Below are positions 1 to 64,000 of a stretch of 64,000 nt of DNA, piece after piece. Source of the stretch: Salinisphaeraceae bacterium (lineage in GTDB: Bacteria > Pseudomonadota > Gammaproteobacteria > Nevskiales > Salinisphaeraceae); contig NYTH01000003.1 of the NCBI GenBank assembly GCA_002683405.1, positions 1 to 64,000 of the forward strand, in the 5' to 3' direction. The stretch's first letter is position 1. Each line of letters starts with the position of its first letter. Both the position numbers and the translations under genes were made by a program. The notes beneath the pieces were generated by a model, which was not told where the DNA came from, ran no database searches, and saw only the letters and a program-made list of their open reading frames with translations.

Positions 1-87
1 CATAGCTACGGCTATGACTCGTCGGCGCGCCTTGCCTGACGAAAAATGGAACTCGGTCTAATGTGCCATCAAATGTGACGCACTACA

Positions 88-864
88 CTAAATCTTGTAG
101 CCGCCGTCCACGCTGATGACCTGGCCGGTGATGCCGGCGGATTCCGGCGCCGCCAGCAGCGCCGCCATGGGGCCCAGCTCCTCGGGCTCGAGAATGCGCT
201 TCTGCGCGTTCTCCTGCTCCATCATGGCTTTCACGGTCGGGCCGTCGGTCTCATACAGTTCGGCCAGCGCATCCCAGTCGGCCAGCTGGGTATTGGTCCA
301 GCCGGGGCAGAGGGTATTCACTGTAATACTGGTGGGCACCTGATAGATCATGGCCCGCATCATGCCAATCAGGCCGTGCTTGGCCGCCGTGTAGGCGAGC
401 AGGCCGCCGCCGCGCTTGGCGTAGCCCGAGCCGTTGAAAATGATCCGGCCGTAATCCTGCTCCACCATGTAGGGCAGGGCGTAGCGCGTGGCGTAATAGG
501 CGCTGGTGAGGTTGAGGAAGATGCCCTCCTCGAAGCGCGCGTCGTCGTAGGTGAGCGTGAGCTGCTCCTTGAGATCGCCCGTCAGCCCGCCCACGTTGTT
601 CATGAGAATGTCGATGCGGCCGAAGGCCTCGGCCGTGTTCTTGATCATCGCCTTGATGGACTCGGCGTCCAGCGCATCGCAAATGACGGTTTCTGCCCGT
701 CGGCCCAGGTCGGATATTTCCTGCGCCACGCTGTCGAGCTCGCCCTGAGTACGGGAGCTGAGCATGATGTCGGCGCCCTCGCGCGCCATTTCCAGCGCAA
801 TGGCCCGCCCGATACCGCGGCCGCTGCCGGTGACCAGCGCTACCTTTCCGTTCAATCGCCCCAT
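88..864 (-). CDS. SDR family NAD(P)-dependent oxidoreductase
   Basis: A 258-residue classical short-chain dehydrogenase/reductase. The cofactor-binding motif TGSGRGIG is at residues 12-19, the NNVG motif at about 89-92, and the catalytic set is Ser146 with YTAAK (Tyr158, Lys162). The C-terminal SVDGGYKI is typical of the family. The substrate cannot be told from sequence; FabG-like 3-oxoacyl or alcohol/steroid dehydrogenases share this layout. The gene appears to stand alone: the next gene in the same direction is 87 bases upstream and encodes an unrelated membrane protein. The start is the ATG giving MGRLNGKVALVTG, the usual distance before the Rossmann glycine motif. Confidence 0.9.
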   Translation of the reverse strand: MGRLNGKVALVTGSGRGIGRAIALEMAREGADIMLSSRTQGELDSVAQEISDLGRRAETVICDALDAESIKAMIKNTAEAFGRIDILMNNVGGLTGDLKEQLTLTYDDARFEEGIFLNLTSAYYATRYALPYMVEQDYGRIIFNGSGYAKRGGGLLAYTAAKHGLIGMMRAMIYQVPTSITVNTLCPGWTNTQLADWDALAELYETDGPTVKAMMEQENAQKRILEPEELGPMAALLAAPESAGITGQVISVDGGYKI

Positions 865-951
865 GATGCGCCTCCTGATCGTTGTTGTGGTCCGCTGGCA
901 CGTTACGACGGCCAGACCCCGGCCACCCTACCTGAACGGGTAAGCCGGCCG

Positions 952-1677
952 TCAGTACGCGGCGGCTGTCCCGAAGAGCAGCAGGGCCAGCAACCCCAGC
1001 ACGGCCAGATGGCCGGGATAGTAGGCATAGAAGAACAGCTTGCCGCCGGTGAAGCGGAACCTGCTTTCGAGCGCTTCCATTTTCGGGTGCAGTGTCATGA
1101 AGCACAGCGCAAGCGCCAGCATGACCCACTTGGCGTATTCGTTGTACAGCACGCTCTGCGGGTTGTAGCTGGTGAAGTTCAGGAAATAGGCCAGCCCGGC
1201 CATGACGACCGCGCCGGTAATCACGTAGGGGTGCAGCACGCCGCGGTGGCGGATGTTGTGGACCGTCATGCCGATCATCAGCATCAGCGCCACGCCTTCC
1301 ATTCGATATTCCACGAACCAGCCAAGCCCGATCAGCACGGGCAGCGCAAGCCAGTAGCGCGGCCCGGCTAGCCAGGCCCGCACGCACAGCACGCCCAGCG
1401 CCAGCGTGAACAATACGTTGAGCGGGTCCCAGAACGATTCGTGGCCCAGAGCCCACCAGTAGATCGGCTGGGAGACGACGCCGAATATCAGCAGCAGTTT
1501 CACGTACTGCCGGGGGTTGCTGGTGTAGAGCGAATTCCGCGCAATCATGAACGCGAAGATCGGAAAGGCGAACCGGCCGATTACGGTCAGGACGTGGTAA
1601 TCGCTGCTGAGCCGGTCGAGCAGGATGCGATCGGCATGGTCGACGGTCATGATCAGGATGGCCAGAAGCTTGAGCAT
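952..1677 (-). CDS. TraX-family integral membrane protein
   Basis: A 241-residue polytopic membrane protein beginning MLKLLAILIMTVDHADRI. The N-terminal K-x-(hydrophobic)-DH pattern followed by GRFAFPIFAFMIARN is the hallmark of the TraX family, named after the F-pilin acetylase. Chromosomal members outside conjugation loci are common, their function is mostly unknown, and an acyltransferase-like role is only inferred. About seven to eight hydrophobic segments are visible. No conjugation genes are nearby, so a pilin-acetylation role is unlikely here. The ATG start lies about 100 bases from the oppositely oriented M14 peptidase gene, so the two may share a divergent promoter region. Confidence 0.82.
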   Translation of the reverse strand: MLKLLAILIMTVDHADRILLDRLSSDYHVLTVIGRFAFPIFAFMIARNSLYTSNPRQYVKLLLIFGVVSQPIYWWALGHESFWDPLNVLFTLALGVLCVRAWLAGPRYWLALPVLIGLGWFVEYRMEGVALMLMIGMTVHNIRHRGVLHPYVITGAVVMAGLAYFLNFTSYNPQSVLYNEYAKWVMLALALCFMTLHPKMEALESRFRFTGGKLFFYAYYPGHLAVLGLLALLLFGTAAAY

Positions 1678-1775
1678 GGAATGGTCTCTTGCGCTATCCG
1701 GCCCCCCGGCGCCCGTTCGGCAGCGGGAGATTCCAACAAATTGCGGCGCGACGCAACTTCTGGCAGCGTTCGGGC

Positions 1776-3428
1776 ATGACAGGGATTCGTCATTCTCCGG
1801 ATCGGCCCAGGCGGTCCCCCCCGCTCCGGCCGCGCCGGCTGGCCTGCTGCCTGCTCTGGCTGGCGGCGTCGCCGGTGTTTGCCGCCCCCGCGCCCCCGCC
1901 GCCAGCCACCCCGCTGGAGCAGGCCGACTATGCGGCGCTGCCCGACAACGAAGCCGTGCTGGCCTATCTCGACCGGCTGGCCAGCGCCTACTCCAATGCG
2001 CGCCGCATCCAGCTCGGACAATCCGCGGACGGCCGCCCCATCGGCGGGCTTCTTGTGTCCGGCAATCCCGATTTTCTCGAGACCGCTGCCTTCCGCTCGG
2101 GCATGGAGAACCCCCGGCTGCGGGCCATGCTGGTGGCCGGACAGCATGGTGACGAAACCGCGACCACCGAGGCGCTGCAGGTGATTGCGCGCGAACTGCT
2201 CGTCGGCGATCTGGCCGATCTGCCCGACAGCATGGACCTCATCCTCGTGCCGGCCGCCAGCCCTGATGGCCGCGATCTGCGGCGACGCACGAACGGTGCC
2301 GGCGAGAACGTCAACACCGACTACATCCTGCTCACCCAGCCCGAGAGCCAGGCGTTGTCGGCGGCGCTCACCCGATTCCGGCCGGATACGGTCATGGATA
2401 TCCATGAGTCCAGCGCCTACAAGGAAGACACGCTGGCCCGCCAGGGCTATGTGACTTTCTTCGATATCCAGTACGAGGTGGGTTTCGAGCCGAACATTGA
2501 TCGTCGGCTGCGCCGTTATGGTGTCGACGTGTTCCTGCCTGCGCTGATCCAGCGGGCCGCCGCGCGCAAGCTCAACGCGCGGCGCTATATTCTGGAAATC
2601 CGGGACGTCAACGAGCCCGTGACCCACGGCGGCATCACCCTGCGGAATTTTCGGAACTATTCAGGCTCGTCCAACGCGCTCTCCACGCTGGTGGAGGGCC
2701 GGATCGACCCGCCCGGCGACTACCCCACGCCGGACAATATCCGGGAGCGCACCGAGGAACTGGCCGGCGCGATTGCCGCCTACCTGCGCCAGGTGCACGC
2801 CATGCGCGAGCCCATCAAGCAGCGGGTCCAGGCCGCCCGCGAGCAGTGGCAGGGGCCGGTAGATGACGGCGGCCTGGCGCTGAAGTCCGAATTCGCGCTC
2901 GACCCTGAGCAGCCGCGTATACGCATTCCGCTACGTGAGATCGACAGCGGGGCCGTCATCGAAAAGCCCTTCGATTACCACGGCCGCGTGGTCACGCTGG
3001 AAACCTTCCGGCCGCCGGCCGGCTATCTGGTGACCGCGCATCAGGACCGCGTCGCCGAGCTGTTGAAACGCCATGGCGTAATCGTGGATCGGCTTGACCA
3101 GCCGGTGGCCCTGCCGGGACGGCGCAGAACCATACGGAACCTGGAAGTCACGCCGCCGCCGCCCGAACGCCGGCGCTACACGCTGGCGCTGCAGGTCGAC
3201 AGCGAGCCGGCGACGGTCACAGGCGCGCCGGGCGATCTGTTCATCGACCTGGCCCAGCCCGATGGCCGGCGCGTGCCGCTGCTGCTCGAGCCGCTATCCA
3301 CCACCAGCATCTACCAGGAGCCCGGCTACACGGAGATGCTCGAAACCGACCCGTTCTACCTGGTGCCCGTTGACCGGGCCCCGGCGGATCAGAAGGGCAG
3401 CGCAGAGGGCGTCTTGCCGGCGCAGTAG
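1776..3428 (+). CDS. Secreted M14-family zinc carboxypeptidase-like protein
   Basis: A 550-residue exported protein. The chosen start puts an arginine-rich n-region and a hydrophobic core (CCLLWLAASPVFA, cleavage near residue 37) at the N-terminus; an in-frame ATG at 1689 would add 29 residues ahead of the signal. Zinc ligands of the M14 fold are visible: HGDE (His124, Glu127) and the later MDIHES (His210). SPDG followed by RRRTNGAGENVNTDY corresponds to the substrate-carboxylate region of M14 enzymes. The C-terminal 200 or so residues look like a beta-rich accessory domain that I cannot name. Likely a periplasmic peptidase or amidase. The 3' end overlaps the convergent lipoprotein gene by 40 bases. 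Confidence 0.82.
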   Translation: MTGIRHSPDRPRRSPPLRPRRLACCLLWLAASPVFAAPAPPPPATPLEQADYAALPDNEAVLAYLDRLASAYSNARRIQLGQSADGRPIGGLLVSGNPDFLETAAFRSGMENPRLRAMLVAGQHGDETATTEALQVIARELLVGDLADLPDSMDLILVPAASPDGRDLRRRTNGAGENVNTDYILLTQPESQALSAALTRFRPDTVMDIHESSAYKEDTLARQGYVTFFDIQYEVGFEPNIDRRLRRYGVDVFLPALIQRAAARKLNARRYILEIRDVNEPVTHGGITLRNFRNYSGSSNALSTLVEGRIDPPGDYPTPDNIRERTEELAGAIAAYLRQVHAMREPIKQRVQAAREQWQGPVDDGGLALKSEFALDPEQPRIRIPLREIDSGAVIEKPFDYHGRVVTLETFRPPAGYLVTAHQDRVAELLKRHGVIVDRLDQPVALPGRRRTIRNLEVTPPPPERRRYTLALQVDSEPATVTGAPGDLFIDLAQPDGRRVPLLLEPLSTTSIYQEPGYTEMLETDPFYLVPVDRAPADQKGSAEGVLPAQ

Positions 3429-3898
3429 GTCTCCGGTTCCACGAGGACCTGGGTGGGGTGGAAGTCTCCGCTGGCGGCGTCCTGTTTGAGCAGCCGCATG
3501 CTGCACACGCCGCTTTGCAGATCGACATTGTTCTCGAGCCGGTAGTTCACCCCCGCCTTCGGCGAAAAGACCCGCTGCGAGGTCAGACAGCCGCCCTCGC
3601 TGCTGGTCCACACCGTCTCCACGACGAGTTGCCCCGTGGCCGGGATAACGACGCTGCTCTCTCGCTGATCCACCGACACCTGCTGAATATCGCCCAGTTC
3701 GCGTGGCCGCTGGCGCCGGCAGATATCCATGCTGTGGTAGAGGATGGCGCTGCTGACGCCGTCCGCAACGCCCAGCCAGTTCTCGCCCAGCGCGTTGGAC
3801 GTATAGATCAGCCGCGCCTGCGGGATATGAGCGGGCGGCTGCTGATAGGTGGGCGCCCGCTGACAGCCGGCCAGCAGAAGGCAGATCAGGCAAGCCAT
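3389..3898 (-). CDS. Small lipoprotein of a two-member local family
   Basis: A 169-residue protein with a lipoprotein signal: MACLICLLLAGC, lipobox Cys12. I do not recognise the family. The body is beta-rich with several cysteines and resembles the lipoprotein encoded at 8232-8783. Both have a LIYTS/LLFTA segment after the linker, VxIPAxxxLxVxxxWxxxxxxC in the middle, then (K/R)AGxxYRLxNxxDxxxGxC. Paired cysteines at equivalent places suggest a shared disulfide fold. The start at 3898 is preferred because an upstream ATG at 3931 would add 11 residues ahead of the signal peptide. It is convergent with the M14 gene and overlaps its last 40 bases. Confidence 0.72.
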   Translation of the reverse strand: MACLICLLLAGCQRAPTYQQPPAHIPQARLIYTSNALGENWLGVADGVSSAILYHSMDICRRQRPRELGDIQQVSVDQRESSVVIPATGQLVVETVWTSSEGGCLTSQRVFSPKAGVNYRLENNVDLQSGVCSMRLLKQDAASGDFHPTQVLVEPETYCAGKTPSALPF

Positions 3899-4008
3899 GG
3901 TGGTGTGACGCGTGCGAACTCCTCCGGCCATGTTGCGTAATTATCGGTAGTGATGGCGCACCGGTCGATTTGTAGCATGCCGCGCTTTTCCGAACAGGCA
4001 AGCAAGGC

Positions 4009-5499
4009 ATGGCCAAGGACAGATTCGATGATCCCGGCACGGCAGACGCGCGAACGCTGCTGGACGGCATGGCCCGGGACAAATGGGACGCCGTGGAGAT
4101 TACCGAGGCGCATCTGGACCGCATTGACCGGTATAACGAGGCGGTCAACGCCTACTGCCACGTGGATCATTCGGGCGCCCGCCGGGCGGCCGAGGAGTCG
4201 GCCCGCCGCTGGGCGAAGGGCCGGCCGCTCAGTCAGGCCGACGGGCTGCCCGTATCGCTGAAGGATCTGACCGAGGTCCGCGGCATGCCCACGCGGGCAG
4301 GTTCGCTGACATCCGGCATCGAACCCGCCACCGAGGATTCTCCCCCCGCCGCCCGGCTGCGCGAGGCGGGCGCCGTGCCGCTGGGCAAGACCAACACGCC
4401 GGAATTCGGCTGGAAAGCGACCACGGACAACCGCGTTTTCGGCTGCACCTACAATCCCTGGCATACGGGCATGACGTCCGGCGGCTCATCCGGTGGCGCG
4501 GCCGCGGCGGCGGCCCTGAACCTGGGCGTGCTGCATCAAGGCGGTGATTCGGGCGGCTCGATTCGCATTCCGGCCGCCTTCTGCGGCGTGTTCGGTTTCA
4601 AGCCGACCTTCGGCTGGACCCCGCAGTGGCCGCCGAGCAAGATGCCGACGCTGTCGCACATCGGCCCGATCACGCGCACCGTCTGGGATGCCTCGCTCAT
4701 GCTCAACATGATCGGCCGCTACGATTACCGCGACCCCTATGCCACCCGGGGCCAGCCCGACGACTGGAGCAACTGTCTGGGCGACGGGATCAGCGGACTG
4801 CAGATCGCCTACGCGCGCGATTGGGAGGGCCGCGAGCCGTCAGCGGATGTTCGCCGGGCGATCGATGAAGCGGCCGACACGCTGTCCAATCTGGGCGCCG
4901 ATATCGTGGAGGTCGATCCCGTGTTTGCCGACCCCTGCGAAGCCTTCCGCGAGATCTGGGACACCTGCTCGCGACAACTCGTGCTCGAGATGGACGAGTC
5001 GCAGCGCAAGCAGCTCGATCCGGGACTACTCGAGGAATCCCGCGAGGCGGAGTCTCTCCTGGCCACGGATTTCTTCGATGCCTATCTCACCGGCCAGCGC
5101 CTGGTCGCCACGCTGGAGGGCTTTTTCCAGCAGTACGACCTGCTGCTCACGCCGACCGTCCCCCGCGAGGCTTTCGCGGCCGGACACGACACCCCGCCCG
5201 GCGAAGACTTTAAGGACTGGATTGCGTGGACGCCCTACAGCTACCCCTTCAATCTCACCGGCCAGCCCGCGGCGTCCGTGCCCTGCGGTTTCAGCGACAG
5301 CGGCCTGCCGGTGGGGCTGCAGCTTGCGGGCGGCAAGTTCGACGACAACAAGGTGCTGCGCGCCTGCCACGCCTATCTCGAAGAGAAACCCGCCACCGTC
5401 ATCAACGAACCCCGCCTGCCGGAGCGCAAGTCCGACCGAAAGGCCGGCGGCAGCCGACAGGGCAATTCTAAGGGCACGTCAAAAGGAAAGTCGAAATGA
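4009..5499 (+). CDS. Amidase signature family enzyme
   Basis: A 496-residue amidase signature hydrolase. The Ser-cisSer-Lys triad is visible: Lys85 in PVSLKDLTE, Ser160 in SGGSSGG and Ser184 in GGDSGGSIRIPA, with the 24-residue Ser-Ser spacing typical of the family. It should hydrolyse an amide to acid plus ammonia; the substrate is unknown. GatA is unlikely because no gatB or gatC is present. The last 25 residues are an unusual Lys/Ser/Gly-rich tail. The stop codon overlaps the start of the ectC-like gene by 4 bases (ATGA), so the two are almost certainly co-translated, which suggests linked substrates. Confidence 0.9.
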   Translation: MAKDRFDDPGTADARTLLDGMARDKWDAVEITEAHLDRIDRYNEAVNAYCHVDHSGARRAAEESARRWAKGRPLSQADGLPVSLKDLTEVRGMPTRAGSLTSGIEPATEDSPPAARLREAGAVPLGKTNTPEFGWKATTDNRVFGCTYNPWHTGMTSGGSSGGAAAAAALNLGVLHQGGDSGGSIRIPAAFCGVFGFKPTFGWTPQWPPSKMPTLSHIGPITRTVWDASLMLNMIGRYDYRDPYATRGQPDDWSNCLGDGISGLQIAYARDWEGREPSADVRRAIDEAADTLSNLGADIVEVDPVFADPCEAFREIWDTCSRQLVLEMDESQRKQLDPGLLEESREAESLLATDFFDAYLTGQRLVATLEGFFQQYDLLLTPTVPREAFAAGHDTPPGEDFKDWIAWTPYSYPFNLTGQPAASVPCGFSDSGLPVGLQLAGGKFDDNKVLRACHAYLEEKPATVINEPRLPERKSDRKAGGSRQGNSKGTSKGKSK

Positions 5500-5906
5500 T
5501 CGTAACCAGCCTCGAAGACATTCAGCAGAGCCGCGACGAAGTCGACAACGGCGACTTTCTCTCCCGCCGCATGATTCTGTCGAAGGACGGCATGGGCTAC
5601 TCCGTGCACGAGACGCACATCCCGCCCAATCAGGCGCTGCGCATGTGGTACAAGCATCACCTGGAAACCGTTTTCTGCCTCGACGGCGCCGGCGAGGTAG
5701 AGGACCTGGGTGAAGGGCAGACGCACAGGCTCGAGCCGGGCGTGCTGTACGCGCTGAATCGCCACGACCATCACGTGCTGCGCAGCTTTGACGACGGGCT
5801 GCGTCTGTTCTGCATCTTCAACCCGCCGCTGGTCGGTGACGAAACCCACCAGGCCGACGGGTCCTACGCGCTGCTGGACGAAGCCGGCGAAGTCGTTCGG
5901 GACTGA
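5496..5906 (+). CDS. ectC: Ectoine synthase-like cupin (EctC), solitary
   Basis: A 136-residue cupin with clear EctC character: HHLETVFCLDGAGEVEDL, LEPGVLYALNRHDHH and a late GDETHQADGSYALLDE. Counting from the start, Glu57, Tyr85 and His93 fall at the positions reported as the iron ligands of Paenibacillus lautus EctC. EctC normally cyclises N-gamma-acetyl-2,4-diaminobutyrate to ectoine. Here ectA, ectB and ectD are absent from the neighbourhood, and the partner gene is an amidase overlapping by 4 bases. Solitary EctC proteins are known and some act on salvaged precursor; EctC can also form the cyclic glutamine product ADPC in vitro. The true substrate is therefore open. Confidence 0.88.
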   Translation: MIVTSLEDIQQSRDEVDNGDFLSRRMILSKDGMGYSVHETHIPPNQALRMWYKHHLETVFCLDGAGEVEDLGEGQTHRLEPGVLYALNRHDHHVLRSFDDGLRLFCIFNPPLVGDETHQADGSYALLDEAGEVVRD

Positions 5907-6046
5907 CCGGCGGCGCACAGTGGGCAGGCAAGGCCCGCTTGGTCTAAAATGCGGACAGATTTCTTTCCGGAATCGCCCCGGCGCCCGCCGCAAGGCCGGC
6001 GCTGCGCCGCTGTTCCGCTGTCCAACCGACCTCGAGCGAGTCCGTC

Positions 6047-7834
6047 ATGTCCGACTTCAAGACCCCCCTGCGCGACATGCAGTTCGTGCTGCATGAAATG
6101 CTCAACGCCGAGCAGGTGCTCTCGGCCCTGCCGTCCATGGAGGCGGTGGATGCCGCCATCATCGATCAGGTGCTGGATGAATCCGGCAAGTTCATGGGCT
6201 CGGTACTCGCGCCGCTGAACGCGGTGGGCGATGAGCAAGGCTGCACGCTCAACGACGACCGGAGCGTGACCACGCCGGACGGATTCGCGGACGCCTACCG
6301 GCAGTTCGTCGAGGCGGGCTGGTCGTCCCTGTCGGCCGACCCGGCGTTCGGGGGGCAGGGGTTGCCCGCCTGCGTGCAGATTCCCGTGAACGAGATGATG
6401 TTCGCCTGCAACCAGGCCTGGGGCATGTTCGTGGGTCTCTCGCAGGGCGCCTACAAGTGTCTGCACACCTTCGGCACGCCCGAGCAGAAGCAGACCTACC
6501 TGACCAAGCTGGGTGCGGGAGAGTGGACCGGCACCATGTGCCTGACCGAACCGCAGGCCGGTACCGATCTCGGCTTGCTGCGCAGCAAGGCGGAGCCGCA
6601 GGGCGACGGCGCCTACCGCCTGACCGGCCAGAAGATTTTCATATCGGCCGGCGAGCACGACCTGGCCGACAATATCGTGCACCTGGTGCTCGCCCGCCTG
6701 CCGGACGCACCGGCCGGCACCCGCGGCATTTCGCTGTTCGTCGTGCCCAAGTTTCTGCCCGACGAAAACGGCGAAGCCGGCGAGCGCAACGCGATCTACT
6801 GCAGCGGTCTGGAAGAGAAGATGGGCATCCACGGCAGCCCCACCTGCCAGATCTCGCTCGAGGGCGCGACCGGCTGGCTGGTGGGCGAGCCCAACAAGGG
6901 GCTGCCGGCCATGTTCGTCATGATGAACGAGGCGCGCCTGGGCGTGGGGCTGGAAGCGCAGGGCCTGTCGGTCGGCGCCTACCAGAAGGCCGTGGCCTAT
7001 GCCAAGGATCGTATCCAGGGCAAGTCGCCGGTCGTGCCGCGTGACAAGGACCGGCCGGCCGATCCGATCATCCAGCATCCGGACGTGCGGCGCATGCTGC
7101 TCACCCAGAAGGCCTACATCGAAGGCCAGCGCGCCATGGCCTACTGGACCGCGCTGCTGGTTGACGAGGCCGAGCATCACCCGGACGCCGAGCACCGCAA
7201 GCAGGCGCACGCGCTGGTGGAGCTGCTCACGCCCGTGGTCAAGGCCTTTCTCACGGACAACGCGCTGATCTGCACCAACCTCGCCATCCAGTGTCTGGGC
7301 GGCTACGGCTATATTCGCGAATACGGCGTGGAGCAGTATTTTCGCGACGCCCGCATCAAGCCGATCTATGAAGGCACCAACGGCATCCAGGCCATGGACC
7401 TGCTGGGCCGCAAGGTGCTCATGGACGGCGGTGAGCGCCTGCAGCTGCTCAGCCGGCACATCGAGCAGGATATTGCCGCGGCGAGTCAGACCCATCCCGA
7501 CAAGGCCCGCGCGGTGGGCGAGCTGCTCGAGCAGACCGGCGAGTTCACCCGCTGGATCGGCGGACAGGTGCAGGACAGCCCGGCCGAGGCACCCGCTGCG
7601 GCGGTGGACTATCTGCGCGCCATGGCGCATCTGATCGTCTCCAGCCTCTGGCTGCGGGCCGCGCACATCGCCACGACTCGTCTGGAGGCCGGGGATGACC
7701 GGGCCTTCTACCAGTCGAAGCTGGACACGGCCGACTTCTACTTCGCCCGGCTGCTGCCCGAGGCGCACTATCACCTGCAGGCCGGCCGGGCCGGCGCAGC
7801 CAGCCTGATGAGCCTGGCCGAGGAGGCCTTCTAG
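6047..7834 (+). CDS. Acyl-CoA dehydrogenase, long form (DmdC-like)
   Basis: A 595-residue flavoprotein with the acyl-CoA dehydrogenase fold plus the extra C-terminal domain of about 130 residues seen in 3-methylmercaptopropionyl-CoA dehydrogenase (DmdC) and related long-form enzymes. Visible features are the N-terminal VLAPLNAVGDEQGC segment, the flavin-binding CLTEPQAGTDLG, the C-terminal QCLGGYGYIREY and the catalytic Glu in PIYEGTNGIQ. It oxidises an acyl-CoA at the 2,3 position, passing electrons to ETF. DmdC itself is only one option, because many long-form members act on ordinary fatty acyl-CoAs. A MAPEG-family gene follows after 3 bases, so they form an operon. Confidence 0.9.
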   Translation: MSDFKTPLRDMQFVLHEMLNAEQVLSALPSMEAVDAAIIDQVLDESGKFMGSVLAPLNAVGDEQGCTLNDDRSVTTPDGFADAYRQFVEAGWSSLSADPAFGGQGLPACVQIPVNEMMFACNQAWGMFVGLSQGAYKCLHTFGTPEQKQTYLTKLGAGEWTGTMCLTEPQAGTDLGLLRSKAEPQGDGAYRLTGQKIFISAGEHDLADNIVHLVLARLPDAPAGTRGISLFVVPKFLPDENGEAGERNAIYCSGLEEKMGIHGSPTCQISLEGATGWLVGEPNKGLPAMFVMMNEARLGVGLEAQGLSVGAYQKAVAYAKDRIQGKSPVVPRDKDRPADPIIQHPDVRRMLLTQKAYIEGQRAMAYWTALLVDEAEHHPDAEHRKQAHALVELLTPVVKAFLTDNALICTNLAIQCLGGYGYIREYGVEQYFRDARIKPIYEGTNGIQAMDLLGRKVLMDGGERLQLLSRHIEQDIAAASQTHPDKARAVGELLEQTGEFTRWIGGQVQDSPAEAPAAAVDYLRAMAHLIVSSLWLRAAHIATTRLEAGDDRAFYQSKLDTADFYFARLLPEAHYHLQAGRAGAASLMSLAEEAF

Positions 7835-7837
7835 ACG

Positions 7838-8227
7838 ATGGTTGAAGTCACCGGCCTCTACACGGCGCTGTGCGCGCTGCTGGTGCTCTACCTGGCCTGG
7901 CGCGTGGTGAGTATCCGCCGCCGGGAAAAGATCGGGCTGGGCGATGGCGGCAACAAGGACCTGAATCTGGCCATTCGGGCCCACGCCAACGCCGTGGAAT
8001 ACCTGCCGCTATCGCTGCTGCTGATCCTGGTGGCCGAACTCAACGGCCTGCCGGCGCTGTGGCTGCATCTGGCGGGGTTAGCGCTGCTGGCCTGCCGCGT
8101 CGGCCACGCCTGGGGCTTTGTTGCCGCGCGGGGCGCCTATCATCCCGGCCGGTTTTTCGGCATTGCCGGCAACTGGCTGCTGTGGATCGCGCTGGCGCTG
8201 GCAAACGGGCTGCTCGCGCTGGGCTGA
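7838..8227 (+). CDS. MAPEG family membrane protein
   Basis: A 129-residue protein with four hydrophobic segments and the MAPEG signature RAHANAVEYLPLSLLLI at about residues 45-61. MAPEG proteins include microsomal glutathione transferases; the bacterial members are often uncharacterised and may conjugate or reduce lipid peroxides using glutathione. It starts 3 bases after the acyl-CoA dehydrogenase stop and is probably co-transcribed with it. It converges with the lipoprotein gene at 8232, leaving only 4 bases between stops. Confidence 0.87.
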   Translation: MVEVTGLYTALCALLVLYLAWRVVSIRRREKIGLGDGGNKDLNLAIRAHANAVEYLPLSLLLILVAELNGLPALWLHLAGLALLACRVGHAWGFVAARGAYHPGRFFGIAGNWLLWIALALANGLLALG

Positions 8228-8231
8228 GCCG

Positions 8232-8783
8232 TCACGGCGTGAGGGCCGTCGCGCCAACGCCGGCCCGGCAGGCGGCGGGTAGCGGCGTCAGTCCTTGCGT
8301 CTGGACAAAGCGCCGCGAACGGGTCTGCTGCATTTCCAGGGTGAGCCAGCAGGTGCCGCGCAGTTCGTCCTGGCGGTTGACCAGCCGATACACCGCCCCG
8401 GCGCGCGGCCGGAAACCCACGTTTGTCACCGAGCACAGACTGTCCGCACCGGACCAGAGGCTGTCCACGATCAGCATGCGGTTGGCGGGTATCGTGACCC
8501 GGGCAATGCGCTGCCGGGCCGACACCTGCGTGGCCGGCCCGTACTTGACCGGCGCTCGGCTGCAGCGTGCATCGCTGGCCACGCTCAGCGCGAGTGTGCC
8601 CACGCCCACCGGTTGCCCGCTGTAGCCGGTTTTCAGGTCGCTCGCGGTAAACAGCAGCGTGGCCTGATCCGCGCGGGCCAGCGAGGACTCCCCGTCCGGG
8701 GCCGGCGCCACGCCGCTACAGGCTGACAGCCCTGCCAGCAGGGCCGGGACCAGCGCCTGACAGGTCTGTGTGAACGCTTTCAT
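8232..8783 (-). CDS. Small lipoprotein, paralogue of the 3.4-3.9 kb lipoprotein
   Basis: A 183-residue protein with a lipoprotein signal (MKAFTQTCQALVPALLAGLSAC, lipobox Cys22). The ATG at 8783 is chosen over one at 8807 because it places the signal peptide at the N-terminus. No named family is recognised. It aligns by eye with the other local lipoprotein: LLFTASDL against LIYTSNAL, RVTIPANRMLIVDSLWSG against SVVIPATGQLVVETVWTS, and RAGAVYRLVNRQDELRGTC against KAGVNYRLENNVDLQSGVC. The conserved cysteines suggest a common disulfide fold in the periplasm. It stands alone, convergent with the MAPEG gene. Confidence 0.75.
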   Translation of the reverse strand: MKAFTQTCQALVPALLAGLSACSGVAPAPDGESSLARADQATLLFTASDLKTGYSGQPVGVGTLALSVASDARCSRAPVKYGPATQVSARQRIARVTIPANRMLIVDSLWSGADSLCSVTNVGFRPRAGAVYRLVNRQDELRGTCWLTLEMQQTRSRRFVQTQGLTPLPAACRAGVGATALTP

Positions 8784-8982
8784 CTGATACTCCGGGACGC
8801 TGCGCATGGTTCGCCGGGTTGCGTCCCAATTGCCTGTTCAGATTAAATATTTTCCTTCGAATAATCCACCGGCCAGCAGCCCGGCACGGCGGTTGCCGGA
8901 TTATGCGGAGCGTGGATTGCAGTCCGACGAAGCCCCGCGCGCGGGTTGCGAACGCGAATCAGACCGGAGTGAGGCGGGGGCG

Positions 8983-9486
8983 TCAGAGCTGTTCGAGCCG
9001 GGCCAGTTTGGGCTGGATATAGCGCCGGCAGAAAGGCCGGTCCGGGCCGCGCCGGTAGTAGTTACGGTAGCGCTCGGGCAAACGTCGCAGCCCGGTCAGC
9101 GGCAAAACCAGCACGCGCAGGGGCAGCGGAAATTCGGGCTGCAGCAGCGACAAAGCCTTGTCCAGCGAGGGCTTCTGGCCGGCCCGGGCGTAGTAGACCG
9201 CCGATCGGTAGCGGGTCCGCAGCGCATGGTCTGACGTGCTGGCATGCGTGTGACAGTGGGCTCGCAGCAGCGTCAGCACGTCGGTACGGCTGGGGTCGAA
9301 GGTCACCCGCACCGCCTCGCTGGGCCTGTGGTGCGGCGGCTGCGACCAGATATGGCCCTGCTCGACGGCGAGCACGCCCGTGAGCTGCTGGAAGACGGCT
9401 TCGGTACACCAGTGGCAGCCGCCGCCAAAACCCAGCACGGCGCGGCCGGACGGCTCGGCCTCGCGATGCGGTGAGTTACCGCGCAC
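8983..9486 (-). CDS. msrA: Peptide-methionine (S)-S-oxide reductase-like protein
   Basis: A 167-residue protein with the MsrA active-site motif as GFGGGCHWCTEAVFQQL (canonical GCFWCTE, here His replaces the usual Phe) and the family segment HASTSDHALRTRYRSAVYY. It should reduce methionine-S-sulfoxide using a catalytic Cys. The start is taken as the GTG at 9486, which overlaps the hydrolase stop by 11 bases; no in-frame ATG gives a sensible N-terminus. The region after the YRS motif is divergent, and the usual ExYHQ-type segment is replaced by PERYRNYYRRG, so this is a variant member. It is the last gene of the monooxygenase-hydrolase operon. Confidence 0.75.
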   Translation of the reverse strand: MRGNSPHREAEPSGRAVLGFGGGCHWCTEAVFQQLTGVLAVEQGHIWSQPPHHRPSEAVRVTFDPSRTDVLTLLRAHCHTHASTSDHALRTRYRSAVYYARAGQKPSLDKALSLLQPEFPLPLRVLVLPLTGLRRLPERYRNYYRRGPDRPFCRRYIQPKLARLEQL

Positions 9487-10387
9487 CCAGATGCCGGTCG
9501 AAGAAGGCCAGTTGATCGGCGATGGCGCGATCCCGCGCCGCACCCACGTAGATGTCGAAATGGCCGATATCGTAGCGCTTGAGCGTGACCTGCGGGCCGG
9601 CCTTGCGCGCCAGCCGGTCGGCCGCCGCCGCCGGCGCGACGGAATCGCCCGTACAGGCCAGGATAAGCGCGGGGCATTTGAGTTGACCGGCCCGGGCAAC
9701 CGGCCGATAGAGCGGCAGGTACAGCGTCATGCGGGCCGTCATTTTGTTGCGCCAGTCGGCCGGCGTGATGGCGCCGTAGCCGGCCTGGGCATCGGGGCTG
9801 CTCATGGCGGCAAACTCGCCGGGCGGCGCCGTGACCGGCACGGTGACCGGGTCGCGCCCGAGCCAGGCGCGGACCTGGTCGGCCGCCCCGTAGGCGCTGA
9901 TCCTGAGCAGCTGCCCCAGGCCGGCATACCGCATGATATTGAGCGCCGCGGACAGCCCGTCGAGCATGGGGCCCTGCGCGCTGATGGCCGCGATACGCGG
10001 GTCACGCGCGGCGGTCGTGACCACGTGCCCGCCCGAAAACGAGGTGCCCCAGAGGCCGATGCGCGCCTCGTCAACGCCCGGCAGCGCGCGACAGAAGGCC
10101 ACGGCGGCCTGCCAGTCCTGCAGCTGCTTGCCGATGCTCAGCAGTTGACGCGGCTCGCCGTCGCTGGCGCCGAAATGGCGATAGTCGAACAGCACGACGA
10201 TGTAGCCGCCGAGGGCAAACGCTTCGGCAAAGGGCTCCAGCCCGGCATCGCGCGTGCCGGCCAGCCCGTGGGCCATGACCAGGGCGGCGCCGTTGGACTC
10301 TGCCGGCTCGTACACCCACGCCCGGCAGGTCACGCCCTGGCTGTCGAACTGCGCATCGCGTCGGGTAAAGGTCGGAGTGTCTGCCAT
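9476..10387 (-). CDS. Alpha/beta hydrolase
   Basis: A 303-residue alpha/beta hydrolase. The nucleophile elbow is GTSFSGG (about residue 118), with an acid at CTGDSVAP and a histidine at DIGHFDIY. HGLAGTRD near residue 35 is the oxyanion HG motif. It resembles the X-Pro dipeptidyl-peptidase/S15-like esterases common in bacterial catabolic clusters. It is downstream of the Baeyer-Villiger-type monooxygenase by 53 bases on the same strand, so hydrolysing the ester or lactone produced by that enzyme is a plausible role. That is inference from context. Confidence 0.85.
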   Translation of the reverse strand: MADTPTFTRRDAQFDSQGVTCRAWVYEPAESNGAALVMAHGLAGTRDAGLEPFAEAFALGGYIVVLFDYRHFGASDGEPRQLLSIGKQLQDWQAAVAFCRALPGVDEARIGLWGTSFSGGHVVTTAARDPRIAAISAQGPMLDGLSAALNIMRYAGLGQLLRISAYGAADQVRAWLGRDPVTVPVTAPPGEFAAMSSPDAQAGYGAITPADWRNKMTARMTLYLPLYRPVARAGQLKCPALILACTGDSVAPAAAADRLARKAGPQVTLKRYDIGHFDIYVGAARDRAIADQLAFFDRHLGAR

Positions 10388-10440
10388 GATCTGTTGCAGC
10401 GGTTGAAGTGGGAGGGCGGCCGCGGCGCATTCTCGCAGCG

Positions 10441-11949
10441 TCAGGCGGCGGCCGACCAGGGCTGCCCGGCGCGCGCCGGCTGCGGCGGTTCGAACGCCAG
10501 CGCCGGATCGGCCACCGGTTCGTCCAGCAGGGCGGCCCTGTCCCTGCCGTAGTGCATCTTCTCCTTCCAGGCGCCGCTGCGGCCCTGGCGGGGCAGGGCG
10601 CCGCGGTCGCGCTCGATATAGCCCGACTGCAGCGACTCCAGAATATCGTTGCCGGTCCGCTGATCCGCGCCGGCTCGCGCGGTGACCACGCTCAAATCAT
10701 GTTCGTCCATGTAGCTGAACAGCCGCACCAGATATTCCCCGGCCAGGTCGGCCTTGAGCGTCCAGGAGGCGTTGGTGTAGCCGAAGAACCAGCTCATGTT
10801 GGGCACGCCTTCCAGCATCACGCCCTTGTAGGTGAGCTGCTCGCCGACATCGACGGGCTGGCCGTCAACCACCAGTTCCATCCCGCCCAGCATCTGCAAT
10901 TTCAGGCCGGTGGCAGTGACGATGATGTCGGCGTCGAGCACCTTGCCCGATTCGAGCTGGATGCCGGTTTCGGTGAACCGCTCGATGTGGTCGGTGACCA
11001 CCGAGGCCTTGCCCTCGCGCAGCACCTTGAACATGTCGCCGCCGGGCACGGCGCAAAGACGCTCGTCCCAGGGCATGTACTCGGGCGTGAAGTGCCGCAT
11101 GTCGAAGTCGCTGCCCAGGGCTCGGCGGGCACGCCCCAGCAGCAGTTTGCGCATGGTCTTCGGCCAGTAGCGACTGGCCAGATACAGGCTGCGCTGGAAG
11201 GCGATGTAGCGCTTGCGGGCGATCTGGTGCGCTGTTTCTGCCGGCAGCAGCGTCTGCAGCAGTCCGGTGAGTTTGTCCTTCGCGGGGACCGACAGAATAT
11301 AGGACGGCGAGCGCTGCAGCATGGTCACGTGGCGCGCCTTATCGGCCATGTTGGGCACCAGCGTCACGGCGGTGGCGCCGCTGCCGATGATGACCACCCG
11401 CTTGCCGCTGTAATCCATGTCCTGCGGCCAGTGCTGCGGGTGCACGATGTCGCCCGCAAAATGCGCTTCGCCGGGAAACTGCGGCCGATAGCCTTCGTCG
11501 TAGTTGTAGTAGCCGGTGCAGTTGGACAGAAAGCGGCAGGTGAATGTCTGCGTTTCGCCGGTGCGCTCCCGCAGGGCGCTGACGGTCCAGCGCTGCGCGT
11601 CGCTGCACCACTCGGCCCGGGTAATCTTCAGCCCGTAGCGAATGCGGTCGAGCAGACCGTGCTCGCGGGCAGTATCGGTGAGGTATTCGCGGATCGAGTC
11701 GCCATCGGCTAGCACCTGGCTGCGGTCCCAGGGGCGGAATTTATAGCTGAAGCTGTGCATGTCGGAATCCGAGCGGATACCCGGATAGCGGAACAGATCC
11801 CAGGTGCCCCCCAGGTTGTCGCGCCGCTCGACGATTGTTACGGAGCGGTCGGGGCAGCCGCGCTGCAGGTGGCAGGCCGTGCCGATGCCGGAAATGCCGG
11901 CGCCGATGATGAGAACGTCGCTGTGATTGGACTGTTGCTGACTGGCCAT
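10441..11949 (-). CDS. Flavin-containing Baeyer-Villiger-type monooxygenase
   Basis: A 502-residue class B flavoprotein monooxygenase. Two dinucleotide-binding motifs are visible: GAGISGIG near the N-terminus for FAD and GSGATAVT for NADPH. Between them is FAGDIVHPQHWP, matching the Baeyer-Villiger fingerprint FxGxxxHxxxW(P/D). Such enzymes insert oxygen next to a ketone, giving esters or lactones. The downstream alpha/beta hydrolase fits ester cleavage, and the divergent AraC-type regulator is the obvious control gene. The substrate is unknown; relatives act on long-chain or cyclic ketones. Confidence 0.92.
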   Translation of the reverse strand: MASQQQSNHSDVLIIGAGISGIGTACHLQRGCPDRSVTIVERRDNLGGTWDLFRYPGIRSDSDMHSFSYKFRPWDRSQVLADGDSIREYLTDTAREHGLLDRIRYGLKITRAEWCSDAQRWTVSALRERTGETQTFTCRFLSNCTGYYNYDEGYRPQFPGEAHFAGDIVHPQHWPQDMDYSGKRVVIIGSGATAVTLVPNMADKARHVTMLQRSPSYILSVPAKDKLTGLLQTLLPAETAHQIARKRYIAFQRSLYLASRYWPKTMRKLLLGRARRALGSDFDMRHFTPEYMPWDERLCAVPGGDMFKVLREGKASVVTDHIERFTETGIQLESGKVLDADIIVTATGLKLQMLGGMELVVDGQPVDVGEQLTYKGVMLEGVPNMSWFFGYTNASWTLKADLAGEYLVRLFSYMDEHDLSVVTARAGADQRTGNDILESLQSGYIERDRGALPRQGRSGAWKEKMHYGRDRAALLDEPVADPALAFEPPQPARAGQPWSAAA

Positions 11950-12015
11950 GAATTGCTCCTCGGCTTGCTTTTCTACTGATGTTGCGCATTTTGGGGAGAC
12001 CGTCGTCGCAATTAT

Positions 12016-12051
12016 TGTCGAAATACGACATTATTTTGTCATTTCACGACA
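12016..12051. promoter_or_regulatory. Two operator-like inverted repeats between monooxygenase and AraC regulator
   Basis: Two 15-bp palindromes lie in the divergent intergenic region: TGTCGAAATACGACA at 12016-12030 and TGTCATTTCACGACA at 12037-12051. Both have the form TGTC-N7-GACA, and their start-to-start spacing is 21 bp, two helical turns, so a dimer or pair of dimers would bind on one DNA face. They lie 19 bp upstream of the AraC-type regulator start and 67 bp upstream of the monooxygenase start. Binding by that regulator is inference. Confidence 0.6.
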
Positions 12052-12069
12052 GCGCAGGGGTCTCGCGCC

Positions 12070-13095
12070 GTGCCGAGCCTGATTCGGGCCACCAATCTGT
12101 GGGGATTCGAGACGCTGGTGCGGCAGCTCGGCGGCGATCCCGAAGGCATGCTGGAGCAGGTGGGCGTCCCGCGCGCCGAGGACCGGCCGGACGATTCGTT
12201 CCTGCCGTTCCAGCGTCACGCGCAGTTGACCGAGCTGGCCGCCGCGTCGCTGCGCTGCCCCGATTTCGGTCTGCGTCTGGCGCGCTGGCAGGGGCTCGAC
12301 ATGCTCGGCGCCGTGGCGGTCATCGCGCGCAATGCATCCACCGTGAATGCCGCGCTGGGGGCGATCGCAAGCTATCTGTACGTGCATTCGCCGGCGCTGC
12401 AGTTGCGGCAGGTGGCCAGCGACTCGGCCGACCGGCTTCGTTTCGAATACCGCATTACCGAGCTGCCGCTGTACCGCGTGCGTCAGGGCTACGAGATGAG
12501 CATGGCCAACGGCATGGAAATTCTCCGCCTGCTGGCCGGCGGCGATGCGCGTCCCGCCTATATGAGCTTCATGCACGCCCGGATGTCGCCCTTGCCGGTG
12601 TATCGACGGATATTCGGCTGTCCCGTGTATTTCCAGCAGCCCTGGTGCGGGTTCGAGCTGGACCGAGACATTGGGCGCCGAAGGCTGGATAGCGCCGATG
12701 CGGAAACATTGCGGCTGGCGTCGGCCTATCTCGACTCGCATTTTCCGGCGCAGGCGCAATCGCTGGAAGAGCGGGTCGGCGAACTCATCCGGCGTCTGCT
12801 GCCTACCGGACAATGCACGGCAGCCGCCGTGGCCGAGGCCATGGCGCTGCATCCGCGGACCCTGCAGCGTCAGCTCGAGACGTGCGGGCAGCGTTACGGC
12901 GAGTTGCTGGCCGCAGAGCGGCGAGCGCTGGCCAGTCAATACCTGGCGCAGCCGGGTCTGCACCTGAGTCAGGTGGCCGGGCTGCTGGGCTATGCCGAAC
13001 AGAGCAGCTTCAACCGGGCCTGTCGCCGGTGGTTCGGATGCGCGCCGCGGCAGTGGCGTCGCCGATTACTGGATGATCATCCGCGCGGCGATTGA
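12070..13095 (+). CDS. AraC family transcriptional regulator
   Basis: A 341-residue regulator with an N-terminal arabinose-binding-type effector domain (about residues 20-205) and a C-terminal AraC double helix-turn-helix (about 235-335). The last helix region contains HLSQVAGLLGYAEQSSFNRACRRWFG, broken here at its conserved GYxxxSxFxRxFxxxxG pattern. The start is GTG, giving MPSLIRATNLWGFE. Members with this architecture typically activate a divergent catabolic operon on binding a hydrophobic ligand, here most likely the monooxygenase-hydrolase-msrA operon. Two operator-like palindromes sit just upstream. Confidence 0.9.
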   Translation: MPSLIRATNLWGFETLVRQLGGDPEGMLEQVGVPRAEDRPDDSFLPFQRHAQLTELAAASLRCPDFGLRLARWQGLDMLGAVAVIARNASTVNAALGAIASYLYVHSPALQLRQVASDSADRLRFEYRITELPLYRVRQGYEMSMANGMEILRLLAGGDARPAYMSFMHARMSPLPVYRRIFGCPVYFQQPWCGFELDRDIGRRRLDSADAETLRLASAYLDSHFPAQAQSLEERVGELIRRLLPTGQCTAAAVAEAMALHPRTLQRQLETCGQRYGELLAAERRALASQYLAQPGLHLSQVAGLLGYAEQSSFNRACRRWFGCAPRQWRRRLLDDHPRGD

Positions 13096-13221
13096 ATTCA
13101 TGCCTTCCGGGAGGCGATTTAACCGGTTTCCCGGCCTGGTTTCAACACTGGTCCCGGGCGCTTGCTCCCCGTCGCCGGCGGACATAGTCTGAAGGCATAC
13201 TTTCGAGCCGGAGACGCCGTG

Positions 13222-15381
13222 ATGAGCCAGCCAGCCCCCGCCCGCGAAAAAATCATACGCGGCGCCTGTCCGCACGACTGTCCGGACACCTGTTCGATGC
13301 TTGTGTCGGTGCGCGAAGGGCGGGTCACTGGCGTTCAGGGTAATCCCGAGCATCCGTTTACGGCCGGCCGCCTGTGTCCCAAGACCTACCAGTACCAGGA
13401 GCGCGTATACCACCCCGAGCGGGTGCTGTATCCGCTGCGCCGGACCGGCGAGAAAGGCCGCGGTGAGTTCGAACGCATCAGCTGGGACGAGGCGTTGTCG
13501 ACCATTCACGAGCGCTGGACCTCGATCATCGCGGACTGCGGGCCCGAAGCCATCCTGCCGTACAGCTATCTGGGTACACAGGGGCTGCTCAACGGGCTGA
13601 CGGTGGGAGACGCGTTCTTCAACAAGCTCGGCGCCAGCATTTCCGAGCGTACCTTCTGCGACTCGGGCGCTTCGACGGCCTACATGATGACGCTGGGCCC
13701 CACGCCGGGCATGGACCCGGAGAGTTTCCAGCACTCGCGCTACATCGTGCTGTGGGCCTGCAACATGCTGAGCACCAACGGGCACATGTGGAAGTTCGTC
13801 AAGCAGGCGCAAAACAACGGCGCGAAACTGGTGGTGGTGGACCCGGCGGAAACCGCCACCTCCCGCGCGGCGGACCTGCATATCCGCGTACGCCCGGGAA
13901 CCGACACGGCGCTGGCGCTGGCCATGATGCGCGTCATCATCAACGAGGGGCTCGTCGATGAAGACTACGTGGGCCGCTACACCACCGGTTATGACGAGCT
14001 GGTGGAGCATGTGCAGGCCTATACGCCGGAGTTTGCGGCCCAGGCCACCGGCGTTGATGCCGACCTGATCCGCGAGTTCGCCCGCGAGTATGCGCGCAGC
14101 CAGCCCTCGGCCATCCGGATCGGCGTGGCCATCGAGCGCTCTGCCGGTGGCGGTCAGCTGGTGCGGGCGCTGGCCTGCATGCCGGCGCTGGTGGGGGCCT
14201 GGCGGCAACCCGGCGGCGGGCTGCTGCAGCTTCCGCTGTGGGCCTTTCCGGTCAACTGGGACAGGCTGCATCGCGCTGATCTGGCCGATCCGCAGACCCG
14301 GGTCATCAACCAGTGGTATCTGGCCGGTGCGCTGGCCGACGACCAGGCCGGCCCCCAGACGCTGGACCCGCCCATCCGCTCGCTGTTTGTGTACAACAGC
14401 AATCCGCTGGTGGTGGCGCCGGATCAGATGAAAATGAAGCAGGGGCTGGCGCGGGACGATCTGTTCACGGTGGTCAGCGAGCACTTCGTGACCGACACGG
14501 CAAAATATGCCGACCTGATTCTGCCCGCCACCACCCAGGTGGAGCAGTGGGACCTGATGTTCTCCTGGGGGCATCTGTATCTCAGCCTGAACACGCCGTC
14601 GATCGAGCCCTGCGGCGAGGCCGTGCCCAACTGCGAGCTGTTTCGCAGGCTGGCCCGCGTCATGGGATTCGACGATCCCTATTTCCAGCGCGACGACGAA
14701 ACCCTCATGCGGGAGGCGCTGGACTGGGACAGCCCGGCGCTGGCGGGCATCACGCTCGATGGATTGCGTGAAACCGGATTCGCGCGGCTGAATTTTCCGG
14801 AGGCGGGGGCCTTCGCCCTCCACGCCGAGGGCAATTTCCCGACGCCATCCGGCAAGGTGGAAATCAAGGCGTCCATGGCGGCGGGCGGTAATTTCGTGCT
14901 GCCCACGTTTCGCCAGGGCGCCGAGGCCCATCAGGAAGGCTCGCCCGTGCCGGCGCTGCCCACCTGGACGCCGCCCAACGAGACCGCGCCCACGGCCGGC
15001 GAGCTTGCGGCGCGGTATCCGCTGTCGATGATGTCGCCCAAGAGCCACTGCTTTCTGAATTCGCAGTGGGCCAATCATGCGCGTCAGCTGGCCCGCGAGG
15101 GCGAGCAGCAACTGTTCATGCACGAAAGCGACGCGCTGGCGCGCGGGCTGAAAACCGACGAACTGGTGGAGGTCTTCAACGCGCGCGGGCGCTTTACCGC
15201 CGTACTGCAGACGGGGGATCGCGCGATGCCGGGCGTGGTCATTGCGCCCATGGGGCACTGGCTGGCCCGCTCCCGCGATGACGCCACGCCCGCGGCGCTC
15301 AATCCCACCGCGCTGGCGGACCTGGGCCAGGCCCCGACCTTCTCGGACAATCGCGTGGAGGTCAGGCGGGCCGCCGGCTGA
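13222..15381 (+). CDS. Molybdopterin-dependent oxidoreductase with N-terminal 4Fe-4S site
   Basis: A 719-residue CISM-family molybdoenzyme. The N-terminal cluster motif is CPHDCPDTCSM, followed by CPK after GNPEHPFTAGRL, giving four cysteines for a 4Fe-4S cluster. The C-terminal part carries the molybdopterin dinucleotide-binding domain. No twin-arginine signal is present, so it is probably cytoplasmic. The start ATG at 13222 has GGAG 8 bases upstream; an earlier ATG at 13162 lacks support. No iron-sulfur or membrane subunit gene adjoins it. Single-subunit members of this type are found widely in proteobacteria and their substrate is generally unknown. It is probably monocistronic. Confidence 0.88.
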   Translation: MSQPAPAREKIIRGACPHDCPDTCSMLVSVREGRVTGVQGNPEHPFTAGRLCPKTYQYQERVYHPERVLYPLRRTGEKGRGEFERISWDEALSTIHERWTSIIADCGPEAILPYSYLGTQGLLNGLTVGDAFFNKLGASISERTFCDSGASTAYMMTLGPTPGMDPESFQHSRYIVLWACNMLSTNGHMWKFVKQAQNNGAKLVVVDPAETATSRAADLHIRVRPGTDTALALAMMRVIINEGLVDEDYVGRYTTGYDELVEHVQAYTPEFAAQATGVDADLIREFAREYARSQPSAIRIGVAIERSAGGGQLVRALACMPALVGAWRQPGGGLLQLPLWAFPVNWDRLHRADLADPQTRVINQWYLAGALADDQAGPQTLDPPIRSLFVYNSNPLVVAPDQMKMKQGLARDDLFTVVSEHFVTDTAKYADLILPATTQVEQWDLMFSWGHLYLSLNTPSIEPCGEAVPNCELFRRLARVMGFDDPYFQRDDETLMREALDWDSPALAGITLDGLRETGFARLNFPEAGAFALHAEGNFPTPSGKVEIKASMAAGGNFVLPTFRQGAEAHQEGSPVPALPTWTPPNETAPTAGELAARYPLSMMSPKSHCFLNSQWANHARQLAREGEQQLFMHESDALARGLKTDELVEVFNARGRFTAVLQTGDRAMPGVVIAPMGHWLARSRDDATPAALNPTALADLGQAPTFSDNRVEVRRAAG

Positions 15382-15402
15382 GTCGAGGTCCGGTTGCGGC
15401 CG

Positions 15403-16293
15403 TCATGCGTCCGATTCACGCGCGAGTTGGGCAAAGTCGTCTGCGTAGTCGCGCAGCCTGTCCGCGGCGTGGGCGCGCTGCTCGGCATCGGCGAGGTTGA
15501 TCACGCGCGCGAGCATTTGCAGGAAGTGCTGCCGATTGAAGGCCGCATCAGCCTGGCGCGTCGTGCTTCGGTAGCGTGACGGGTCCTCGATAAAGGCTGC
15601 CAGCCGGCGGGCGAAGTCGGCATCACGACGATCGTCCAGCAAGGACCGAAGCGCCGCCCGGCGCGCCGCCCGCGCCTGCATGACCCGGTCGGGATGATCG
15701 CGTCGCCCGGCCGCCCATTGGCGCACGAGCGCCTGCTGCGGATCGGTCACGTGGCCCAGCCAGTCGTCCAGCTTGTCTTCGGTCCAGTCGGCGTAATGGT
15801 CCGCGCGGTCCTCGGCGTCACCCGCCAGGAATTCGTCTTTGAATTCCTCGTCCTTCTCCTCGACCTGAGCAATCAGGCCGTCGACCTGCGCATCGCTCAG
15901 CGAGGAAAGCACGTCGACAGCGTGGGGCAGGGCGCGGGTCTTGATGCGCCGGGCAAACTCGGTGAAGGGTTCGGCCCGGGCGTCCAGCGTTGCCGGCGTG
16001 ACGGGCGCGTTCAGCGTTTCGATGCGGTCGGCCAGCGCGTGCAGCGTGTCTGCATAGCGCGGCAGCTCGCTGCGGCGATGCCATTGCCAGAGCTCGGCAA
16101 AGCGCGCGTCGAACACGGCGCGCTGGGCGTCGTTCAGGTCAAGAAACGGGTCGAGCTTGCGGTAGACCAGCCAGTCGGCGTGGTTGTAGGCATATCGAAA
16201 GGCAAAGCTGCAGCCCGTGCTCACGCAGATGGCCGCGAGCAGGCACGGCAGCAGCAGGAAACGCGGTCGGAAACGGGTGGGGCGCGCACGCAT
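15403..16293 (-). CDS. DUF6279-like lipoprotein
   Basis: A 296-residue lipoprotein. The ATG at 16293 puts a signal with a lipobox (CLLAAICVSTGC) near residue 28, followed by FAFRYAYNHADWLVYRKLDPFLDLNDAQRA broken by no obvious domain boundary. The YNHADWL and LDLxxxQ pattern is what I associate with the DUF6279 family of gammaproteobacterial lipoproteins. The rest is highly helical and charged. Function is unknown. It is convergent with the molybdoenzyme gene, 21 bases apart. Family assignment is from memory of the N-terminal motif. Confidence 0.7.
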   Translation of the reverse strand: MRARPTRFRPRFLLLPCLLAAICVSTGCSFAFRYAYNHADWLVYRKLDPFLDLNDAQRAVFDARFAELWQWHRRSELPRYADTLHALADRIETLNAPVTPATLDARAEPFTEFARRIKTRALPHAVDVLSSLSDAQVDGLIAQVEEKDEEFKDEFLAGDAEDRADHYADWTEDKLDDWLGHVTDPQQALVRQWAAGRRDHPDRVMQARAARRAALRSLLDDRRDADFARRLAAFIEDPSRYRSTTRQADAAFNRQHFLQMLARVINLADAEQRAHAADRLRDYADDFAQLARESDA

Positions 16294-16339
16294 GGTCGGT
16301 CTGGTCTCTCCGGAGGCCCCCCTGACCGCGAGGATACGC

Positions 16340-17206
16340 CTAGAACCGATTGAGCGGAATTTTGAGATAGGCCGTGCCGTTGTCCTCGGCGGTCGGCAGA
16401 CGGCCTCCGCAGGTGTTGATCTGCAGGGCGGCGAGCATGCGAGCCGGAATGGGCAGCTCGGCATCACGCTCCTGGCGCATGTTCACGAAGCGGGCTTCGT
16501 CCATGCCCTGCAGGTGCAGGTTGGTTTCGCGCTGCTCACGCACCGTGGATTCCCATTGCGGTGTCCGGCCGCCGGGCTGGTAGTCGTGGCCGCAGAACAG
16601 CCGCGTGTCGTCCGGCAGCGCCAGAATCGACTGTATCGAGCGCCACAGCAGGCGCGCGTCGCCACCGGGAAAATCGGCCCGGGCGGTGCCGAAATCGGGC
16701 ATGAACAGGGTGTCGTGGACGAAGGCGGCATCGCCGACAAGATAGGTGACGGAGGCGAGCGTGTGACCGGGCGAGAACATGACCTCGCAATCCATGTTGC
16801 CTATACGGAACCGGTCACCGGCCATGAACAGGCGGTCCCACTGCAATCCGTCGGTGGGAAACTCGTCACCGAAGTTGTAGATGCGCTGCCAGAGCTTCTG
16901 GACGTCGATGACGCCCTCGCCAATGGCCCGCGGCGCGTCCAGTTTCTGCTGCAGGTAGACGGCTGCCGACAGGTGATCGGCATGCGGGTGTGTGTCCAGA
17001 ATCCAGTCGACGGTCAGCTGCTTGCGCTCGATGAAATCCAGCAGCTCATCCGCCGAATCGGTGCGGGTTCGGGCTGCGCCCGGGTCGAAGTCCAGCACCG
17101 GATCAATGATGGCGCAGTGCCGCGTGGCCGGGTCAATGCAGATGTACTGAACACTCGAGCTTTCCGGCTCGAAGAAGCCGATGACTTCAGGTTGCACCGT
17201 GTCCAT
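16340..17206 (-). CDS. Persulfide dioxygenase-like MBL-fold enzyme (Blh/ETHE1 type)
   Basis: A 288-residue metallo-beta-lactamase-fold protein with THPHADHLSAA, SPGHT, GDAAFVHDTLFMPDFGTARADFPGGDA and FCGHDY. These motifs and the N-terminal IDPVLDFDPGAART match Blh-type persulfide dioxygenases, which oxidise glutathione persulfide to sulfite using one Fe. The start at 17206 has a strong GAGGGG ribosome site. It lies immediately downstream of the FisR-like activator on the same strand (110 bases) and near sqr, the classic sulfide-oxidation partner pair. I see no sigma-54 site just upstream, so it may be co-transcribed with fisR. Confidence 0.88.
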   Translation of the reverse strand: MDTVQPEVIGFFEPESSSVQYICIDPATRHCAIIDPVLDFDPGAARTRTDSADELLDFIERKQLTVDWILDTHPHADHLSAAVYLQQKLDAPRAIGEGVIDVQKLWQRIYNFGDEFPTDGLQWDRLFMAGDRFRIGNMDCEVMFSPGHTLASVTYLVGDAAFVHDTLFMPDFGTARADFPGGDARLLWRSIQSILALPDDTRLFCGHDYQPGGRTPQWESTVREQRETNLHLQGMDEARFVNMRQERDAELPIPARMLAALQINTCGGRLPTAEDNGTAYLKIPLNRF

Positions 17207-17316
17207 GTTTGCCCCCTCGCGGGCGGCCGTCATGCGGGCACGCCCGATCGTCGATGTCGGTATATACGTGGAAGGCATGAGGATATAACCGAAAGCCTGG
17301 CAGGGTATCCGTATTT

Positions 17317-18636
17317 CTATCGATGAGCGGTGTCTGGGCGGCTGGCGAGCTTTCTATACAGCGAGCGAAGGCTCACGCCGGCGATGTCGGCCGCGCGGGT
17401 CTTGTCGCCGTCGCAATGCGCGAGCAGGCGCTGCAGGTAGCGGTGTTCCAGCGTGTCCAGGTCGGGCCAGTCTTCGCCTTCGGCTGTGATTGCCGGCGTG
17501 TCCGCGTCGCCAACCGCGCGGTGGATGATGCTGGCGTCGATGCTGGCGTCGTGGGCAAAGATCACGGCCCGCTCAAGAACATTTTTCAGCTCGCGGATAT
17601 TGCCCGGGAACGGCAGCGTGTTCAGCAGCGCGACTGCGGAGGCCGTCAGCGCCTGCGGCGCATCCGGGCTGAGCGTGGCCAGCAGCGATTCGGCCAGCAG
17701 CGCAACGTCGCCCGCGCGCTCGCGCAGCGGGGGCAGCGTGATGGGAAAGGCGTTGATGCGGTGAAACAGGTCTTCGCGAAATTCGCCGGTCTGAATCAGC
17801 GTCTTCAGGTTCTTGTGCGTGGCGCAAATCAGCCGGAAGTCGGCACGCCGCAGGTCGGTGCTGCCGACTGCCCGGTAGGTGCCGGTCTCCAGCAGACGCA
17901 GTAGCTTGACCTGCATGCTCAGGGGCACGTCGCCGATTTCGTCGAGAAACAGCGTGCCGCCGTCGGCCTCGGCCAGCAGACCGGGCTTATTCTGTATGGC
18001 GCCTGTAAAAGCACCTTTTACGTGGCCGAACAGCTCGCTCTCGAACAGGGTGTCGGTCAGGCCGGCGCACTCCACGGTAATCATGGCCGCCGCGCTGCGA
18101 GCGCTCGCGCCGTGGATGGCGGCCGCGGCCAGTTCCTTGCCCGTGCCGGATTCGCCCTGCAGCAACACGGTGGTGTCTCGGGCGGCGACCAGGGTGATCA
18201 TTTCCACCATGCGATTGAAGGCCGGACTGCGGCCGACCATGCGCCGGGCGCTGCCCTGGGCGCTGGCGAAATGTACTGGCCGCAGGATTTCGATGAAATG
18301 GTTCAGCTCGCCGTCGGCGTCGGGTAGCGGCAGCATCTCCACATCGACGTGCGCCCGCCCCTCGGGCGAATTGTGTACGTGCAGCACACGCTCGCGTGAC
18401 CGTGTCTGCAGACAGCCGGCCAGCGGGCAGCTCTCGCCCATCTGGTCACAGGGACGATCGTAGCCGTGCGAAATTCGGTAGCAACGCTCGCCCTCGTCGG
18501 GCCGCCCGAACCGGTCCAGATAGCGCCGGTTGCCGGCGAGGACCTCGTACTGTCGCGACAGCAGGATGGCAGGCGCGTCGATGCTTTCCAGAACGGCGTG
18601 CACGTCGACCTGTGCCGGTTGGGCTGTCTTGTTCAT
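17317..18636 (-). CDS. fisR: FisR-like sigma-54-dependent sulfane-sulfur regulator
   Basis: A 439-residue bacterial enhancer-binding protein. An N-terminal PAS-like sensor (about 1-120) is followed by an AAA+ domain with Walker A GESGTGKE and the sigma-54 contact loop GAFTGA, then a Fis-type helix-turn-helix ending in [15 protein letters not shown]. The sensor has cysteines at 52, 63, 70 and 75. FisR of Cupriavidus, which senses polysulfide and activates sqr/pdo, uses Cys53, Cys64 and Cys71, the same 11 and 7 spacing. The neighbours (persulfide dioxygenase downstream, sqr and cydAB divergent) fit exactly. It should activate the sigma-54 promoter at 18782. Confidence 0.92.
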
Positions 18637-18640
18637 GGTT

Positions 18641-18676
18641 TGTCATTAACGGCAATTTATACTGCCAATTTTGACA
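18641..18676. promoter_or_regulatory. Inverted repeat, candidate upstream activator site
   Basis: A 36-bp imperfect palindrome with arms TGTCA-N5-GGCA (18641-18654) and TGCC-N5-TGACA (18663-18676), separated by 8 bases. Its centre is about 150 bp before the expected transcription start of the sigma-54 promoter, in the usual range for enhancer-binding protein sites, and it begins 5 bases before the fisR start codon. A second, weaker palindrome CCAGT-N12-ACTGG is at 18694-18715. FisR binding is inference. Confidence 0.5.
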
Positions 18677-18781
18677 TTTAATCAAAACCGTATCCAGTGG
18701 TTTGTCGTCAACTGGTGCGAATAACCCAGAAAAACACAATCAATACAGTGGGATAAAAAAATACGACGCGGGCTCTGAACT

Positions 18782-18797
18782 TGGCACTTTCGTTGCA
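18782..18797 (+). promoter_or_regulatory. Sigma-54 (RpoN) promoter for cydAB-sqr
   Basis: TGGCACTTTCGTTGCA matches the sigma-54 consensus TGGCAC-N5-TTGCW at every conserved base, with the -24 GG and -12 GC correctly spaced. Transcription should start about 18807, leaving a leader of some 43 bases before the cydA ATG at 18850. The divergent gene encodes a sigma-54 activator, so activator and promoter are paired. Confidence 0.9.
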
Positions 18798-18849
18798 AAT
18801 CATTCGGTCATTAGGTTATAGCCAATAGTGATTTAAGCTGCAGGCAGCT

Positions 18850-20196
18850 ATGGACGCCACGGTACTCGCCCGCATTCAGTTCGCCACGAACATCAGTTTT
18901 CACATCCTGTTCCCGGCCATCACCATTGGTCTGGCGTGGATTCTGCTGTTCTTCCGCCTGCGGTTTACCTTCACCGGCAACCGTGCCTGGGAGTACGCCT
19001 ACTTCTTCTGGGTGAAAGTCTTCGCGCTGACGTTTGCCCTGGGCGTGGTCAGCGGCATCACCATGAGTTTCCAGTTCGGAACCAACTGGCCGGGCTTCAT
19101 GGAAAAGGCCGGCAACGTGGCCGGTCCGTTGCTCGGCTATGAGGTGCTCAGCGCGTTCTTTCTGGAGGCCTCCTTCCTGGGCATCATGCTGTTCGGCAAA
19201 CATCGGGTGTCCAACCGGATCCATCTGGTCAGTACGTTCCTGGTGGCGTTTGGCACCACGCTGTCCGCCTTCTGGATTCTGGCACTCAATTCGTGGATGC
19301 AGACGCCGGACGGCACCCACATGGAGGCCGGCCGCGTGGTGGTGGACAACTGGTGGGCGGTAATCTTCAACCCGTCCTTTCCCTACCGCTTCCTTCACAT
19401 GCTGACCGCCTCGTTCCTGACGGCCGCTTTCCTCATTGCCGGCGTCAGCGCCTGGCGGGCCCGGCGCGGGGTCGATGGGCCCGGGACCTGGCAGGTCATG
19501 CGCACCGGTGTGTTTCTGGCGGCCATCCTGGCGCCGGCGCAGATATTCATCGGTGATCTGCACGGGTTGAACACGCTGGCGCACCAGCCGGCCAAGGTAG
19601 CCGCCATGGAGGCGGTGTGGGACACCGAACGCGGCGTACCCTTCACGTTGTTCGCCTGGCCGGACGAGGCGACCCGCAGCAACCGTATGGCGGTGGAGAT
19701 TCCCTATGCCGCCAGCCTGATTCTCAAGCACGACCCGCAGGGGGAAGTGCGCGGACTGAATGAATTCCGGGGCCAGCACCCTCCGGTAGCGATGGTGTTC
19801 TGGTCGTTCCGGGTCATGCTGGCCATGGGCGGGCTGATGCTGCTGGTGGCCTGGTGGGGCGCCTGGAGCCTGCGCGGCCAGCGGCGTGCCGGTCCGTCAC
19901 TGCTGCTGGCGCTATCCGCCATGACCTTTGCCGGCTGGGTCGCGGTGCTGGCGGGCTGGTATGTCACCGAAATCGGCCGCCAACCCTGGATCGTGTCTGG
20001 CCTGCTGCGGGTGGAGGACGTAGTGGCTGATCATGCCAGCGCTACCGTGGCCGGCACGCTGCTGGGCTACGGGCTGCTCTACGGCTTCCTGCTGGTCAGC
20101 TATATCGGCGCCCTGCGTCACATGGCCACCCGACCGGCAGCATCGCTGGCGCTGGGGCCGGCGCGTCTGGTGCCACAGGCCGGCAAACCGGCGTAG
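18850..20196 (+). CDS. cydA: Cytochrome bd-type quinol oxidase subunit I (CioA-like)
   Basis: A 448-residue membrane protein with the CydA signature. His18 in ARIQFATNISFHILFPA is the haem b595 axial ligand position, and the late GRQPW motif is present. The quinol loop is short, making the protein about 75 residues shorter than Escherichia coli CydA and similar to cyanide-insensitive CioA. It reduces oxygen with quinol, and bd oxidases resist sulfide inhibition. It is the first gene after the sigma-54 promoter and is followed by cydB after 13 bases. Placing a sulfide-tolerant oxidase under a sulfane-sulfur regulator makes physiological sense. Confidence 0.95.
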   Translation: MDATVLARIQFATNISFHILFPAITIGLAWILLFFRLRFTFTGNRAWEYAYFFWVKVFALTFALGVVSGITMSFQFGTNWPGFMEKAGNVAGPLLGYEVLSAFFLEASFLGIMLFGKHRVSNRIHLVSTFLVAFGTTLSAFWILALNSWMQTPDGTHMEAGRVVVDNWWAVIFNPSFPYRFLHMLTASFLTAAFLIAGVSAWRARRGVDGPGTWQVMRTGVFLAAILAPAQIFIGDLHGLNTLAHQPAKVAAMEAVWDTERGVPFTLFAWPDEATRSNRMAVEIPYAASLILKHDPQGEVRGLNEFRGQHPPVAMVFWSFRVMLAMGGLMLLVAWWGAWSLRGQRRAGPSLLLALSAMTFAGWVAVLAGWYVTEIGRQPWIVSGLLRVEDVVADHASATVAGTLLGYGLLYGFLLVSYIGALRHMATRPAASLALGPARLVPQAGKPA

Positions 20197-20209
20197 GGGC
20201 GTGTCGGTC

Positions 20210-21199
20210 ATGGAGTTCTGGCTTCCGATCATTTACATGGCCGCCATGGGGCTGGCCCTGCTGATCTACGTCATCCTCGACGGCTATGATCTGGGCGTAG
20301 GCATGTTGATTCCCCTGGCTGACGAGCGGGAAAAGGACGTGATGATTGCGTCCATCGGCCCTTTCTGGGACGCCAACGAAACCTGGATTGTGCTGGGCGT
20401 GGGGATTCTGCTCATCGCCTTCCCCACCGCGCACGGCATTGTGCTGAGCCACCTGTACCTGCCGGTGACCTTCATGCTCATGGGGCTGATCCTGCGCGGC
20501 GTGGCCTTCGACCTGCGGGTCAAGGCGGGCGATCATCGCCGGCGCTTGTGGAACAACGCCTTCTTCGCCGGTTCGCTGATTGCGTCCGTATCTCAGGGCT
20601 GGATGCTGGGCGCCTATATCACCGGACTAAGCACCACGGTGGCGGGTCTGCTGTTCCCGCTGCTCATCGCGCTGACGCTGCCGGCCCTGTATCTGCTGCT
20701 TGGCAGCGGCTGGCTCATCATGAAAACCGAAGGCGACCTTCAGGCGCGTAGCCTGGATTGGGCGCGGGCTGCGGTGTTGCCCATGGGGGTCGGCCTGCTC
20801 CTGGTGTCCGTGGCCACGCCGCTGGTCAGCCCGGCGATTGCCGGCAAGTGGTTCAGCCTGCCCAATTTCCTGTATCTGGCGCCTATTCCGCTGATCACGG
20901 CGGGCAGCTATCTGGCAATCCTGCGTGTTCTTGCCCGCGACCTGCGGCCAGGCCGGGCCGAATGGCATCTGTTCGGGCTGACGGTGTTGATTTGTGTCAC
21001 GGCGAGTCTCGGGCTGGCATACAGCCTGTTTCCGGACGTGATTATCGGCCGCATGACCATCTGGGAAGCGTCGGCCTCGGTTAACGCACTGCTGTTCACG
21101 CTGGTCGGTGTGGCGATGACGCTGCCCATGATCATCGGCTACACGGTGATCGTCTATCGAATCTTCCACGGCAAGGCCGGCGAGCTCAGATATGACTGA
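20210..21199 (+). CDS. cydB: Cytochrome bd-type quinol oxidase subunit II (CioB-like)
   Basis: A 329-residue polytopic protein beginning MEFWLPIIYMAAMGLALLIY with the CydB motif DGYDLGVGML and GPFWDANETWIV. It is the structural partner of CydA in the bd oxidase. The ATG at 20210 is chosen because it starts the first helix; longer in-frame extensions upstream would run into cydA. It follows cydA by 13 bases and is followed by sqr after 154 bases, probably one transcript. No convincing small CydX or DUF2474-type subunit gene is visible, although a 28-codon frame without a membrane segment overlaps its stop. Confidence 0.95.
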   Translation: MEFWLPIIYMAAMGLALLIYVILDGYDLGVGMLIPLADEREKDVMIASIGPFWDANETWIVLGVGILLIAFPTAHGIVLSHLYLPVTFMLMGLILRGVAFDLRVKAGDHRRRLWNNAFFAGSLIASVSQGWMLGAYITGLSTTVAGLLFPLLIALTLPALYLLLGSGWLIMKTEGDLQARSLDWARAAVLPMGVGLLLVSVATPLVSPAIAGKWFSLPNFLYLAPIPLITAGSYLAILRVLARDLRPGRAEWHLFGLTVLICVTASLGLAYSLFPDVIIGRMTIWEASASVNALLFTLVGVAMTLPMIIGYTVIVYRIFHGKAGELRYD

Positions 21200-21353
21200 G
21201 CCCGTCGCATTGGCCGGCGCGACCCAGCCGAAGGCGTCGCCGACGCTGCTCGGGCGGTTCGCGCCGATCTGCGGCTGACGCAGGTTCCGGGCGCGCAACA
21301 CGCGCCGAACCGGCCCCGGGCCGGATCACTTGAAGCAAGGAGAGGTAACACAG

Positions 21354-22598
21354 ATGTCCTCGAAGAATCAGACGACCCATCGCCACAGCATTGTGGTTGT
21401 CGGAGCCGGCACGGCCGGCATACCGGTCGCCGCGGCGCTGCTGCGCAAAAGGCCGGATCTGGATGTGGCCATTATCGAACCCGATGAACATCACGACTAT
21501 CAACCGGGCTGGACACTCGTGGGTGGCGGCGACATGCCTGCCGAGTCCACGCGATCGAGTACGGCGAAGCATCTGCCGAAGGGGGCGAAATGGATCAGGG
21601 ATGCCGTGAGCGGCTTCACGCCGGACAGCAACCAACTTTCGCTCGCCTCCGGCGGCACCGTGGGCTACGACTACCTGGTCGTGACCGCCGGTCTGCAGCT
21701 CGACTGGGACGGTATCGACGGGCTGACCGATACGCTTGGCCGAAACGGCGTGACCTCCAACTATCGCTATGACCTGGCGCCTTATACCGACCAACTCGCG
21801 CGGGATTTCCGCGGCGGCCACGCCATGTTCACGCAGCCGCCCATGCCCATCAAATGTGCCGGTGCGCCGCAGAAGGCCCTTTATCTTTCGGCGGATACCT
21901 TCCGCAGAAACGGGGTGGCGGCAAAAGTCTCGTTCTTCAATCAGGGCGGGGCGATGTTCGGCGTGCCCGCCTACGCAAAAGCGCTGGACAAGGTCATGGC
22001 CAGCTACAACGCCGAGCCGCGTTTCAAGCACAACCTTGTCGGCGTGGACGGGAAGCAACAGACGGCCACCTTCGCGACTGACCAGGGCGAGGTTACCGAG
22101 CATTTCGACATGCTCCACGTCACACCGCCCCAGTCGGCGCCGGATTTCATCAAGTCCAGCCCGCTGGCCGGTGATGCCGGCTGGGTCAGCGTGGACAAGA
22201 ACAGCCTGCGCCACACGCGCTATGCCAACGTCTGGGCGCTGGGCGACTGCACCGATACCCCCAACGCCAAGACCATGGCGGCCGTGCGGCGTCAGTTTCC
22301 CGTTGTCGTGGCCGGCCTGCTGGCGGAACTCGGCGGCGCTTCGACTGACCAACGCTACGACGGCTACGGCGCCTGCCCGCTTACGGTCGAGCACGGCAAG
22401 GTGCTCATGGCCGAATTTCGCTATGGCGGCGAAGTGACATCGAGCTTCCCGGTCGACCCGCGGGTCCCGCGTCGCAGCTACTGGGCCATGAAACGCTATT
22501 TCTTTCCCTGGCTGTACTGGCACGTCATGCTCAAGGGCCGGGACTGGCACTGGCCCGAGCCGAAACTTCAGCCGGCGCTGACCGCGCAGCAGGGCTGA
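21354..22598 (+). CDS. sqr: Sulfide:quinone oxidoreductase
   Basis: A 414-residue flavoprotein of the SQR family. The N-terminal VVVGAGTAGIPVAAALL binds FAD; PDEHHDYQPGWTLVGGG is the family motif after the second strand. Catalytic-type cysteines occur in IKCAGAPQKALYL and GDCTDTPNAKT. It oxidises sulfide to sulfane sulfur, delivering electrons to quinone, and the sulfane sulfur is then handled by persulfide dioxygenase. The start ATG at 21354 has AAGGAGAGG 8-9 bases upstream; another ATG at 21330 lies before this ribosome site. Position behind sigma-54-driven cydAB lets SQR feed quinol to the bd oxidase. Confidence 0.93.
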   Translation: MSSKNQTTHRHSIVVVGAGTAGIPVAAALLRKRPDLDVAIIEPDEHHDYQPGWTLVGGGDMPAESTRSSTAKHLPKGAKWIRDAVSGFTPDSNQLSLASGGTVGYDYLVVTAGLQLDWDGIDGLTDTLGRNGVTSNYRYDLAPYTDQLARDFRGGHAMFTQPPMPIKCAGAPQKALYLSADTFRRNGVAAKVSFFNQGGAMFGVPAYAKALDKVMASYNAEPRFKHNLVGVDGKQQTATFATDQGEVTEHFDMLHVTPPQSAPDFIKSSPLAGDAGWVSVDKNSLRHTRYANVWALGDCTDTPNAKTMAAVRRQFPVVVAGLLAELGGASTDQRYDGYGACPLTVEHGKVLMAEFRYGGEVTSSFPVDPRVPRRSYWAMKRYFFPWLYWHVMLKGRDWHWPEPKLQPALTAQQG

Positions 22599-22794
22599 CG
22601 CCGTACTGCGCCAGCTGCGGGCATGGCTCGCGGCCGGATCATGGGGCTCCGTTATTCACCCGGCCCTGAAGGACTGCAAGCATGCCTGTGTTGAATCGCC
22701 CGTCGCGCCAGCATCCTGTCTGTCAGAGGTGCCAACCGGGCCGGACTGACTGGCCGATACGGCGCTGCGGGAGCGGCCGCGCCATGCCCGGCGC

Positions 22795-23652
22795 ATGAAG
22801 CCGACGGGTCTGGAAGTCCTGCTGCCGTGGGAGCCGTTGTGGCCGCTCATCGCCGTGTTTGCGGGCGTGCTGCTCGTCTATCTGCGCGGGTTGTGGCGGC
22901 GTCGCCGGCCGGGGGACCTGCCCGGCGCGGCGGCGTTTCTGACGGGGCTGGCGGGGATGTATGTGGTCATGCAGACGCGGTTCGATTATTACGCCCAGTA
23001 CATGTTCTTCGTGCACCGGTTTCAGCACCTGGTGCTGCATCATGCCGGCCCGTTTCTCGTGGCGCTGAGCATGCCGTCCGCGGTGCTGGCGGCCGGCGCG
23101 CCGAATGCATTGAAAAAAGTCTGCCGCCGGGTCGCGGCTCTGGCGGTGTTCCGCTGGGGCTATCGCCTGCTGCAGCAGCCCGTGATCGCAGGGCTGCTGT
23201 TTGTGGGGCTGATCTATTTCTGGCTGCTGCCCGCCGTGCATTTCGATGCCATGCTCAGCGCGCGCAATTACTGGATCATGAATCTGAGCATGGCGGCGGA
23301 TGGCCTGCTGTTCTGGTGGTTCATGTTCGATCCGCGGCCGCCCGGCGCCACGCCCGTCACGCGCAGCGTGGGCCTGCGTATTCTGGTGCTCTGGGCCGTC
23401 ATGCCGCCGCAGATTGCGCTGGGCGCATGGATCGCGCTGTCGGATGAGGTCATTTTCGACGTGTACGCCGTCTGTGGCCGGGCCTGGCCGCTGTCGCCGA
23501 TTGTCGATCAGCAGATCGGCGGTCTGATTACCTGGATACCGGCCGCGATGATGAGCGTGCTGGCCACGCTGGTGCTGCTGCGCCTGTATTTCCGGCAGGC
23601 GCGCGGCCAGGCATCCGGGTCGCCACGAACCACAACCAAGGTTACGGGATGA
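22795..23652 (+). CDS. ctaG: CtaG-type cytochrome c oxidase assembly protein (caa3 family)
   Basis: A 285-residue membrane protein of the Caa3_CtaG family with about seven hydrophobic segments and the motif FFVHRFQHLVLHHAGP. Members assist copper delivery or assembly of caa3-type oxidases. It is 196 bases after sqr and overlaps the Sco gene by 4 bases. No haem-copper oxidase subunit genes occur in the window, so its target is elsewhere in the genome. Whether it is read from the sigma-54 transcript is uncertain. The ATG at 22795 gives a short cytoplasmic lead before the first helix. Confidence 0.87.
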   Translation: MKPTGLEVLLPWEPLWPLIAVFAGVLLVYLRGLWRRRRPGDLPGAAAFLTGLAGMYVVMQTRFDYYAQYMFFVHRFQHLVLHHAGPFLVALSMPSAVLAAGAPNALKKVCRRVAALAVFRWGYRLLQQPVIAGLLFVGLIYFWLLPAVHFDAMLSARNYWIMNLSMAADGLLFWWFMFDPRPPGATPVTRSVGLRILVLWAVMPPQIALGAWIALSDEVIFDVYAVCGRAWPLSPIVDQQIGGLITWIPAAMMSVLATLVLLRLYFRQARGQASGSPRTTTKVTG

Positions 23653-24230
23653 AATATCAACACGGACCGCTGGCCGCGCTGTTCTGCGCACTCGTGCTGG
23701 CTGCCTGCAGCGGGCCGGCGGAACTGAACGGCCACGACATCACCGGCGTCATGCCGGCACTGCAGTACGAGCTGATCAATGAGCAGGATCGAACGGTCGA
23801 GGCGGGGGCCCATGCCGGCACGATCCGCCTGATGTTCTTCGGCTACACGCATTGTCCGGATATCTGCCCCATTACGCTCGGGCGGATCAAGGCTGCGCTG
23901 TCCGCGTTCCCACCGGAGGAGCGCAGCGCCTTTCGCGTGCTGTTTGTGAGCGTGGATCCGCAGCGCGACACGCCCGAGCGGCTGCGCGAGTACACCGCGT
24001 ATTTCGGAGAGCAGGTGATCGGAATGACGGGCAGCCAGGCGCAGCTGCAGGCGCTGAGCAGGCGCTACCGCGTGACCTACGGCTACGGCGAAAAGAACGA
24101 ATCAGGCTTCTACGAGGTCTCCCACAGCGGCGGCGTCTTCGTGTTTGACCGCGAAGGCCGGGCCCGGCTGCTGTTCAACCAGAGCATCGGCCCGCAGGCC
24201 ATGGCCCACGACCTGCGGACCCTGCTGTAG
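23649..24230 (+). CDS. SCO1/SenC family copper chaperone lipoprotein
   Basis: A 193-residue protein with a lipoprotein signal (lipobox LAAC, Cys20) and a thioredoxin-like Sco domain. The copper motif is THCPDICPIT (Cys69, Cys73) with the distal histidine in YEVSHSGG. Sco proteins deliver copper to the CuA site of cytochrome oxidase or act as thiol-disulfide reductants. It overlaps ctaG by 4 bases (ATGA), so the pair forms a copper-insertion unit. Its stop is 12 bases from the stop of the convergent porin gene. Confidence 0.92.
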   Translation: MKYQHGPLAALFCALVLAACSGPAELNGHDITGVMPALQYELINEQDRTVEAGAHAGTIRLMFFGYTHCPDICPITLGRIKAALSAFPPEERSAFRVLFVSVDPQRDTPERLREYTAYFGEQVIGMTGSQAQLQALSRRYRVTYGYGEKNESGFYEVSHSGGVFVFDREGRARLLFNQSIGPQAMAHDLRTLL

Positions 24231-24242
24231 CGCCAGGCTGCG

Positions 24243-25760
24243 TCAGAAGAAAAACTGGGCGGAGGACTGCAGCCGCGAGGCCTTGCCCGAGTCACCGTTG
24301 CGGTTCTCGCGCCGGCCGTAGAGGTATTCCACGCCCAGATTGACCTGCGGCAGCGGGCTGAATATGAGGTTAACCGCGCTGTAGATGCTGCTGTCGAAGG
24401 TGGCCGGGCCCTGAAACTCTTCGCTGTCCAGATTCACATAGCTGCCGATGAAGCTGGAGCGCAGCCGCCCCGTCCACCAGTGTTCGTAGGCCAGATAGCC
24501 GCCCCAGGCCTGCAGGGTTTCCAGCCGGTCGTTCTGGCTATCGATTACGGCGTCCGCGCCGCTGCCGGCAATATCCAGCAGATAGCGGCCGATCCCGTCG
24601 CCGTAGTTGACCTGGAACATGAGGCTGTCGTTCACGCCCAGCGCCGGCAGCTTGATCTGGCCGCTCAGATTGACGCCATAGGCAAAGGTGTCCTCGGCGA
24701 AGCCGGCATCGTTGTTCACGCCAATCTGGCGCAGCAGCAGGCCCGACTGCAGGTGACCCCAGCCGCTGACATAGCGGCCGCGCAGGACGGCGTCGGGGTA
24801 TTCGTCCAGATTGATCGGGTTGCCTTCGCCGGTGGTGCGGTCGCCGTCCGTGTCGAACACGTCGCCTTCCGGGTTTTCCAGCGCCACAGCCAGGCTCCAG
24901 CGATCCGAGAACGTCTGCGTCCAGCGCACCTGCCCCTGGCGAATGAATGACTGGCCGCCCGGTCCGGAGAAATCCAGCGTGGCGGGCAGCGCGGCCGGGT
25001 CCATGAAGGTGCTCCAGGTCTGCCCGACCAGTAGCGGCCCGAGTTCGCCGTAGGCGTGGCGCAGGCGGAACTCGTTGGAGTTGGACACCCGCTGGTTGCC
25101 GCCGCCGCCAAAGAAATCGCCCTCCACGAAGGCGTGGAAGGGGCCGAACGGTGTCTCGGGCCGGCGCACGTCGATGTTCACGCGCGACTGTCGCGCCAGA
25201 AAGCGGCTGCGCCCATCGCGGTCCTCGCTGGGGCCGTTCACCGGAATGAGGCTGGGGACAAAAGTATCTTCGTCGCCGGCGTTGTCGAAATCGTGGATGA
25301 AGTCAGCCTTGGCGTAGCCGCCGATATCGAAGGACAGCTGCGTGCCCGGCAGCATCATTGCGCCGCGCTTTTCCTTGTCGTCGTCCTTCATCAGCGTACC
25401 CAGCGGCACGGCCGCGCCCGTGGCCTTCGGGTCCTTGACGACTGCCTGCGTGGTCGGCGAGTCATCCGTTTCCGGTGCTTCCGGCCGGGCAGTCACGGCC
25501 TCCTGCTGCTCAAGATTGTCCAGCCTTCGCTGCTGCGCCTGGATTTCCCGGCGCTGGCGTTCCAGTTCCTCCTGCTGGCGCTCGAGCAGTTCCTGCTGGC
25601 GTTCCAGCCGGTCGCGCAGCTCGTCGAACTGCTGTGGCTGGACGGATTCGCTGTCAGCGTCCAGTCCGCGGGATTTCAGGGTTTCCGCCATGGCGGGGAG
25701 GCTGGCCGTCAGCGGCAGCACCACGGCGAGTGCGATGAGTCGCGCTTGCTTTGCGGGCAT
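24243..25760 (-). CDS. DcaP-like outer membrane porin with N-terminal coiled coil
   Basis: A 505-residue exported protein. The signal peptide ends at about residue 24 (SLPAMA). Residues about 40-80 form a heptad-rich, Glu/Gln/Arg coiled coil (RLERQQELLERQQEELERQ and onwards), then a linker and a long beta-barrel ending in FFF, the C-terminal aromatic typical of outer membrane proteins. The layout matches DcaP-like trimeric porins of Acinetobacter and relatives, which take up dicarboxylates or other small organics. The start at 25760 is set by the signal peptide; the open frame continues 270 bases upstream without coding character. Confidence 0.88.
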   Translation of the reverse strand: MPAKQARLIALAVVLPLTASLPAMAETLKSRGLDADSESVQPQQFDELRDRLERQQELLERQQEELERQRREIQAQQRRLDNLEQQEAVTARPEAPETDDSPTTQAVVKDPKATGAAVPLGTLMKDDDKEKRGAMMLPGTQLSFDIGGYAKADFIHDFDNAGDEDTFVPSLIPVNGPSEDRDGRSRFLARQSRVNIDVRRPETPFGPFHAFVEGDFFGGGGNQRVSNSNEFRLRHAYGELGPLLVGQTWSTFMDPAALPATLDFSGPGGQSFIRQGQVRWTQTFSDRWSLAVALENPEGDVFDTDGDRTTGEGNPINLDEYPDAVLRGRYVSGWGHLQSGLLLRQIGVNNDAGFAEDTFAYGVNLSGQIKLPALGVNDSLMFQVNYGDGIGRYLLDIAGSGADAVIDSQNDRLETLQAWGGYLAYEHWWTGRLRSSFIGSYVNLDSEEFQGPATFDSSIYSAVNLIFSPLPQVNLGVEYLYGRRENRNGDSGKASRLQSSAQFFF

Positions 25761-25982
25761 GGGCTTCAACTGGCTGTCGTGAATGTCAGCGCCTTGAAGC
25801 CCGCGTCGGGCCGTTGACCTGCGGCGATCATCGATGGACGTCCCGCGCCTGGCGCCTGCTCCGGCTGCACGACCTGCGCGCTGACCGGCGCCCGCACCTG
25901 GCGGGCAACGGTTCAACCGGATTTCGTGCCGAAAGGGTAGCATCCATACCGCGATCGGGGCTCGTCCGGCCAGCCCGGACTG

Positions 25983-26090
25983 GAGCCCATGGGTGGTTCT
26001 AACAACCTGCGGCCTGGGCCGTGAACGCAAGGCTGGCGGGGGTGGCCGGCTCGTTAACCTGAAAAGAGTGGTGGGCCCGGTACCTCTCGA
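25983..26090. repeat. Left copy of island-flanking direct repeat (att-like)
   Basis: This roughly 108-base stretch is a diverged copy of the sequence around the 3' end of the tRNA-Met at 35473-35580. It includes GAAAAGAGTGGTGGGCCCGG (26061-26080), of which all but the first few bases correspond to the tRNA 3' terminus with CCA, plus a diverged T-arm. It lies 9.5 kb from the intact tRNA, across the restriction-modification operon, as expected for an attachment-site duplication. Confidence 0.75.
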
Positions 26091-26227
26091 ATAGCAATAT
26101 TATCTAGCAGATACTTATCGCTTTTATGATTTGTAATCGGAAAATGCCATTTCAATACAGCCTGTTGCGTCGTTTTTGCTTCGGGCTCAATTGGTCTTTT
26201 CCCATCCGCGGTAGTGCCTAAGCTTCG
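26054..26227 (-). other. Open 57-codon frame without start, possible gene remnant
   Basis: Between a TAG at 26228-26230 and a TAA at 26054-26056 the minus strand is open for 57 codons in AT-rich DNA, with no ATG. The reading includes TTQQAVLKWHFPITNHKSD and KYLLDNIAIREVPGPP, and its last ten or so codons run into the att-like repeat. It could be the 3' end of a gene lost from the island, or chance. I recognise no family. Confidence 0.25.
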
Positions 26228-26326
26228 CTAAATCCGAAGCAGTCAGTAAGCACTGCTCGCGTGTTTGTCAGCTTTGGCTGTTATTCCAGCCCTTCTGTAA
26301 CCTCGGGTACGAATGCGGCAACCTGG

Positions 26327-29300
26327 CTACTGGTTACTCTCCCGGACACGGTGAAATATCTCTTCAGCAATATGCTCATGGGCGGCTGATCGAAACTCCC
26401 TGTCCGTCATTACGCGAGAAAAAATCTCTTCGTTGTTTTCCATACGGTCGATGAAAAGCTCGTCGAGCATGCGTTCCAGGAAGGCAGTGAAATTAGGCAG
26501 GTTGTTCGCTTTTGCCGCTTCGACGATCTTTTCATTCTCCTCAGCGCTGGCGCTTATCTGGTCGAAGAACAGTTGATCGGCTTCGGTGAAGTCGGTACCG
26601 AAGCGTTCATTCAGCTTGTCGACCAGCGAAGATAGCGCTACGGCTTCGTCCTTGACGCCACTGGTACCCACGTCTGTTGGCCCCTTCAAAGGATAGGCCT
26701 CACCCGTTCCCAGGTCGATGGAGCCTTCCGTCATCTGTTGCAGGCGGAAATAGCGCAAGGCTACCTCGTCATCCAGCGCGAATCCTTGGCCGTCACCCGG
26801 TGGGGGCAGCTTGGATAACAGGTTGCGGACAAAGGCGTAGAACTTCTCCAGTTCGCTATCCTGGTAGGGGATGATCTGCGATAGAAATGCGTAGAGGTTG
26901 CGGTAGGCTGTCACCTGGCCACGAAACTCCTCCTGCTCTGCTTCTTCGTGCTCACAGAACCGGGCAACAACAGCGTCGAGCACCGAATTCATCACGCGAT
27001 GATCCGAGGCCGTGTGATCGCGCTTGCGGCGATACCAGACTTCGGCGAAGGCATTCACATCATCCGGCGCGAAAATCGCCCACCCCAGCAGCTTATGCTG
27101 CAACGCGGACAACTGGTGGGGTTCGGCGTTCTCGCAGACCGGAGTTGCTTCGTAGTAGGGCTTGAAGGCCTGATAGATATCGTCTTCTTCATTGGCGAAA
27201 TCCAGCACGAAGGTGCGGGACTTTCCCGGGGCGACGCGATTGAGGCGCGACAGCGTCTGCACCGCCTGCACCCCGGCCAGCCGCTTGACTACATACATGG
27301 TCTGCAACAGCGGCTGGTCAAAACCGGTCTGGTACTTCTCCGCCACCAGCAACACACGGTAATCCTCGCGCTCGAAGGTTTCGGGCAGCTCGCTTTCAGC
27401 CAGTCCGTCGTTCATCGCCACTTCGGTATAGGCCGAGCCGGGATCGTCCGGATCCTCCACAGTGCCGGAGAATGCCACCAGCGAACGGATGCCACTGTAG
27501 CCGTTGTTCTTGATATAGCGGTCAAACGCCAGCTTGTATTTCACCGCTGCCAGGCGCGAGCCGGTGACCACCATGGCCTTGGCGCGCCCGCCCATCTCAC
27601 TGATTACATGCAGGCGGAAGTGCTCGACAATGACCGACACCACCTGATCGATGTTCACCGGGTGCAACTCCAGATAGCGGCTCAGGGCCTTGGCGGCCTT
27701 TTTCCGCGGCACCTCCGGATCGTTTTCCACCTGCTTGATCAGGCCGAAGAAGCGTTTGTAGGTCGTGTAGTTGGCCAGCACATCCATGATGAAGCCTTCC
27801 TCGATGGCCTGGCGCATGGAGTACTCGTGAAACGGGGATGCGCCGGAAGGGCCCGGCTCATCGAACAAGGCCTTGGTCTTGAACTTGGGCGTGGCGGTAA
27901 ATGCGAAGAAGCTCAGGTTCGGCTGCCGTGCCCGCTTGAGCGAATCGCGCAGAATGGCGGCCTTGGCTTCATCGGATAGTGAGTCGTCCTCTTCATCGGA
28001 CAACTGGGCCGCAATGGCGGCCTCGATGCCATCCTTGTTGAGCATGCCCCGCAGCTCGGTGGCCGTCTCGCCGCTTTGCGAGGAATGCGCCTCGTCCACG
28101 ATCACGGCAAAACGCTTGCCGGAGGTTCGGATTCTTACGCCTTCGCCCTTTTTCTCCAGCGTGGAAAGCGCCTGAGAAATGAAGGGGAACTTCTGCAGTG
28201 TCGTGATGATAATCGGTGTGCCGCCGGACAGCGCCTGGGCAAGCTGCTGGGTATTCTCGTCGATCTTCTCCACCACCCCGGTCTTGTGCTCGAACTGGTA
28301 GATGGTGTTCTGCAACTGCTGGTCCAGCACGCGCCGGTCGGTGACCACCACCACCGAGTGGAACACCTTCTGGTCGTCAGCATCGTGCAGGCTGGCCAGC
28401 CGGTGCGCCAGCCAGGCGATGGAATTGGACTTGCCGGAACCGGCCGAGTGCTGCACCAGATAGTTGTACCCCGAGCCATGGGTTTGCGCATGGCCAACCA
28501 GCTTGCGCACTGCATCGAGCTGGTGATAACGGGGAAAGATCATGGTTTCCTTGCGGATGGTGCGCGCACCCTTGTCGGTCTTGACCTGCCGTTCCTTCAC
28601 CTCCAGATGCATGAAGCGCTGGAGGATATCCATCAGGCTGTCCTTCTGCAGCACCTCATCCCACAGGTAATGGGTCTTCCAGTTGTTTTCCACCGGCGGA
28701 TTGCCCGCGCCGTGGTCCTGCCCGCGGTTGAAGGGCAGAAAGACCGTGTCCTTGCCTTTCAGGCGGGTGGTCATCCACACCTCGTCCGGGTCCACGGCAA
28801 AATGCACAAGCGCACGCTTCTTGAAGGCAAACAGCAGATCCCGTTCATCGCGGTCCTGCTTGTACTGCTTGACGGCATCCGCCGCTCGCTGGCCGGTGAG
28901 CGGGTTTTTCAGTTCTGCGGTGACGACTGGCAGGCCGTTCAGGCTCAGGGTCACATCGATAATGCAGCGGCGGCGCTGGTTTTTCGCCAAACCATCGGCC
29001 TTCTTCATCACCGAAGTAAAGGCCACCTGCCGGGTCACCGTCAGACGGTTCAGCGCATAGGCGGCGGCCGCCTCCGGGTTCATGCCCGAGTTGGGGCGAA
29101 AGTGCGCCAGCCGGAAGGTCTTGCCATAGCACTTGAAGCCATAGCGCAGCACATGCAGCGTGCCCTTGATGTCCAGCTCCTTGGCCAGGCTGTCGAGCAC
29201 GGTGGCGCGGGTTCTGTCGCCAAGCAGCGTTTCCAGTTGGCCCCATTTGGCCGCCTGACTGTCTTGCAGAAAACCGATAACGTCATCAGGGAACAGCGCC

Positions 29301-29404
29301 AGCGCCTCGTCATACTTATTCGCCGCGCGTTTTTCAAACCCCCCATCACGGCACAGACCCGCCTCGATGGCTATCTCGAACGCGGTTTCCGAATGGCCGG
29401 ACAT
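26327..29404 (-). CDS. hsdR: Type I restriction enzyme endonuclease subunit R
   Basis: A 1025-residue HsdR. The N-terminal nuclease domain carries VTAELKNP, the E-x-K of the PD-(D/E)xK fold. The translocase motor has Walker A HSAGSGKSNS and the DEAH box VDEAHSSQSG, followed by TATPKFKT and helicase motif VI-like TLSRLNRVAPGK. It cleaves and translocates DNA when recruited by HsdM/HsdS. The ATG at 29404 overlaps the stop of the PIN-like gene by one base (TGATG); the upstream ATG at 29491 would lie deep inside that gene. It is the last gene of the island operon. Confidence 0.95.
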   Translation of the reverse strand: MSGHSETAFEIAIEAGLCRDGGFEKRAANKYDEALALFPDDVIGFLQDSQAAKWGQLETLLGDRTRATVLDSLAKELDIKGTLHVLRYGFKCYGKTFRLAHFRPNSGMNPEAAAAYALNRLTVTRQVAFTSVMKKADGLAKNQRRRCIIDVTLSLNGLPVVTAELKNPLTGQRAADAVKQYKQDRDERDLLFAFKKRALVHFAVDPDEVWMTTRLKGKDTVFLPFNRGQDHGAGNPPVENNWKTHYLWDEVLQKDSLMDILQRFMHLEVKERQVKTDKGARTIRKETMIFPRYHQLDAVRKLVGHAQTHGSGYNYLVQHSAGSGKSNSIAWLAHRLASLHDADDQKVFHSVVVVTDRRVLDQQLQNTIYQFEHKTGVVEKIDENTQQLAQALSGGTPIIITTLQKFPFISQALSTLEKKGEGVRIRTSGKRFAVIVDEAHSSQSGETATELRGMLNKDGIEAAIAAQLSDEEDDSLSDEAKAAILRDSLKRARQPNLSFFAFTATPKFKTKALFDEPGPSGASPFHEYSMRQAIEEGFIMDVLANYTTYKRFFGLIKQVENDPEVPRKKAAKALSRYLELHPVNIDQVVSVIVEHFRLHVISEMGGRAKAMVVTGSRLAAVKYKLAFDRYIKNNGYSGIRSLVAFSGTVEDPDDPGSAYTEVAMNDGLAESELPETFEREDYRVLLVAEKYQTGFDQPLLQTMYVVKRLAGVQAVQTLSRLNRVAPGKSRTFVLDFANEEDDIYQAFKPYYEATPVCENAEPHQLSALQHKLLGWAIFAPDDVNAFAEVWYRRKRDHTASDHRVMNSVLDAVVARFCEHEEAEQEEFRGQVTAYRNLYAFLSQIIPYQDSELEKFYAFVRNLLSKLPPPGDGQGFALDDEVALRYFRLQQMTEGSIDLGTGEAYPLKGPTDVGTSGVKDEAVALSSLVDKLNERFGTDFTEADQLFFDQISASAEENEKIVEAAKANNLPNFTAFLERMLDELFIDRMENNEEIFSRVMTDREFRSAAHEHIAEEIFHRVRESNQ

Positions 29405-29928
29405 CAAGACCCGCCTTCCCACACAAACCGGGCTTCCAGTGCCTTCAGCATAAGAAACGTGTCTTGATATGCGACGCCAAACTGATTGCACACATCGGGC
29501 AGTAAAATTCGATTCTTGGAATCCGGGCTGGGCTGCTCCTGCGTCACCACAATCCCGCCATGGGCCATTGCATAGGCGACCAGCCAGCCGTCGGCCTCGG
29601 TTGCGAACTTGGCTTTGGCGCGGTCGAAATACTGGGGATGACGCTGTGCCCAGAGCATTATCTCGCTGTAAGCCTCAATCACGTCCTCTTCTTCGGTGCT
29701 GTCGAAGAAATCGGCAGGCACTTGGTTTTTAACCCACAGGACGAGGTCTTCGGTTTTTCTACCTGCCAACAGTTCACGCCGAACGGCGTCGATACTGCCG
29801 ACGCTTCCGCGCTGATAATGAAAAATCAGGCTATCCCAGAATCCGGGGCAGATATCGAAAGCGTAATACGCATTCTTCGCGGATATGAATACATCCGAAT
29901 CCACGATGTATTGGGGCAACGGGCTCAC
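29404..29928 (-). CDS. DUF4411 family PIN-like protein (putative toxin)
   Basis: A 174-residue protein beginning MSPLPQYIVDSDVFISAKN. The VDSDVFI strand end and later ATEADGWLVAYAMAHGG and VVTQEQP supply the acidic residues of a PIN-like nuclease. It matches the DUF4411 family, usually found next to an XRE-ImmA/IrrE gene, as here. The pair is thought to act as a toxin-antitoxin-like module, with this protein the probable RNase. It overlaps the upstream regulator gene by 4 bases and the downstream hsdR by one, so it is translationally locked into the RM operon. Confidence 0.82.
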   Translation of the reverse strand: MSPLPQYIVDSDVFISAKNAYYAFDICPGFWDSLIFHYQRGSVGSIDAVRRELLAGRKTEDLVLWVKNQVPADFFDSTEEEDVIEAYSEIMLWAQRHPQYFDRAKAKFATEADGWLVAYAMAHGGIVVTQEQPSPDSKNRILLPDVCNQFGVAYQDTFLMLKALEARFVWEGGS

Positions 29929-31079
29929 GGCAGGTCCAGCCCCAGGCGGCGCGCGTATTCCTGGAACGCACCGCCCTGCAACCCGGTGAGGTTATAGGCC
30001 TCCTGGAAGCCCACCCGGCCCTCTTTGGCCGCGCGTACCACCTGGGTTGCAAACAGCTTGCCCAGACGCGCGTTCTGGTTGTTGTAGAAGCTGCCGCCAT
30101 CGCTCGGTTTCTTTTGCCGGCGTTCCTCCCGGATATAGGCATGGTAGAACGCGAAGAACTCGTCGCGGCCCACCAGCCGCAGGTCCATTGCCCGGCGGCC
30201 CGCGACTATGGGGCTAATCTTGAACTGCCGGGCCAGGGTAAGAAACGGTTGTTCCGTACGGCTTGCCTCGCGCCAGCAGGCGCGTAATTCCTGCTCGGGA
30301 AGCAAAAATTCGGCCGCGGCCCGGTCGCAGAATGTTTCAACCGCGCCGTTGTCCGGGAATATGCCTGGAAAACCGGATACGCCTTCGCCTTCGGCGCCCA
30401 GCCAGATGTGCGCCAGCTCGTGCGCCAGGGTGAACATTTGCGCGGACTTGGCATCCGCCCCGTTTACAAAAATCAACGGTGCGTAGGAATCGGTTAGCGC
30501 AAAGCCCCGAAACTCTTCCACATTCAGCTTGCGATGGGTGTTATTGCCAACCACGCCGTTAATGACGGCCATGATGCCTATTTGCTCGATGGCGCGGCGC
30601 AGGGCATTCACCGCGTCCTGCCAGGTGCGTACCCCGGCCGCCCAGCCATCGCCCAGCCCGATAACTCGCCGCATTTCGCGGCCGACGGCATCAGGGTTAT
30701 CCGCCAGCCGCGCACTGCCGACGAATTCAAGCGGCTGTGCCTCGCGTTCCAGCCGTTCTTCACGCAGCCAGGCCTGGCGGCGTTGCATCGCGTAAATCGT
30801 ATCCAGCAAATCCGGTCCCGGTTGCTCAGGTATTTCGGCAGACAGTGTGCGGAAGTCCGGTATGGGGCTGCGTTCCTGCGGCGGGGCCGGCAGAAACAGA
30901 TAGCCCATGGGCACATGAGTGGCCTTGGCGAAATCCCCAAGCTGCTTGAAAGTGGGCCGCAGCGCGCCGCTTTCCCACTCCGCCAGTTTGGGAAAGCGCT
31001 TCGCCAGATCGCCCGGCGCCAGCCAGGCACGCTCGCGCGCCCATTGCAGCAGTTCCGGATTAACGGCAACGCGGGTCAT
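29925..31079 (-). CDS. XRE-type regulator with ImmA/IrrE metallopeptidase domain
   Basis: A 384-residue protein. The N-terminus is a helix-turn-helix of the XRE type (about residues 5-65, WARERAWLAPGDLAKRFPKL then FKQLGDFAKATHVPMGYLF). The ImmA/IrrE domain has the zinc motif HELAHIW at about residue 220, with a downstream acidic ligand region VETFCDRAAAEFLLP. Such proteins cleave repressors or serve as antitoxins for the adjacent PIN-like protein. It overlaps hsdS upstream and the DUF4411 gene downstream by 4 bases each. It may also autoregulate this operon. Confidence 0.88.
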   Translation of the reverse strand: MTRVAVNPELLQWARERAWLAPGDLAKRFPKLAEWESGALRPTFKQLGDFAKATHVPMGYLFLPAPPQERSPIPDFRTLSAEIPEQPGPDLLDTIYAMQRRQAWLREERLEREAQPLEFVGSARLADNPDAVGREMRRVIGLGDGWAAGVRTWQDAVNALRRAIEQIGIMAVINGVVGNNTHRKLNVEEFRGFALTDSYAPLIFVNGADAKSAQMFTLAHELAHIWLGAEGEGVSGFPGIFPDNGAVETFCDRAAAEFLLPEQELRACWREASRTEQPFLTLARQFKISPIVAGRRAMDLRLVGRDEFFAFYHAYIREERRQKKPSDGGSFYNNQNARLGKLFATQVVRAAKEGRVGFQEAYNLTGLQGGAFQEYARRLGLDLP

Positions 31080-32410
31080 GGGACGGTGTTTAGCTCCAGT
31101 TGGCCGGTGACGGCGGCGGTTATTAGGGCGGCGCGGTATTCTTCGAGGCTAGCAATGCTTTTCCTTACTTTTTTTACTGTGTCGTCGAAGGATGGCAAAA
31201 CCTTATCTAAGGCGTAAAGGATATCTAGCTGCTCATTTGTAGGCGGCACAGTGAGTAGCAGTAACGCAACGACAGAGGTGTTTAAACCGGAGAGTATTGC
31301 TCCTCGCTTTTGGACAGATATTTGCTCTTCTACAAACACCGACTCATGCAGTGAAAGAAGTGCCCACTCAGGCAGCAATTCTTTATGGCGAGGCCTGACT
31401 CTGATGGTATCGCTGTCAGCAATTCCCGGAACAATATTCCCTGGAACCCGTCGACAATTCCCAAGTGATCCTTTACGTGTGAGGACTAAGTCACCCTCTA
31501 TTATTTCATAGCGTTTAAGCGCTTTATATCGGTCGTATTCAACCCATCGACTACCTGAACTAAAGTCACCAGAGATCGTATTTTCCTGACCATACAACTT
31601 ATACCCGGTATCGTAATCGGGAAGATCAGTGAGCATTCCGCCGAATGGTCCCATTTGCAAACCGACACCATCCACAACCAATCGCTTCAGTGGAAGCACC
31701 TCCCAATGCGCCGGAATATCCCCCAGCCAGTCGATGCCGGAGGGTTTCATGGGGGCGTCGGGGTTCAGGCCCTTGGTGACGGCGCGGGTGATCAGGGACT
31801 GGCGCTTTTCGGCCAGCCGCTCCAGCAGGGCGCGCTTTTTTTCGATCAGGCCGTCGATGCAGGCGGTTTTTTCATCCAGAAACTGCGCGATGCGGCGTTG
31901 GGTTTCCAGGGGTGGTAATGGAGGCATCCAATCCTTGATAAAGCTCTCGTCAATTCGCTTTTGCCCGCCCGCACCGTACATCTCTGATTCGCCGATTTTT
32001 CGGAAATCGTCGGCAATAAACACATAAAACAGAAACCGACGATCAATTCCTGGACCTGGTCTAACTACATGCAGCTCAGTGGTCCCGAATCCAACACCGT
32101 TGGTCAGCCTCTCAGCAATAGCGCCTTTGCCATTCTCAAAGCACGGCGTGATCTTTGCGATACAAAGATCACCGTTCGCAAAGTAGGTATAGCCCTCATA
32201 GACATCCGCTAACTCACGGGTATCTCCAAGCTTCAGGCCGCCATTCTGGCCGACCGCGTCCATGGGAACGAAAGAAACAAGTTCGTCGGGTTCCATGGCA
32301 AGCCCGGATTTCTTTGGGTTAAGGCGAGCATCAAAACGAAGCCGGCGGCTCGTCCAGCCTTCTGGAAGATCGCCATACGCACTACGTGCCTTCTCTGCGA
32401 TCGACGTCAT
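31076..32410 (-). CDS. hsdS: Type I restriction-modification specificity subunit S
   Basis: A 444-residue HsdS with two target-recognition domains separated by a conserved helical spacer. The central region reads PLPPLETQRRIAQFLDEKTACIDGLIEKK in overlapping helical register, and the distal conserved region ends in ITAAVTGQLELN. It sets the bipartite DNA target of the methylase and nuclease. DNA here is clearly richer in A+T than the flanking chromosome, as is usual for exchanged specificity genes. It overlaps the chimeric RhuM gene (32407-32410) and the XRE-ImmA gene (31076-31079) by 4 bases each. Confidence 0.94.
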   Translation of the reverse strand: MTSIAEKARSAYGDLPEGWTSRRLRFDARLNPKKSGLAMEPDELVSFVPMDAVGQNGGLKLGDTRELADVYEGYTYFANGDLCIAKITPCFENGKGAIAERLTNGVGFGTTELHVVRPGPGIDRRFLFYVFIADDFRKIGESEMYGAGGQKRIDESFIKDWMPPLPPLETQRRIAQFLDEKTACIDGLIEKKRALLERLAEKRQSLITRAVTKGLNPDAPMKPSGIDWLGDIPAHWEVLPLKRLVVDGVGLQMGPFGGMLTDLPDYDTGYKLYGQENTISGDFSSGSRWVEYDRYKALKRYEIIEGDLVLTRKGSLGNCRRVPGNIVPGIADSDTIRVRPRHKELLPEWALLSLHESVFVEEQISVQKRGAILSGLNTSVVALLLLTVPPTNEQLDILYALDKVLPSFDDTVKKVRKSIASLEEYRAALITAAVTGQLELNTVP

Positions 32411-32868
32411 CCCGCTACCCCTTTCAACAGCCCGGCAATCTCTCCTTCCATCTCGGGGGTCTCCGTCTCGATCTTATCCAGCGGGCGCGGTGGCTTGTAG
32501 CCGTAAAAATGCCGGTTGAAGGGGATTTCATAGCCCGCCCACGCATCGCGCACATGGGGCAGCAGTTCACGGGCCATGCAGGCGTCAACGAGCCGATAGT
32601 GTTTCAGACGGCGGGAGATGTCGCGTTTGCCCTCGCGGCGAACTTGAAAGTACTGCTTACAAGTTGCCGCCTCATCCAGCTCGCCTTCGTCATAGATGGC
32701 TTTCAGATGCTGGGTCACGTTCTGCGGGGTGGTCTGGTACAACTCGGCGATCTGTGCCTGAGTCAGCCAGACGGTTTCACCTTCCAGCAGCACCCGAATG
32801 GCGCCGCCGCTGTCATCCCGGTAGATCAGCAGTTCGCCGTTGCCGTCGTGTTGCTGTTCATCCGTCAT
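32407..32868 (-). CDS. RhuM N-terminus fused to a duplicated HsdM C-terminus
   Basis: A 153-residue chimera. Residues about 10-90 are the N-terminal part of a RhuM-family protein (VLLEGETVWLTQAQIAELY, then NVTQHLKAIYDEGELDE), including its helix-turn-helix-like segment. From about residue 92 it switches to the C-terminus of HsdM: MARELLPHVRDAWAGYEIP, NRHFYGYKPPRPLD and EIAGLLKGVAG parallel the last 65 residues of the HsdM encoded just upstream. Full RhuM proteins are about 330 residues, so most of it is missing. Overlaps of 4 bases with hsdM and hsdS are kept. Function of the fusion is unknown. Confidence 0.85.
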   Translation of the reverse strand: MTDEQQHDGNGELLIYRDDSGGAIRVLLEGETVWLTQAQIAELYQTTPQNVTQHLKAIYDEGELDEAATCKQYFQVRREGKRDISRRLKHYRLVDACMARELLPHVRDAWAGYEIPFNRHFYGYKPPRPLDKIETETPEMEGEIAGLLKGVAG

Positions 32869-35042
32869 CCCACCAGTCCCTTCAAAAAGCCGGCAATCTC
32901 GCTTTCCAGTTCGGTGATTTCCGCTTCGATCTCATCCAGCGGGCGCGGCGGCTTATAGACGTAGAAATGCCGGTTGATTGGGATTTCGTAGCCCACCCTG
33001 GTTTTGCCGTAGTCCACCCAGGCGTCGGCCACATGAGGCAGCACTTCGCGCGTCATGTAGGCGTCGATGTCCTCGCGGAATGCGGCTACCAGGTCGTCAT
33101 TGGGTTTGTCCGGGCCGAATTGCATGGGCAGGGGCAGTTCGGTGCCTTCGGGCAAGGGGATGTTCTCGGTGTCGCGCAATTCGCTGTCCGGCTCTGGCCG
33201 GCCTTTGCTGTCGCGGCAGATTTCCGCGTTCGGGTCGCGTTCGCCCAGGGCGTTGAAGATCGCCTTTTTGATGGGCGCGGGGAGCTTCAGGCCGCGGGCC
33301 TTGGCAGCGTCGGCAAAGTCAGCATCGAAGGCGGCGCGGTCGTTGTACTGCCCGTTGCCGGCCAAACCAGCGAGCAGGGCGCGAATGGCCTTTTGCAGTC
33401 GCTGGCCTTCCACAATCTCTTTGGCGGCAGCCGCTTCATTCTTGCGCTTTTTCGAGGTCGCCAGATTGGCAAAGGCGGTTTGCTCATCCAGCAGCGCAAT
33501 GCGTTCGGGCGTGGCCTCGAAGTTCATGCGCAGGGGGCGCTCCACCGTCACCTTGAGGAAGCCGAACTCGCGGTTCTCGAACAGGCGAGAGACCACGCGG
33601 GTTTCGGCGCCGCCGTTGATTTTCACCTCGGCGGTTTCGCCATCCTGGTAGTTGCCATACAGGCGGGTCAGGTGGCGGATCTGGTCTTCGGTGATCTCGT
33701 TGCGCTTGTTGTTGAGGCTCTTCTTCATCTTCTGGAAGAATCGGGTGCCGTCGATCAGTTGCACCTTGCCGCGCCGATCCGGGGCCTTGCGGTTGGTCAC
33801 CAGCCAAACATAGGTAAAGATGCCGGTGTTGTAGAACAGTTGGTCGGGCAGCGCGACGATGGCATCGAGCCAGTCGTTCTCGATGATCCAACGGCGGATA
33901 TTCGACGGCCCGGAACCGGCATCCCCGGAAAACAGCGGCGAGCCGTTGAAAACGATGGCGATTTTGGAGCCGACGGCGTTTTCGTCGCCCTCCTTGTAGG
34001 GATGCATTTTGGCAATCATGTGTTGCAGGAACAGCAGGGAGCCATCGTTGATGGCCGGTAGCCCGGCGCCGAAACGCCCGGCGAAGCCCATTTCCTTGTG
34101 TTCCTTCTCGACGACGTTTTTCTGGTCTTTCCATTCCACGCCAAAAGGCGGATTGGCCAGCAGGTAGTGGAACTGTTGGCCCTCGAAGTCATCGCGGGTC
34201 TTGCCGTCGCCGAGGGTGTCGCCCAGCACGATGCGGCTGGTGTCTTCGTCCTTGATCAGCATGTCCGAACAGCAGATGGCCCAGGATTCGTCGTTGTACT
34301 CCTGGCCATATAGCCTCAAGTTGGCGGCACTATTTTGATCCAGAATGAATTTTTCAGACTCTGACAACATGCCGCCGGTACCGCAGGCCGGGTCGTAAAT
34401 GGTGCGGTAGATACCCGGCGTGTAGACATCCTGCTCCCCGGTGTAGACCAGGTTGGCCATCAGCCGGATCACCTCGCGCGGGGTAAAGTGATCCCCCGCC
34501 TCTTCGTTGGCCTGCTCATTGAAGCGCATCACCAGATGCTCGAACAGGTAGCCCATCTGCATGTTGTCGATGCGATCAGGATGCAGATCCACTTCCGTCA
34601 TTGCCTTGACGATGGTGAACAGGCGATTGCTGGCATCGAGTTTTTCGATCTGGTCGGTGAACTTGAAACGCTCGAATATGGCTCGTGCTGTAGGGGAGAA
34701 GCCATTGATATAGGCCACCAGATTGGGCGCGATGTTCTCCGAATCGCCCAGCAGTTTTTCGAAGGTGAACGGGCTGATGTTATAGAGCGGATGAGAGCGC
34801 TTCGGGTCTGCCGCCTTGCCAAGCAGCTTCTCCATCGCATTTTCGGGCATTGCCTGAGCGCGCAGCTTTTCATGCTGTTTCAAGACTGCGTCCTTTGTCG
34901 GCTCAAGAACGCAATCCAGACGACGTAGCACCACAATCGGCAGCATGACCAGGCGGTACTGAGGGGGACGGTAAGGGCCGCGAAGGCGGTTGGCGATTTC
35001 CCAGATATGGCCTTTTAGTTGGTCATGCAACAGCAAATTCAT
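32865..35042 (-). CDS. hsdM: Type I restriction-modification DNA methyltransferase subunit M
   Basis: A 725-residue N6-adenine methyltransferase. SAM-binding motif DPACGTGGML and catalytic NPPFGVEW are visible, after an HsdM N-terminal helical domain. A long C-terminal extension ends in YEIPINRHFYVYKPPRPLD and EIAGFLKGLVG, a tail that is duplicated on the next gene. It methylates the HsdS-defined site on both strands, protecting host DNA. It is the first gene of the six-gene island operon, so the promoter should lie in 35043-35200. Confidence 0.96.
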   Translation of the reverse strand: MNLLLHDQLKGHIWEIANRLRGPYRPPQYRLVMLPIVVLRRLDCVLEPTKDAVLKQHEKLRAQAMPENAMEKLLGKAADPKRSHPLYNISPFTFEKLLGDSENIAPNLVAYINGFSPTARAIFERFKFTDQIEKLDASNRLFTIVKAMTEVDLHPDRIDNMQMGYLFEHLVMRFNEQANEEAGDHFTPREVIRLMANLVYTGEQDVYTPGIYRTIYDPACGTGGMLSESEKFILDQNSAANLRLYGQEYNDESWAICCSDMLIKDEDTSRIVLGDTLGDGKTRDDFEGQQFHYLLANPPFGVEWKDQKNVVEKEHKEMGFAGRFGAGLPAINDGSLLFLQHMIAKMHPYKEGDENAVGSKIAIVFNGSPLFSGDAGSGPSNIRRWIIENDWLDAIVALPDQLFYNTGIFTYVWLVTNRKAPDRRGKVQLIDGTRFFQKMKKSLNNKRNEITEDQIRHLTRLYGNYQDGETAEVKINGGAETRVVSRLFENREFGFLKVTVERPLRMNFEATPERIALLDEQTAFANLATSKKRKNEAAAAKEIVEGQRLQKAIRALLAGLAGNGQYNDRAAFDADFADAAKARGLKLPAPIKKAIFNALGERDPNAEICRDSKGRPEPDSELRDTENIPLPEGTELPLPMQFGPDKPNDDLVAAFREDIDAYMTREVLPHVADAWVDYGKTRVGYEIPINRHFYVYKPPRPLDEIEAEITELESEIAGFLKGLVG

Positions 35043-35334
35043 ACTATCTAAAATCCTGACGTTTTTAGCGGAGGGCTTGGTAAGGCCTGCAACACCCTTT
35101 GTTGTCAGCCCGGCAGACTAACCCATATCTTTAAATTATTTTGGCAAGCGGACTCCCGTAAAATTGATAACGCTGGAAGCGTTCTCTGATCGTACTTGCT
35201 AGTTCAGGGCTTCGATCCCCTACAGCTAGGCCATAAAGGGCTGAGGCCCGTAGATAGCCGAGCATCAACACGCAGGCACGGGCGGGAGCGAGCGAAAGCG
35301 AGGCCGGAGGACAGTGCACTGGGATGTGCGCTTC

Positions 35335-35421
35335 AACCTACGACCCGGCTCGTGAACGCGAGGCTAGGCGATTTGCCCGGCTCGTTGATCTGAAAAGAGT
35401 GGTGGGCTCGGTAGGGCTCGA
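35335..35421. repeat. Middle copy of the tRNA-end direct repeat
   Basis: This copy runs from AACCTACGACCCGG to GGTAGGGCTCGA and carries the tRNA 3' terminus with one change (GGGCTCGG for GGGCCCGG). It starts 160 bases before the equivalent point of the intact-tRNA copy, with which it shares GTGAACGCGAGGCTAGGCG. After GGCTCGA it diverges from the tRNA, so it is a remnant, perhaps an older integration event. Confidence 0.7.
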
Positions 35422-35472
35422 CAAATTCGTCGGGAACGAATTTGGACTGCCGCAGGCAGGCCCCGAAGGGGC

Positions 35473-35636
<164 letters not shown>

Positions 35637-35716
35637 ACAACGGTCAGGATTCTACCAGCGTGTCGCCAAAAAGGGTTAGGCTCGGCGGCTTAGAAACTGC
35701 CTGCGCGCGGAGGAGC

Positions 35717-36445
35717 ATGAAAAAAACAGGGTTGGTGGTATTCGGCCTGAGCAGCTACGCGCTGTTCGGATTGACGGTGGTCTATTTGATCGGCTTCCTC
35801 GCCAAGATCGGGGTGCCCAAGGACGTGAACGACGGGGCGATGCTGGCCTGGCCACTGGCGGTATTGCTGAATCTGGGCCTGATTGCCCTGTTCGCCCTGC
35901 AGCATACGGTGATGGCGCGGCAGTCTTTCAAAACGGCGGTAGCGAAAATCATTCCCGAAGCGGGGGAGCGGTCGCTGTATGTGCTGGCCTCCAGCGTGGT
36001 GCTGATTGTCGTCATGGCGTTCTGGGCGCCGTTGCCGGGTGTGGTCTGGTCCGCGTCGGCCGACTGGCTTCGCGGGCTGCTCTGGGCGGGCTTTCTGCTT
36101 GGCTGGGGCCTGGTGCTGCTGTCCACCTTCCTGATTGACCACTTCGGGCTCTTCGGTCTGCGCCAGGTCTGGGACGAGTGGCGCGGCGAGAAGTCGCCGG
36201 ATATCCCCTTCACCACGCCTTCGCTATACAAGTGGGTGCGCCACCCGATGATGACCGGCTTTCTGATCGCGCTCTGGGTCACACCGGATATGAGCCTGAG
36301 CCACCTGCTGTTTGCTGCCGGCTTCAGCGTTTACATCTGGGGCGGCACGAAACACGAGGAGCGGGGCCTGATTGCCCTGTTCGGCGATCAATACGTTGAG
36401 TACGCCCGGCGCACGCCGCGCTTCTTCCCCGGCCCGAAAGGCTAG
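35717..36445 (+). CDS. MddA-like methanethiol S-methyltransferase (NnrU/ICMT superfamily)
   Basis: A 242-residue polytopic membrane methyltransferase. Motifs are IDHFGLFGLRQVW, FTTPSLYKWVRHPMMTGF and the C-terminal THEE-like KHEERGLIALFGDQYVEYARR. This set matches MddA, which makes dimethyl sulfide from methanethiol and SAM, more closely than plain NnrU proteins. The start ATG at 35717 follows a GGAGGAG ribosome site. It is outside the island, just beyond the tRNA, and has no obvious operon partner. Methanethiol activity is a family-based call and untested. Confidence 0.72.
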   Translation: MKKTGLVVFGLSSYALFGLTVVYLIGFLAKIGVPKDVNDGAMLAWPLAVLLNLGLIALFALQHTVMARQSFKTAVAKIIPEAGERSLYVLASSVVLIVVMAFWAPLPGVVWSASADWLRGLLWAGFLLGWGLVLLSTFLIDHFGLFGLRQVWDEWRGEKSPDIPFTTPSLYKWVRHPMMTGFLIALWVTPDMSLSHLLFAAGFSVYIWGGTKHEERGLIALFGDQYVEYARRTPRFFPGPKG

Positions 36446-36598
36446 CCCGGATATTTCTAGAAGTACCCCATGTAAAACCGGCTTGATCCGTTCACTTTTC
36501 GTTCAGAAGCGGCGGGGTAGGGTGTCGGCCATCGGGTTGATAAGCCCGTCTGCCGTCCGGCCGGAGCGTCGGGCATCTTCGACAAGGAGGTACGGATC

Positions 36599-36973
36599 AT
36601 GAACAACATCACTCGAATCACTCGCAATACGCTTCTGGCCGCCGTGCTGGCGACGGCGCCTGCGCTGGCCAGCGCCGGTATTTCACTGGGTCTGCCGGGC
36701 GCCGGTGTGAACGTTGATCGCCGCGGCGTGGACGTGGAAGCGCCGGCCGTTGGTGCCAGCGTTGATCGTCACGGTGTGCGGGCAGAGGCGCCCGCCACGC
36801 GTGTCGACGTCAATCGCCGCGGTGTCGGCGTGCGCGGACCGGCTACCGATCTGGGTATTACCCGCGACAGCCGACCCGCCGTGCCGGTGCAGCAGCGCCG
36901 TCAGCCGGCGCAACCGGCGCAGCAGCGTCGCGGCCTTGGCGGCGGTCTGCTGGGTGGGCTGCTGGGCGGCTAA
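36599..36973 (+). CDS. Exported protein with short VDRRGV repeats
   Basis: A 124-residue protein of unknown family with a signal peptide (cleavage near SAG, residue 24). The mature part begins with three near repeats of about 17-18 residues: NVDRRGVDVEAPAV, SVDRHGVRAEAPAT and DVNRRGVGVRGPAT. Then comes a Gln/Arg/Pro stretch (QQRRQPAQPAQQRR) and a Gly/Leu tail GLGGGLLGGLLGG. The ribosome site AAGGAGGT is strong and a clean terminator follows, suggesting high expression as a single gene. Probably a periplasmic or surface small protein. Confidence 0.72.
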   Translation: MNNITRITRNTLLAAVLATAPALASAGISLGLPGAGVNVDRRGVDVEAPAVGASVDRHGVRAEAPATRVDVNRRGVGVRGPATDLGITRDSRPAVPVQQRRQPAQPAQQRRGLGGGLLGGLLGG

Positions 36974-37019
36974 CGCCTGGCGTGCTGGCACGCAGAAACG
37001 CGTTTCAACCGACCACAGG

Positions 37020-37050
37020 GCCGGCTCCGGGTTTCCGGAGCCGGCTTTTT
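37020..37050 (+). terminator. Rho-independent terminator after the repeat protein
   Basis: GCCGGCTCCGG and CCGGAGCCGGC form a perfect 11-bp stem around a GTTT loop, followed by TTTTT on the plus strand. It ends the 36599-36973 transcript; the stop codon of the convergent cytochrome b561 gene abuts its T-tract. Confidence 0.92.
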
Positions 37051-38300
37051 CATGGCCGCTTGAATACCGCGCGCACGCTCACCGGAATGTCCATGGACAC
37101 CCAGCGGCCATTCGGATCGGACTCCATGCCCAGGTTGGCCGCCTTGCGGTCAATAACGACGTCGCCGGTGACGATGGCGTTGTTGTCCTCGATCATCAGG
37201 GTGAGCTGCAGCGGCTCGATGACCTTACTCTTCAGGGTCAGCCGGCCGGTGGCCTCGAATCGGCCCGCGCCCCGCGGCTGGAAGCGCTCGGTGGTAAAGA
37301 CCGCCTCGGGATACTCGGCCACGTTGAACCATTCGCTTTCCTTGAGCGTGCTGTCGTGCAGGGATACGCCGTCCGTGGCCGAGCCGGTCTGAACAGTGGC
37401 GCGCAGCGCCGCCGGTTCGCCGTCCCGAACGGACAGCGAGGCGGACCATCGGGTGAATCGGCCCTGGAAATCCGCACCGGCGTGCGTGCCTGAAAAACGG
37501 ATATGACTGTCGCCCGGCTGGATGATCCAGCTGCCCGCCGGCGAGCTGATACCGGCGTCGTCACTGGCAGTCGGCCTGACAACGCCGTCGGCCAGCCAGA
37601 CCGAATACGCCAGCAGCGCCACGCCCGTCAGAGCGGCTGCATAACCGGTGAGCACCAGCGCATGTTGACCGCCGCCACCGTGTCGCCAGGCCTGGCTGCC
37701 GGGCAGGGGCAGCATGCGCATCAGCCCGCCGTCGCGATCGACGAACTGGTGCTTGAGTGCGGCGCCCACGTGCAGGACCAGCAGCGCGAGCATGCTCCAG
37801 GCCAGGAACTGGTGAGCCGACAAGCTGGCCTCGGCCAGCCCGGCGCGTAGCGAGCGCGCGGCCTCGTCCAGGCCGAACAGATGCGGCACCTCGAACAATC
37901 CGAACCACAGCGTGGTCACGTTCAGCGGCTCGCCGTCCCGCCACTGGGTGGACACATAAAGCCAGCCGCTCAGCGGCAGCGCCAGCATCAGGCAGTAAAA
38001 CATGCTGTGCGTGAGGCTTGCGGCCCGCTGCTGCCAGGCCGGCATGGGCAACGCGGGCGGCGGGCGATGCAGCAGGCGCCAGGCCAGTCGCATCAGGCTC
38101 AGTGCCAGCACGGTCAGCCCCAGCGACTTGTGCGTCTGGAACGCGTCGATGGCCCGGGACTGCGAGCCGCTGCCAGACAGCGCCCGCTGCATCCACAAGC
38201 CAAGCGCCAGGTTGAAGACAATGGCCGCCGCGATCGCCCAGTGCAGGACGATCGCGACGGCGCTGTAGGGGCGCGAGGCAGCCGCCCGGTCGGCGCCCAC
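37050..38300 (-). CDS. Cytochrome b561 domain fused to a YceI domain
   Basis: A 416-residue fusion. Residues about 10-185 are a four-helix cytochrome b561 domain with haem-ligand histidines in AIVLHWAIA, FQTHKSLG, LSAHQFLAW and VLHVGAALKH. Residues about 240-415 are a YceI lipocalin-like domain (GDSHIRFSGTHAG, SEWFNVAEYPEAVF, KSKVIEPLQLTLMIE). YceI domains bind polyisoprenoids such as ubiquinone. The start is GTG at 38300. A separate YceI lipoprotein gene lies 5 bases upstream on the same strand, so both are co-transcribed. The pair probably handles quinone redox in the periplasm; that is inference. Confidence 0.9.
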   Translation of the reverse strand: MGADRAAASRPYSAVAIVLHWAIAAAIVFNLALGLWMQRALSGSGSQSRAIDAFQTHKSLGLTVLALSLMRLAWRLLHRPPPALPMPAWQQRAASLTHSMFYCLMLALPLSGWLYVSTQWRDGEPLNVTTLWFGLFEVPHLFGLDEAARSLRAGLAEASLSAHQFLAWSMLALLVLHVGAALKHQFVDRDGGLMRMLPLPGSQAWRHGGGGQHALVLTGYAAALTGVALLAYSVWLADGVVRPTASDDAGISSPAGSWIIQPGDSHIRFSGTHAGADFQGRFTRWSASLSVRDGEPAALRATVQTGSATDGVSLHDSTLKESEWFNVAEYPEAVFTTERFQPRGAGRFEATGRLTLKSKVIEPLQLTLMIEDNNAIVTGDVVIDRKAANLGMESDPNGRWVSMDIPVSVRAVFKRP

Positions 38301-38305
38301 GGTGT

Positions 38306-39106
38306 TTACTCTTCGGTTTGCTGCTGGAATTCGCCTTCGAAATTCACGACCACGTTATCGCCGATCAGCGGCGGCTTGAGCAGGTAGTCCATGCCAAAGT
38401 CGGAACGCTTGAACTCGCCAATGGCGGAAAAGCCCATGGCCCCCTGTACGTCCTGATAGACCGGATGCTTCTCGGCCGAGCCGATGAGCACGGCGTCCAG
38501 CGTAATCGGCCGGGTCTTGCCCAGCAGGGTCAGATCGCCGGTAATTTCCAGTTCGTTCTTGCCCACCGGCTTGACCTCGGTCGACTCGAAGCGGATTTCC
38601 GGATACTCCTCCGCGTTGAAGAATTTATCGCTCTTGGCCAGATCCTCGTTCCAGCCGGCGAACTTGGAATCCGGGTGGGTGGCCTTGTAGTCACCGCTAT
38701 ACAGCGTGGAAACCGACGTCGGATCCACGGTGACCATGACGCTGGACTGGCCCATGTTGTCGGGTTTCAGGTTGATGGTCACATCGTGCTTGGCGAACCG
38801 AACAATGTAGTTGGACAGTCCGAGGTGGCGCACCGTGAAAGCCAGGCTGGTGTGGTTCGGGTCCAGCCGGTAGGTGCCCGCCGGAGCGTCTACCGTGAAC
38901 GCGGCGCCGCTTTCGGGCGCTGCGGCGCTGCTGTCGGCCGACGGCGTGCTGGCGGCGTTCGAACTGTTGGACTGGGCGGGCTTGGCTGGCGTCTGGGCTT
39001 GCTCGCCCCCGGGCGTCGAATCGGAACAGGCCGCCAGGGCCAGCAGCGCGCAGCCGGTGACCAGACCGCGACCCAGCGTGTCAGACATTGACCTTTGCTT
39101 TGTCAT
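38306..39106 (-). CDS. YceI family lipoprotein
   Basis: A 266-residue exported protein. The signal has a lipobox (LALAAC) about 25 residues in; a Ser/Pro/Ala-rich linker leads to a YceI domain with TYRLDPNHTSLAFTVRHLG, KSDKFFNAEEYPEIRF and LTLLGKTRPITLDAV. YceI proteins are periplasmic isoprenoid-binding proteins often paired with cytochrome b561, as in the gene 5 bases downstream. Starts at 39106 or 39088 are both possible; 39133 looks too long for the signal. Confidence 0.9.
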   Translation of the reverse strand: MTKQRSMSDTLGRGLVTGCALLALAACSDSTPGGEQAQTPAKPAQSNSSNAASTPSADSSAAAPESGAAFTVDAPAGTYRLDPNHTSLAFTVRHLGLSNYIVRFAKHDVTINLKPDNMGQSSVMVTVDPTSVSTLYSGDYKATHPDSKFAGWNEDLAKSDKFFNAEEYPEIRFESTEVKPVGKNELEITGDLTLLGKTRPITLDAVLIGSAEKHPVYQDVQGAMGFSAIGEFKRSDFGMDYLLKPPLIGDNVVVNFEGEFQQQTEE

Positions 39107-39445
39107 ATTTCGTAACTCTTTGGACGGCTTCATGTTGAGCGCACACTATACCGAAGCTGCGCCGGGATACCCGCGGCCAGAAGGCCAAACCTTGTTGTTA
39201 CCCGCCGGGTAATTCCGGCGCTGTTTGGCTGGAGGGACACTGGGCCGTCACGCGGGGATTTACGCCGGATTCCGCTGCGCTCCATCCGGCCTACGGCAAT
39301 TTTTGAGCATCATGCGGGCCGAGTAGGCCGGATGCAGGTCGAAAACCGGAATCCGGCGACCTGGCAGGCCAGTGGCGCTCCGGGTGACCTGCGGCGAGCG
39401 CCTGGTCGTACTGGCTGTCTGCTGCGCAAGCCGCTAACGCGAGGC
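39107..39445. other. Intergenic region with REP-type inverted pair
   Basis: No gene is visible in this roughly 340-base gap. It contains two REP-like palindromic units in opposite orientation: CGCCGGATTCCGCTGCGCTC onwards at 39263-39295 and GTAGGCCGGATGCAGG onwards at 39323-39358. The same units recur at 41.7-41.9, 44.9 and 45.4-45.5 kb. The promoter of the YceI gene should be in 39107-39250. Confidence 0.65.
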
Positions 39446-39988
39446 TCAGGGCTCGTAGCGCGATCCGATCGTGTAGTAGGCCGTTTCCAGCAGGGGCAGG
39501 AGGATCCAGTCCCACTCGGGAAAGCGCATGATGAGAAAGAAGGCCCAGATGGACATGAGCGTGCCGTAGTACTGCGGGTGCCGCATGACCGAAAACGGAA
39601 ATCCTCTGACCCACGGCAACTCGTCGTGGCCGAGCTGCTTGCCGTAGAACACGCCGGTGGAGCCCAGCCGATAGAACACCCCGAAATTCAGCACCATGCC
39701 GAGCACCAGGATGATCACGCCCAGCGCCAGGACGAGGGTCGGCGCCGTGGGCAGCGGCATCCACTCACCGCTGAAGATCACGCACCAGCCGTAGAACACG
39801 GCGAACTGGATCAGCTTGAACAGGTAGAACAGCCACTGCACCAGTTCGGTGGGCTGCCTGCGCAGGCGGGCCAGAAGCGGTTGTTCGCACAGGCGCAGCC
39901 AGGACTGCGGATTGTTGGATATCCAGTAGTAGGTCAGCCGCTCGAAACTGAGCAGTAACGCGGCTGTAGCAATAGCCCAGTAAACCAT
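39446..39988 (-). CDS. PEMT/ICMT-type membrane methyltransferase
   Basis: A 180-residue protein with four to five hydrophobic segments and the signature GFPFSVMRHPQYYGTLMSIW, the RHPxYxG motif shared by phosphatidylethanolamine N-methyltransferase (PEMT) and isoprenylcysteine methyltransferases. Length and the late motif position favour the PEMT side. It is divergent from the phosphatidylserine decarboxylase gene, 129 bases between starts. If it methylates phosphatidylethanolamine, the two genes would connect phosphatidylserine to methylated PE or phosphatidylcholine. Substrate is inferred from context only. Confidence 0.7.
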   Translation of the reverse strand: MVYWAIATAALLLSFERLTYYWISNNPQSWLRLCEQPLLARLRRQPTELVQWLFYLFKLIQFAVFYGWCVIFSGEWMPLPTAPTLVLALGVIILVLGMVLNFGVFYRLGSTGVFYGKQLGHDELPWVRGFPFSVMRHPQYYGTLMSIWAFFLIMRFPEWDWILLPLLETAYYTIGSRYEP

Positions 39989-40117
39989 CGGGTTATGTCA
40001 TCACTTGAAATGTGGCCGGCGCGGCGTTGCCCGCGCGGGAACTGCGCGCAAGCCTGTGGCCGAATTGTTGCCGCACCGTGACAGCCCCGACATGAGCGCT
40101 GCCCGACCAGAAATGAC

Positions 40118-41008
40118 GTGACGCCAAGCCAACCCGTTGACCGCCTGTCTTTTATGCAGCGGCTGAATTTCATTGTCACCAACCGGCTGCCGCGCCGTGC
40201 CGCGACCCGGTTCGTGGGCTGGTTCAGTCGCCGTCGGCACCCGCTGGTGCGCGAGGCCTCCATTGCCGTGTGGCAGTTCTTCGCGGGCGATCTGCGCCTG
40301 CACGAAGCCCGCAAGTCGCGCTTCGACAGCATGCATGACTGCTTCATCCGCGAGCTCAGGCCCGGTGCCCGCCCGGTGGATGACGACCCCGACTGCATCG
40401 TGAGTCCCTGCGACGCCCACGTCATGGCGCACGGACCCATACGCGGCCAGACGGTGTTCCAGGCCAAGGGCTTTCCCTATGAAATGGCCGAACTGCTGGG
40501 GAATGCCGCCGCGGCCGCGGCGCACGCGGACGGCGTTTTCGTGACGCTGCGGCTGAGCGCGAGCATGTACCACCGATTTCACGCGCCGGATGACCTGACG
40601 CTACAGACCCTGCGTTATATCCCGGGCGATACCTGGAACGTCAACCCGCCGACGGTCCGGCTGATCGAGCGTCTGTACTGCCGCAACGCCCGGGCTGTGC
40701 TCCACACGCTCACGCGCCGAGAAGAGCCGCTCACGCTGGTCGCAGTGGCGGCCATTCTGGTGGCCAGCATCAAGGTCCACGGCATAGAGCAGCCGCTGGA
40801 GGCGGGCTATAAAGGCCCGCTCAGCCTGGCGCCGGACCTGCCCTTCGCCCGCGGCGAGCAGATTGGTTACTTCCGGCAGGGCTCCACCATCATCGTGTTC
40901 GCACCGGCGGGTTTCGAGCTGGCTGGCGGCGTGGGGCCGGGCGCGCTGCTTCGTATGGGGCAGCCTTTGCTGCGCAGGAGGAAGGCGCCGCCTGTCACAT
41001 CGGCGTAA
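40118..41008 (+). CDS. psd: Phosphatidylserine decarboxylase
   Basis: A 296-residue pyruvoyl-dependent decarboxylase. The processing motif is RQGSTIIVFAPAGF (canonical LGST, here QGST), which self-cleaves at Gly-Ser. MYHRFHAPDDL provides the conserved histidine region and IVSPCDAHV the mid-domain. It converts phosphatidylserine to phosphatidylethanolamine at the membrane. The start is GTG at 40118; ATG at 40154 is the alternative. The Leu-to-Gln change in the cleavage motif and the very divergent N-terminus suggest a paralogue of the housekeeping Psd. It is followed by a small membrane protein gene after 55 bases. Confidence 0.87.
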   Translation: MTPSQPVDRLSFMQRLNFIVTNRLPRRAATRFVGWFSRRRHPLVREASIAVWQFFAGDLRLHEARKSRFDSMHDCFIRELRPGARPVDDDPDCIVSPCDAHVMAHGPIRGQTVFQAKGFPYEMAELLGNAAAAAAHADGVFVTLRLSASMYHRFHAPDDLTLQTLRYIPGDTWNVNPPTVRLIERLYCRNARAVLHTLTRREEPLTLVAVAAILVASIKVHGIEQPLEAGYKGPLSLAPDLPFARGEQIGYFRQGSTIIVFAPAGFELAGGVGPGALLRMGQPLLRRRKAPPVTSA

Positions 41009-41063
41009 CGGCCGTGTCGTATTCATGGCGCCCATATCCGAACGATGCCTGGAGGCAAAGACC

Positions 41064-41690
41064 ATGAGCTTTCTGCAAGCCCTGAAAGAGCAGCGCTGGG
41101 ATGATCATCGCTACTACCATCACAGCCGCGTGAATCAGTCGCTGCATCTGTTCAGCGCCCTGAGTTTCCTGACCGCCTACGTGTTTCTGTTCATCAACCC
41201 CGCGGTGTCGGTGTTCCTCGGCTGGCTGGTGGCCATGGTTTTACGGCAGACGGGGCATTTCTTCTTCGAGCCGAAAGGCTATGACGACGTCAATGCCGCC
41301 ACGCACGCGCACAAGGAAAGCATCAAGGTGGGCTACAACCTGCAGCGCAAGATCGTGCTGCTGTCGATCTGGGCCGCCTGCCCGCTGGTGTTGCTGATGC
41401 AGCCGTCGCTGTTCGGTCTGCTCACCCCGCACGACAGCGTCTACGGGTTCGTCTACAACCTGTCGATTCTGTGGCTCGCGGTCGCCGGTGGCGGGCTGCT
41501 TGCCCGCACCTTGCAGCTCTTCTTCATCCGCGACGTGCAGACCGGGCTGGTGTGGTTCGCCAAGATCCTCACCGACCCGTTTCACGACGTGAAGCTGTAC
41601 TACAAATCGCCCTACTACCTGTACAAGGGCGAGTGGATCGACCCCATGTACGACGTGCAAATGCGGGCGGCGGCGGAGTCGAAGCAGTAG
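41064..41690 (+). CDS. Membrane protein of unknown function, possibly Mpo1-like
   Basis: A 208-residue protein with about four membrane segments. The N-terminal YYHHSRVNQSLHLFSALSF and then VLRQTGHFFFEPKGYDD place histidines as in Mpo1/DUF962-type fatty-acid dioxygenase-like proteins, but the similarity is faint. The ribosome site GGAGG is 8 bases before ATG. It follows psd by 55 bases and is probably in the same transcript, suggesting a lipid-related role. The C-terminal YYKSPYYLYKGEWIDPMYD is soluble. Confidence 0.6.
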   Translation: MSFLQALKEQRWDDHRYYHHSRVNQSLHLFSALSFLTAYVFLFINPAVSVFLGWLVAMVLRQTGHFFFEPKGYDDVNAATHAHKESIKVGYNLQRKIVLLSIWAACPLVLLMQPSLFGLLTPHDSVYGFVYNLSILWLAVAGGGLLARTLQLFFIRDVQTGLVWFAKILTDPFHDVKLYYKSPYYLYKGEWIDPMYDVQMRAAAESKQ

Positions 41691-41702
41691 CGACCGCCGA
41701 AT

Positions 41703-41928
41703 CGCCGGATTCCGGTCTTCGACCTGCATCCGGCCTACGCGGTTCGCTTCTGGCTCCGCGTTTTTCGTAGGCCGGATGGAGCACAGCGGAATCCGGCGCA
41801 AATCTGTTTGGATCGCCATCGCCCGGCCGGGTCGCCGGATTCCGGTCTTCGACCTTCATCCGGCCTACGTGGCCCGCAGGGTGCCCCACGCTCGCCGTAG
41901 GGCGGATTAAGCGCAGCGAAATCCGGCG
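41703..41928. repeat. Cluster of four REP-like palindromic units
   Basis: Four units in alternating orientation: 41703-41739 and 41833-41869 begin CGCCGGATTCCGGTCTTCGA; 41766-41798 and 41895-41928 are inverted partners (GTAGGCCGGATGGAGC and a variant). The arrangement resembles BIME/REPIN doublets. They separate convergent genes. Confidence 0.8.
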
Positions 41929-41956
41929 CGGGACGCCGTTCAGTACAGTCGGCCGG

Positions 41957-43666
41957 CTAGAGTCTCGATGGCTGCGGTAGCGACGGGTCGCGGCCCGCGC
42001 GACCGGGCAGCATCCGCCGAAGCCGGGCGGCCAGCATCTCCCGCAATACCCGGCGCTTGATGGCCTTGTTGGTCAGCGCGGGTGTCTGCCACCACCAGCC
42101 GTCTGCCTGCATCCGGCGGGCGGCTTCGATGAAGCGGTCCCGCACGGCCTGAAAATCGTCTTCGGCGTAATCGTGGCTGAAAATCAGCCGGCCCGTGCCG
42201 GTCCAGCTCAGATGCAGGCCCTGCTCGCGCAGATAGAACTGGAACATCCAGTTGTAGCGGCCGGGCAGGGTGTAGAGCACGCTCCAGACCGACACGATAC
42301 CGGCCAGCCGCACCGGCAGGTTCTCGGCCGCGAGGGCAGCGTTCAGGTCGGCACGCCACGCGTCCCAGCGGTCCTCCAGACCCGAATACAGTTCCGTTAC
42401 CGCCGGACTCTCCAGCCTTTGAAGAAACGCGTTCATGGCGGCCATGACTTGCGGGTGGGCATTGAAGGTGCCCCGCGCGAAGCAGATGTCGGCGGGGGCT
42501 TCGTCCCGATAGCGCCGCATGAACTGCGGCTTGCCGCACAGCGCGCCCACGGGCAGGCCGCCACCCAGCGTCTTGCCATAGGCGACGATGTCGGCCGCGA
42601 CTCCGAAATACGCCTGCGCGCCGCCCAGCCCGAGCCGGAAGCCCGAAAATACCTCGTCGAAAATGAGCACGATGCCGCGTTCGCTGCATACGGCGCGGAG
42701 CTGTTTGAGCCAACGGCTGTACGCGGCCTTGTCGAAGTGCGCGCCGCGATCGCTGGCCACCAGGGAGGCATCGCCCGGCGCCGAGCTGTTGGGGTGCAGC
42801 GCCTGCAGCGGGCTGACCAGCACACAGGCGATATCGCGCCGCGAGCGCAGCACGCGAAGCGTGCGTTCGCTCATTTCGCTCAGGGTGAAAATGTCCCGCG
42901 TTCGGCGCTGGCCGCCCACACCGGGCTGCACGCCATCCCACCAGCCGTGGTAGCTCCCCGAGAACCGCACCGCACGGCTGCGGCCGGTGTTGTAGCGGGC
43001 CAGCCGAACGGCCTGCATGACCGCCTCGGTGCCGGACATGTGGAAGGACACGCCGTCCAGGCCCGACAGCCGGGCCAGGCGCTCGGCATTATCGATGATG
43101 ACGGGGTGGTAAACGCCCAGGGCCGGCCCGAGCTGCCCGCCGATGATTTGCGATTGCTCCAGGCACTGCTTGTAGAAGTCGTAGCCAAACACGTTGACGC
43201 CGTAGGAACCGGAGAGGTCGTAGGCCGCTTGGCCGTCGGTGTCCACCATCTGTACGCCCTGCGTGCGGGCCACCAGATAGTTGAACGGCAGATCGCGGTT
43301 CACGCGATTCCGGAACTGGAAAGGCACCCGGTAGGTGCTGGTGAACGCCGCGTCGGCCAGATGCCTCTTTAGGCGGCCGGCATTCGCGCGGGCCGACGGC
43401 GTTCGCGAGATGAACGTCTGCCGCAACCGCTCGTAGGCGCTGCGTCGCATCTCTTCGACGGGTCGGGGCGCGCCATCGCAGCGGAAGAAATGCGCGTCAT
43501 CGTATTCATAGAACGGCAGCAGCCGTGCCACCCGGCGTGAAATGCGGGGGTGGCCCTGCAGCGAAGGGTGCTTGGCGCGCGAGAGCAGCAGGCGCTGCCA
43601 CAGGCGCCGCGCCAGATAGGCGGCTGCGGCCAGGCTGGTCAGGACAATCAGTGCGTTCAGGCTCAT
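41957..43666 (-). CDS. Class III aminotransferase with N-terminal membrane anchor
   Basis: A 569-residue PLP enzyme. Residues about 2-20 are hydrophobic (LNALIVLTSLAAAAYLA), an unusual membrane anchor. The catalytic core resembles glutamate-1-semialdehyde aminomutase: FHMSGTEAVMQAVRLAR, SYHGWWDG, LIFDEVFSGFR and the PLP lysine in YGKTLGGGLPVG. Chain length is about 130 residues more than HemL, with extra N-terminal and C-terminal sections. HemL itself is improbable because of the anchor. The gene lies 37 bases downstream of a glycosyltransferase on the same strand, suggesting a role in making or modifying a membrane glycolipid or aminolipid. Confidence 0.82.
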   Translation of the reverse strand: MSLNALIVLTSLAAAAYLARRLWQRLLLSRAKHPSLQGHPRISRRVARLLPFYEYDDAHFFRCDGAPRPVEEMRRSAYERLRQTFISRTPSARANAGRLKRHLADAAFTSTYRVPFQFRNRVNRDLPFNYLVARTQGVQMVDTDGQAAYDLSGSYGVNVFGYDFYKQCLEQSQIIGGQLGPALGVYHPVIIDNAERLARLSGLDGVSFHMSGTEAVMQAVRLARYNTGRSRAVRFSGSYHGWWDGVQPGVGGQRRTRDIFTLSEMSERTLRVLRSRRDIACVLVSPLQALHPNSSAPGDASLVASDRGAHFDKAAYSRWLKQLRAVCSERGIVLIFDEVFSGFRLGLGGAQAYFGVAADIVAYGKTLGGGLPVGALCGKPQFMRRYRDEAPADICFARGTFNAHPQVMAAMNAFLQRLESPAVTELYSGLEDRWDAWRADLNAALAAENLPVRLAGIVSVWSVLYTLPGRYNWMFQFYLREQGLHLSWTGTGRLIFSHDYAEDDFQAVRDRFIEAARRMQADGWWWQTPALTNKAIKRRVLREMLAARLRRMLPGRAGRDPSLPQPSRL

Positions 43667-43703
43667 GGTTCGATCCCGCGACTTGGCGGGCAGGGATAAG
43701 CGT

Positions 43704-44774
43704 TCAAGCGGATTTGCGCAGCGTCAGGCGAGGGCGGGGCAGGCCGCGCCGCCGCCGGCGTCGAAAGCTGCAGGCGTTCACGAGGTTGGCGGCAAACTGG
43801 TCGGCCGAATAGCTCCAGGAGCGCTCCAGGGCCGCCGCGCGACAGGCCTCGCTGTCCAGGTCCAGAGCGGCAAGCGCGGCGCGACGCAGATCGCTGTCCA
43901 GTACTCCGGTTACGCCCTCGGACACGACTTCCTTCGGCCCGGTCACCGGAAAGGCGGCGACGGGGACGCCACAGGCCATGGCTTCGATCATCACGAGGCC
44001 GTAGGTGTCCGTCAGGCTGGGAAAGACCACGCAGTCTGCGCTGGCCACGTGCTGCGCGAGCGCGGCGCCGCCCTGCATGCCGGCCCAGTGGACCGCGGGA
44101 TAGCGGGCCTGCAGTGTTCTGCGCGCCGGACCATCGCCGATGACGAGCTTGCTGCCGGGCAGGTCGAGATCCAGGAAGGCTTCGATGTTCTTTTCCACGG
44201 CCACCCGGCCCAGATAGGCGAACAGGGGGCGCGGCAGTTCGCCCAGCACGGGCGCCAGGCCGGGCCGGAATTGCTCGGTGTCCACGCCGCGGGTCCACAC
44301 CCGCAGATTGCCGAAACCGCGCGTCCCCAGAAACTCCGCAAAGCCGGGGGTGCAGACCATGGTGCGGGCCGCCGGGGCGTGAAAGCGGCGCAGCACGCCG
44401 TAGCCGGCGCGCACCGGCACCATCGGCCAGCGCGCGTTCACGTACTCCGGAAATTTGGTGTGCAGTGACGTGGTGAAACGCCAGCCGTGGCGAAGGCAAT
44501 AGGCGCGCGCCGCCAGACCACAGGGCCCTTCGGTGGCAATATGCACGGCGTCCGGCCGCCAGGCCTCCAGGCGCTTCGCCACCCCCCGATAGGGCGCCGC
44601 CGCCAGCTTGATTTCGCGGTAGCTGGGCATGGGGACCGTCAGGAAAAGCCCCGGATGAATGACCTTCACCTCGTGGCCTCGCGCTTCGAGTTCGCGCATG
44701 ACGGCCGTCAGCGTGGTGACAACGCCGTTGACCTGGGGCCGCCAGGCATCTGTGACCAGAGCAATTTTCTGCAT
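43704..44774 (-). CDS. GT4-type glycosyltransferase
   Basis: A 356-residue GT-B glycosyltransferase. The N-terminus MQKIALVTDAWRPQVNGVV is typical of the GT4 group that includes alpha-mannosyltransferases and SQD2-like lipid glycosyltransferases. TEGPCGLAARAYC, TRGVDTEQFRP, and the donor-site EAMACGVPVAAF with upstream FPSLTDTYGLVMIE are all present. It transfers a sugar from a nucleotide donor, likely to a lipid acceptor. It is the first gene of a two-gene unit with the aminotransferase. Confidence 0.9.
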   Translation of the reverse strand: MQKIALVTDAWRPQVNGVVTTLTAVMRELEARGHEVKVIHPGLFLTVPMPSYREIKLAAAPYRGVAKRLEAWRPDAVHIATEGPCGLAARAYCLRHGWRFTTSLHTKFPEYVNARWPMVPVRAGYGVLRRFHAPAARTMVCTPGFAEFLGTRGFGNLRVWTRGVDTEQFRPGLAPVLGELPRPLFAYLGRVAVEKNIEAFLDLDLPGSKLVIGDGPARRTLQARYPAVHWAGMQGGAALAQHVASADCVVFPSLTDTYGLVMIEAMACGVPVAAFPVTGPKEVVSEGVTGVLDSDLRRAALAALDLDSEACRAAALERSWSYSADQFAANLVNACSFRRRRRRGLPRPRLTLRKSA

Positions 44775-44883
44775 TGTGTTCGCTTGGTAAAACCCGAGGC
44801 TAGGCTGGCGTCTGCGTGTAACAGCCGCGTGACAAGCGGGCTACGGTGGCGTGACACCGGGCGGCGCTGTCTTCGTGCCCCTT

Positions 44884-44966
44884 CGCCGGATTTCGCTGCG
44901 CTGCATCCGGCCTACGACAAGGTAGAAAGGGGCGGCGGGGCTGTAACACCGGAATGCGGCGAAGGA
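44884..44966. repeat. REP-like unit with partial partner
   Basis: CGCCGGATTTCGCTGCGCTG onwards at 44884-44916 is a REP unit; a shortened inverted partner (CACCGGAATGCGGCGAAG) is at 44948-44965. It sits between the glycosyltransferase and the SMR gene. Confidence 0.7.
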
Positions 44967-45038
44967 TGATCCGGGAGGAGCGTCATGCGCGGGTCACCTC
45001 CCGGCGCTCAGTCTGGCGCGGACAACCGGAGGTTCGAC

Positions 45039-45368
45039 ATGACCTATCTTTACCTGGCAGCCGCCATCGTCTGCGAAGTGGCCGGCACGCTCATGCTGAA
45101 GCAGTCGGACGGCGGGACGGTCTGGCACTGAGGCGCAGCGGCCTTTGTCAGTTATGCGCTGGCCGGACTCATGCTCGCCTTCTGCCTGAAGGTCATGACC
45201 GTGGGCACGGCCTATGCCATCTGGTCGGGTGTGGGCATCACCGTTGTCTGCGGGCTGTCTGCCTGGCTCTGGGGCCAGCGGCTGGATACGGCAGCCATGC
45301 TGGGCATATCGCTGATCCTCGCGGGGGTCCTGGTGATCACCCTGAAATCCCGGGCCACGCTGGTCTGA
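45039..45368 (+). pseudogene. SMR (EmrE/SugE-type) transporter broken by an in-frame TGA
   Basis: Reading from ATG 45039 gives 109 codons of a typical four-helix small multidrug resistance protein, with the conserved Glu13 (AAAIVCEVAGTLMLK) and GTAYAIWSGVGITVV. Codon 31 (45129-45131), between helices 1 and 2, is TGA. Without it the frame is open to the natural TGA at 45366. The downstream part keeps its codon pattern, so the stop is recent, a sequencing error, or read through. One base change (TGG, CGA or GGA) would restore it. The REP units on both sides show that it is a single-gene unit. Confidence 0.85.
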
Positions 45369-45411
45369 GCCGTTTTCTGGCGGCGCATGCGGGCGTTGCG
45401 GCCGGGCCAGC

Positions 45412-45504
45412 GTCGGATTTCGCTGCGCTGCATCCGGCCTGCGGAGGGAAAGAGAGGGGCGGCGGGTCGTAGGCCGGATGGAGGTCGAGGACCGGAATCC
45501 GGCG
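45412..45504. repeat. REP-like inverted pair downstream of the SMR gene
   Basis: One unit at 45412-45443 (CGTCGGATTTCGCTGCGCTG onwards) and an inverted partner at 45467-45504 (GTAGGCCGGATGGAGG onwards). They are the same family as the units at 39.3, 41.7-41.9 and 44.9 kb. Confidence 0.75.
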
Positions 45505-45574
45505 TGGGGGTTGCCGTCAGCAGAGGAGCTGATGGGCAGGCGTCTTGGCGGCCTAGAGCGCGGGACGGTGCCGA

Positions 45575-45604
45575 CGAAAAAGCCCCGGCGCGGCGCCGGG
45601 GCTT
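45575..45604 (-). terminator. Rho-independent terminator of the rpoD operon
   Basis: AAGCCCCGGCG-CGG-CGCCGGGGCTT forms an 11-bp stem with a three-base loop at 45580-45604; the minus strand continues into a short T run (AAAAA on the plus strand at 45576-45580). It lies 28 bases after the rpoD stop. Confidence 0.88.
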
Positions 45605-45631
45605 GTTCGATGCTGGCGAAAGACTTGTCGG

Positions 45632-47476
<1,845 letters not shown>

Positions 47477-47632
47477 GCTGCCTGCCAGAAATGTACGGTC
47501 GGTTGAGCGCCGTTTGACGTAAACACGCCAGTATAGCGTTCGCGGAATTGTGCCGCCACAGCGAAAGGCGGCATGCAGCCTGTTTCTACAGGCGGGGTGT
47601 GGCTGCCGGACTGCCCGAACAACGGGGCCGGA

Positions 47633-49381
47633 TCATTGCCGGAGCTGTTGCAACAGCGCCTTGAATTCAGCTTGCTCCTGTTCGTCAAGCGGTCTGTCCT
47701 GCTGTTTGGACAACAGAGCTTCGTAGCGGTGCCGCAGCGATTCGCGCCTGGCCTGGCCGCCAATTTTTCGAACGCACTCCGCGAATTCGCGCGCCAGGGC
47801 GTCGGCTTCACCGCGCGGGGTTTCGACAGCCAGACGGCGGAGTGCGGCGGCTTCATCGCGCTCGCGCCAGTGCTCCAGTAGAACCGCAGCGTTATAGGTG
47901 GGGTTGGCGCGGAAGAATTCAATGGCGTCGCTCAGAATGGCCGCGCCCGGCGTCTCCGCGGCGCGCAGCGTCTCCAGTTCTGGCACGTTATCGGCCAGCC
48001 GCGGGTCGTTCATGAGTAGCTGTATGGCCCGTCTGACGGGCGTTAGCCTGGGCCCGCCGGCCGGACGTTTCGGGCGGACGGGCGGTGCGGACGGGGGGGG
48101 GGGCGCTGCCGCATCGCCGCCGGCATACAGCCGCTCCAGGTCGGTGGCGGGCATACCGGTCTGGCGGGCGATTTCGCGAATCAGCTCCGCCTTGAGCGCT
48201 TCGGGCGGCAGCTTTTCGACGTACGGTCGCGCTCGCTCCGCCACGCGGGAGCGTCCGTCCGCACTGGCCAGATTCTCGTTCGCACACAGTCCGTCCATGA
48301 GCACCTGCGACGCCGGGAGGGCCGCGTCGATGAGTGCCTGAAAGTCCCCGGCTCCCCGGCTGCGGACCAGGCTGTCGGGGTCCTCGCCCTCGGGCATGAA
48401 TAAGAAGCGCACCCGGCGCGTGCCGCGCATGGCGGGTAGTGACTGCTCGAGTGCCCGCCAGCCGGCGCGCTGACCGGCCGGGTCACCGTCGAAGCAGAAA
48501 ATGACCTCCTCGGTCGACCGGAACAGCAGCTGCAGGTGTTCGGCCGTGGTGGCGGTGCCGAGTGTGGCCACGCTGTTGTGAAAGCCGTGCTGGGCCAGGG
48601 CCACCACGTCCATATAGCCCTCCACCACGAGGATCTGGTCAAGCTGCCGGCTGTGCTGCTTGGCCTCGTACAGGCCGTAAAGCTGTCGCCCCTTGTGGAA
48701 CAGCGGCGTTTCGGGCGAGTTCAGGTACTTCGCGCTGTCGTCGCCCAGCGTCCGGCCGCCAAAAGCGATGGTGCGGCCGCGGCTGTCGCGAATGGGAAAC
48801 ATGACGCGGTCGCGGAAGCGGTCATAGCTGTGGCCGTCGTCCTTCTCGGCCAGTAGGCCCGCCGCCACGGCATCGGCCTGGGGTAGTTGCCGGCGCAGGT
48901 TGTCCCAGCCGGGCGGCGCGTAGCCCATGCCGTAATCACGCGCAATCTCGCCGGCAATGCCCCGGCCCCGCAGGTAACCGACGGCCTTGTCGCTTTGCCG
49001 GAGCTGCTGGCGATAGAACTGGTCAGCGCGCGCGAGCACGTCGTACAGCGGGCGATAGTCGGGCCCTTCGTCCTGCCCGCGGACTTCTTCGGGCAGCGGC
49101 ATGCCGGCCGCCTGGGCCAGTTCCTCGATGGCCTCGCGGAATTCCAGACGGTCGTATTCCATAAGGAAGTTGACGACCGTGCCGTGCGCGCCGCAGCCGA
49201 AGCAGTGATAGAACTGCTTCTGCGGCGACACCGTGAACGACGGGCTTTTTTCGTCGTGAAACGGACAGCGGGCCTGGTACTCGCGGCCGGCCTTCTTCAG
49301 GGGTACGCGCGCTTCGATGATCGAGACGATATCGCTGCGCGAGAGGATCTCGTCGATGAAGTGCTGGGGAATCCGGGCCAC
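47633..49381 (-). CDS. dnaG: DNA primase
   Basis: A 582-residue primase. The zinc-binding CPFHDEKSPSF with CFGCGAHG is near residue 40; the Toprim domain has VVEGYMDVVAL and FCFDGDPAGQRA. The C-terminal DnaB-binding domain begins after a proline-rich linker at about residue 427. That linker is encoded by an 11-base C tract (11 G on the plus strand, 48093-48103), giving PPPP. It synthesises replication primers. The operon order after rpsU and yqeY and before rpoD is conserved. Confidence 0.97.
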   Translation of the reverse strand: MARIPQHFIDEILSRSDIVSIIEARVPLKKAGREYQARCPFHDEKSPSFTVSPQKQFYHCFGCGAHGTVVNFLMEYDRLEFREAIEELAQAAGMPLPEEVRGQDEGPDYRPLYDVLARADQFYRQQLRQSDKAVGYLRGRGIAGEIARDYGMGYAPPGWDNLRRQLPQADAVAAGLLAEKDDGHSYDRFRDRVMFPIRDSRGRTIAFGGRTLGDDSAKYLNSPETPLFHKGRQLYGLYEAKQHSRQLDQILVVEGYMDVVALAQHGFHNSVATLGTATTAEHLQLLFRSTEEVIFCFDGDPAGQRAGWRALEQSLPAMRGTRRVRFLFMPEGEDPDSLVRSRGAGDFQALIDAALPASQVLMDGLCANENLASADGRSRVAERARPYVEKLPPEALKAELIREIARQTGMPATDLERLYAGGDAAAPPPPSAPPVRPKRPAGGPRLTPVRRAIQLLMNDPRLADNVPELETLRAAETPGAAILSDAIEFFRANPTYNAAVLLEHWRERDEAAALRRLAVETPRGEADALAREFAECVRKIGGQARRESLRHRYEALLSKQQDRPLDEQEQAEFKALLQQLRQ

Positions 49382-49436
49382 AACGACTCAGCCGGCTAGC
49401 CCGCCGGCCTCGCACGACCGTGACCGCCGTCGATGC

Positions 49437-49883
49437 TCAACCGGCCAGCTTCTGTTTGACCTGGCCGCTCACCGCGCCCATGTCGGCGCGGCCCTGCACC
49501 CGCGGCTTGACCAGTCCCATGACCTTGCCCATGTCCTGCATGCCGCTCGCGCCGGCTTCCTCGATGGCCGCATCGATGATGTTGGTCAGCTCCTGCTCGC
49601 TCATCTGCTCGGGCAGGTAGGCCTCCAGCACGGCGATTTCGGCGGATTCTGCATCTGCCAGCTCGGGGCGATCCGCGTCCCGATACTGGGTTTCCGATTC
49701 GCGCCGCTGCTTGATCATCTTCTCGACCACCGCCAGGGATTCGGCGTCGCCCAGTTCCCTCTGTTCGTCGATTTCCTTCTGCCGAATGGCCGCAGACAGC
49801 ATTCGCAGAACACGCAGCCGCTCCTGATCGCGAGCGCGCATGGCGGACTTGGTGTCGTCGGCAATATGGTCCTTCAGGCTCAT
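49437..49883 (-). CDS. GatB/YqeY domain protein
   Basis: A 148-residue protein of the YqeY family, almost entirely helical: MSLKDHIADDTKSAMRARD at the start, and the C-terminal MQDMGKVMGLVKPRVQGRAD typical of the tRNA-interacting GatB tail domain. The molecular function is not established; it may bind tRNA. It sits between rpsU and dnaG, a common arrangement in gammaproteobacteria. Confidence 0.95.
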   Translation of the reverse strand: MSLKDHIADDTKSAMRARDQERLRVLRMLSAAIRQKEIDEQRELGDAESLAVVEKMIKQRRESETQYRDADRPELADAESAEIAVLEAYLPEQMSEQELTNIIDAAIEEAGASGMQDMGKVMGLVKPRVQGRADMGAVSGQVKQKLAG

Positions 49884-49973
49884 GGATGCCCCTCCGGGGC
49901 GGCGGTGAGCCCGGCAATTGCTACGGCGGGCGCCGTCGGCAGATACGGCCGGGCTTGGGCGAATTTAGAAACG

Positions 49974-50001
49974 CGAATACCGCCTCTGGGGGCGGTATTC
50001 G
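49974..50001 (-). terminator. Hairpin between rpsU and yqeY, possible attenuator
   Basis: CGAATACCGCC-N6-GGCGGTATTCG is a perfect 11-bp stem. On the minus strand it is followed by GCGTTTC, a weak T-tract. In Escherichia coli a partial terminator between rpsU and dnaG lowers dnaG-rpoD expression relative to S21; this hairpin sits in the equivalent place and may do the same. Confidence 0.6.
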
Positions 50002-50059
50002 ACGGTTTTCGAGTTGCTGACGCGGCCACGTCAGTCAGGCGGGCAACCGCCCGGGACGC

Positions 50060-50275
50060 TCAGTACTGCCGCGTAAAACGCTGCTGTTCGCGCTGCAGGC
50101 GTTTCATGTGCCGCTTGACTGCGGCGGCGCGCTTGCGCTTGCGTTCCTGGCTGGGCTTTTCGAAGAATTCGCGACGGCGAACTTCGGTCAGCAGGCCTGC
50201 CTTCTCGCAGCTGCGCTTGAAACGGCGCATGGCAACTTCGAACGGCTCGTTTTCCTTGACTCGTACGCTTGGCAT
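50060..50275 (-). CDS. rpsU: 30S ribosomal protein S21
   Basis: A 71-residue basic protein: [20 protein letters not shown], then [19 protein letters not shown]. The length and sequence are standard for S21. It is first in the operon with yqeY, dnaG and rpoD and divergent from tsaD, 149 bases between starts. Confidence 0.98.
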
Positions 50276-50424
50276 GAAGCGATCACACTCCGGATAGTAA
50301 GGCGATGAATGCGGCAGCCGGACAACGCTGGCTCAGGCCGCTAGAATCGGGCCGCGTATTTTAAGGGGGGCGGACGCCGTTTGTAAAACGCAGCCGCCCC
50401 GTTGACCGGCCTGGACATCTTTCC

Positions 50425-51450
50425 ATGTTGACACTCGGGATAGAAACATCCTGCGACGAAACGGCAGTGGCGCTGTATGACAGCAGCCGCGGGCTGCTCG
50501 GCCATCGCCTGTACAGCCAGGTGGCCATGCACGCCGAATACGGCGGGGTGGTGCCCGAACTGGCCTCGCGCGATCATCTGCGAAAGCTTCTGCCGCTGAC
50601 CCGTGAGCTGCTGGCCGCCACGGATTGCTCCCGGCCGGACGTGATCGCCTACACGCAGGGGCCCGGGCTGGTGGGGGCGCTGCTGGTGGGCGCTTCGGTG
50701 GCGGCCGGACTGGGCATGGGCTGGCAGGTCCCGGTGATTGGCGTGCACCATATGGAAGGGCATTTGCTGTCCCCCATGCTGGAGCCGGACGCGCCCGATT
50801 TCCCGTTTCTCGCGCTGCTGGTGTCGGGCGGGCACACGCTGCTGGTCGACGTGCAGAGCGTGGGCCGCTACCGCCTGCTGGGGCAGAGTATCGACGATGC
50901 CGTAGGCGAGGCCTTCGACAAGACGGCGAAGCTGCTGGGTCTGTCCTATCCGGGCGGACCGGCGCTGGCTCGTCTGGCGGAGCACGGCGTCTCCGGCCGC
51001 TATATTTTCCCGCGTCCCATGCTGGACCGGCCTGGACTGGATTTCTCCTTCTCCGGGCTTAAAACTGCCGTGCTGACCGCGGTGCGCAAGCTTGACGCGC
51101 CCGACGAGCAGGATCGCGCGGACATTGCCCGCGGTTTCGAGGAAGCGGTCTGCGACACACTGCTGCGGAAATGCGAGCGGGCCATTGACCAGCGCGGGGC
51201 CGCTGCGCTGGTGGTGGCCGGTGGCGTGGGCGCCAACGCGCGGCTGCGGGCCGAACTGAAGGGCATGGGCCAGCGTAAAGGCGTCAGCCTGCATTTTCCG
51301 CGCCCGGAATTCTGCACCGATAACGCCGCCATGATCGCCCACGTAGGCAGCCTGCGCGCCGGTGAAGCGCAGCCGCCGCCGGTTGCGGCGCAGGCGCGGG
51401 CGCGGTGGTCGCTGGACGAACTCGCGCCGCCGTCGGTCCCGCGCTGCTAG
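50425..51450 (+). CDS. tsaD: tRNA N6-adenosine threonylcarbamoyltransferase TsaD
   Basis: A 341-residue TsaD. The N-terminal [16 protein letters not shown] is the family signature, HHMEGH provides metal-ligand histidines, and [10 protein letters not shown] with [13 protein letters not shown] is typical. It transfers threonylcarbamoyl to A37 of ANN-decoding tRNAs. It is divergent from rpsU and followed by folB after 58 bases, then folK, as in many gammaproteobacteria. Confidence 0.97.
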
Positions 51451-51508
51451 GCTTGCGCCCGCAAGCCCACACACGACTCATCCTCGGCAACCGAGATTTC
51501 TTAGCGAC

Positions 51509-51868
51509 ATGGATACAGTCTTCATTGAAGATCTGCGCGTGCAGACCGTCATCGGCATCTTTGACTGGGAGCGCGAGATTCGGCAGACGGTCAGCATAGA
51601 CCTGGAAATGGCCTACGACATTCGCCCGGCGGCGGCCACGGATCAGATTGATCAGGCACTCGACTACAAGGCCGTGGGCAAACGCATCATCAGCTTCGTG
51701 GAGAGCGCAAGTTTCCAGCTGGTGGAAACGCTCGCGGAAGAAATTGCGAAGATCGTGACCGACGAGTTCGGCGTGAGTGAGGTGCGTCTGAAGGTGAACA
51801 AGCTGGGCGCCCTGCGCGGCTCGAGCGGCGTGGGCGTGACCATCCGGCGAAGCGCCGGGGCAGGCTGA
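51509..51868 (+). CDS. folB: Dihydroneopterin aldolase
   Basis: A 119-residue FolB: MDTVFIEDLRVQTVIGIFDW at the start, YKAVGKRIISFVESASFQLVE with the catalytic glutamate region, and VRLKVNKLGALRGSSGVGV. It cleaves dihydroneopterin to 6-hydroxymethyl-dihydropterin in folate synthesis. The start at 51509 is the first sensible ATG after tsaD. Its stop overlaps the folK start by one base (TGATG). Confidence 0.96.
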   Translation: MDTVFIEDLRVQTVIGIFDWEREIRQTVSIDLEMAYDIRPAAATDQIDQALDYKAVGKRIISFVESASFQLVETLAEEIAKIVTDEFGVSEVRLKVNKLGALRGSSGVGVTIRRSAGAG

Positions 51869-52353
51869 TGCGGGCCTATATCGGCATTGGCAGCAACATC
51901 GAGCCCGAGCGCCACGTTCCTCAGGTTATCCGGCTGCTGGAGCAGTGCTTCCGGACGATCATCCTGTCGCCCGTTTACCGCTGCGAAGCAATCGGATTTG
52001 ACGGCCCGGATTTCGTCAATCTGGTGGTAGGGGTCGATACCGAGCTCGAGCCGCTGGCATTGGCACAGACGCTACGCGACCTGGAAGCCGAATGCGGCCG
52101 CGATCGAAACCAGCCCGGCGACTCCCGCACGATGGACCTGGACCTGCTGCTTTACGGCGATCTAATCTCCGATCATCCCGCGCTGCGGCTGCCGCGCGAC
52201 GACATCCATCGCTACGACTTCGTGCTGCGGCCTCTGGCGGACATCGCCGCGGCCGAGCGGCATCCGCAGACCGGGCAAACATTTGCGCAGATGTGGCAGT
52301 CATGGACGGGCGATCGCGCCAACCTCAGGCCGGCCGGACTGAAGCTGGCCTGA
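51868..52353 (+). CDS. folK: 2-amino-4-hydroxy-6-hydroxymethyldihydropteridine pyrophosphokinase
   Basis: A 161-residue HPPK. The start AYIGIGSNIEPERH and the signature RTMDLDLLLYGD (Mg-binding aspartates), plus LPRDDIHRYDFVLRPLADIA, are diagnostic. The usual HPR[ML] box is changed to LPRDDIHRYDF. It pyrophosphorylates the FolB product. Translationally coupled to folB by the TGATG overlap. Confidence 0.95.
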   Translation: MRAYIGIGSNIEPERHVPQVIRLLEQCFRTIILSPVYRCEAIGFDGPDFVNLVVGVDTELEPLALAQTLRDLEAECGRDRNQPGDSRTMDLDLLLYGDLISDHPALRLPRDDIHRYDFVLRPLADIAAAERHPQTGQTFAQMWQSWTGDRANLRPAGLKLA

Positions 52354-52360
52354 ACCGTCT

Positions 52361-52795
52361 TCAGTCGCCGCGCTGGTCGCGGCGGTCGATCGCGAAATCG
52401 GGTTCGGCGAAACCACGCCGTTCACGGCTGCGCTGGCCGCCGTAATAGCGAGGCCCGGACCGCGGCCGGTAGCGCCCGGGTGTCTGCGGCGCAAATGGCG
52501 CGTCGCTGGAGCGCTGCCCCGGCGCGCCGAAGACGGGCCCGTCAAAGCGGTTGGGTCTATCGCGTTCACCGCGGTCCTTGCCTGCGGTCGGGCTGTCGGC
52601 CGGATCGGGCAGGCCGGGCGCCGGCGTGGCGCTGCGGCGGCCGGGGCCGGGGTCACGGCTGTTGCGGTACTGGTCGCCCGCCGTCGGGCTGTTGGCCGGA
52701 TTGGGCAGTCCGGGGCCCGGGGTGGCGGACTGGGCAGCTGCCTGACCGGCGACAAGGCCCAGGCCAGCGGCCAACATGATCAGACGCTTACGCAT
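52361..52795 (-). CDS. Exported Pro/Arg-rich protein with two repeats
   Basis: A 144-residue protein with a signal peptide (cleavage after residue 21, VAGQAAA). The mature part has two copies of a repeat, SATPGPGLPNPANSPTAG and SATPAPGLPDPADSPTAG, 31 residues apart, then an Arg/Pro/Gly-rich tail with YRPRSGPRYYGGQRSR. I recognise no family; low-complexity composition suggests a disordered periplasmic protein. AGGAGG lies 8 bases before ATG, supporting a real gene. It is convergent with folK, 7 bases apart. Confidence 0.72.
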   Translation of the reverse strand: MRKRLIMLAAGLGLVAGQAAAQSATPGPGLPNPANSPTAGDQYRNSRDPGPGRRSATPAPGLPDPADSPTAGKDRGERDRPNRFDGPVFGAPGQRSSDAPFAPQTPGRYRPRSGPRYYGGQRSRERRGFAEPDFAIDRRDQRGD

Positions 52796-52842
52796 ATATG
52801 CCTCCTGCTCCCGACCCCGCTTGGCAGGATTCAAGTGTACGC

Positions 52843-53787
52843 CTATTCGCCGCGGTCCGGCGCGCCGGTTTGCACCGTTGCCGTTCGCCGGCCGCGTAGA
52901 TCGACGATGCTGACGATGGCCACGCCGCACAGGATCAGGCACAGCCCCAGCGAATTGGTCAGCGTGATGCGCTCGCCCAGCGCGACCGCGGCCGAGAGCA
53001 TGCCCAGCACCGGCACACCCAGGCTGGCCAGCGACGTCGTGATGGCGGGCAGCGCCTGGGTGGCCGTTAGCATGGCCCAGTAGCAGAACGCGGTCGCCAC
53101 CGGGCCGTTGTAGAGCAGAATCAGGCCAAGCGGCGTGCCCCACTGAACCCGGCCGGAATCCTCGACAAGCAGCGCCAGCGGCACCAGCACCGCGGTGGCC
53201 AGGGCGAACTGCCAAAGGCCCAGCGAGAGGGGCGAGCTGCGGCCGTGGTAGCCGCGCACCAGCACGATCAGTACGGCCCAGATAAAGGCGGCAAGAAGCA
53301 GAAGTCCGTTGCCGAGCAGGACCTTCGGATCTGACCAGTCGAAGCCGCCGGGATTGAACAGGATGGCTACGCCGCCCAGTCCCAGCAGCAGGCCCAGCGC
53401 CTTGAAGCGACTGAGCCGCTCGCCCAGAAAGGTCGCGGCCAGCGGTACCACCCACAGCGATGTGGTGTAGGCAAGAATGGCGGATCGGCCTGCCGGCACG
53501 AACTGAACCGCAATGGTGATCAGGCTGAGAAAGGCGGCCATCTGCAGCAGCCCGACACCCAGCACCAGCGGCATGTCCTGCCGTGTCGGTCGGTGCAACG
53601 CACCACGTGCCGCCGCGAACAGGCCGATGCACAATCCGCCCAGCGCCATGCGCGCCGCGGCGAAATGCAGCGGCGGAATGAACTGCAGACCGTATTTCAT
53701 GACCGGCCAGTTCACGCCGAGAAAAAGGATCATGCAGCCCAGCAGCAGCCAGGCAGTACGGGTGGAAACAGGCGCGGGTGAACCCAT
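52843..53787 (-). CDS. DMT superfamily (EamA) transporter
   Basis: A 314-residue protein with ten hydrophobic segments arranged as two EamA repeats; GVNWPVMKYGLQFIPPLHFA near the start and the second-repeat ALGERITLTNSLGLCLILCG are characteristic. It is likely a drug/metabolite exporter of RhtA/YdcZ-like type; substrate unknown. It is followed by the exported repeat protein after 47 bases on the same strand and is divergent from lipA. Confidence 0.92.
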   Translation of the reverse strand: MGSPAPVSTRTAWLLLGCMILFLGVNWPVMKYGLQFIPPLHFAAARMALGGLCIGLFAAARGALHRPTRQDMPLVLGVGLLQMAAFLSLITIAVQFVPAGRSAILAYTTSLWVVPLAATFLGERLSRFKALGLLLGLGGVAILFNPGGFDWSDPKVLLGNGLLLLAAFIWAVLIVLVRGYHGRSSPLSLGLWQFALATAVLVPLALLVEDSGRVQWGTPLGLILLYNGPVATAFCYWAMLTATQALPAITTSLASLGVPVLGMLSAAVALGERITLTNSLGLCLILCGVAIVSIVDLRGRRTATVQTGAPDRGE

Positions 53788-53903
53788 ATTGAACCGTATG
53801 GAGCGATGAATATCGGAGCGGGCCCGGCCAGGCGACTGTTACCATGGAAGGCCCGCGGCGGGCGCGTGAGCATAGCAGCCCGCTTTCACGACAGGCATGA
53901 GGC

Positions 53904-54929
53904 ATGAGCCAGACCGAAGACAAACAGGGCAGCAGCCAGTTCAAGGGCATTCCGGTGGTGTCCACCGGCAGCAAGGTGCGCAAGCCGCAGGGCCACACCG
54001 CCATCAAGAACGGCATGAAGGCGGGCAGCAAGGCTGCCTCGGTGCCCATTGGCCGCAAGCCCGACTGGCTGCGCGCGCGGCTGCCGAACAGCCCTGAATA
54101 TCAGGCCGTCAAGCGCAACGTGCGCGACAACAAGCTCGCGACCGTCTGTGAGGAATCGATGTGCCCCAACATCGGCGAGTGCTGGTCCCACGGCACCGCC
54201 ACGCTGATGCTCATGGGCGACGTCTGCCCCCGCGCCTGCCGTTTCTGCGCGGTGGATACCGGCAATCCGCGGGGCTGGCTGGATGCCGAGGAGCCCGCGC
54301 ACGCCGCCGAATCGGTCCGGCTGATGGGGCTGCAGTACGTGGTGCTCACCTCGGTGGATCGCGATGATCTGCCCGACGGCGGGGCACAGCACTACGCCGA
54401 CTGCGTGCGCGCGGTAAAGCGGGTCAACCCGCAGACGCGCGTGGAGGCACTCACGCCCGATTTCCGCGGTCGTCCGCAGGACGTGGAAACCGTGGTGGAT
54501 TCGGGTCTGGACGTGTTCGCCCAAAACGTGGAGACGGTCGAGCGCCTGACCCACGTGGTGCGTGACGCCCGGGCGGGCTATCGCCAGACGCTGGACGTGC
54601 TGGCCCACGCCAAGCGGCACCGGCCCGATGTGCTCACCAAGACCAGCCTGATGCTGGGTCTGGGCGAAACCGAAGACGAGATCAGGCAGGCGCTGGACGA
54701 CCTCAAGGCCGTGAACGTGGACATCGTGACCTTCGGCCAGTATCTGCGGCCCACCGTGAATCACCTGCCGGTGGAGCGCTACGTGCCGCCCGCCGATTTC
54801 GACAAGTACCGGCAGTGGGGCCTGTCGCGCGGTTTCCTGGAAGTGGTGTCCGGGCCGCTGGTGCGCTCCAGCTACCGGGCGGACCGGGTGTTCGACCGCA
54901 ACAACGTGGGCCTGCAGGACGCAGGCTGA
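53904..54929 (+). CDS. lipA: Lipoyl synthase
   Basis: A 341-residue radical SAM enzyme. The auxiliary cluster motif is [12 protein letters not shown] and the radical SAM motif [13 protein letters not shown]. The C-terminal RSSYRAD gives the serine ligand of the auxiliary cluster. It inserts two sulfurs into octanoyl-lipoyl domains. No lipB adjoins it. The N-terminal 50 residues are Lys-rich and longer than average. It is convergent with the yrbL-like gene. Confidence 0.97.
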
Positions 54930-54958
54930 ACCGCCACCGCCTGCGGCGGTCCGGCAGC

Positions 54959-55581
54959 CTAGCCGCGGATCTTTACGTCGACGCTGAATTCATCCCGCAG
55001 TCGCCGCTCGAATCGCTGCCACTTGCGGCGGATCTTGTTGTGCGCCATGAACGGCAGAATCTGCCGTACCGGGATGAAGTCGGCGTTGCCGATATCGTCG
55101 ATCACCACCAGACGGGGCGGGGCGGGGCGTCCTCGCGCCGCTGCCACACCATGTTGCGCGCGTGCAGTGTGGTGGTGATCACGCGGTAGTGCATGAGATA
55201 GCGCCGTAATTGGCGCAGCGCGGTCAGCAGGGCCGCCTTGTCCAGCGCCTCCGGCGTGTCGCGCAGCCAGTCCTCAAGCGTGCGCGCCACCTGGCCGTCC
55301 ACGTCGCGGATCAATTCGTAGACCTGACCCTCGCCCCGCGTGGTTTCAACCGGTCCGTGATAGCGCGCCAGCATGGACCAGTCGATCTGCCGCTGCTGCA
55401 GCCGCCGGTACATGTCCAGCTCGCGCTGGACGGCGCGCAGCTGATCGCGTCGCGGTGGTCGACGGGACAGCACCTTGATGCAGCGGCTATTGTCACGCGG
55501 ATGCTGGTAGCACAGCCGGTGGGTGCCCCGACCGATCAGCAGTGGCTCCTGCAGTTCGACGGCCGCCGGTGAAACCGTCAT
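54959..55581 (-). pseudogene. yrbL: YrbL-like kinase-fold protein, frameshifted in a 5-bp repeat
   Basis: The first 150 or so codons (from ATG 55581) read as a YrbL/PhoP-regulated family protein: LLIGRGTHRLCYQHPRD, CIKVLSR, LRRYLMHYRVITTTLHARN. The frame then stops at 55102. The conserved end, LVVIDDIGNADFIPVRQI and IRRKWQRFERRL, continues in another frame to 54959. The shift falls in three tandem copies of GCCCC (CGGGG at 55113-55127, plus strand). Removing one copy gives a continuous 205-residue protein, near the 210 of Escherichia coli YrbL. The current gene would make a truncated 159-residue form. Confidence 0.85.
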
Positions 55582-55603
55582 CCGCTATGCCCTCCGGCCG
55601 GCT

Positions 55604-56788
55604 TCAGAGCAGCTCGACTGCCAGCGCCGTGGCTTCGCCGCCGCCGATGCACAGCGACGCGACGCCGCGCTTGCCGTTACGGCCCTGCAGGGCGCCCAGC
55701 AGGGTGGCCACGATGCGGGCACCCGAGGCGCCAATGGGATGGCCGAGCGCACAGGCGCCGCCGTTGACGTTGACCACGTCGTGCGACAGGCCGTGCTCCT
55801 TCATGGCGGCCATGGCCACGCAAGCGAAGGCCTCGTTGATCTCGAACAGGTCGACGTCGCTGTTCTTCCAGCCGGTCTTCGCGTTGAGATTCTCCATGGC
55901 CTTGACCGGCGCGGTGGTGAACCAGCCCGGCTCCTGCGCATGACCGGCGTGGGCAATGATGCGGGCCAGCGGCTTGATGCCGCGTTTTTCCGCTTCGCTC
56001 TCGGTCATCAGAACCAGCGCGGAGGCGCCGTCGGAAATGGAGCTGGCGTTGCCGGCCGTGATGCTGCCGTCCTTCTTGAACACCGGCCGCAGCGAGGGAA
56101 TCTTGTCCGGGTTGGCGGAGAAGGGCTGTTCGTCCTTGTCGACCACGGTTTCGCCCTTGCGGGTCTTGACCGTCACCGGGACCATCTCGGCGTCGAAGCT
56201 GCCGTCCTCGTTGGCCCGGCGCGCGCGCTTGAGCGACTCCTGGGCGAATGCGTCCTGCTGCTCGCGCGTGAAGCCGTACTTCTCCACGCAGTGCTCGGCG
56301 AAATGCCCCATGGGCCGGCCGCGGTCGTAGGCGTCCTCAAGCCCGTCGAGCATCATGTGATCCTTGATTTCGCCATGGCCCAGGCGCAGGCCGCCGCGAC
56401 CCTTGGGCAGCAGATAGGGCGCCTGGGTCATGCTTTCCATGCCGCCGGCGACCATGATGCTCGCGCTGCCCGCCTTGATGGCATCGTGCGCCATCATGAT
56501 GGCCTTCATGCCCGAGCCGCACATCTTGTTGATGGTGGTGCAGGTCACGCCGTTCGGCAGGCCCGCGCCCAGCGCTGCCTGGCGGCCGGGCGCCTGGCCC
56601 TGGCCGGCCATGAGCACATTGCCCATGATGACTTCCTCAATATCGGCCGGCTGCAGGCCGGCGCGCTCCACGGCGGCGCCAATGGCTGCGGAGCCCAGCG
56701 TGGCGGCAGCTTCACTGCCCAGCGCACCCATCAGCCCGCCCATGGGGGTCCGGGCCATGCTGGCGATAACGATTGATTCCTGACTCAT
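55604..56788 (-). CDS. Acetyl-CoA C-acyltransferase (thiolase)
   Basis: A 394-residue thiolase. The nucleophile is Cys90 in INKMCGSGMKA, with GHPIGASGARI and CIGGGEATALAVE supplying the His and second Cys. It condenses or cleaves acetoacetyl-CoA or 3-ketoacyl-CoA. A terminator for the upstream SDR gene separates the two, yet their order suggests a shared acyl-CoA pathway (SDR of HSD10 type then thiolase). Confidence 0.95.
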   Translation of the reverse strand: MSQESIVIASMARTPMGGLMGALGSEAAATLGSAAIGAAVERAGLQPADIEEVIMGNVLMAGQGQAPGRQAALGAGLPNGVTCTTINKMCGSGMKAIMMAHDAIKAGSASIMVAGGMESMTQAPYLLPKGRGGLRLGHGEIKDHMMLDGLEDAYDRGRPMGHFAEHCVEKYGFTREQQDAFAQESLKRARRANEDGSFDAEMVPVTVKTRKGETVVDKDEQPFSANPDKIPSLRPVFKKDGSITAGNASSISDGASALVLMTESEAEKRGIKPLARIIAHAGHAQEPGWFTTAPVKAMENLNAKTGWKNSDVDLFEINEAFACVAMAAMKEHGLSHDVVNVNGGACALGHPIGASGARIVATLLGALQGRNGKRGVASLCIGGGEATALAVELL

Positions 56789-56824
56789 GAACTGCCTCCG
56801 CGGAAAATACGTGCTTTACAGATG

Positions 56825-56860
56825 AAAAAGCCGGCGCGAGTTTAACAACCCCGCGCCGGC
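56825..56860 (-). terminator. Rho-independent terminator of the SDR gene
   Basis: GCCGGCGCG (56830-56838) pairs with CGCGCCGGC (56852-56860) as a 9-bp stem around a 13-base loop; on the minus strand the stem is followed by TTTTT. It separates the SDR gene from the thiolase, which therefore needs its own promoter or readthrough. Confidence 0.82.
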
Positions 56861-56888
56861 CTGCGCTCACTCGAATGAGTGGGAACGC

Positions 56889-57656
<768 letters not shown>

Positions 57657-57897
57657 CTTAGCTTTCCCTTTCTTGCGTGAATTCCGTCCGCGAATACCCT
57701 GCCACGGGCGGGGCGCGGAGTCGGTCAATCTAGATCAGCACGGCGCGGAACTGACCCGGCCTTTGTATGGGGCCGGGCCCGCGGCGCCAGCCGGAATGGC
57801 CGCGATAGTCTACGGTTGACGCTTTCGGTGCAAGTACAGTGCGGCACAATGGGCCGCGCGACACGCCAACCGCAGCGGCAAGACAGGGAGTGACGGG

Positions 57898-58920
57898 GTG
57901 AACGACAATCCGGACGCGTATCGGGTAAGGGGGAGAACGGTCAGTTCGGCAGCGGATCGGCTGCTGCTGGCCTGGGATCTGGGCATCATCGGGCTGGTAT
58001 CGCTGAATCTCGCGCTCATTCTGTTTGACAGCCTGTTTCTGATCCCCCCCCTGAGCAACGCCATGGAAGCAGCGCTGCCGGCAGCGCACGGCTGGTACAA
58101 CAGCAATATCCACGAGCGCTTCTTCGAGATTGACCTGGTGTTCGTGTCGATCTTCATCGTGGACGTGCTCGCCGGCTGGGCGCTGGCCATCAAGCAGCAG
58201 CGCTATCAGCGCTGGTATTTCTACCCCTTCGCGCACTGGTACGACGTGCTGGGCTGTATCCCGCTGTCGGGCTTCCGCCTGCTGCGGGTGCTGCGGGTCA
58301 TCAGCATCCTGTTTCGTCTGCAGCGGCTGGGTTACATCGACGTGCGCAACTGGGCCGTGTACCGCACGTTAATGGTGTACTACGGCATTTTCGTGGAGGA
58401 AATCTCTGACCGCGTGGTGATCAACGTGCTCAGCGGCGTGCAGGAAGAAATCCAGAACGGCGGCGGCGGGTTCCAGCGCCAGCTGGTGCAGGAGGTGTTG
58501 CTGCCGCGCCGTGAGCTGCTCGCGCAGAGTATTGCCCAGCGTGTGGAGGTCGCGCTGGACACGGCCTACACCGAGAATCGCGAGCAGATTCACGGCTATA
58601 TCGGTCATCTGGTCGAGAACAGCGTGCGCGACAACGCCGCCGTGCGGAATCTCGAGCGGCTGCCCATGGTGGGGCAGTACGCCATCCAGGCCGTGGAAGA
58701 CGCGATTACCGACGCCATCAACGGCGTGATCGAGGACGCCATCAACGGGCTGGATTCCGAGGAGTTCGACGAGATGGTCTCGCACATCACGGACAGCGTC
58801 TTCCGGATGCTCATGAACGAGCAGGCCGACGGCAGCGGCGAAATCAACCGGGCCGTCATCGAAACGCTGGAACTGGTGAAAGCGCAGGTGGCCGTCAAGC
58901 GCTGGAAGGAAAACTTCTAG
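57898..58920 (+). CDS. Voltage-sensor-like membrane protein without pore
   Basis: A 340-residue protein with GTG start. Hydrophobic segments at about residues 23-45 and 77-100, a shorter one near 118-125, and an arginine-patterned one (FRLLRVLRVISILFRLQRLG, about 125-145) look like S1-S4 of a voltage-sensor domain. No S5-pore-S6 follows; instead there are about 190 soluble residues, mostly helical and acidic. Family name is unknown to me; it may be annotated as ion transporter-related. Function unknown; it might be a gating or regulatory subunit. It is alone on its strand between SDR and peptidase genes. Confidence 0.72.
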   Translation: MNDNPDAYRVRGRTVSSAADRLLLAWDLGIIGLVSLNLALILFDSLFLIPPLSNAMEAALPAAHGWYNSNIHERFFEIDLVFVSIFIVDVLAGWALAIKQQRYQRWYFYPFAHWYDVLGCIPLSGFRLLRVLRVISILFRLQRLGYIDVRNWAVYRTLMVYYGIFVEEISDRVVINVLSGVQEEIQNGGGGFQRQLVQEVLLPRRELLAQSIAQRVEVALDTAYTENREQIHGYIGHLVENSVRDNAAVRNLERLPMVGQYAIQAVEDAITDAINGVIEDAINGLDSEEFDEMVSHITDSVFRMLMNEQADGSGEINRAVIETLELVKAQVAVKRWKENF

Positions 58921-58938
58921 CCGGGGCGCACGTGGCGG

Positions 58939-59883
58939 CTACCAGCGGGCCCGGTAGCCGCGTACGTCGACGTGCACGAACGGGCCGCGGTGCGACGCCG
59001 GGCCGTAAATCCCCAGTCCGCCGGTCAGCGGGACGCCCTCATGGGCCGCGACCGCCTGCTCAACCAGCCGGGCCAGATAGGCGGCATCGTCGCGGCTGAT
59101 CACGCCATCGCCATCCAGATCGTCCATCAGGCCGTCATTGTCCTGATCCACGAAAATGTCGGCGGCGTCGCCGTAGAGGTGGCGGCTGTAGACGGTGGTG
59201 TTGCCGATACTCCGGTTGTACCAGGGCGTGCGAAAGCCGCTCATCACGAACAGGGTGTCGGCGGCGATGCCCTGGGCGTGCAGCGCGGCCAGCGTGGCCT
59301 CCAGCTTGATCAGCAGGCGCGGCGCCACCAGCAGGAAACGCGGTGGGCCGTCGGCCTGTTTGCAGAGGAACTGCTCCAGCGTGAAATGGGGCGATACACG
59401 GGTCTGCCGGTTGGCCTCGGTGACTTCCACGAAGCCGTCGGGGCGGGCATACACGGGGTTGCCGCGCAGCGCCTCGGGCTGGTATCGGCCGATGCGGTAG
59501 CCCTTGAGCGATGTCTGGTCGTGCCGCGCCGGCGTCTTCACGAACACGTTCAGATCGACCCGATCGCCAGAGGCGGCGTGCACCAGGGCAATCCGCGCCA
59601 GGCCCGGGTCTGCCGGCGCCTGCCAGACCCAGCGTCCCGGCGCGGTTGCGGTCAGCCGGCCGGCGCTCACGGAAATGGCGACGCCGTCGCCGGCCTGCGG
59701 GCCTGCGGCAGCGTGGATGTGCAGTTCGGCCGCGGGCATCGGGAACAGGCTGAAGACGTGAAACGGCACGGTTTCGCCGTCCACGCTCACGCGCAGCGAC
59801 CCGCCCTCGTCAGGCGCGCCCCAGGCCGGCCCGGCCAGCAGGTAGAGGGCCGCCAGCCACGCGAGCAGCCGGGTCTTCGTCAT
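58939..59883 (-). CDS. Periplasmic M15-type peptidase with EF-hand-like loop
   Basis: A 314-residue exported protein with a signal peptide (LAALYLLAGPAWGA). The C-terminal domain has SGFRTPWYN, SRHLYGDAADIF and FVHVDVRGYRARW, matching the zinc site of M15 D,D-peptidases. Between them is DQDNDGLMDDLDGDGVISRDD, an EF-hand or dockerin-type calcium loop pair. It overlaps the upstream L,D-transpeptidase gene by 4 bases. It probably acts on peptidoglycan peptides. Confidence 0.87.
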   Translation of the reverse strand: MTKTRLLAWLAALYLLAGPAWGAPDEGGSLRVSVDGETVPFHVFSLFPMPAAELHIHAAAGPQAGDGVAISVSAGRLTATAPGRWVWQAPADPGLARIALVHAASGDRVDLNVFVKTPARHDQTSLKGYRIGRYQPEALRGNPVYARPDGFVEVTEANRQTRVSPHFTLEQFLCKQADGPPRFLLVAPRLLIKLEATLAALHAQGIAADTLFVMSGFRTPWYNRSIGNTTVYSRHLYGDAADIFVDQDNDGLMDDLDGDGVISRDDAAYLARLVEQAVAAHEGVPLTGGLGIYGPASHRGPFVHVDVRGYRARW

Positions 59884-61508
59884 TCACCGCTCTGCTGCAT
59901 GGCCAGCAGCAGTGGCTCGTCGTGACCGTAGATATCTTCCCGAAATTGCATGACGCCATCCTCGTGCACGAACGCGGTCCAGTACAGGATGTAGACAGGC
60001 AGGCTCTGGTCGAGGTTCACCGACTGGCGATCACCCGCATGCATGGCCTCGTCGATGGCCGTCTCGTCCCAGCCCGGCTGGCCGGACAGCACGAAGCTGG
60101 CCATGTCGGCCGGGCGTTCCAGGCGGATGCAGCCGTGCGAGAACGAGCGCTCGCGCTTTTCGAACAGGTGGTCAGCCGGTGTGTCGTGCAGATAGACGGC
60201 GAACTGGTTGGGAAACAGGAATTTCACCAGGCCGAGCGAATTGTGTCGGCCGCCCAGCTGGCGCATGCGCAGCTCACCCGCCTCGACCCGGTCAAGATTC
60301 TCCGGCGTGGGCTTGAATACCTTGGCGTCCGGGCTGTAATCCGCAGCAATCTGATACTGCTTTTCGGCCAGATAACCCAGGTCTTCCCGCGCCTTGGGCA
60401 GAATCTCCTCAACTGCAATGCTCTGCGGAATGCCCCAGAGCGGGCGGAACACCACTTCCTGCATCTCGTCGGTAAACACCGGTGTTTCGCGATCCTCGTA
60501 GGTCTTGCCGACGATGACTTTCATGTCGAGCGCGGGCCGGCCGCCGTCGAAGGCATGCACGTGGTACTCGGGGATGTTGACGATGATGTGGCGTGCGCCC
60601 AGATCAGCCGGCAACCAGCGCCAGCGCTCCAGGTTGGCGTCGATATGCCGCAGGCGCTCGTCGGCGGTCACGTTCAGCGCCTCCAGCGTGCTCGGCCCCA
60701 GCACGGCGTCTTCTTCCAGGCCGTGCCGCTGCTGGAAACGCCGCAGGGCCTGGATGACGGCGGCGTCGAACAGCGTAGCGTCCGTCGCGGCGGCGGCATC
60801 GAGATCGCCGGTGGAGGCCAGCCGCTGGCGCAACGGCTCGACGCGCGGCGAGCGGTCGCCTTCCGTCAGCGTTTCGCCCGCGGGGACGGTTTCCCACCCG
60901 CCGTTTTCGGCGATGTTGGCATAGCGACGCCGCTGCTCCAGCAGGCGCGCGTAGGCCGGCTGGTCCGGCGCCAGCGCGTTCAGCTGCTCGGCGACGTCGC
61001 CGTTCAGCCCGTCACGCAGCGACGCGCCGTAATCCACTTTGCCGTCGCGCGTGGGCCAGCGCTTGTCGGCGCTGCCCGGGTCGATCTGGCCCTGGTCGAG
61101 ATCAATCGCCAGATCGAGATAGGCCAGCGACAGCCGGGTATCCAGGGCGGCCAGGGTCTGCGCGTCTGGCGCGTGAGTGGCATCCAGCTCATCGATCTCG
61201 CGGGCCAGTGCCGGCTGGCCATAGCGCTGCGGGTCAAGGCCGTGCGTTTGTGCCTGGTCTATGGCGTCAAGCAGGCGCCGGGTATTGCCGCCGCTGCGGC
61301 CGGCGGGCACCCAGGCCAGTTTGAAATCGCGTTCGGTGTAAAAGCCCTCCAGGGCACTACGGGCCGCTTCGCGACGGCCATCGGCCTGCTCAACGGCTTG
61401 CCGGACCGCGTCGGTGAGCTGCTCGGCGGGCGGTAGCTCGGGGCCCCGCCCGCAGGCAGCCAGCAGGGCGACGGTCAGGCCGGCGCCGGCCAGAAAACGA
61501 AAGGTCAT
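59880..61508 (-). CDS. L,D-transpeptidase, YcbB/LdtD-like lipoprotein
   Basis: A 542-residue protein with a lipoprotein signal (LLAAC, Cys19). A peptidoglycan-binding domain (VIQALRRFQQRHGLEEDAVLG) at about 255-290 is followed by a YkuD domain with catalytic HGCIRLERP at about 465. Such enzymes form 3-3 crosslinks between meso-diaminopimelate residues. Domain order matches Escherichia coli LdtD (YcbB). It overlaps the M15 peptidase by ATGA, so the two form a cell-wall operon. Confidence 0.94.
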   Translation of the reverse strand: MTFRFLAGAGLTVALLAACGRGPELPPAEQLTDAVRQAVEQADGRREAARSALEGFYTERDFKLAWVPAGRSGGNTRRLLDAIDQAQTHGLDPQRYGQPALAREIDELDATHAPDAQTLAALDTRLSLAYLDLAIDLDQGQIDPGSADKRWPTRDGKVDYGASLRDGLNGDVAEQLNALAPDQPAYARLLEQRRRYANIAENGGWETVPAGETLTEGDRSPRVEPLRQRLASTGDLDAAAATDATLFDAAVIQALRRFQQRHGLEEDAVLGPSTLEALNVTADERLRHIDANLERWRWLPADLGARHIIVNIPEYHVHAFDGGRPALDMKVIVGKTYEDRETPVFTDEMQEVVFRPLWGIPQSIAVEEILPKAREDLGYLAEKQYQIAADYSPDAKVFKPTPENLDRVEAGELRMRQLGGRHNSLGLVKFLFPNQFAVYLHDTPADHLFEKRERSFSHGCIRLERPADMASFVLSGQPGWDETAIDEAMHAGDRQSVNLDQSLPVYILYWTAFVHEDGVMQFREDIYGHDEPLLLAMQQSGE

Positions 61509-61579
61509 GCGGCTCTACTCGAGAAGGATTGGGCGCCGACAGTCTCGCCCGCCGCCGCTGCGGGCCGACATGCGGCTTA

Positions 61580-62164
61580 CTACTGACCGCTGCCGTCGAA
61601 GGAGACCAGCGGCTGGATGTGGGCCAGCCGCGCCACCGGGTCGGCCTCGGAGAGCAGAGCGTGCTTGGTGGCCGGATCGAAGGGCAGGAGCTCGGCAAGC
61701 CGCGCCGATATCCACGCCGCGCTGTCGAAGTGACGATCCTGACTGGCATAGGGCTCGCCCAGGCGGTCGTACACGACCTGCAGCACCTGCTTGAGATCGT
61801 CGTACTCGTCGGGGAACTCGCAGTCGCCCTGTTCGTCCAGCGGCGTGACTTCGCCCCACCACAGGCCGTCATCGGCCTGCCAGCGCTGATGCACTTCGAA
61901 GCGGTTTTCGCCCTGCACCGTGATGCCCAGGAAACCATCCTCGAGCATGTCGAAGTCGATGATGCGCACCAGCGTGCCCACATCCCGCGGGGCACTGTGG
62001 CGGGCCACCTCACTGGCGCCTTCCATGGCGCAGATGCCGAAGCCGCGCTGCTCGCGCGTGCACAGCTTCACCATGTCGGTATAGCGCGGCTCGAAAATTC
62101 GCAGCGGCATGACGCCGCCGGGAAACAGCACGCTGGAAAGCGGGAACAGCGGTACGGTATCCAC
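61580..62164 (-). CDS. LON peptidase substrate-binding domain protein
   Basis: A 194-residue protein that is the stand-alone N-terminal LON domain: MDTVPLFPLSSVLFPGGVMPLRIFEPRY and IDFDMLEDGFLGITVQG are the signature regions. It has no AAA or protease part. Function is unknown; it may bind unfolded proteins. It follows the enoyl-CoA hydratase gene after 7 bases on the same strand, so they are probably co-transcribed. Confidence 0.93.
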   Translation of the reverse strand: MDTVPLFPLSSVLFPGGVMPLRIFEPRYTDMVKLCTREQRGFGICAMEGASEVARHSAPRDVGTLVRIIDFDMLEDGFLGITVQGENRFEVHQRWQADDGLWWGEVTPLDEQGDCEFPDEYDDLKQVLQVVYDRLGEPYASQDRHFDSAAWISARLAELLPFDPATKHALLSEADPVARLAHIQPLVSFDGSGQ

Positions 62165-62171
62165 GGCGGCG

Positions 62172-62969
62172 CTATATGCTCGGGTCGGAGAATTCGGCCG
62201 TCTGCTTCTGCATGGCAGCGGCCACGGCTTCCCGGTGGTTGGCGCCCGAGAACATCTGCTTCTGCAGATTCATCTCGAGCTTGAGCGCATCGGCCCGGCC
62301 TGGCGTCCAGGCGGCGTCATACAGCCGCTTTGCGCCGCGCACCGCATCGGGTGACTTGCCGGCAATTTCTTCGGCCAGCGCCATCGACGCCGCCAGCGGA
62401 TCATCGGCCGTGCGGGTCACCAGGCCAAGCTCTGCGGCCTGCTCGCCCGTCAGGATGCGGCCCGTGTAGGTCAGTTCCTTGATGACGTCACGCCGCAGGA
62501 TGCGATCCAGCGCCACCGTGATGCCCATGTCGGGTACCAGCCCCCATTTGACCTCCATGATCGACAGGCGCGCGTCCGGCGCGGCGATGCGGATATCCGC
62601 CCCCGCGGCGATTTGCGTGCCGCCTCCAAAGGCATTGCCGTGGATGGCGCAGATGACCGGCACCGGCACCTTCTGCCAGACCAGCGATGTCATCTGGGCG
62701 TTGTTGGCGCCCTGGTGGCGCTCCTCGAAAATCCAGTCGGCCAGCGCCTGACCGCCGGCCGAGAAGGAGGGGAAGTCGATCCCGGAACAGAAACTCGGCC
62801 CTTCGCCGCGCAGGACCACGGCGCGGATTTCCCGGTTTTCAGCCAGGGACTCGCCGGTGTCGATGATGGCCTTGAACAGTTCGAAATCGAGCGCGTTGTG
62901 CTTGTCGGGCCGGTTGAGCGTGACAACGGCAACGTGGTTGCTGATTTCAACGAGGACACGGTCGGACAT
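62172..62969 (-). CDS. Enoyl-CoA hydratase/isomerase family protein
   Basis: A 265-residue crotonase. VVTLNRPDKHNALDFEL near the start, the oxyanion pair region SFCSGIDF and AIHGNAFGGGTQIA, and MEVKWGLVPDMGI with the catalytic acid position. It hydrates or isomerises enoyl-CoAs; exact substrate unknown. With the DmdC-like acyl-CoA dehydrogenase, thiolase and HSD10-like SDR elsewhere in the window, the lineage is rich in acyl-CoA enzymes. Divergent from the thioesterase genes. Confidence 0.92.
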   Translation of the reverse strand: MSDRVLVEISNHVAVVTLNRPDKHNALDFELFKAIIDTGESLAENREIRAVVLRGEGPSFCSGIDFPSFSAGGQALADWIFEERHQGANNAQMTSLVWQKVPVPVICAIHGNAFGGGTQIAAGADIRIAAPDARLSIMEVKWGLVPDMGITVALDRILRRDVIKELTYTGRILTGEQAAELGLVTRTADDPLAASMALAEEIAGKSPDAVRGAKRLYDAAWTPGRADALKLEMNLQKQMFSGANHREAVAAAMQKQTAEFSDPSI

Positions 62970-63082
62970 GCGTGATCATCCTTGTGGCGTGGGGCGGGCT
63001 GCCGGGGGGGCCATGCTAACAGCCTCCGGCGGGTAACACTGCCTGGACAAGGCCCGGAGCGGGCCTTATTGTGCCGCGCAAC

Positions 63083-63541
63083 ATGCAAGCCCTCAGTTCT
63101 CATCATCAGGCCATCGTGCACGGCTTCATGGAGCTTATCCCGCACAACCGGGATATCGGCCTGACCGTGCTCGAGTTCGGTGAAAATGCCGTGCTGGCGC
63201 AACTGCCGTTTCGGGAAGACTTCCTGGGCGACCTGGAGCAGCGCCTCTGGCACACCAGCGTGGCGCTGTCCGTCATGGACTCCACCTGCGCCCTGGCCGT
63301 TTACGGCGGGCTGGGCCAGTACGAGCCCATCGCCACCCTGGATCTGCGCGTGGATCACCTGCGCCCGGCGGTGGCCGACCAGCCGCTGTACGTGACGGCC
63401 AGCTGCTACCGCCTCACGCCGCACATCGCGTTCGCCCGAGGCTACACCTATCAGGATGATCCGGATCGTCCCACCAGCGCCTGCACCGCCACGTTCATGC
63501 GCACCGGGCGGCCCGACGCCGACCATCCGGTGGATATATGA
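63083..63541 (+). CDS. PaaI-type hotdog thioesterase, first of two
   Basis: A 152-residue hotdog-fold protein: QRLWHTSVALSVMDSTCALAVY occupies the HGG-helix position, with HxS in place of HGG, and DLRVDHLRPAVADQPLYV is the typical central strand. It likely hydrolyses an acyl-CoA. The start ATG at 63083 is chosen; a GTG at 63071 is possible. It overlaps the next thioesterase gene by ATGA, so they are translationally coupled and may form a heteromeric enzyme. Confidence 0.85.
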   Translation: MQALSSHHQAIVHGFMELIPHNRDIGLTVLEFGENAVLAQLPFREDFLGDLEQRLWHTSVALSVMDSTCALAVYGGLGQYEPIATLDLRVDHLRPAVADQPLYVTASCYRLTPHIAFARGYTYQDDPDRPTSACTATFMRTGRPDADHPVDI

Positions 63542-64000
63542 CGTCATCCTCCTACGAACGCATCCGCGCCGGTCTGGCGGCCGGCGATCTCGACGTCCTG
63601 CTGCGCGAGAATCCCTATCCCCGGTTTCTGGGCGTGGAAATCAAGGTGCTCGGCGGTGAGCGCTACTACGTGCTGCCGCGCCGGGACGAACTGATCGGCA
63701 GCCGCCGCCTGGGCGCCATGCACGGCGGCGTGCTGGCCGGCTTTCTCGAGAGCGCGTCGCTGTTCGAGGTGCTGATCACGCAGCAGCAGTACCACGTGCC
63801 GTCGCCCGTGGACTTCGAAATCGACTATCTGCGGTCTGCCCGGCAGCCGTCCGCCTGCCACGTGCGCTGCGAAGTCGTGCGGCAGGGCAGCCGGGTGGCG
63901 CAGGTGCGCGCCGAATGCTGGCAGAACGACCGGCACAAGCCGGTCGCGGCCTCGCGCGCGGTATTTCTGTTGCGCAATGTCGACAACGCGCCGGCAAAGG
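63538..64000 (+). CDS. PaaI-type hotdog thioesterase, second copy, truncated by window end
   Basis: The gene starts at ATG 63538 (overlapping the previous stop) and runs off the right edge; 154 codons are present. LGAMHGGVLAGFLESASL is the hotdog catalytic helix with HGG intact, and PSPVDFEIDYLRSARQP is the central strand. It resembles the preceding gene in fold but retains the canonical HGG, so it may be the active partner. Confidence 0.88.
   Translation, partial: MTSSSYERIRAGLAAGDLDVLLRENPYPRFLGVEIKVLGGERYYVLPRRDELIGSRRLGAMHGGVLAGFLESASLFEVLITQQQYHVPSPVDFEIDYLRSARQPSACHVRCEVVRQGSRVAQVRAECWQNDRHKPVAASRAVFLLRNVDNAPAK

Follow-up and report, generated by a model that had tools for sequence, protein, structure and literature searches.

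A gene for an ectoine synthase-like cupin (EctC) was found to be paired with a gene for an amidase-signature protein in the window, which is the whole stretch of 64,000 nucleotides of Salinisphaeraceae DNA analysed here, and the adjacency of these two kinds of gene is far beyond chance. The amidase-EctC partnership has formed at least two times, with different amidase families. Judging from the sequences, its recurrence in distantly related carriers of ectoine genes suggests that the two enzymes share a job, most likely the breakdown of ectoine or a close relative. Orphan EctCs account for 145 of 582 EctC-type proteins and their function has been called unresolved (PMC5924519; also PMC6344544); a conserved partner drawn from two amidase families makes their role directly testable. 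No report of an amidase partnership of EctC was found in the open-licence literature searched, and an earlier report elsewhere is possible.

Structure of the gene pair

The upstream gene (4009-5499, forward strand) encodes a 496-residue amidase-signature protein of the PRK06169 type with a Lys/Ser-rich C-terminal tail. The protein matches the Pfam profile PF01425 with 334 bits and the NCBIfam model NF004815 (PRK06169) with 582 bits, above the curated cut-off of 506. The motifs PVSLKD, GGSSGG and GGDSGGSIR were found at residues 81, 158 and 178 respectively, and by the motif spacing of S. aureus GatA the expected Ser-cisSer-Lys triad (Lys85-Ser160-Ser184) is intact. The NCBIfam description of PRK06169 reads only 'amidase' and makes no link to EctC.

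The downstream gene (5496-5906, forward strand) encodes the EctC-like cupin of 136 residues. Its start overlaps the stop of the amidase gene by four bases, as the original prediction had claimed, in an ATGA at 5496-5499 (forward strand). A putative Shine-Dalgarno sequence, AAGGAAAG (5483-5490, forward strand), lies just 5' of the ectC ATG and within the amidase coding region. The ATGA overlap, read from the DNA letters, is consistent with translational coupling of the amidase and EctC. An identical four-base ATGA overlap was observed in the pair of Rhizobium sp. WYJ-E13, which is described below. Two similar small lipoprotein-like proteins of unassigned family flank the region (3389-3898 and 8232-8807, both on the reverse strand).

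The EctC-like protein matches PF06339 with 167.9 bits (cut-off 27) and NF009806 with 165.4 bits (cut-off 128), and its closest solved relatives are the ectoine synthases of P. lautus (5ONM, 5ONN and 5ONO) and S. alaskensis (5BXX). The top five fold matches of its AlphaFold model (pLDDT 79.5) are all EctC (Z 12.9-14.0, 2.5-2.7 Å over 108-114 residues), with unrelated cupins reaching up to Z 12.7 and hence no sharp separation. The metal ligands Glu57, Tyr85 and His93, whose retention had also been claimed, were confirmed by alignment and correspond to Glu57, Tyr84 and His92 of P. lautus EctC. Ser23, Arg25, Thr40, Tyr52, the active-site-proximal cysteine and Phe106 (P. lautus numbering) are all kept as well. 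Apart from Trp21, the ligand-contacting residues agree with those of the canonical EctCs compared; position 21 is Phe in the window protein and in 26 of the 33 members of its clade, whereas it is Trp in all 48 canonical EctCs. A Trp21Ala variant of EctC retains 9.7% activity (PMC6344544). Position 38 is His, likewise found in 44 of the 48 canonical proteins, and a change from Asn38 to His was rejected as a special feature because His is the rule among the canonical EctCs compared.

The window protein resembles the canonical EctC of EctABC in its cupin fold, its Pfam and NCBIfam family, its iron ligands and most ligand-contacting residues, but apart from Phe21 it differs in lying outside any ect operon, in having an amidase partner and in belonging to an orphan clade that is separate from the 48 canonical EctCs (support 100/97). 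It forms the deepest branch of this clade, with the exact tree places of both window proteins unsure because of their long branches. The orphan clade holds all of the EctCs linked to PRK06169-type amidases, together with orphans that lie beside genes for FMN glutamate-synthase-like or thiamine-diphosphate enzymes. Clade members beside a stand-alone FMN glutamate-synthase-like gene and/or a PRK08273 thiamine-diphosphate enzyme gene, rather than an amidase gene, were observed at nine loci (L053, L173, L174, L178, L181, L192, L139, L141 and L134).

Conservation and recurrence of the pair

An alignment of the orphan EctC group was scanned against a collection of 84,980 species and 80 loci were returned. 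Twenty of these loci, from 20 named genomes besides that of the window, carry a gene for an amidase of the window's family upstream of EctC on the same strand, with 18 of the pairs directly adjacent and two having one gene in between. In the 18 direct pairs, 17 to 135 bases separate the two genes and the amidases are 57-64% identical to the S. hydrothermalis query amidase; the other two loci are from Salinisphaera, with a decarboxylase-like gene in between, and one of them is the source of that query. The pair is spread over eight genera (Modicisalibacter, Halomonas, Alloalcanivorax, Salinisphaera, Henriciella, Roseivivax, Tranquillimonas and Carideicomes), six families (Halomonadaceae, Alcanivoracaceae, Salinisphaeraceae, Hyphomonadaceae, Roseobacteraceae and Paracoccaceae) and two classes, the alpha- and gammaproteobacteria. 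Flanking genes are common only to related genera and none is shared by distant ones, so that what is conserved is the pair as such, and the amidase link that the original prediction had put up for checking proves to be real. None of the canonical ectABC loci of the same scan has a PRK06169-type amidase beside EctC.

For 21 pairs, the distances among the amidases correlate with those among the EctCs (Mantel r 0.71, p 0.0001), and r is 0.61 when the window and Salinisphaera are left out. Among 369 gammaproteobacterial genomes, EctC was found in 10 of the 11 that have a close homolog of the amidase against 50 of the 369 overall (hypergeometric 9e-9, a value that ignores kinship). A single exclusive clade of EctC-linked amidases was rejected (AU p 0.0002), as non-adjacent Salinisphaera amidases nest inside it. 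Most Salinisphaera genomes with a non-adjacent amidase carry an orphan EctC at another locus, and it is plausible that a former pair has since separated there. Three Salinisphaera-type genomes show the order amidase, phosphatidylserine-decarboxylase-like gene and EctC on one strand; the middle gene belongs to PF02666 (L046:6437-7633, reverse; L054:6838-8088, reverse; L056:5152-6399, forward) and a role of its product as a pyruvoyl amino-acid decarboxylase is conceivable.

A second amidase family, PRK07056-like and 27-35% identical to the window amidase, was found in a plasmid search directly upstream of orphan EctCs of other lineages. These pairs occur in Rhizobium sp. WYJ-E13, R. bangladeshense and Caballeronia zhejiangensis, and in Burkholderia multivorans as identified by tblastn. 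On the two Rhizobium plasmids, the pair is part of ehuBCDA-type operons for ectoine uptake, in which ehuBCDA is followed by amidase-ectC and accompanied by a divergent MocR-type, EhuR/EnuR-like regulator. The gene order is regulator-transporter-amidase-ectC in Caballeronia and transporter-amidase-ectC in B. multivorans. EhuB of R. bangladeshense scores 227 bits, above the equivalog cut-off of 190.9, and the best match of the two Rhizobium regulators is NF052286, the model of the ectoine-utilisation regulator EhuR/EnuR, with 367 and 421 bits, below its cut-off of 480. That two amidase families were recruited to EctC argues strongly for a common reaction path, and the position of the pair within an uptake operon points to the use or breakdown of an imported compound. 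A functional link between amidase and EctC is thus supported both by the conserved pair with its differing flanks and by the second amidase family in ectoine-uptake operons.

Ectoine genes in the genomes that carry the pair

The window belongs to contig C3 of a 3.72-Mb genome that is 99% complete and consists of 58 contigs. The original prediction held that no ectA, ectB or ectD lies nearby, which is true locally, as ectA and ectD have no match on contig C3 and neither ectA nor ectB was found beside the window ectC. It does not extend to the genome, where a complete ectABC and a BCCT transporter gene lie together on contig C36 (EctA 186, EctB 665 and EctC 178 bits, all above cut-off), ectAB there adjoining the other ectC, and where contigs C41 and C49 each carry a copy of ectD. 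Hence the window's protein is an additional paralog, with 44% identity to the canonical protein encoded in its own genome. The proposed bypass of missing ectAB is rejected by this complete ectABC, and such a bypass is likewise unsupported in the 20 named pair genomes, all of which have EctA above cut-off; the amidase link is conserved. Like the orphan EctCs described previously, the window protein lies away from ectAB, and a full ect cluster in the same genome was reported for 11 genomes (PMC5924519); an amidase is unmentioned there, whereas the subclade of the window protein has a conserved amidase partner.

EctD occurs in 16 of the 20 pair genomes and is absent from four at E 1e-40, which leaves a link to hydroxyectoine only unsupported. 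EutD was found in 15 of the 20 (E 1e-60) and EutE above cut-off in 11, and a simple replacement of EutD/EutE was rejected as a general rule. With EctA in all of these genomes and EutD or EutE in many, the pair belongs to ectoine producers and replaces neither synthesis nor, mostly, degradation. In Roseivivax-type genomes, EutD adjoins an M20 acetylornithine-deacetylase-like gene where EutE would be expected; this order was seen in Roseivivax halodurans, R. marinus and Carideicomes (L240-L242), the M20 assignment being by scan for L240.

Neither EutD (DoeA) nor EutE (DoeB) was found above cut-off in the window's genome, and neither window protein belongs to these families. Contig C49 encodes a divergent DoeA-like M24 protein that is 25% identical to Halomonas DoeA and far below cut-off. 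The same locus (L237) holds an SSADH-like aldehyde dehydrogenase (2668-4182, forward), the second EctD (6250-7164, reverse), the DoeA-like protein itself (7528-8697, forward) and an EutB-like dehydratase (8840-9679, forward), and may be what is left of a locus for hydroxyectoine use, or a variant of one.

Where no EctC is adjacent, some close homologs of the amidase adjoin SSADH-like aldehyde dehydrogenases, and at one such locus a diaminobutyrate transaminase of the EctB type (TIGR02407, 619 bits) lies between the amidase and the aldehyde dehydrogenase. The three genes are on the same strand (L076:4982-9068, reverse; genome G083) in a relative whose genome showed no orphan EctC of the clade. 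In the doe pathway, the later steps in the catabolism of diaminobutyrate are those of a transaminase and an aldehyde dehydrogenase (PMC3187862). Clusters with aldehyde and 2-hydroxyacid dehydrogenases at more distant gammaproteobacterial amidases were rejected as doe clusters, the scanned genes not being EutD/EutE.

Possible reactions of the pair

The pair is best read as a two-enzyme accessory module of ectoine producers whose substrate is ectoine or a near analogue and whose direction is probably breakdown, by ring opening followed by irreversible deacylation, and our confidence in this reading falls just short of even. In its favour count the conserved and repeated pairing, the correlated distances, the co-occurrence of close amidases with EctC in gammaproteobacteria, the constant company of EctA, the dehydrogenase and transaminase neighbours of some close amidase homologs, and the lack of EutD and EutE above cut-off in the window's genome. 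The EctC-like iron cupin would interconvert a linear N-acyl diamino acid and its cyclic amidine, either ectoine itself or a near analogue, and the amidase would hydrolyse the acyl-amide of the linear form. The coupled reaction would lead from ectoine through N-gamma-acetyl-diaminobutyrate to diaminobutyrate and acetate, and would run towards breakdown because the deacylation is irreversible. The diaminobutyrate could re-enter synthesis or be taken to aspartate by an EctB/DoeD-type transaminase and an aldehyde dehydrogenase.

The substrate, the direction and the physiological role (turnover or nutrient use) are what we infer here. Two considerations speak for the opening direction, namely that an amidase cutting N-acyl groups would destroy the substrate of cyclisation, whereas the two steps run in sequence when the ring is opened, and that the second kind of pair sits in uptake operons. 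The original prediction allowed for a route either to or from ectoine-like compounds, and this operon context favours their removal without proving it. The pair would then perform the same overall chemistry as DoeA and DoeB, ring opening followed by acetyl removal, although those two proteins, an M24-type hydrolase (DoeA) and an AstE/AspA-type deacetylase (DoeB), are homologous neither to the cupin nor to the amidase-signature enzyme. If breakdown is true, it would be a second chemistry for dismantling a salt protectant that is produced globally and used industrially.

A more specific proposal is that a paralog of ectoine synthase has been reversed into an ectoine hydrolase, pulled by the coupled deacetylating amidase, in a previously undescribed breakdown route; the pairing on which it rests arose at least two times. 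We make the proposal tentatively and judge that it is more probably wrong than right; if a reverse-EctC route is true, a large class of orphan EctCs would acquire a function. Several observations count against breakdown. Purified EctC of H. elongata is reported to show no detectable reverse reaction (PMC3187862), the equilibrium of canonical EctC is almost entirely in favour of ectoine (PMC6344544) and EnuR senses alpha-acetyl-diaminobutyrate and not the gamma isomer (PMC8739950). A second route would also be redundant where EutD (15 of the 20 genomes) and EutE (11 of the 20), or EutD and the M20 gene of Roseivivax-type genomes, are already present.

The unfavourable equilibrium, the absent reverse activity and this redundancy make a different cyclic amidine a serious rival, although we still consider it rather unlikely. 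EctC would close or open the ring of a non-ectoine compound (e.g., a glutamine-derived ring, a homolog or a hydroxylated form) and the amidase would handle the amide. A chemically related substrate has been proposed for orphan EctCs (PMC6344544), and the idea suits a clade that stands apart from every canonical EctC (100/97) with many clade-specific positions and with Phe21 in 26 of 33 members against none of 48, as well as the presence of standard synthesis, and often standard degradation, in the pair genomes. It fits less well with EctA in 20 of 20 pair genomes, with an EhuB above the equivalog cut-off in the operons of the Rhizobium pairs, and with ligand-contacting residues that, except Trp21, are as in the canonical EctCs compared.

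Metabolite repair, in which the amidase would clear mis-acetylated or spontaneously formed N-acetyl-diaminobutyrate and the spare EctC would re-close the usable isomer, is improbable. The strict company of EctA, alongside full synthesis and degradation pathways, would suit such a housekeeping accessory, but it leaves unexplained why pairs of Rhizobium and Burkholderia lie in uptake operons. Quite improbable, too, is the synthesis originally envisaged, in which the amidase would release the substrate of EctC from a bigger acyl-amide and ectoine would be made without EctAB. An orphan EctC of Pseudomonas syringae did restore ectoine in an H. elongata ectC mutant, and plant material supplied its substrate (reviewed in PMC5924519); the second-family pairs also adjoin importers in plant-associated genera. 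On the other hand, no bypass is needed with EctA in the window's genome and in all 20 pair genomes, and an N-acyl-cutting amidase would destroy the EctC substrate. Chance neighbours with no shared function are scarcely credible, for while some close amidases and clade EctCs are non-adjacent, e.g., in several Salinisphaera, the idea is already contradicted by conservation across two classes with different flanks, by correlated divergence and by the second independent pairing.

EctC domains were also observed in another setting in Salinisphaeraceae, as EctC/ATP-grasp fusions of about 560 residues (L058:3139-4842, reverse; L059:3553-5235, reverse; L060:3513-5198, reverse; L061:4928-6613, forward; L062:3532-5211, reverse). 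These fusions adjoin M20 and S15 hydrolases, and their EctC domain lacks the metal ligand His92 (replaced by Ile or Val) and Phe106. Orphan EctCs of rhizobial plasmids were likewise found close to genes whose annotation is ATP-grasp-type ligase (L228, L232 and L234).
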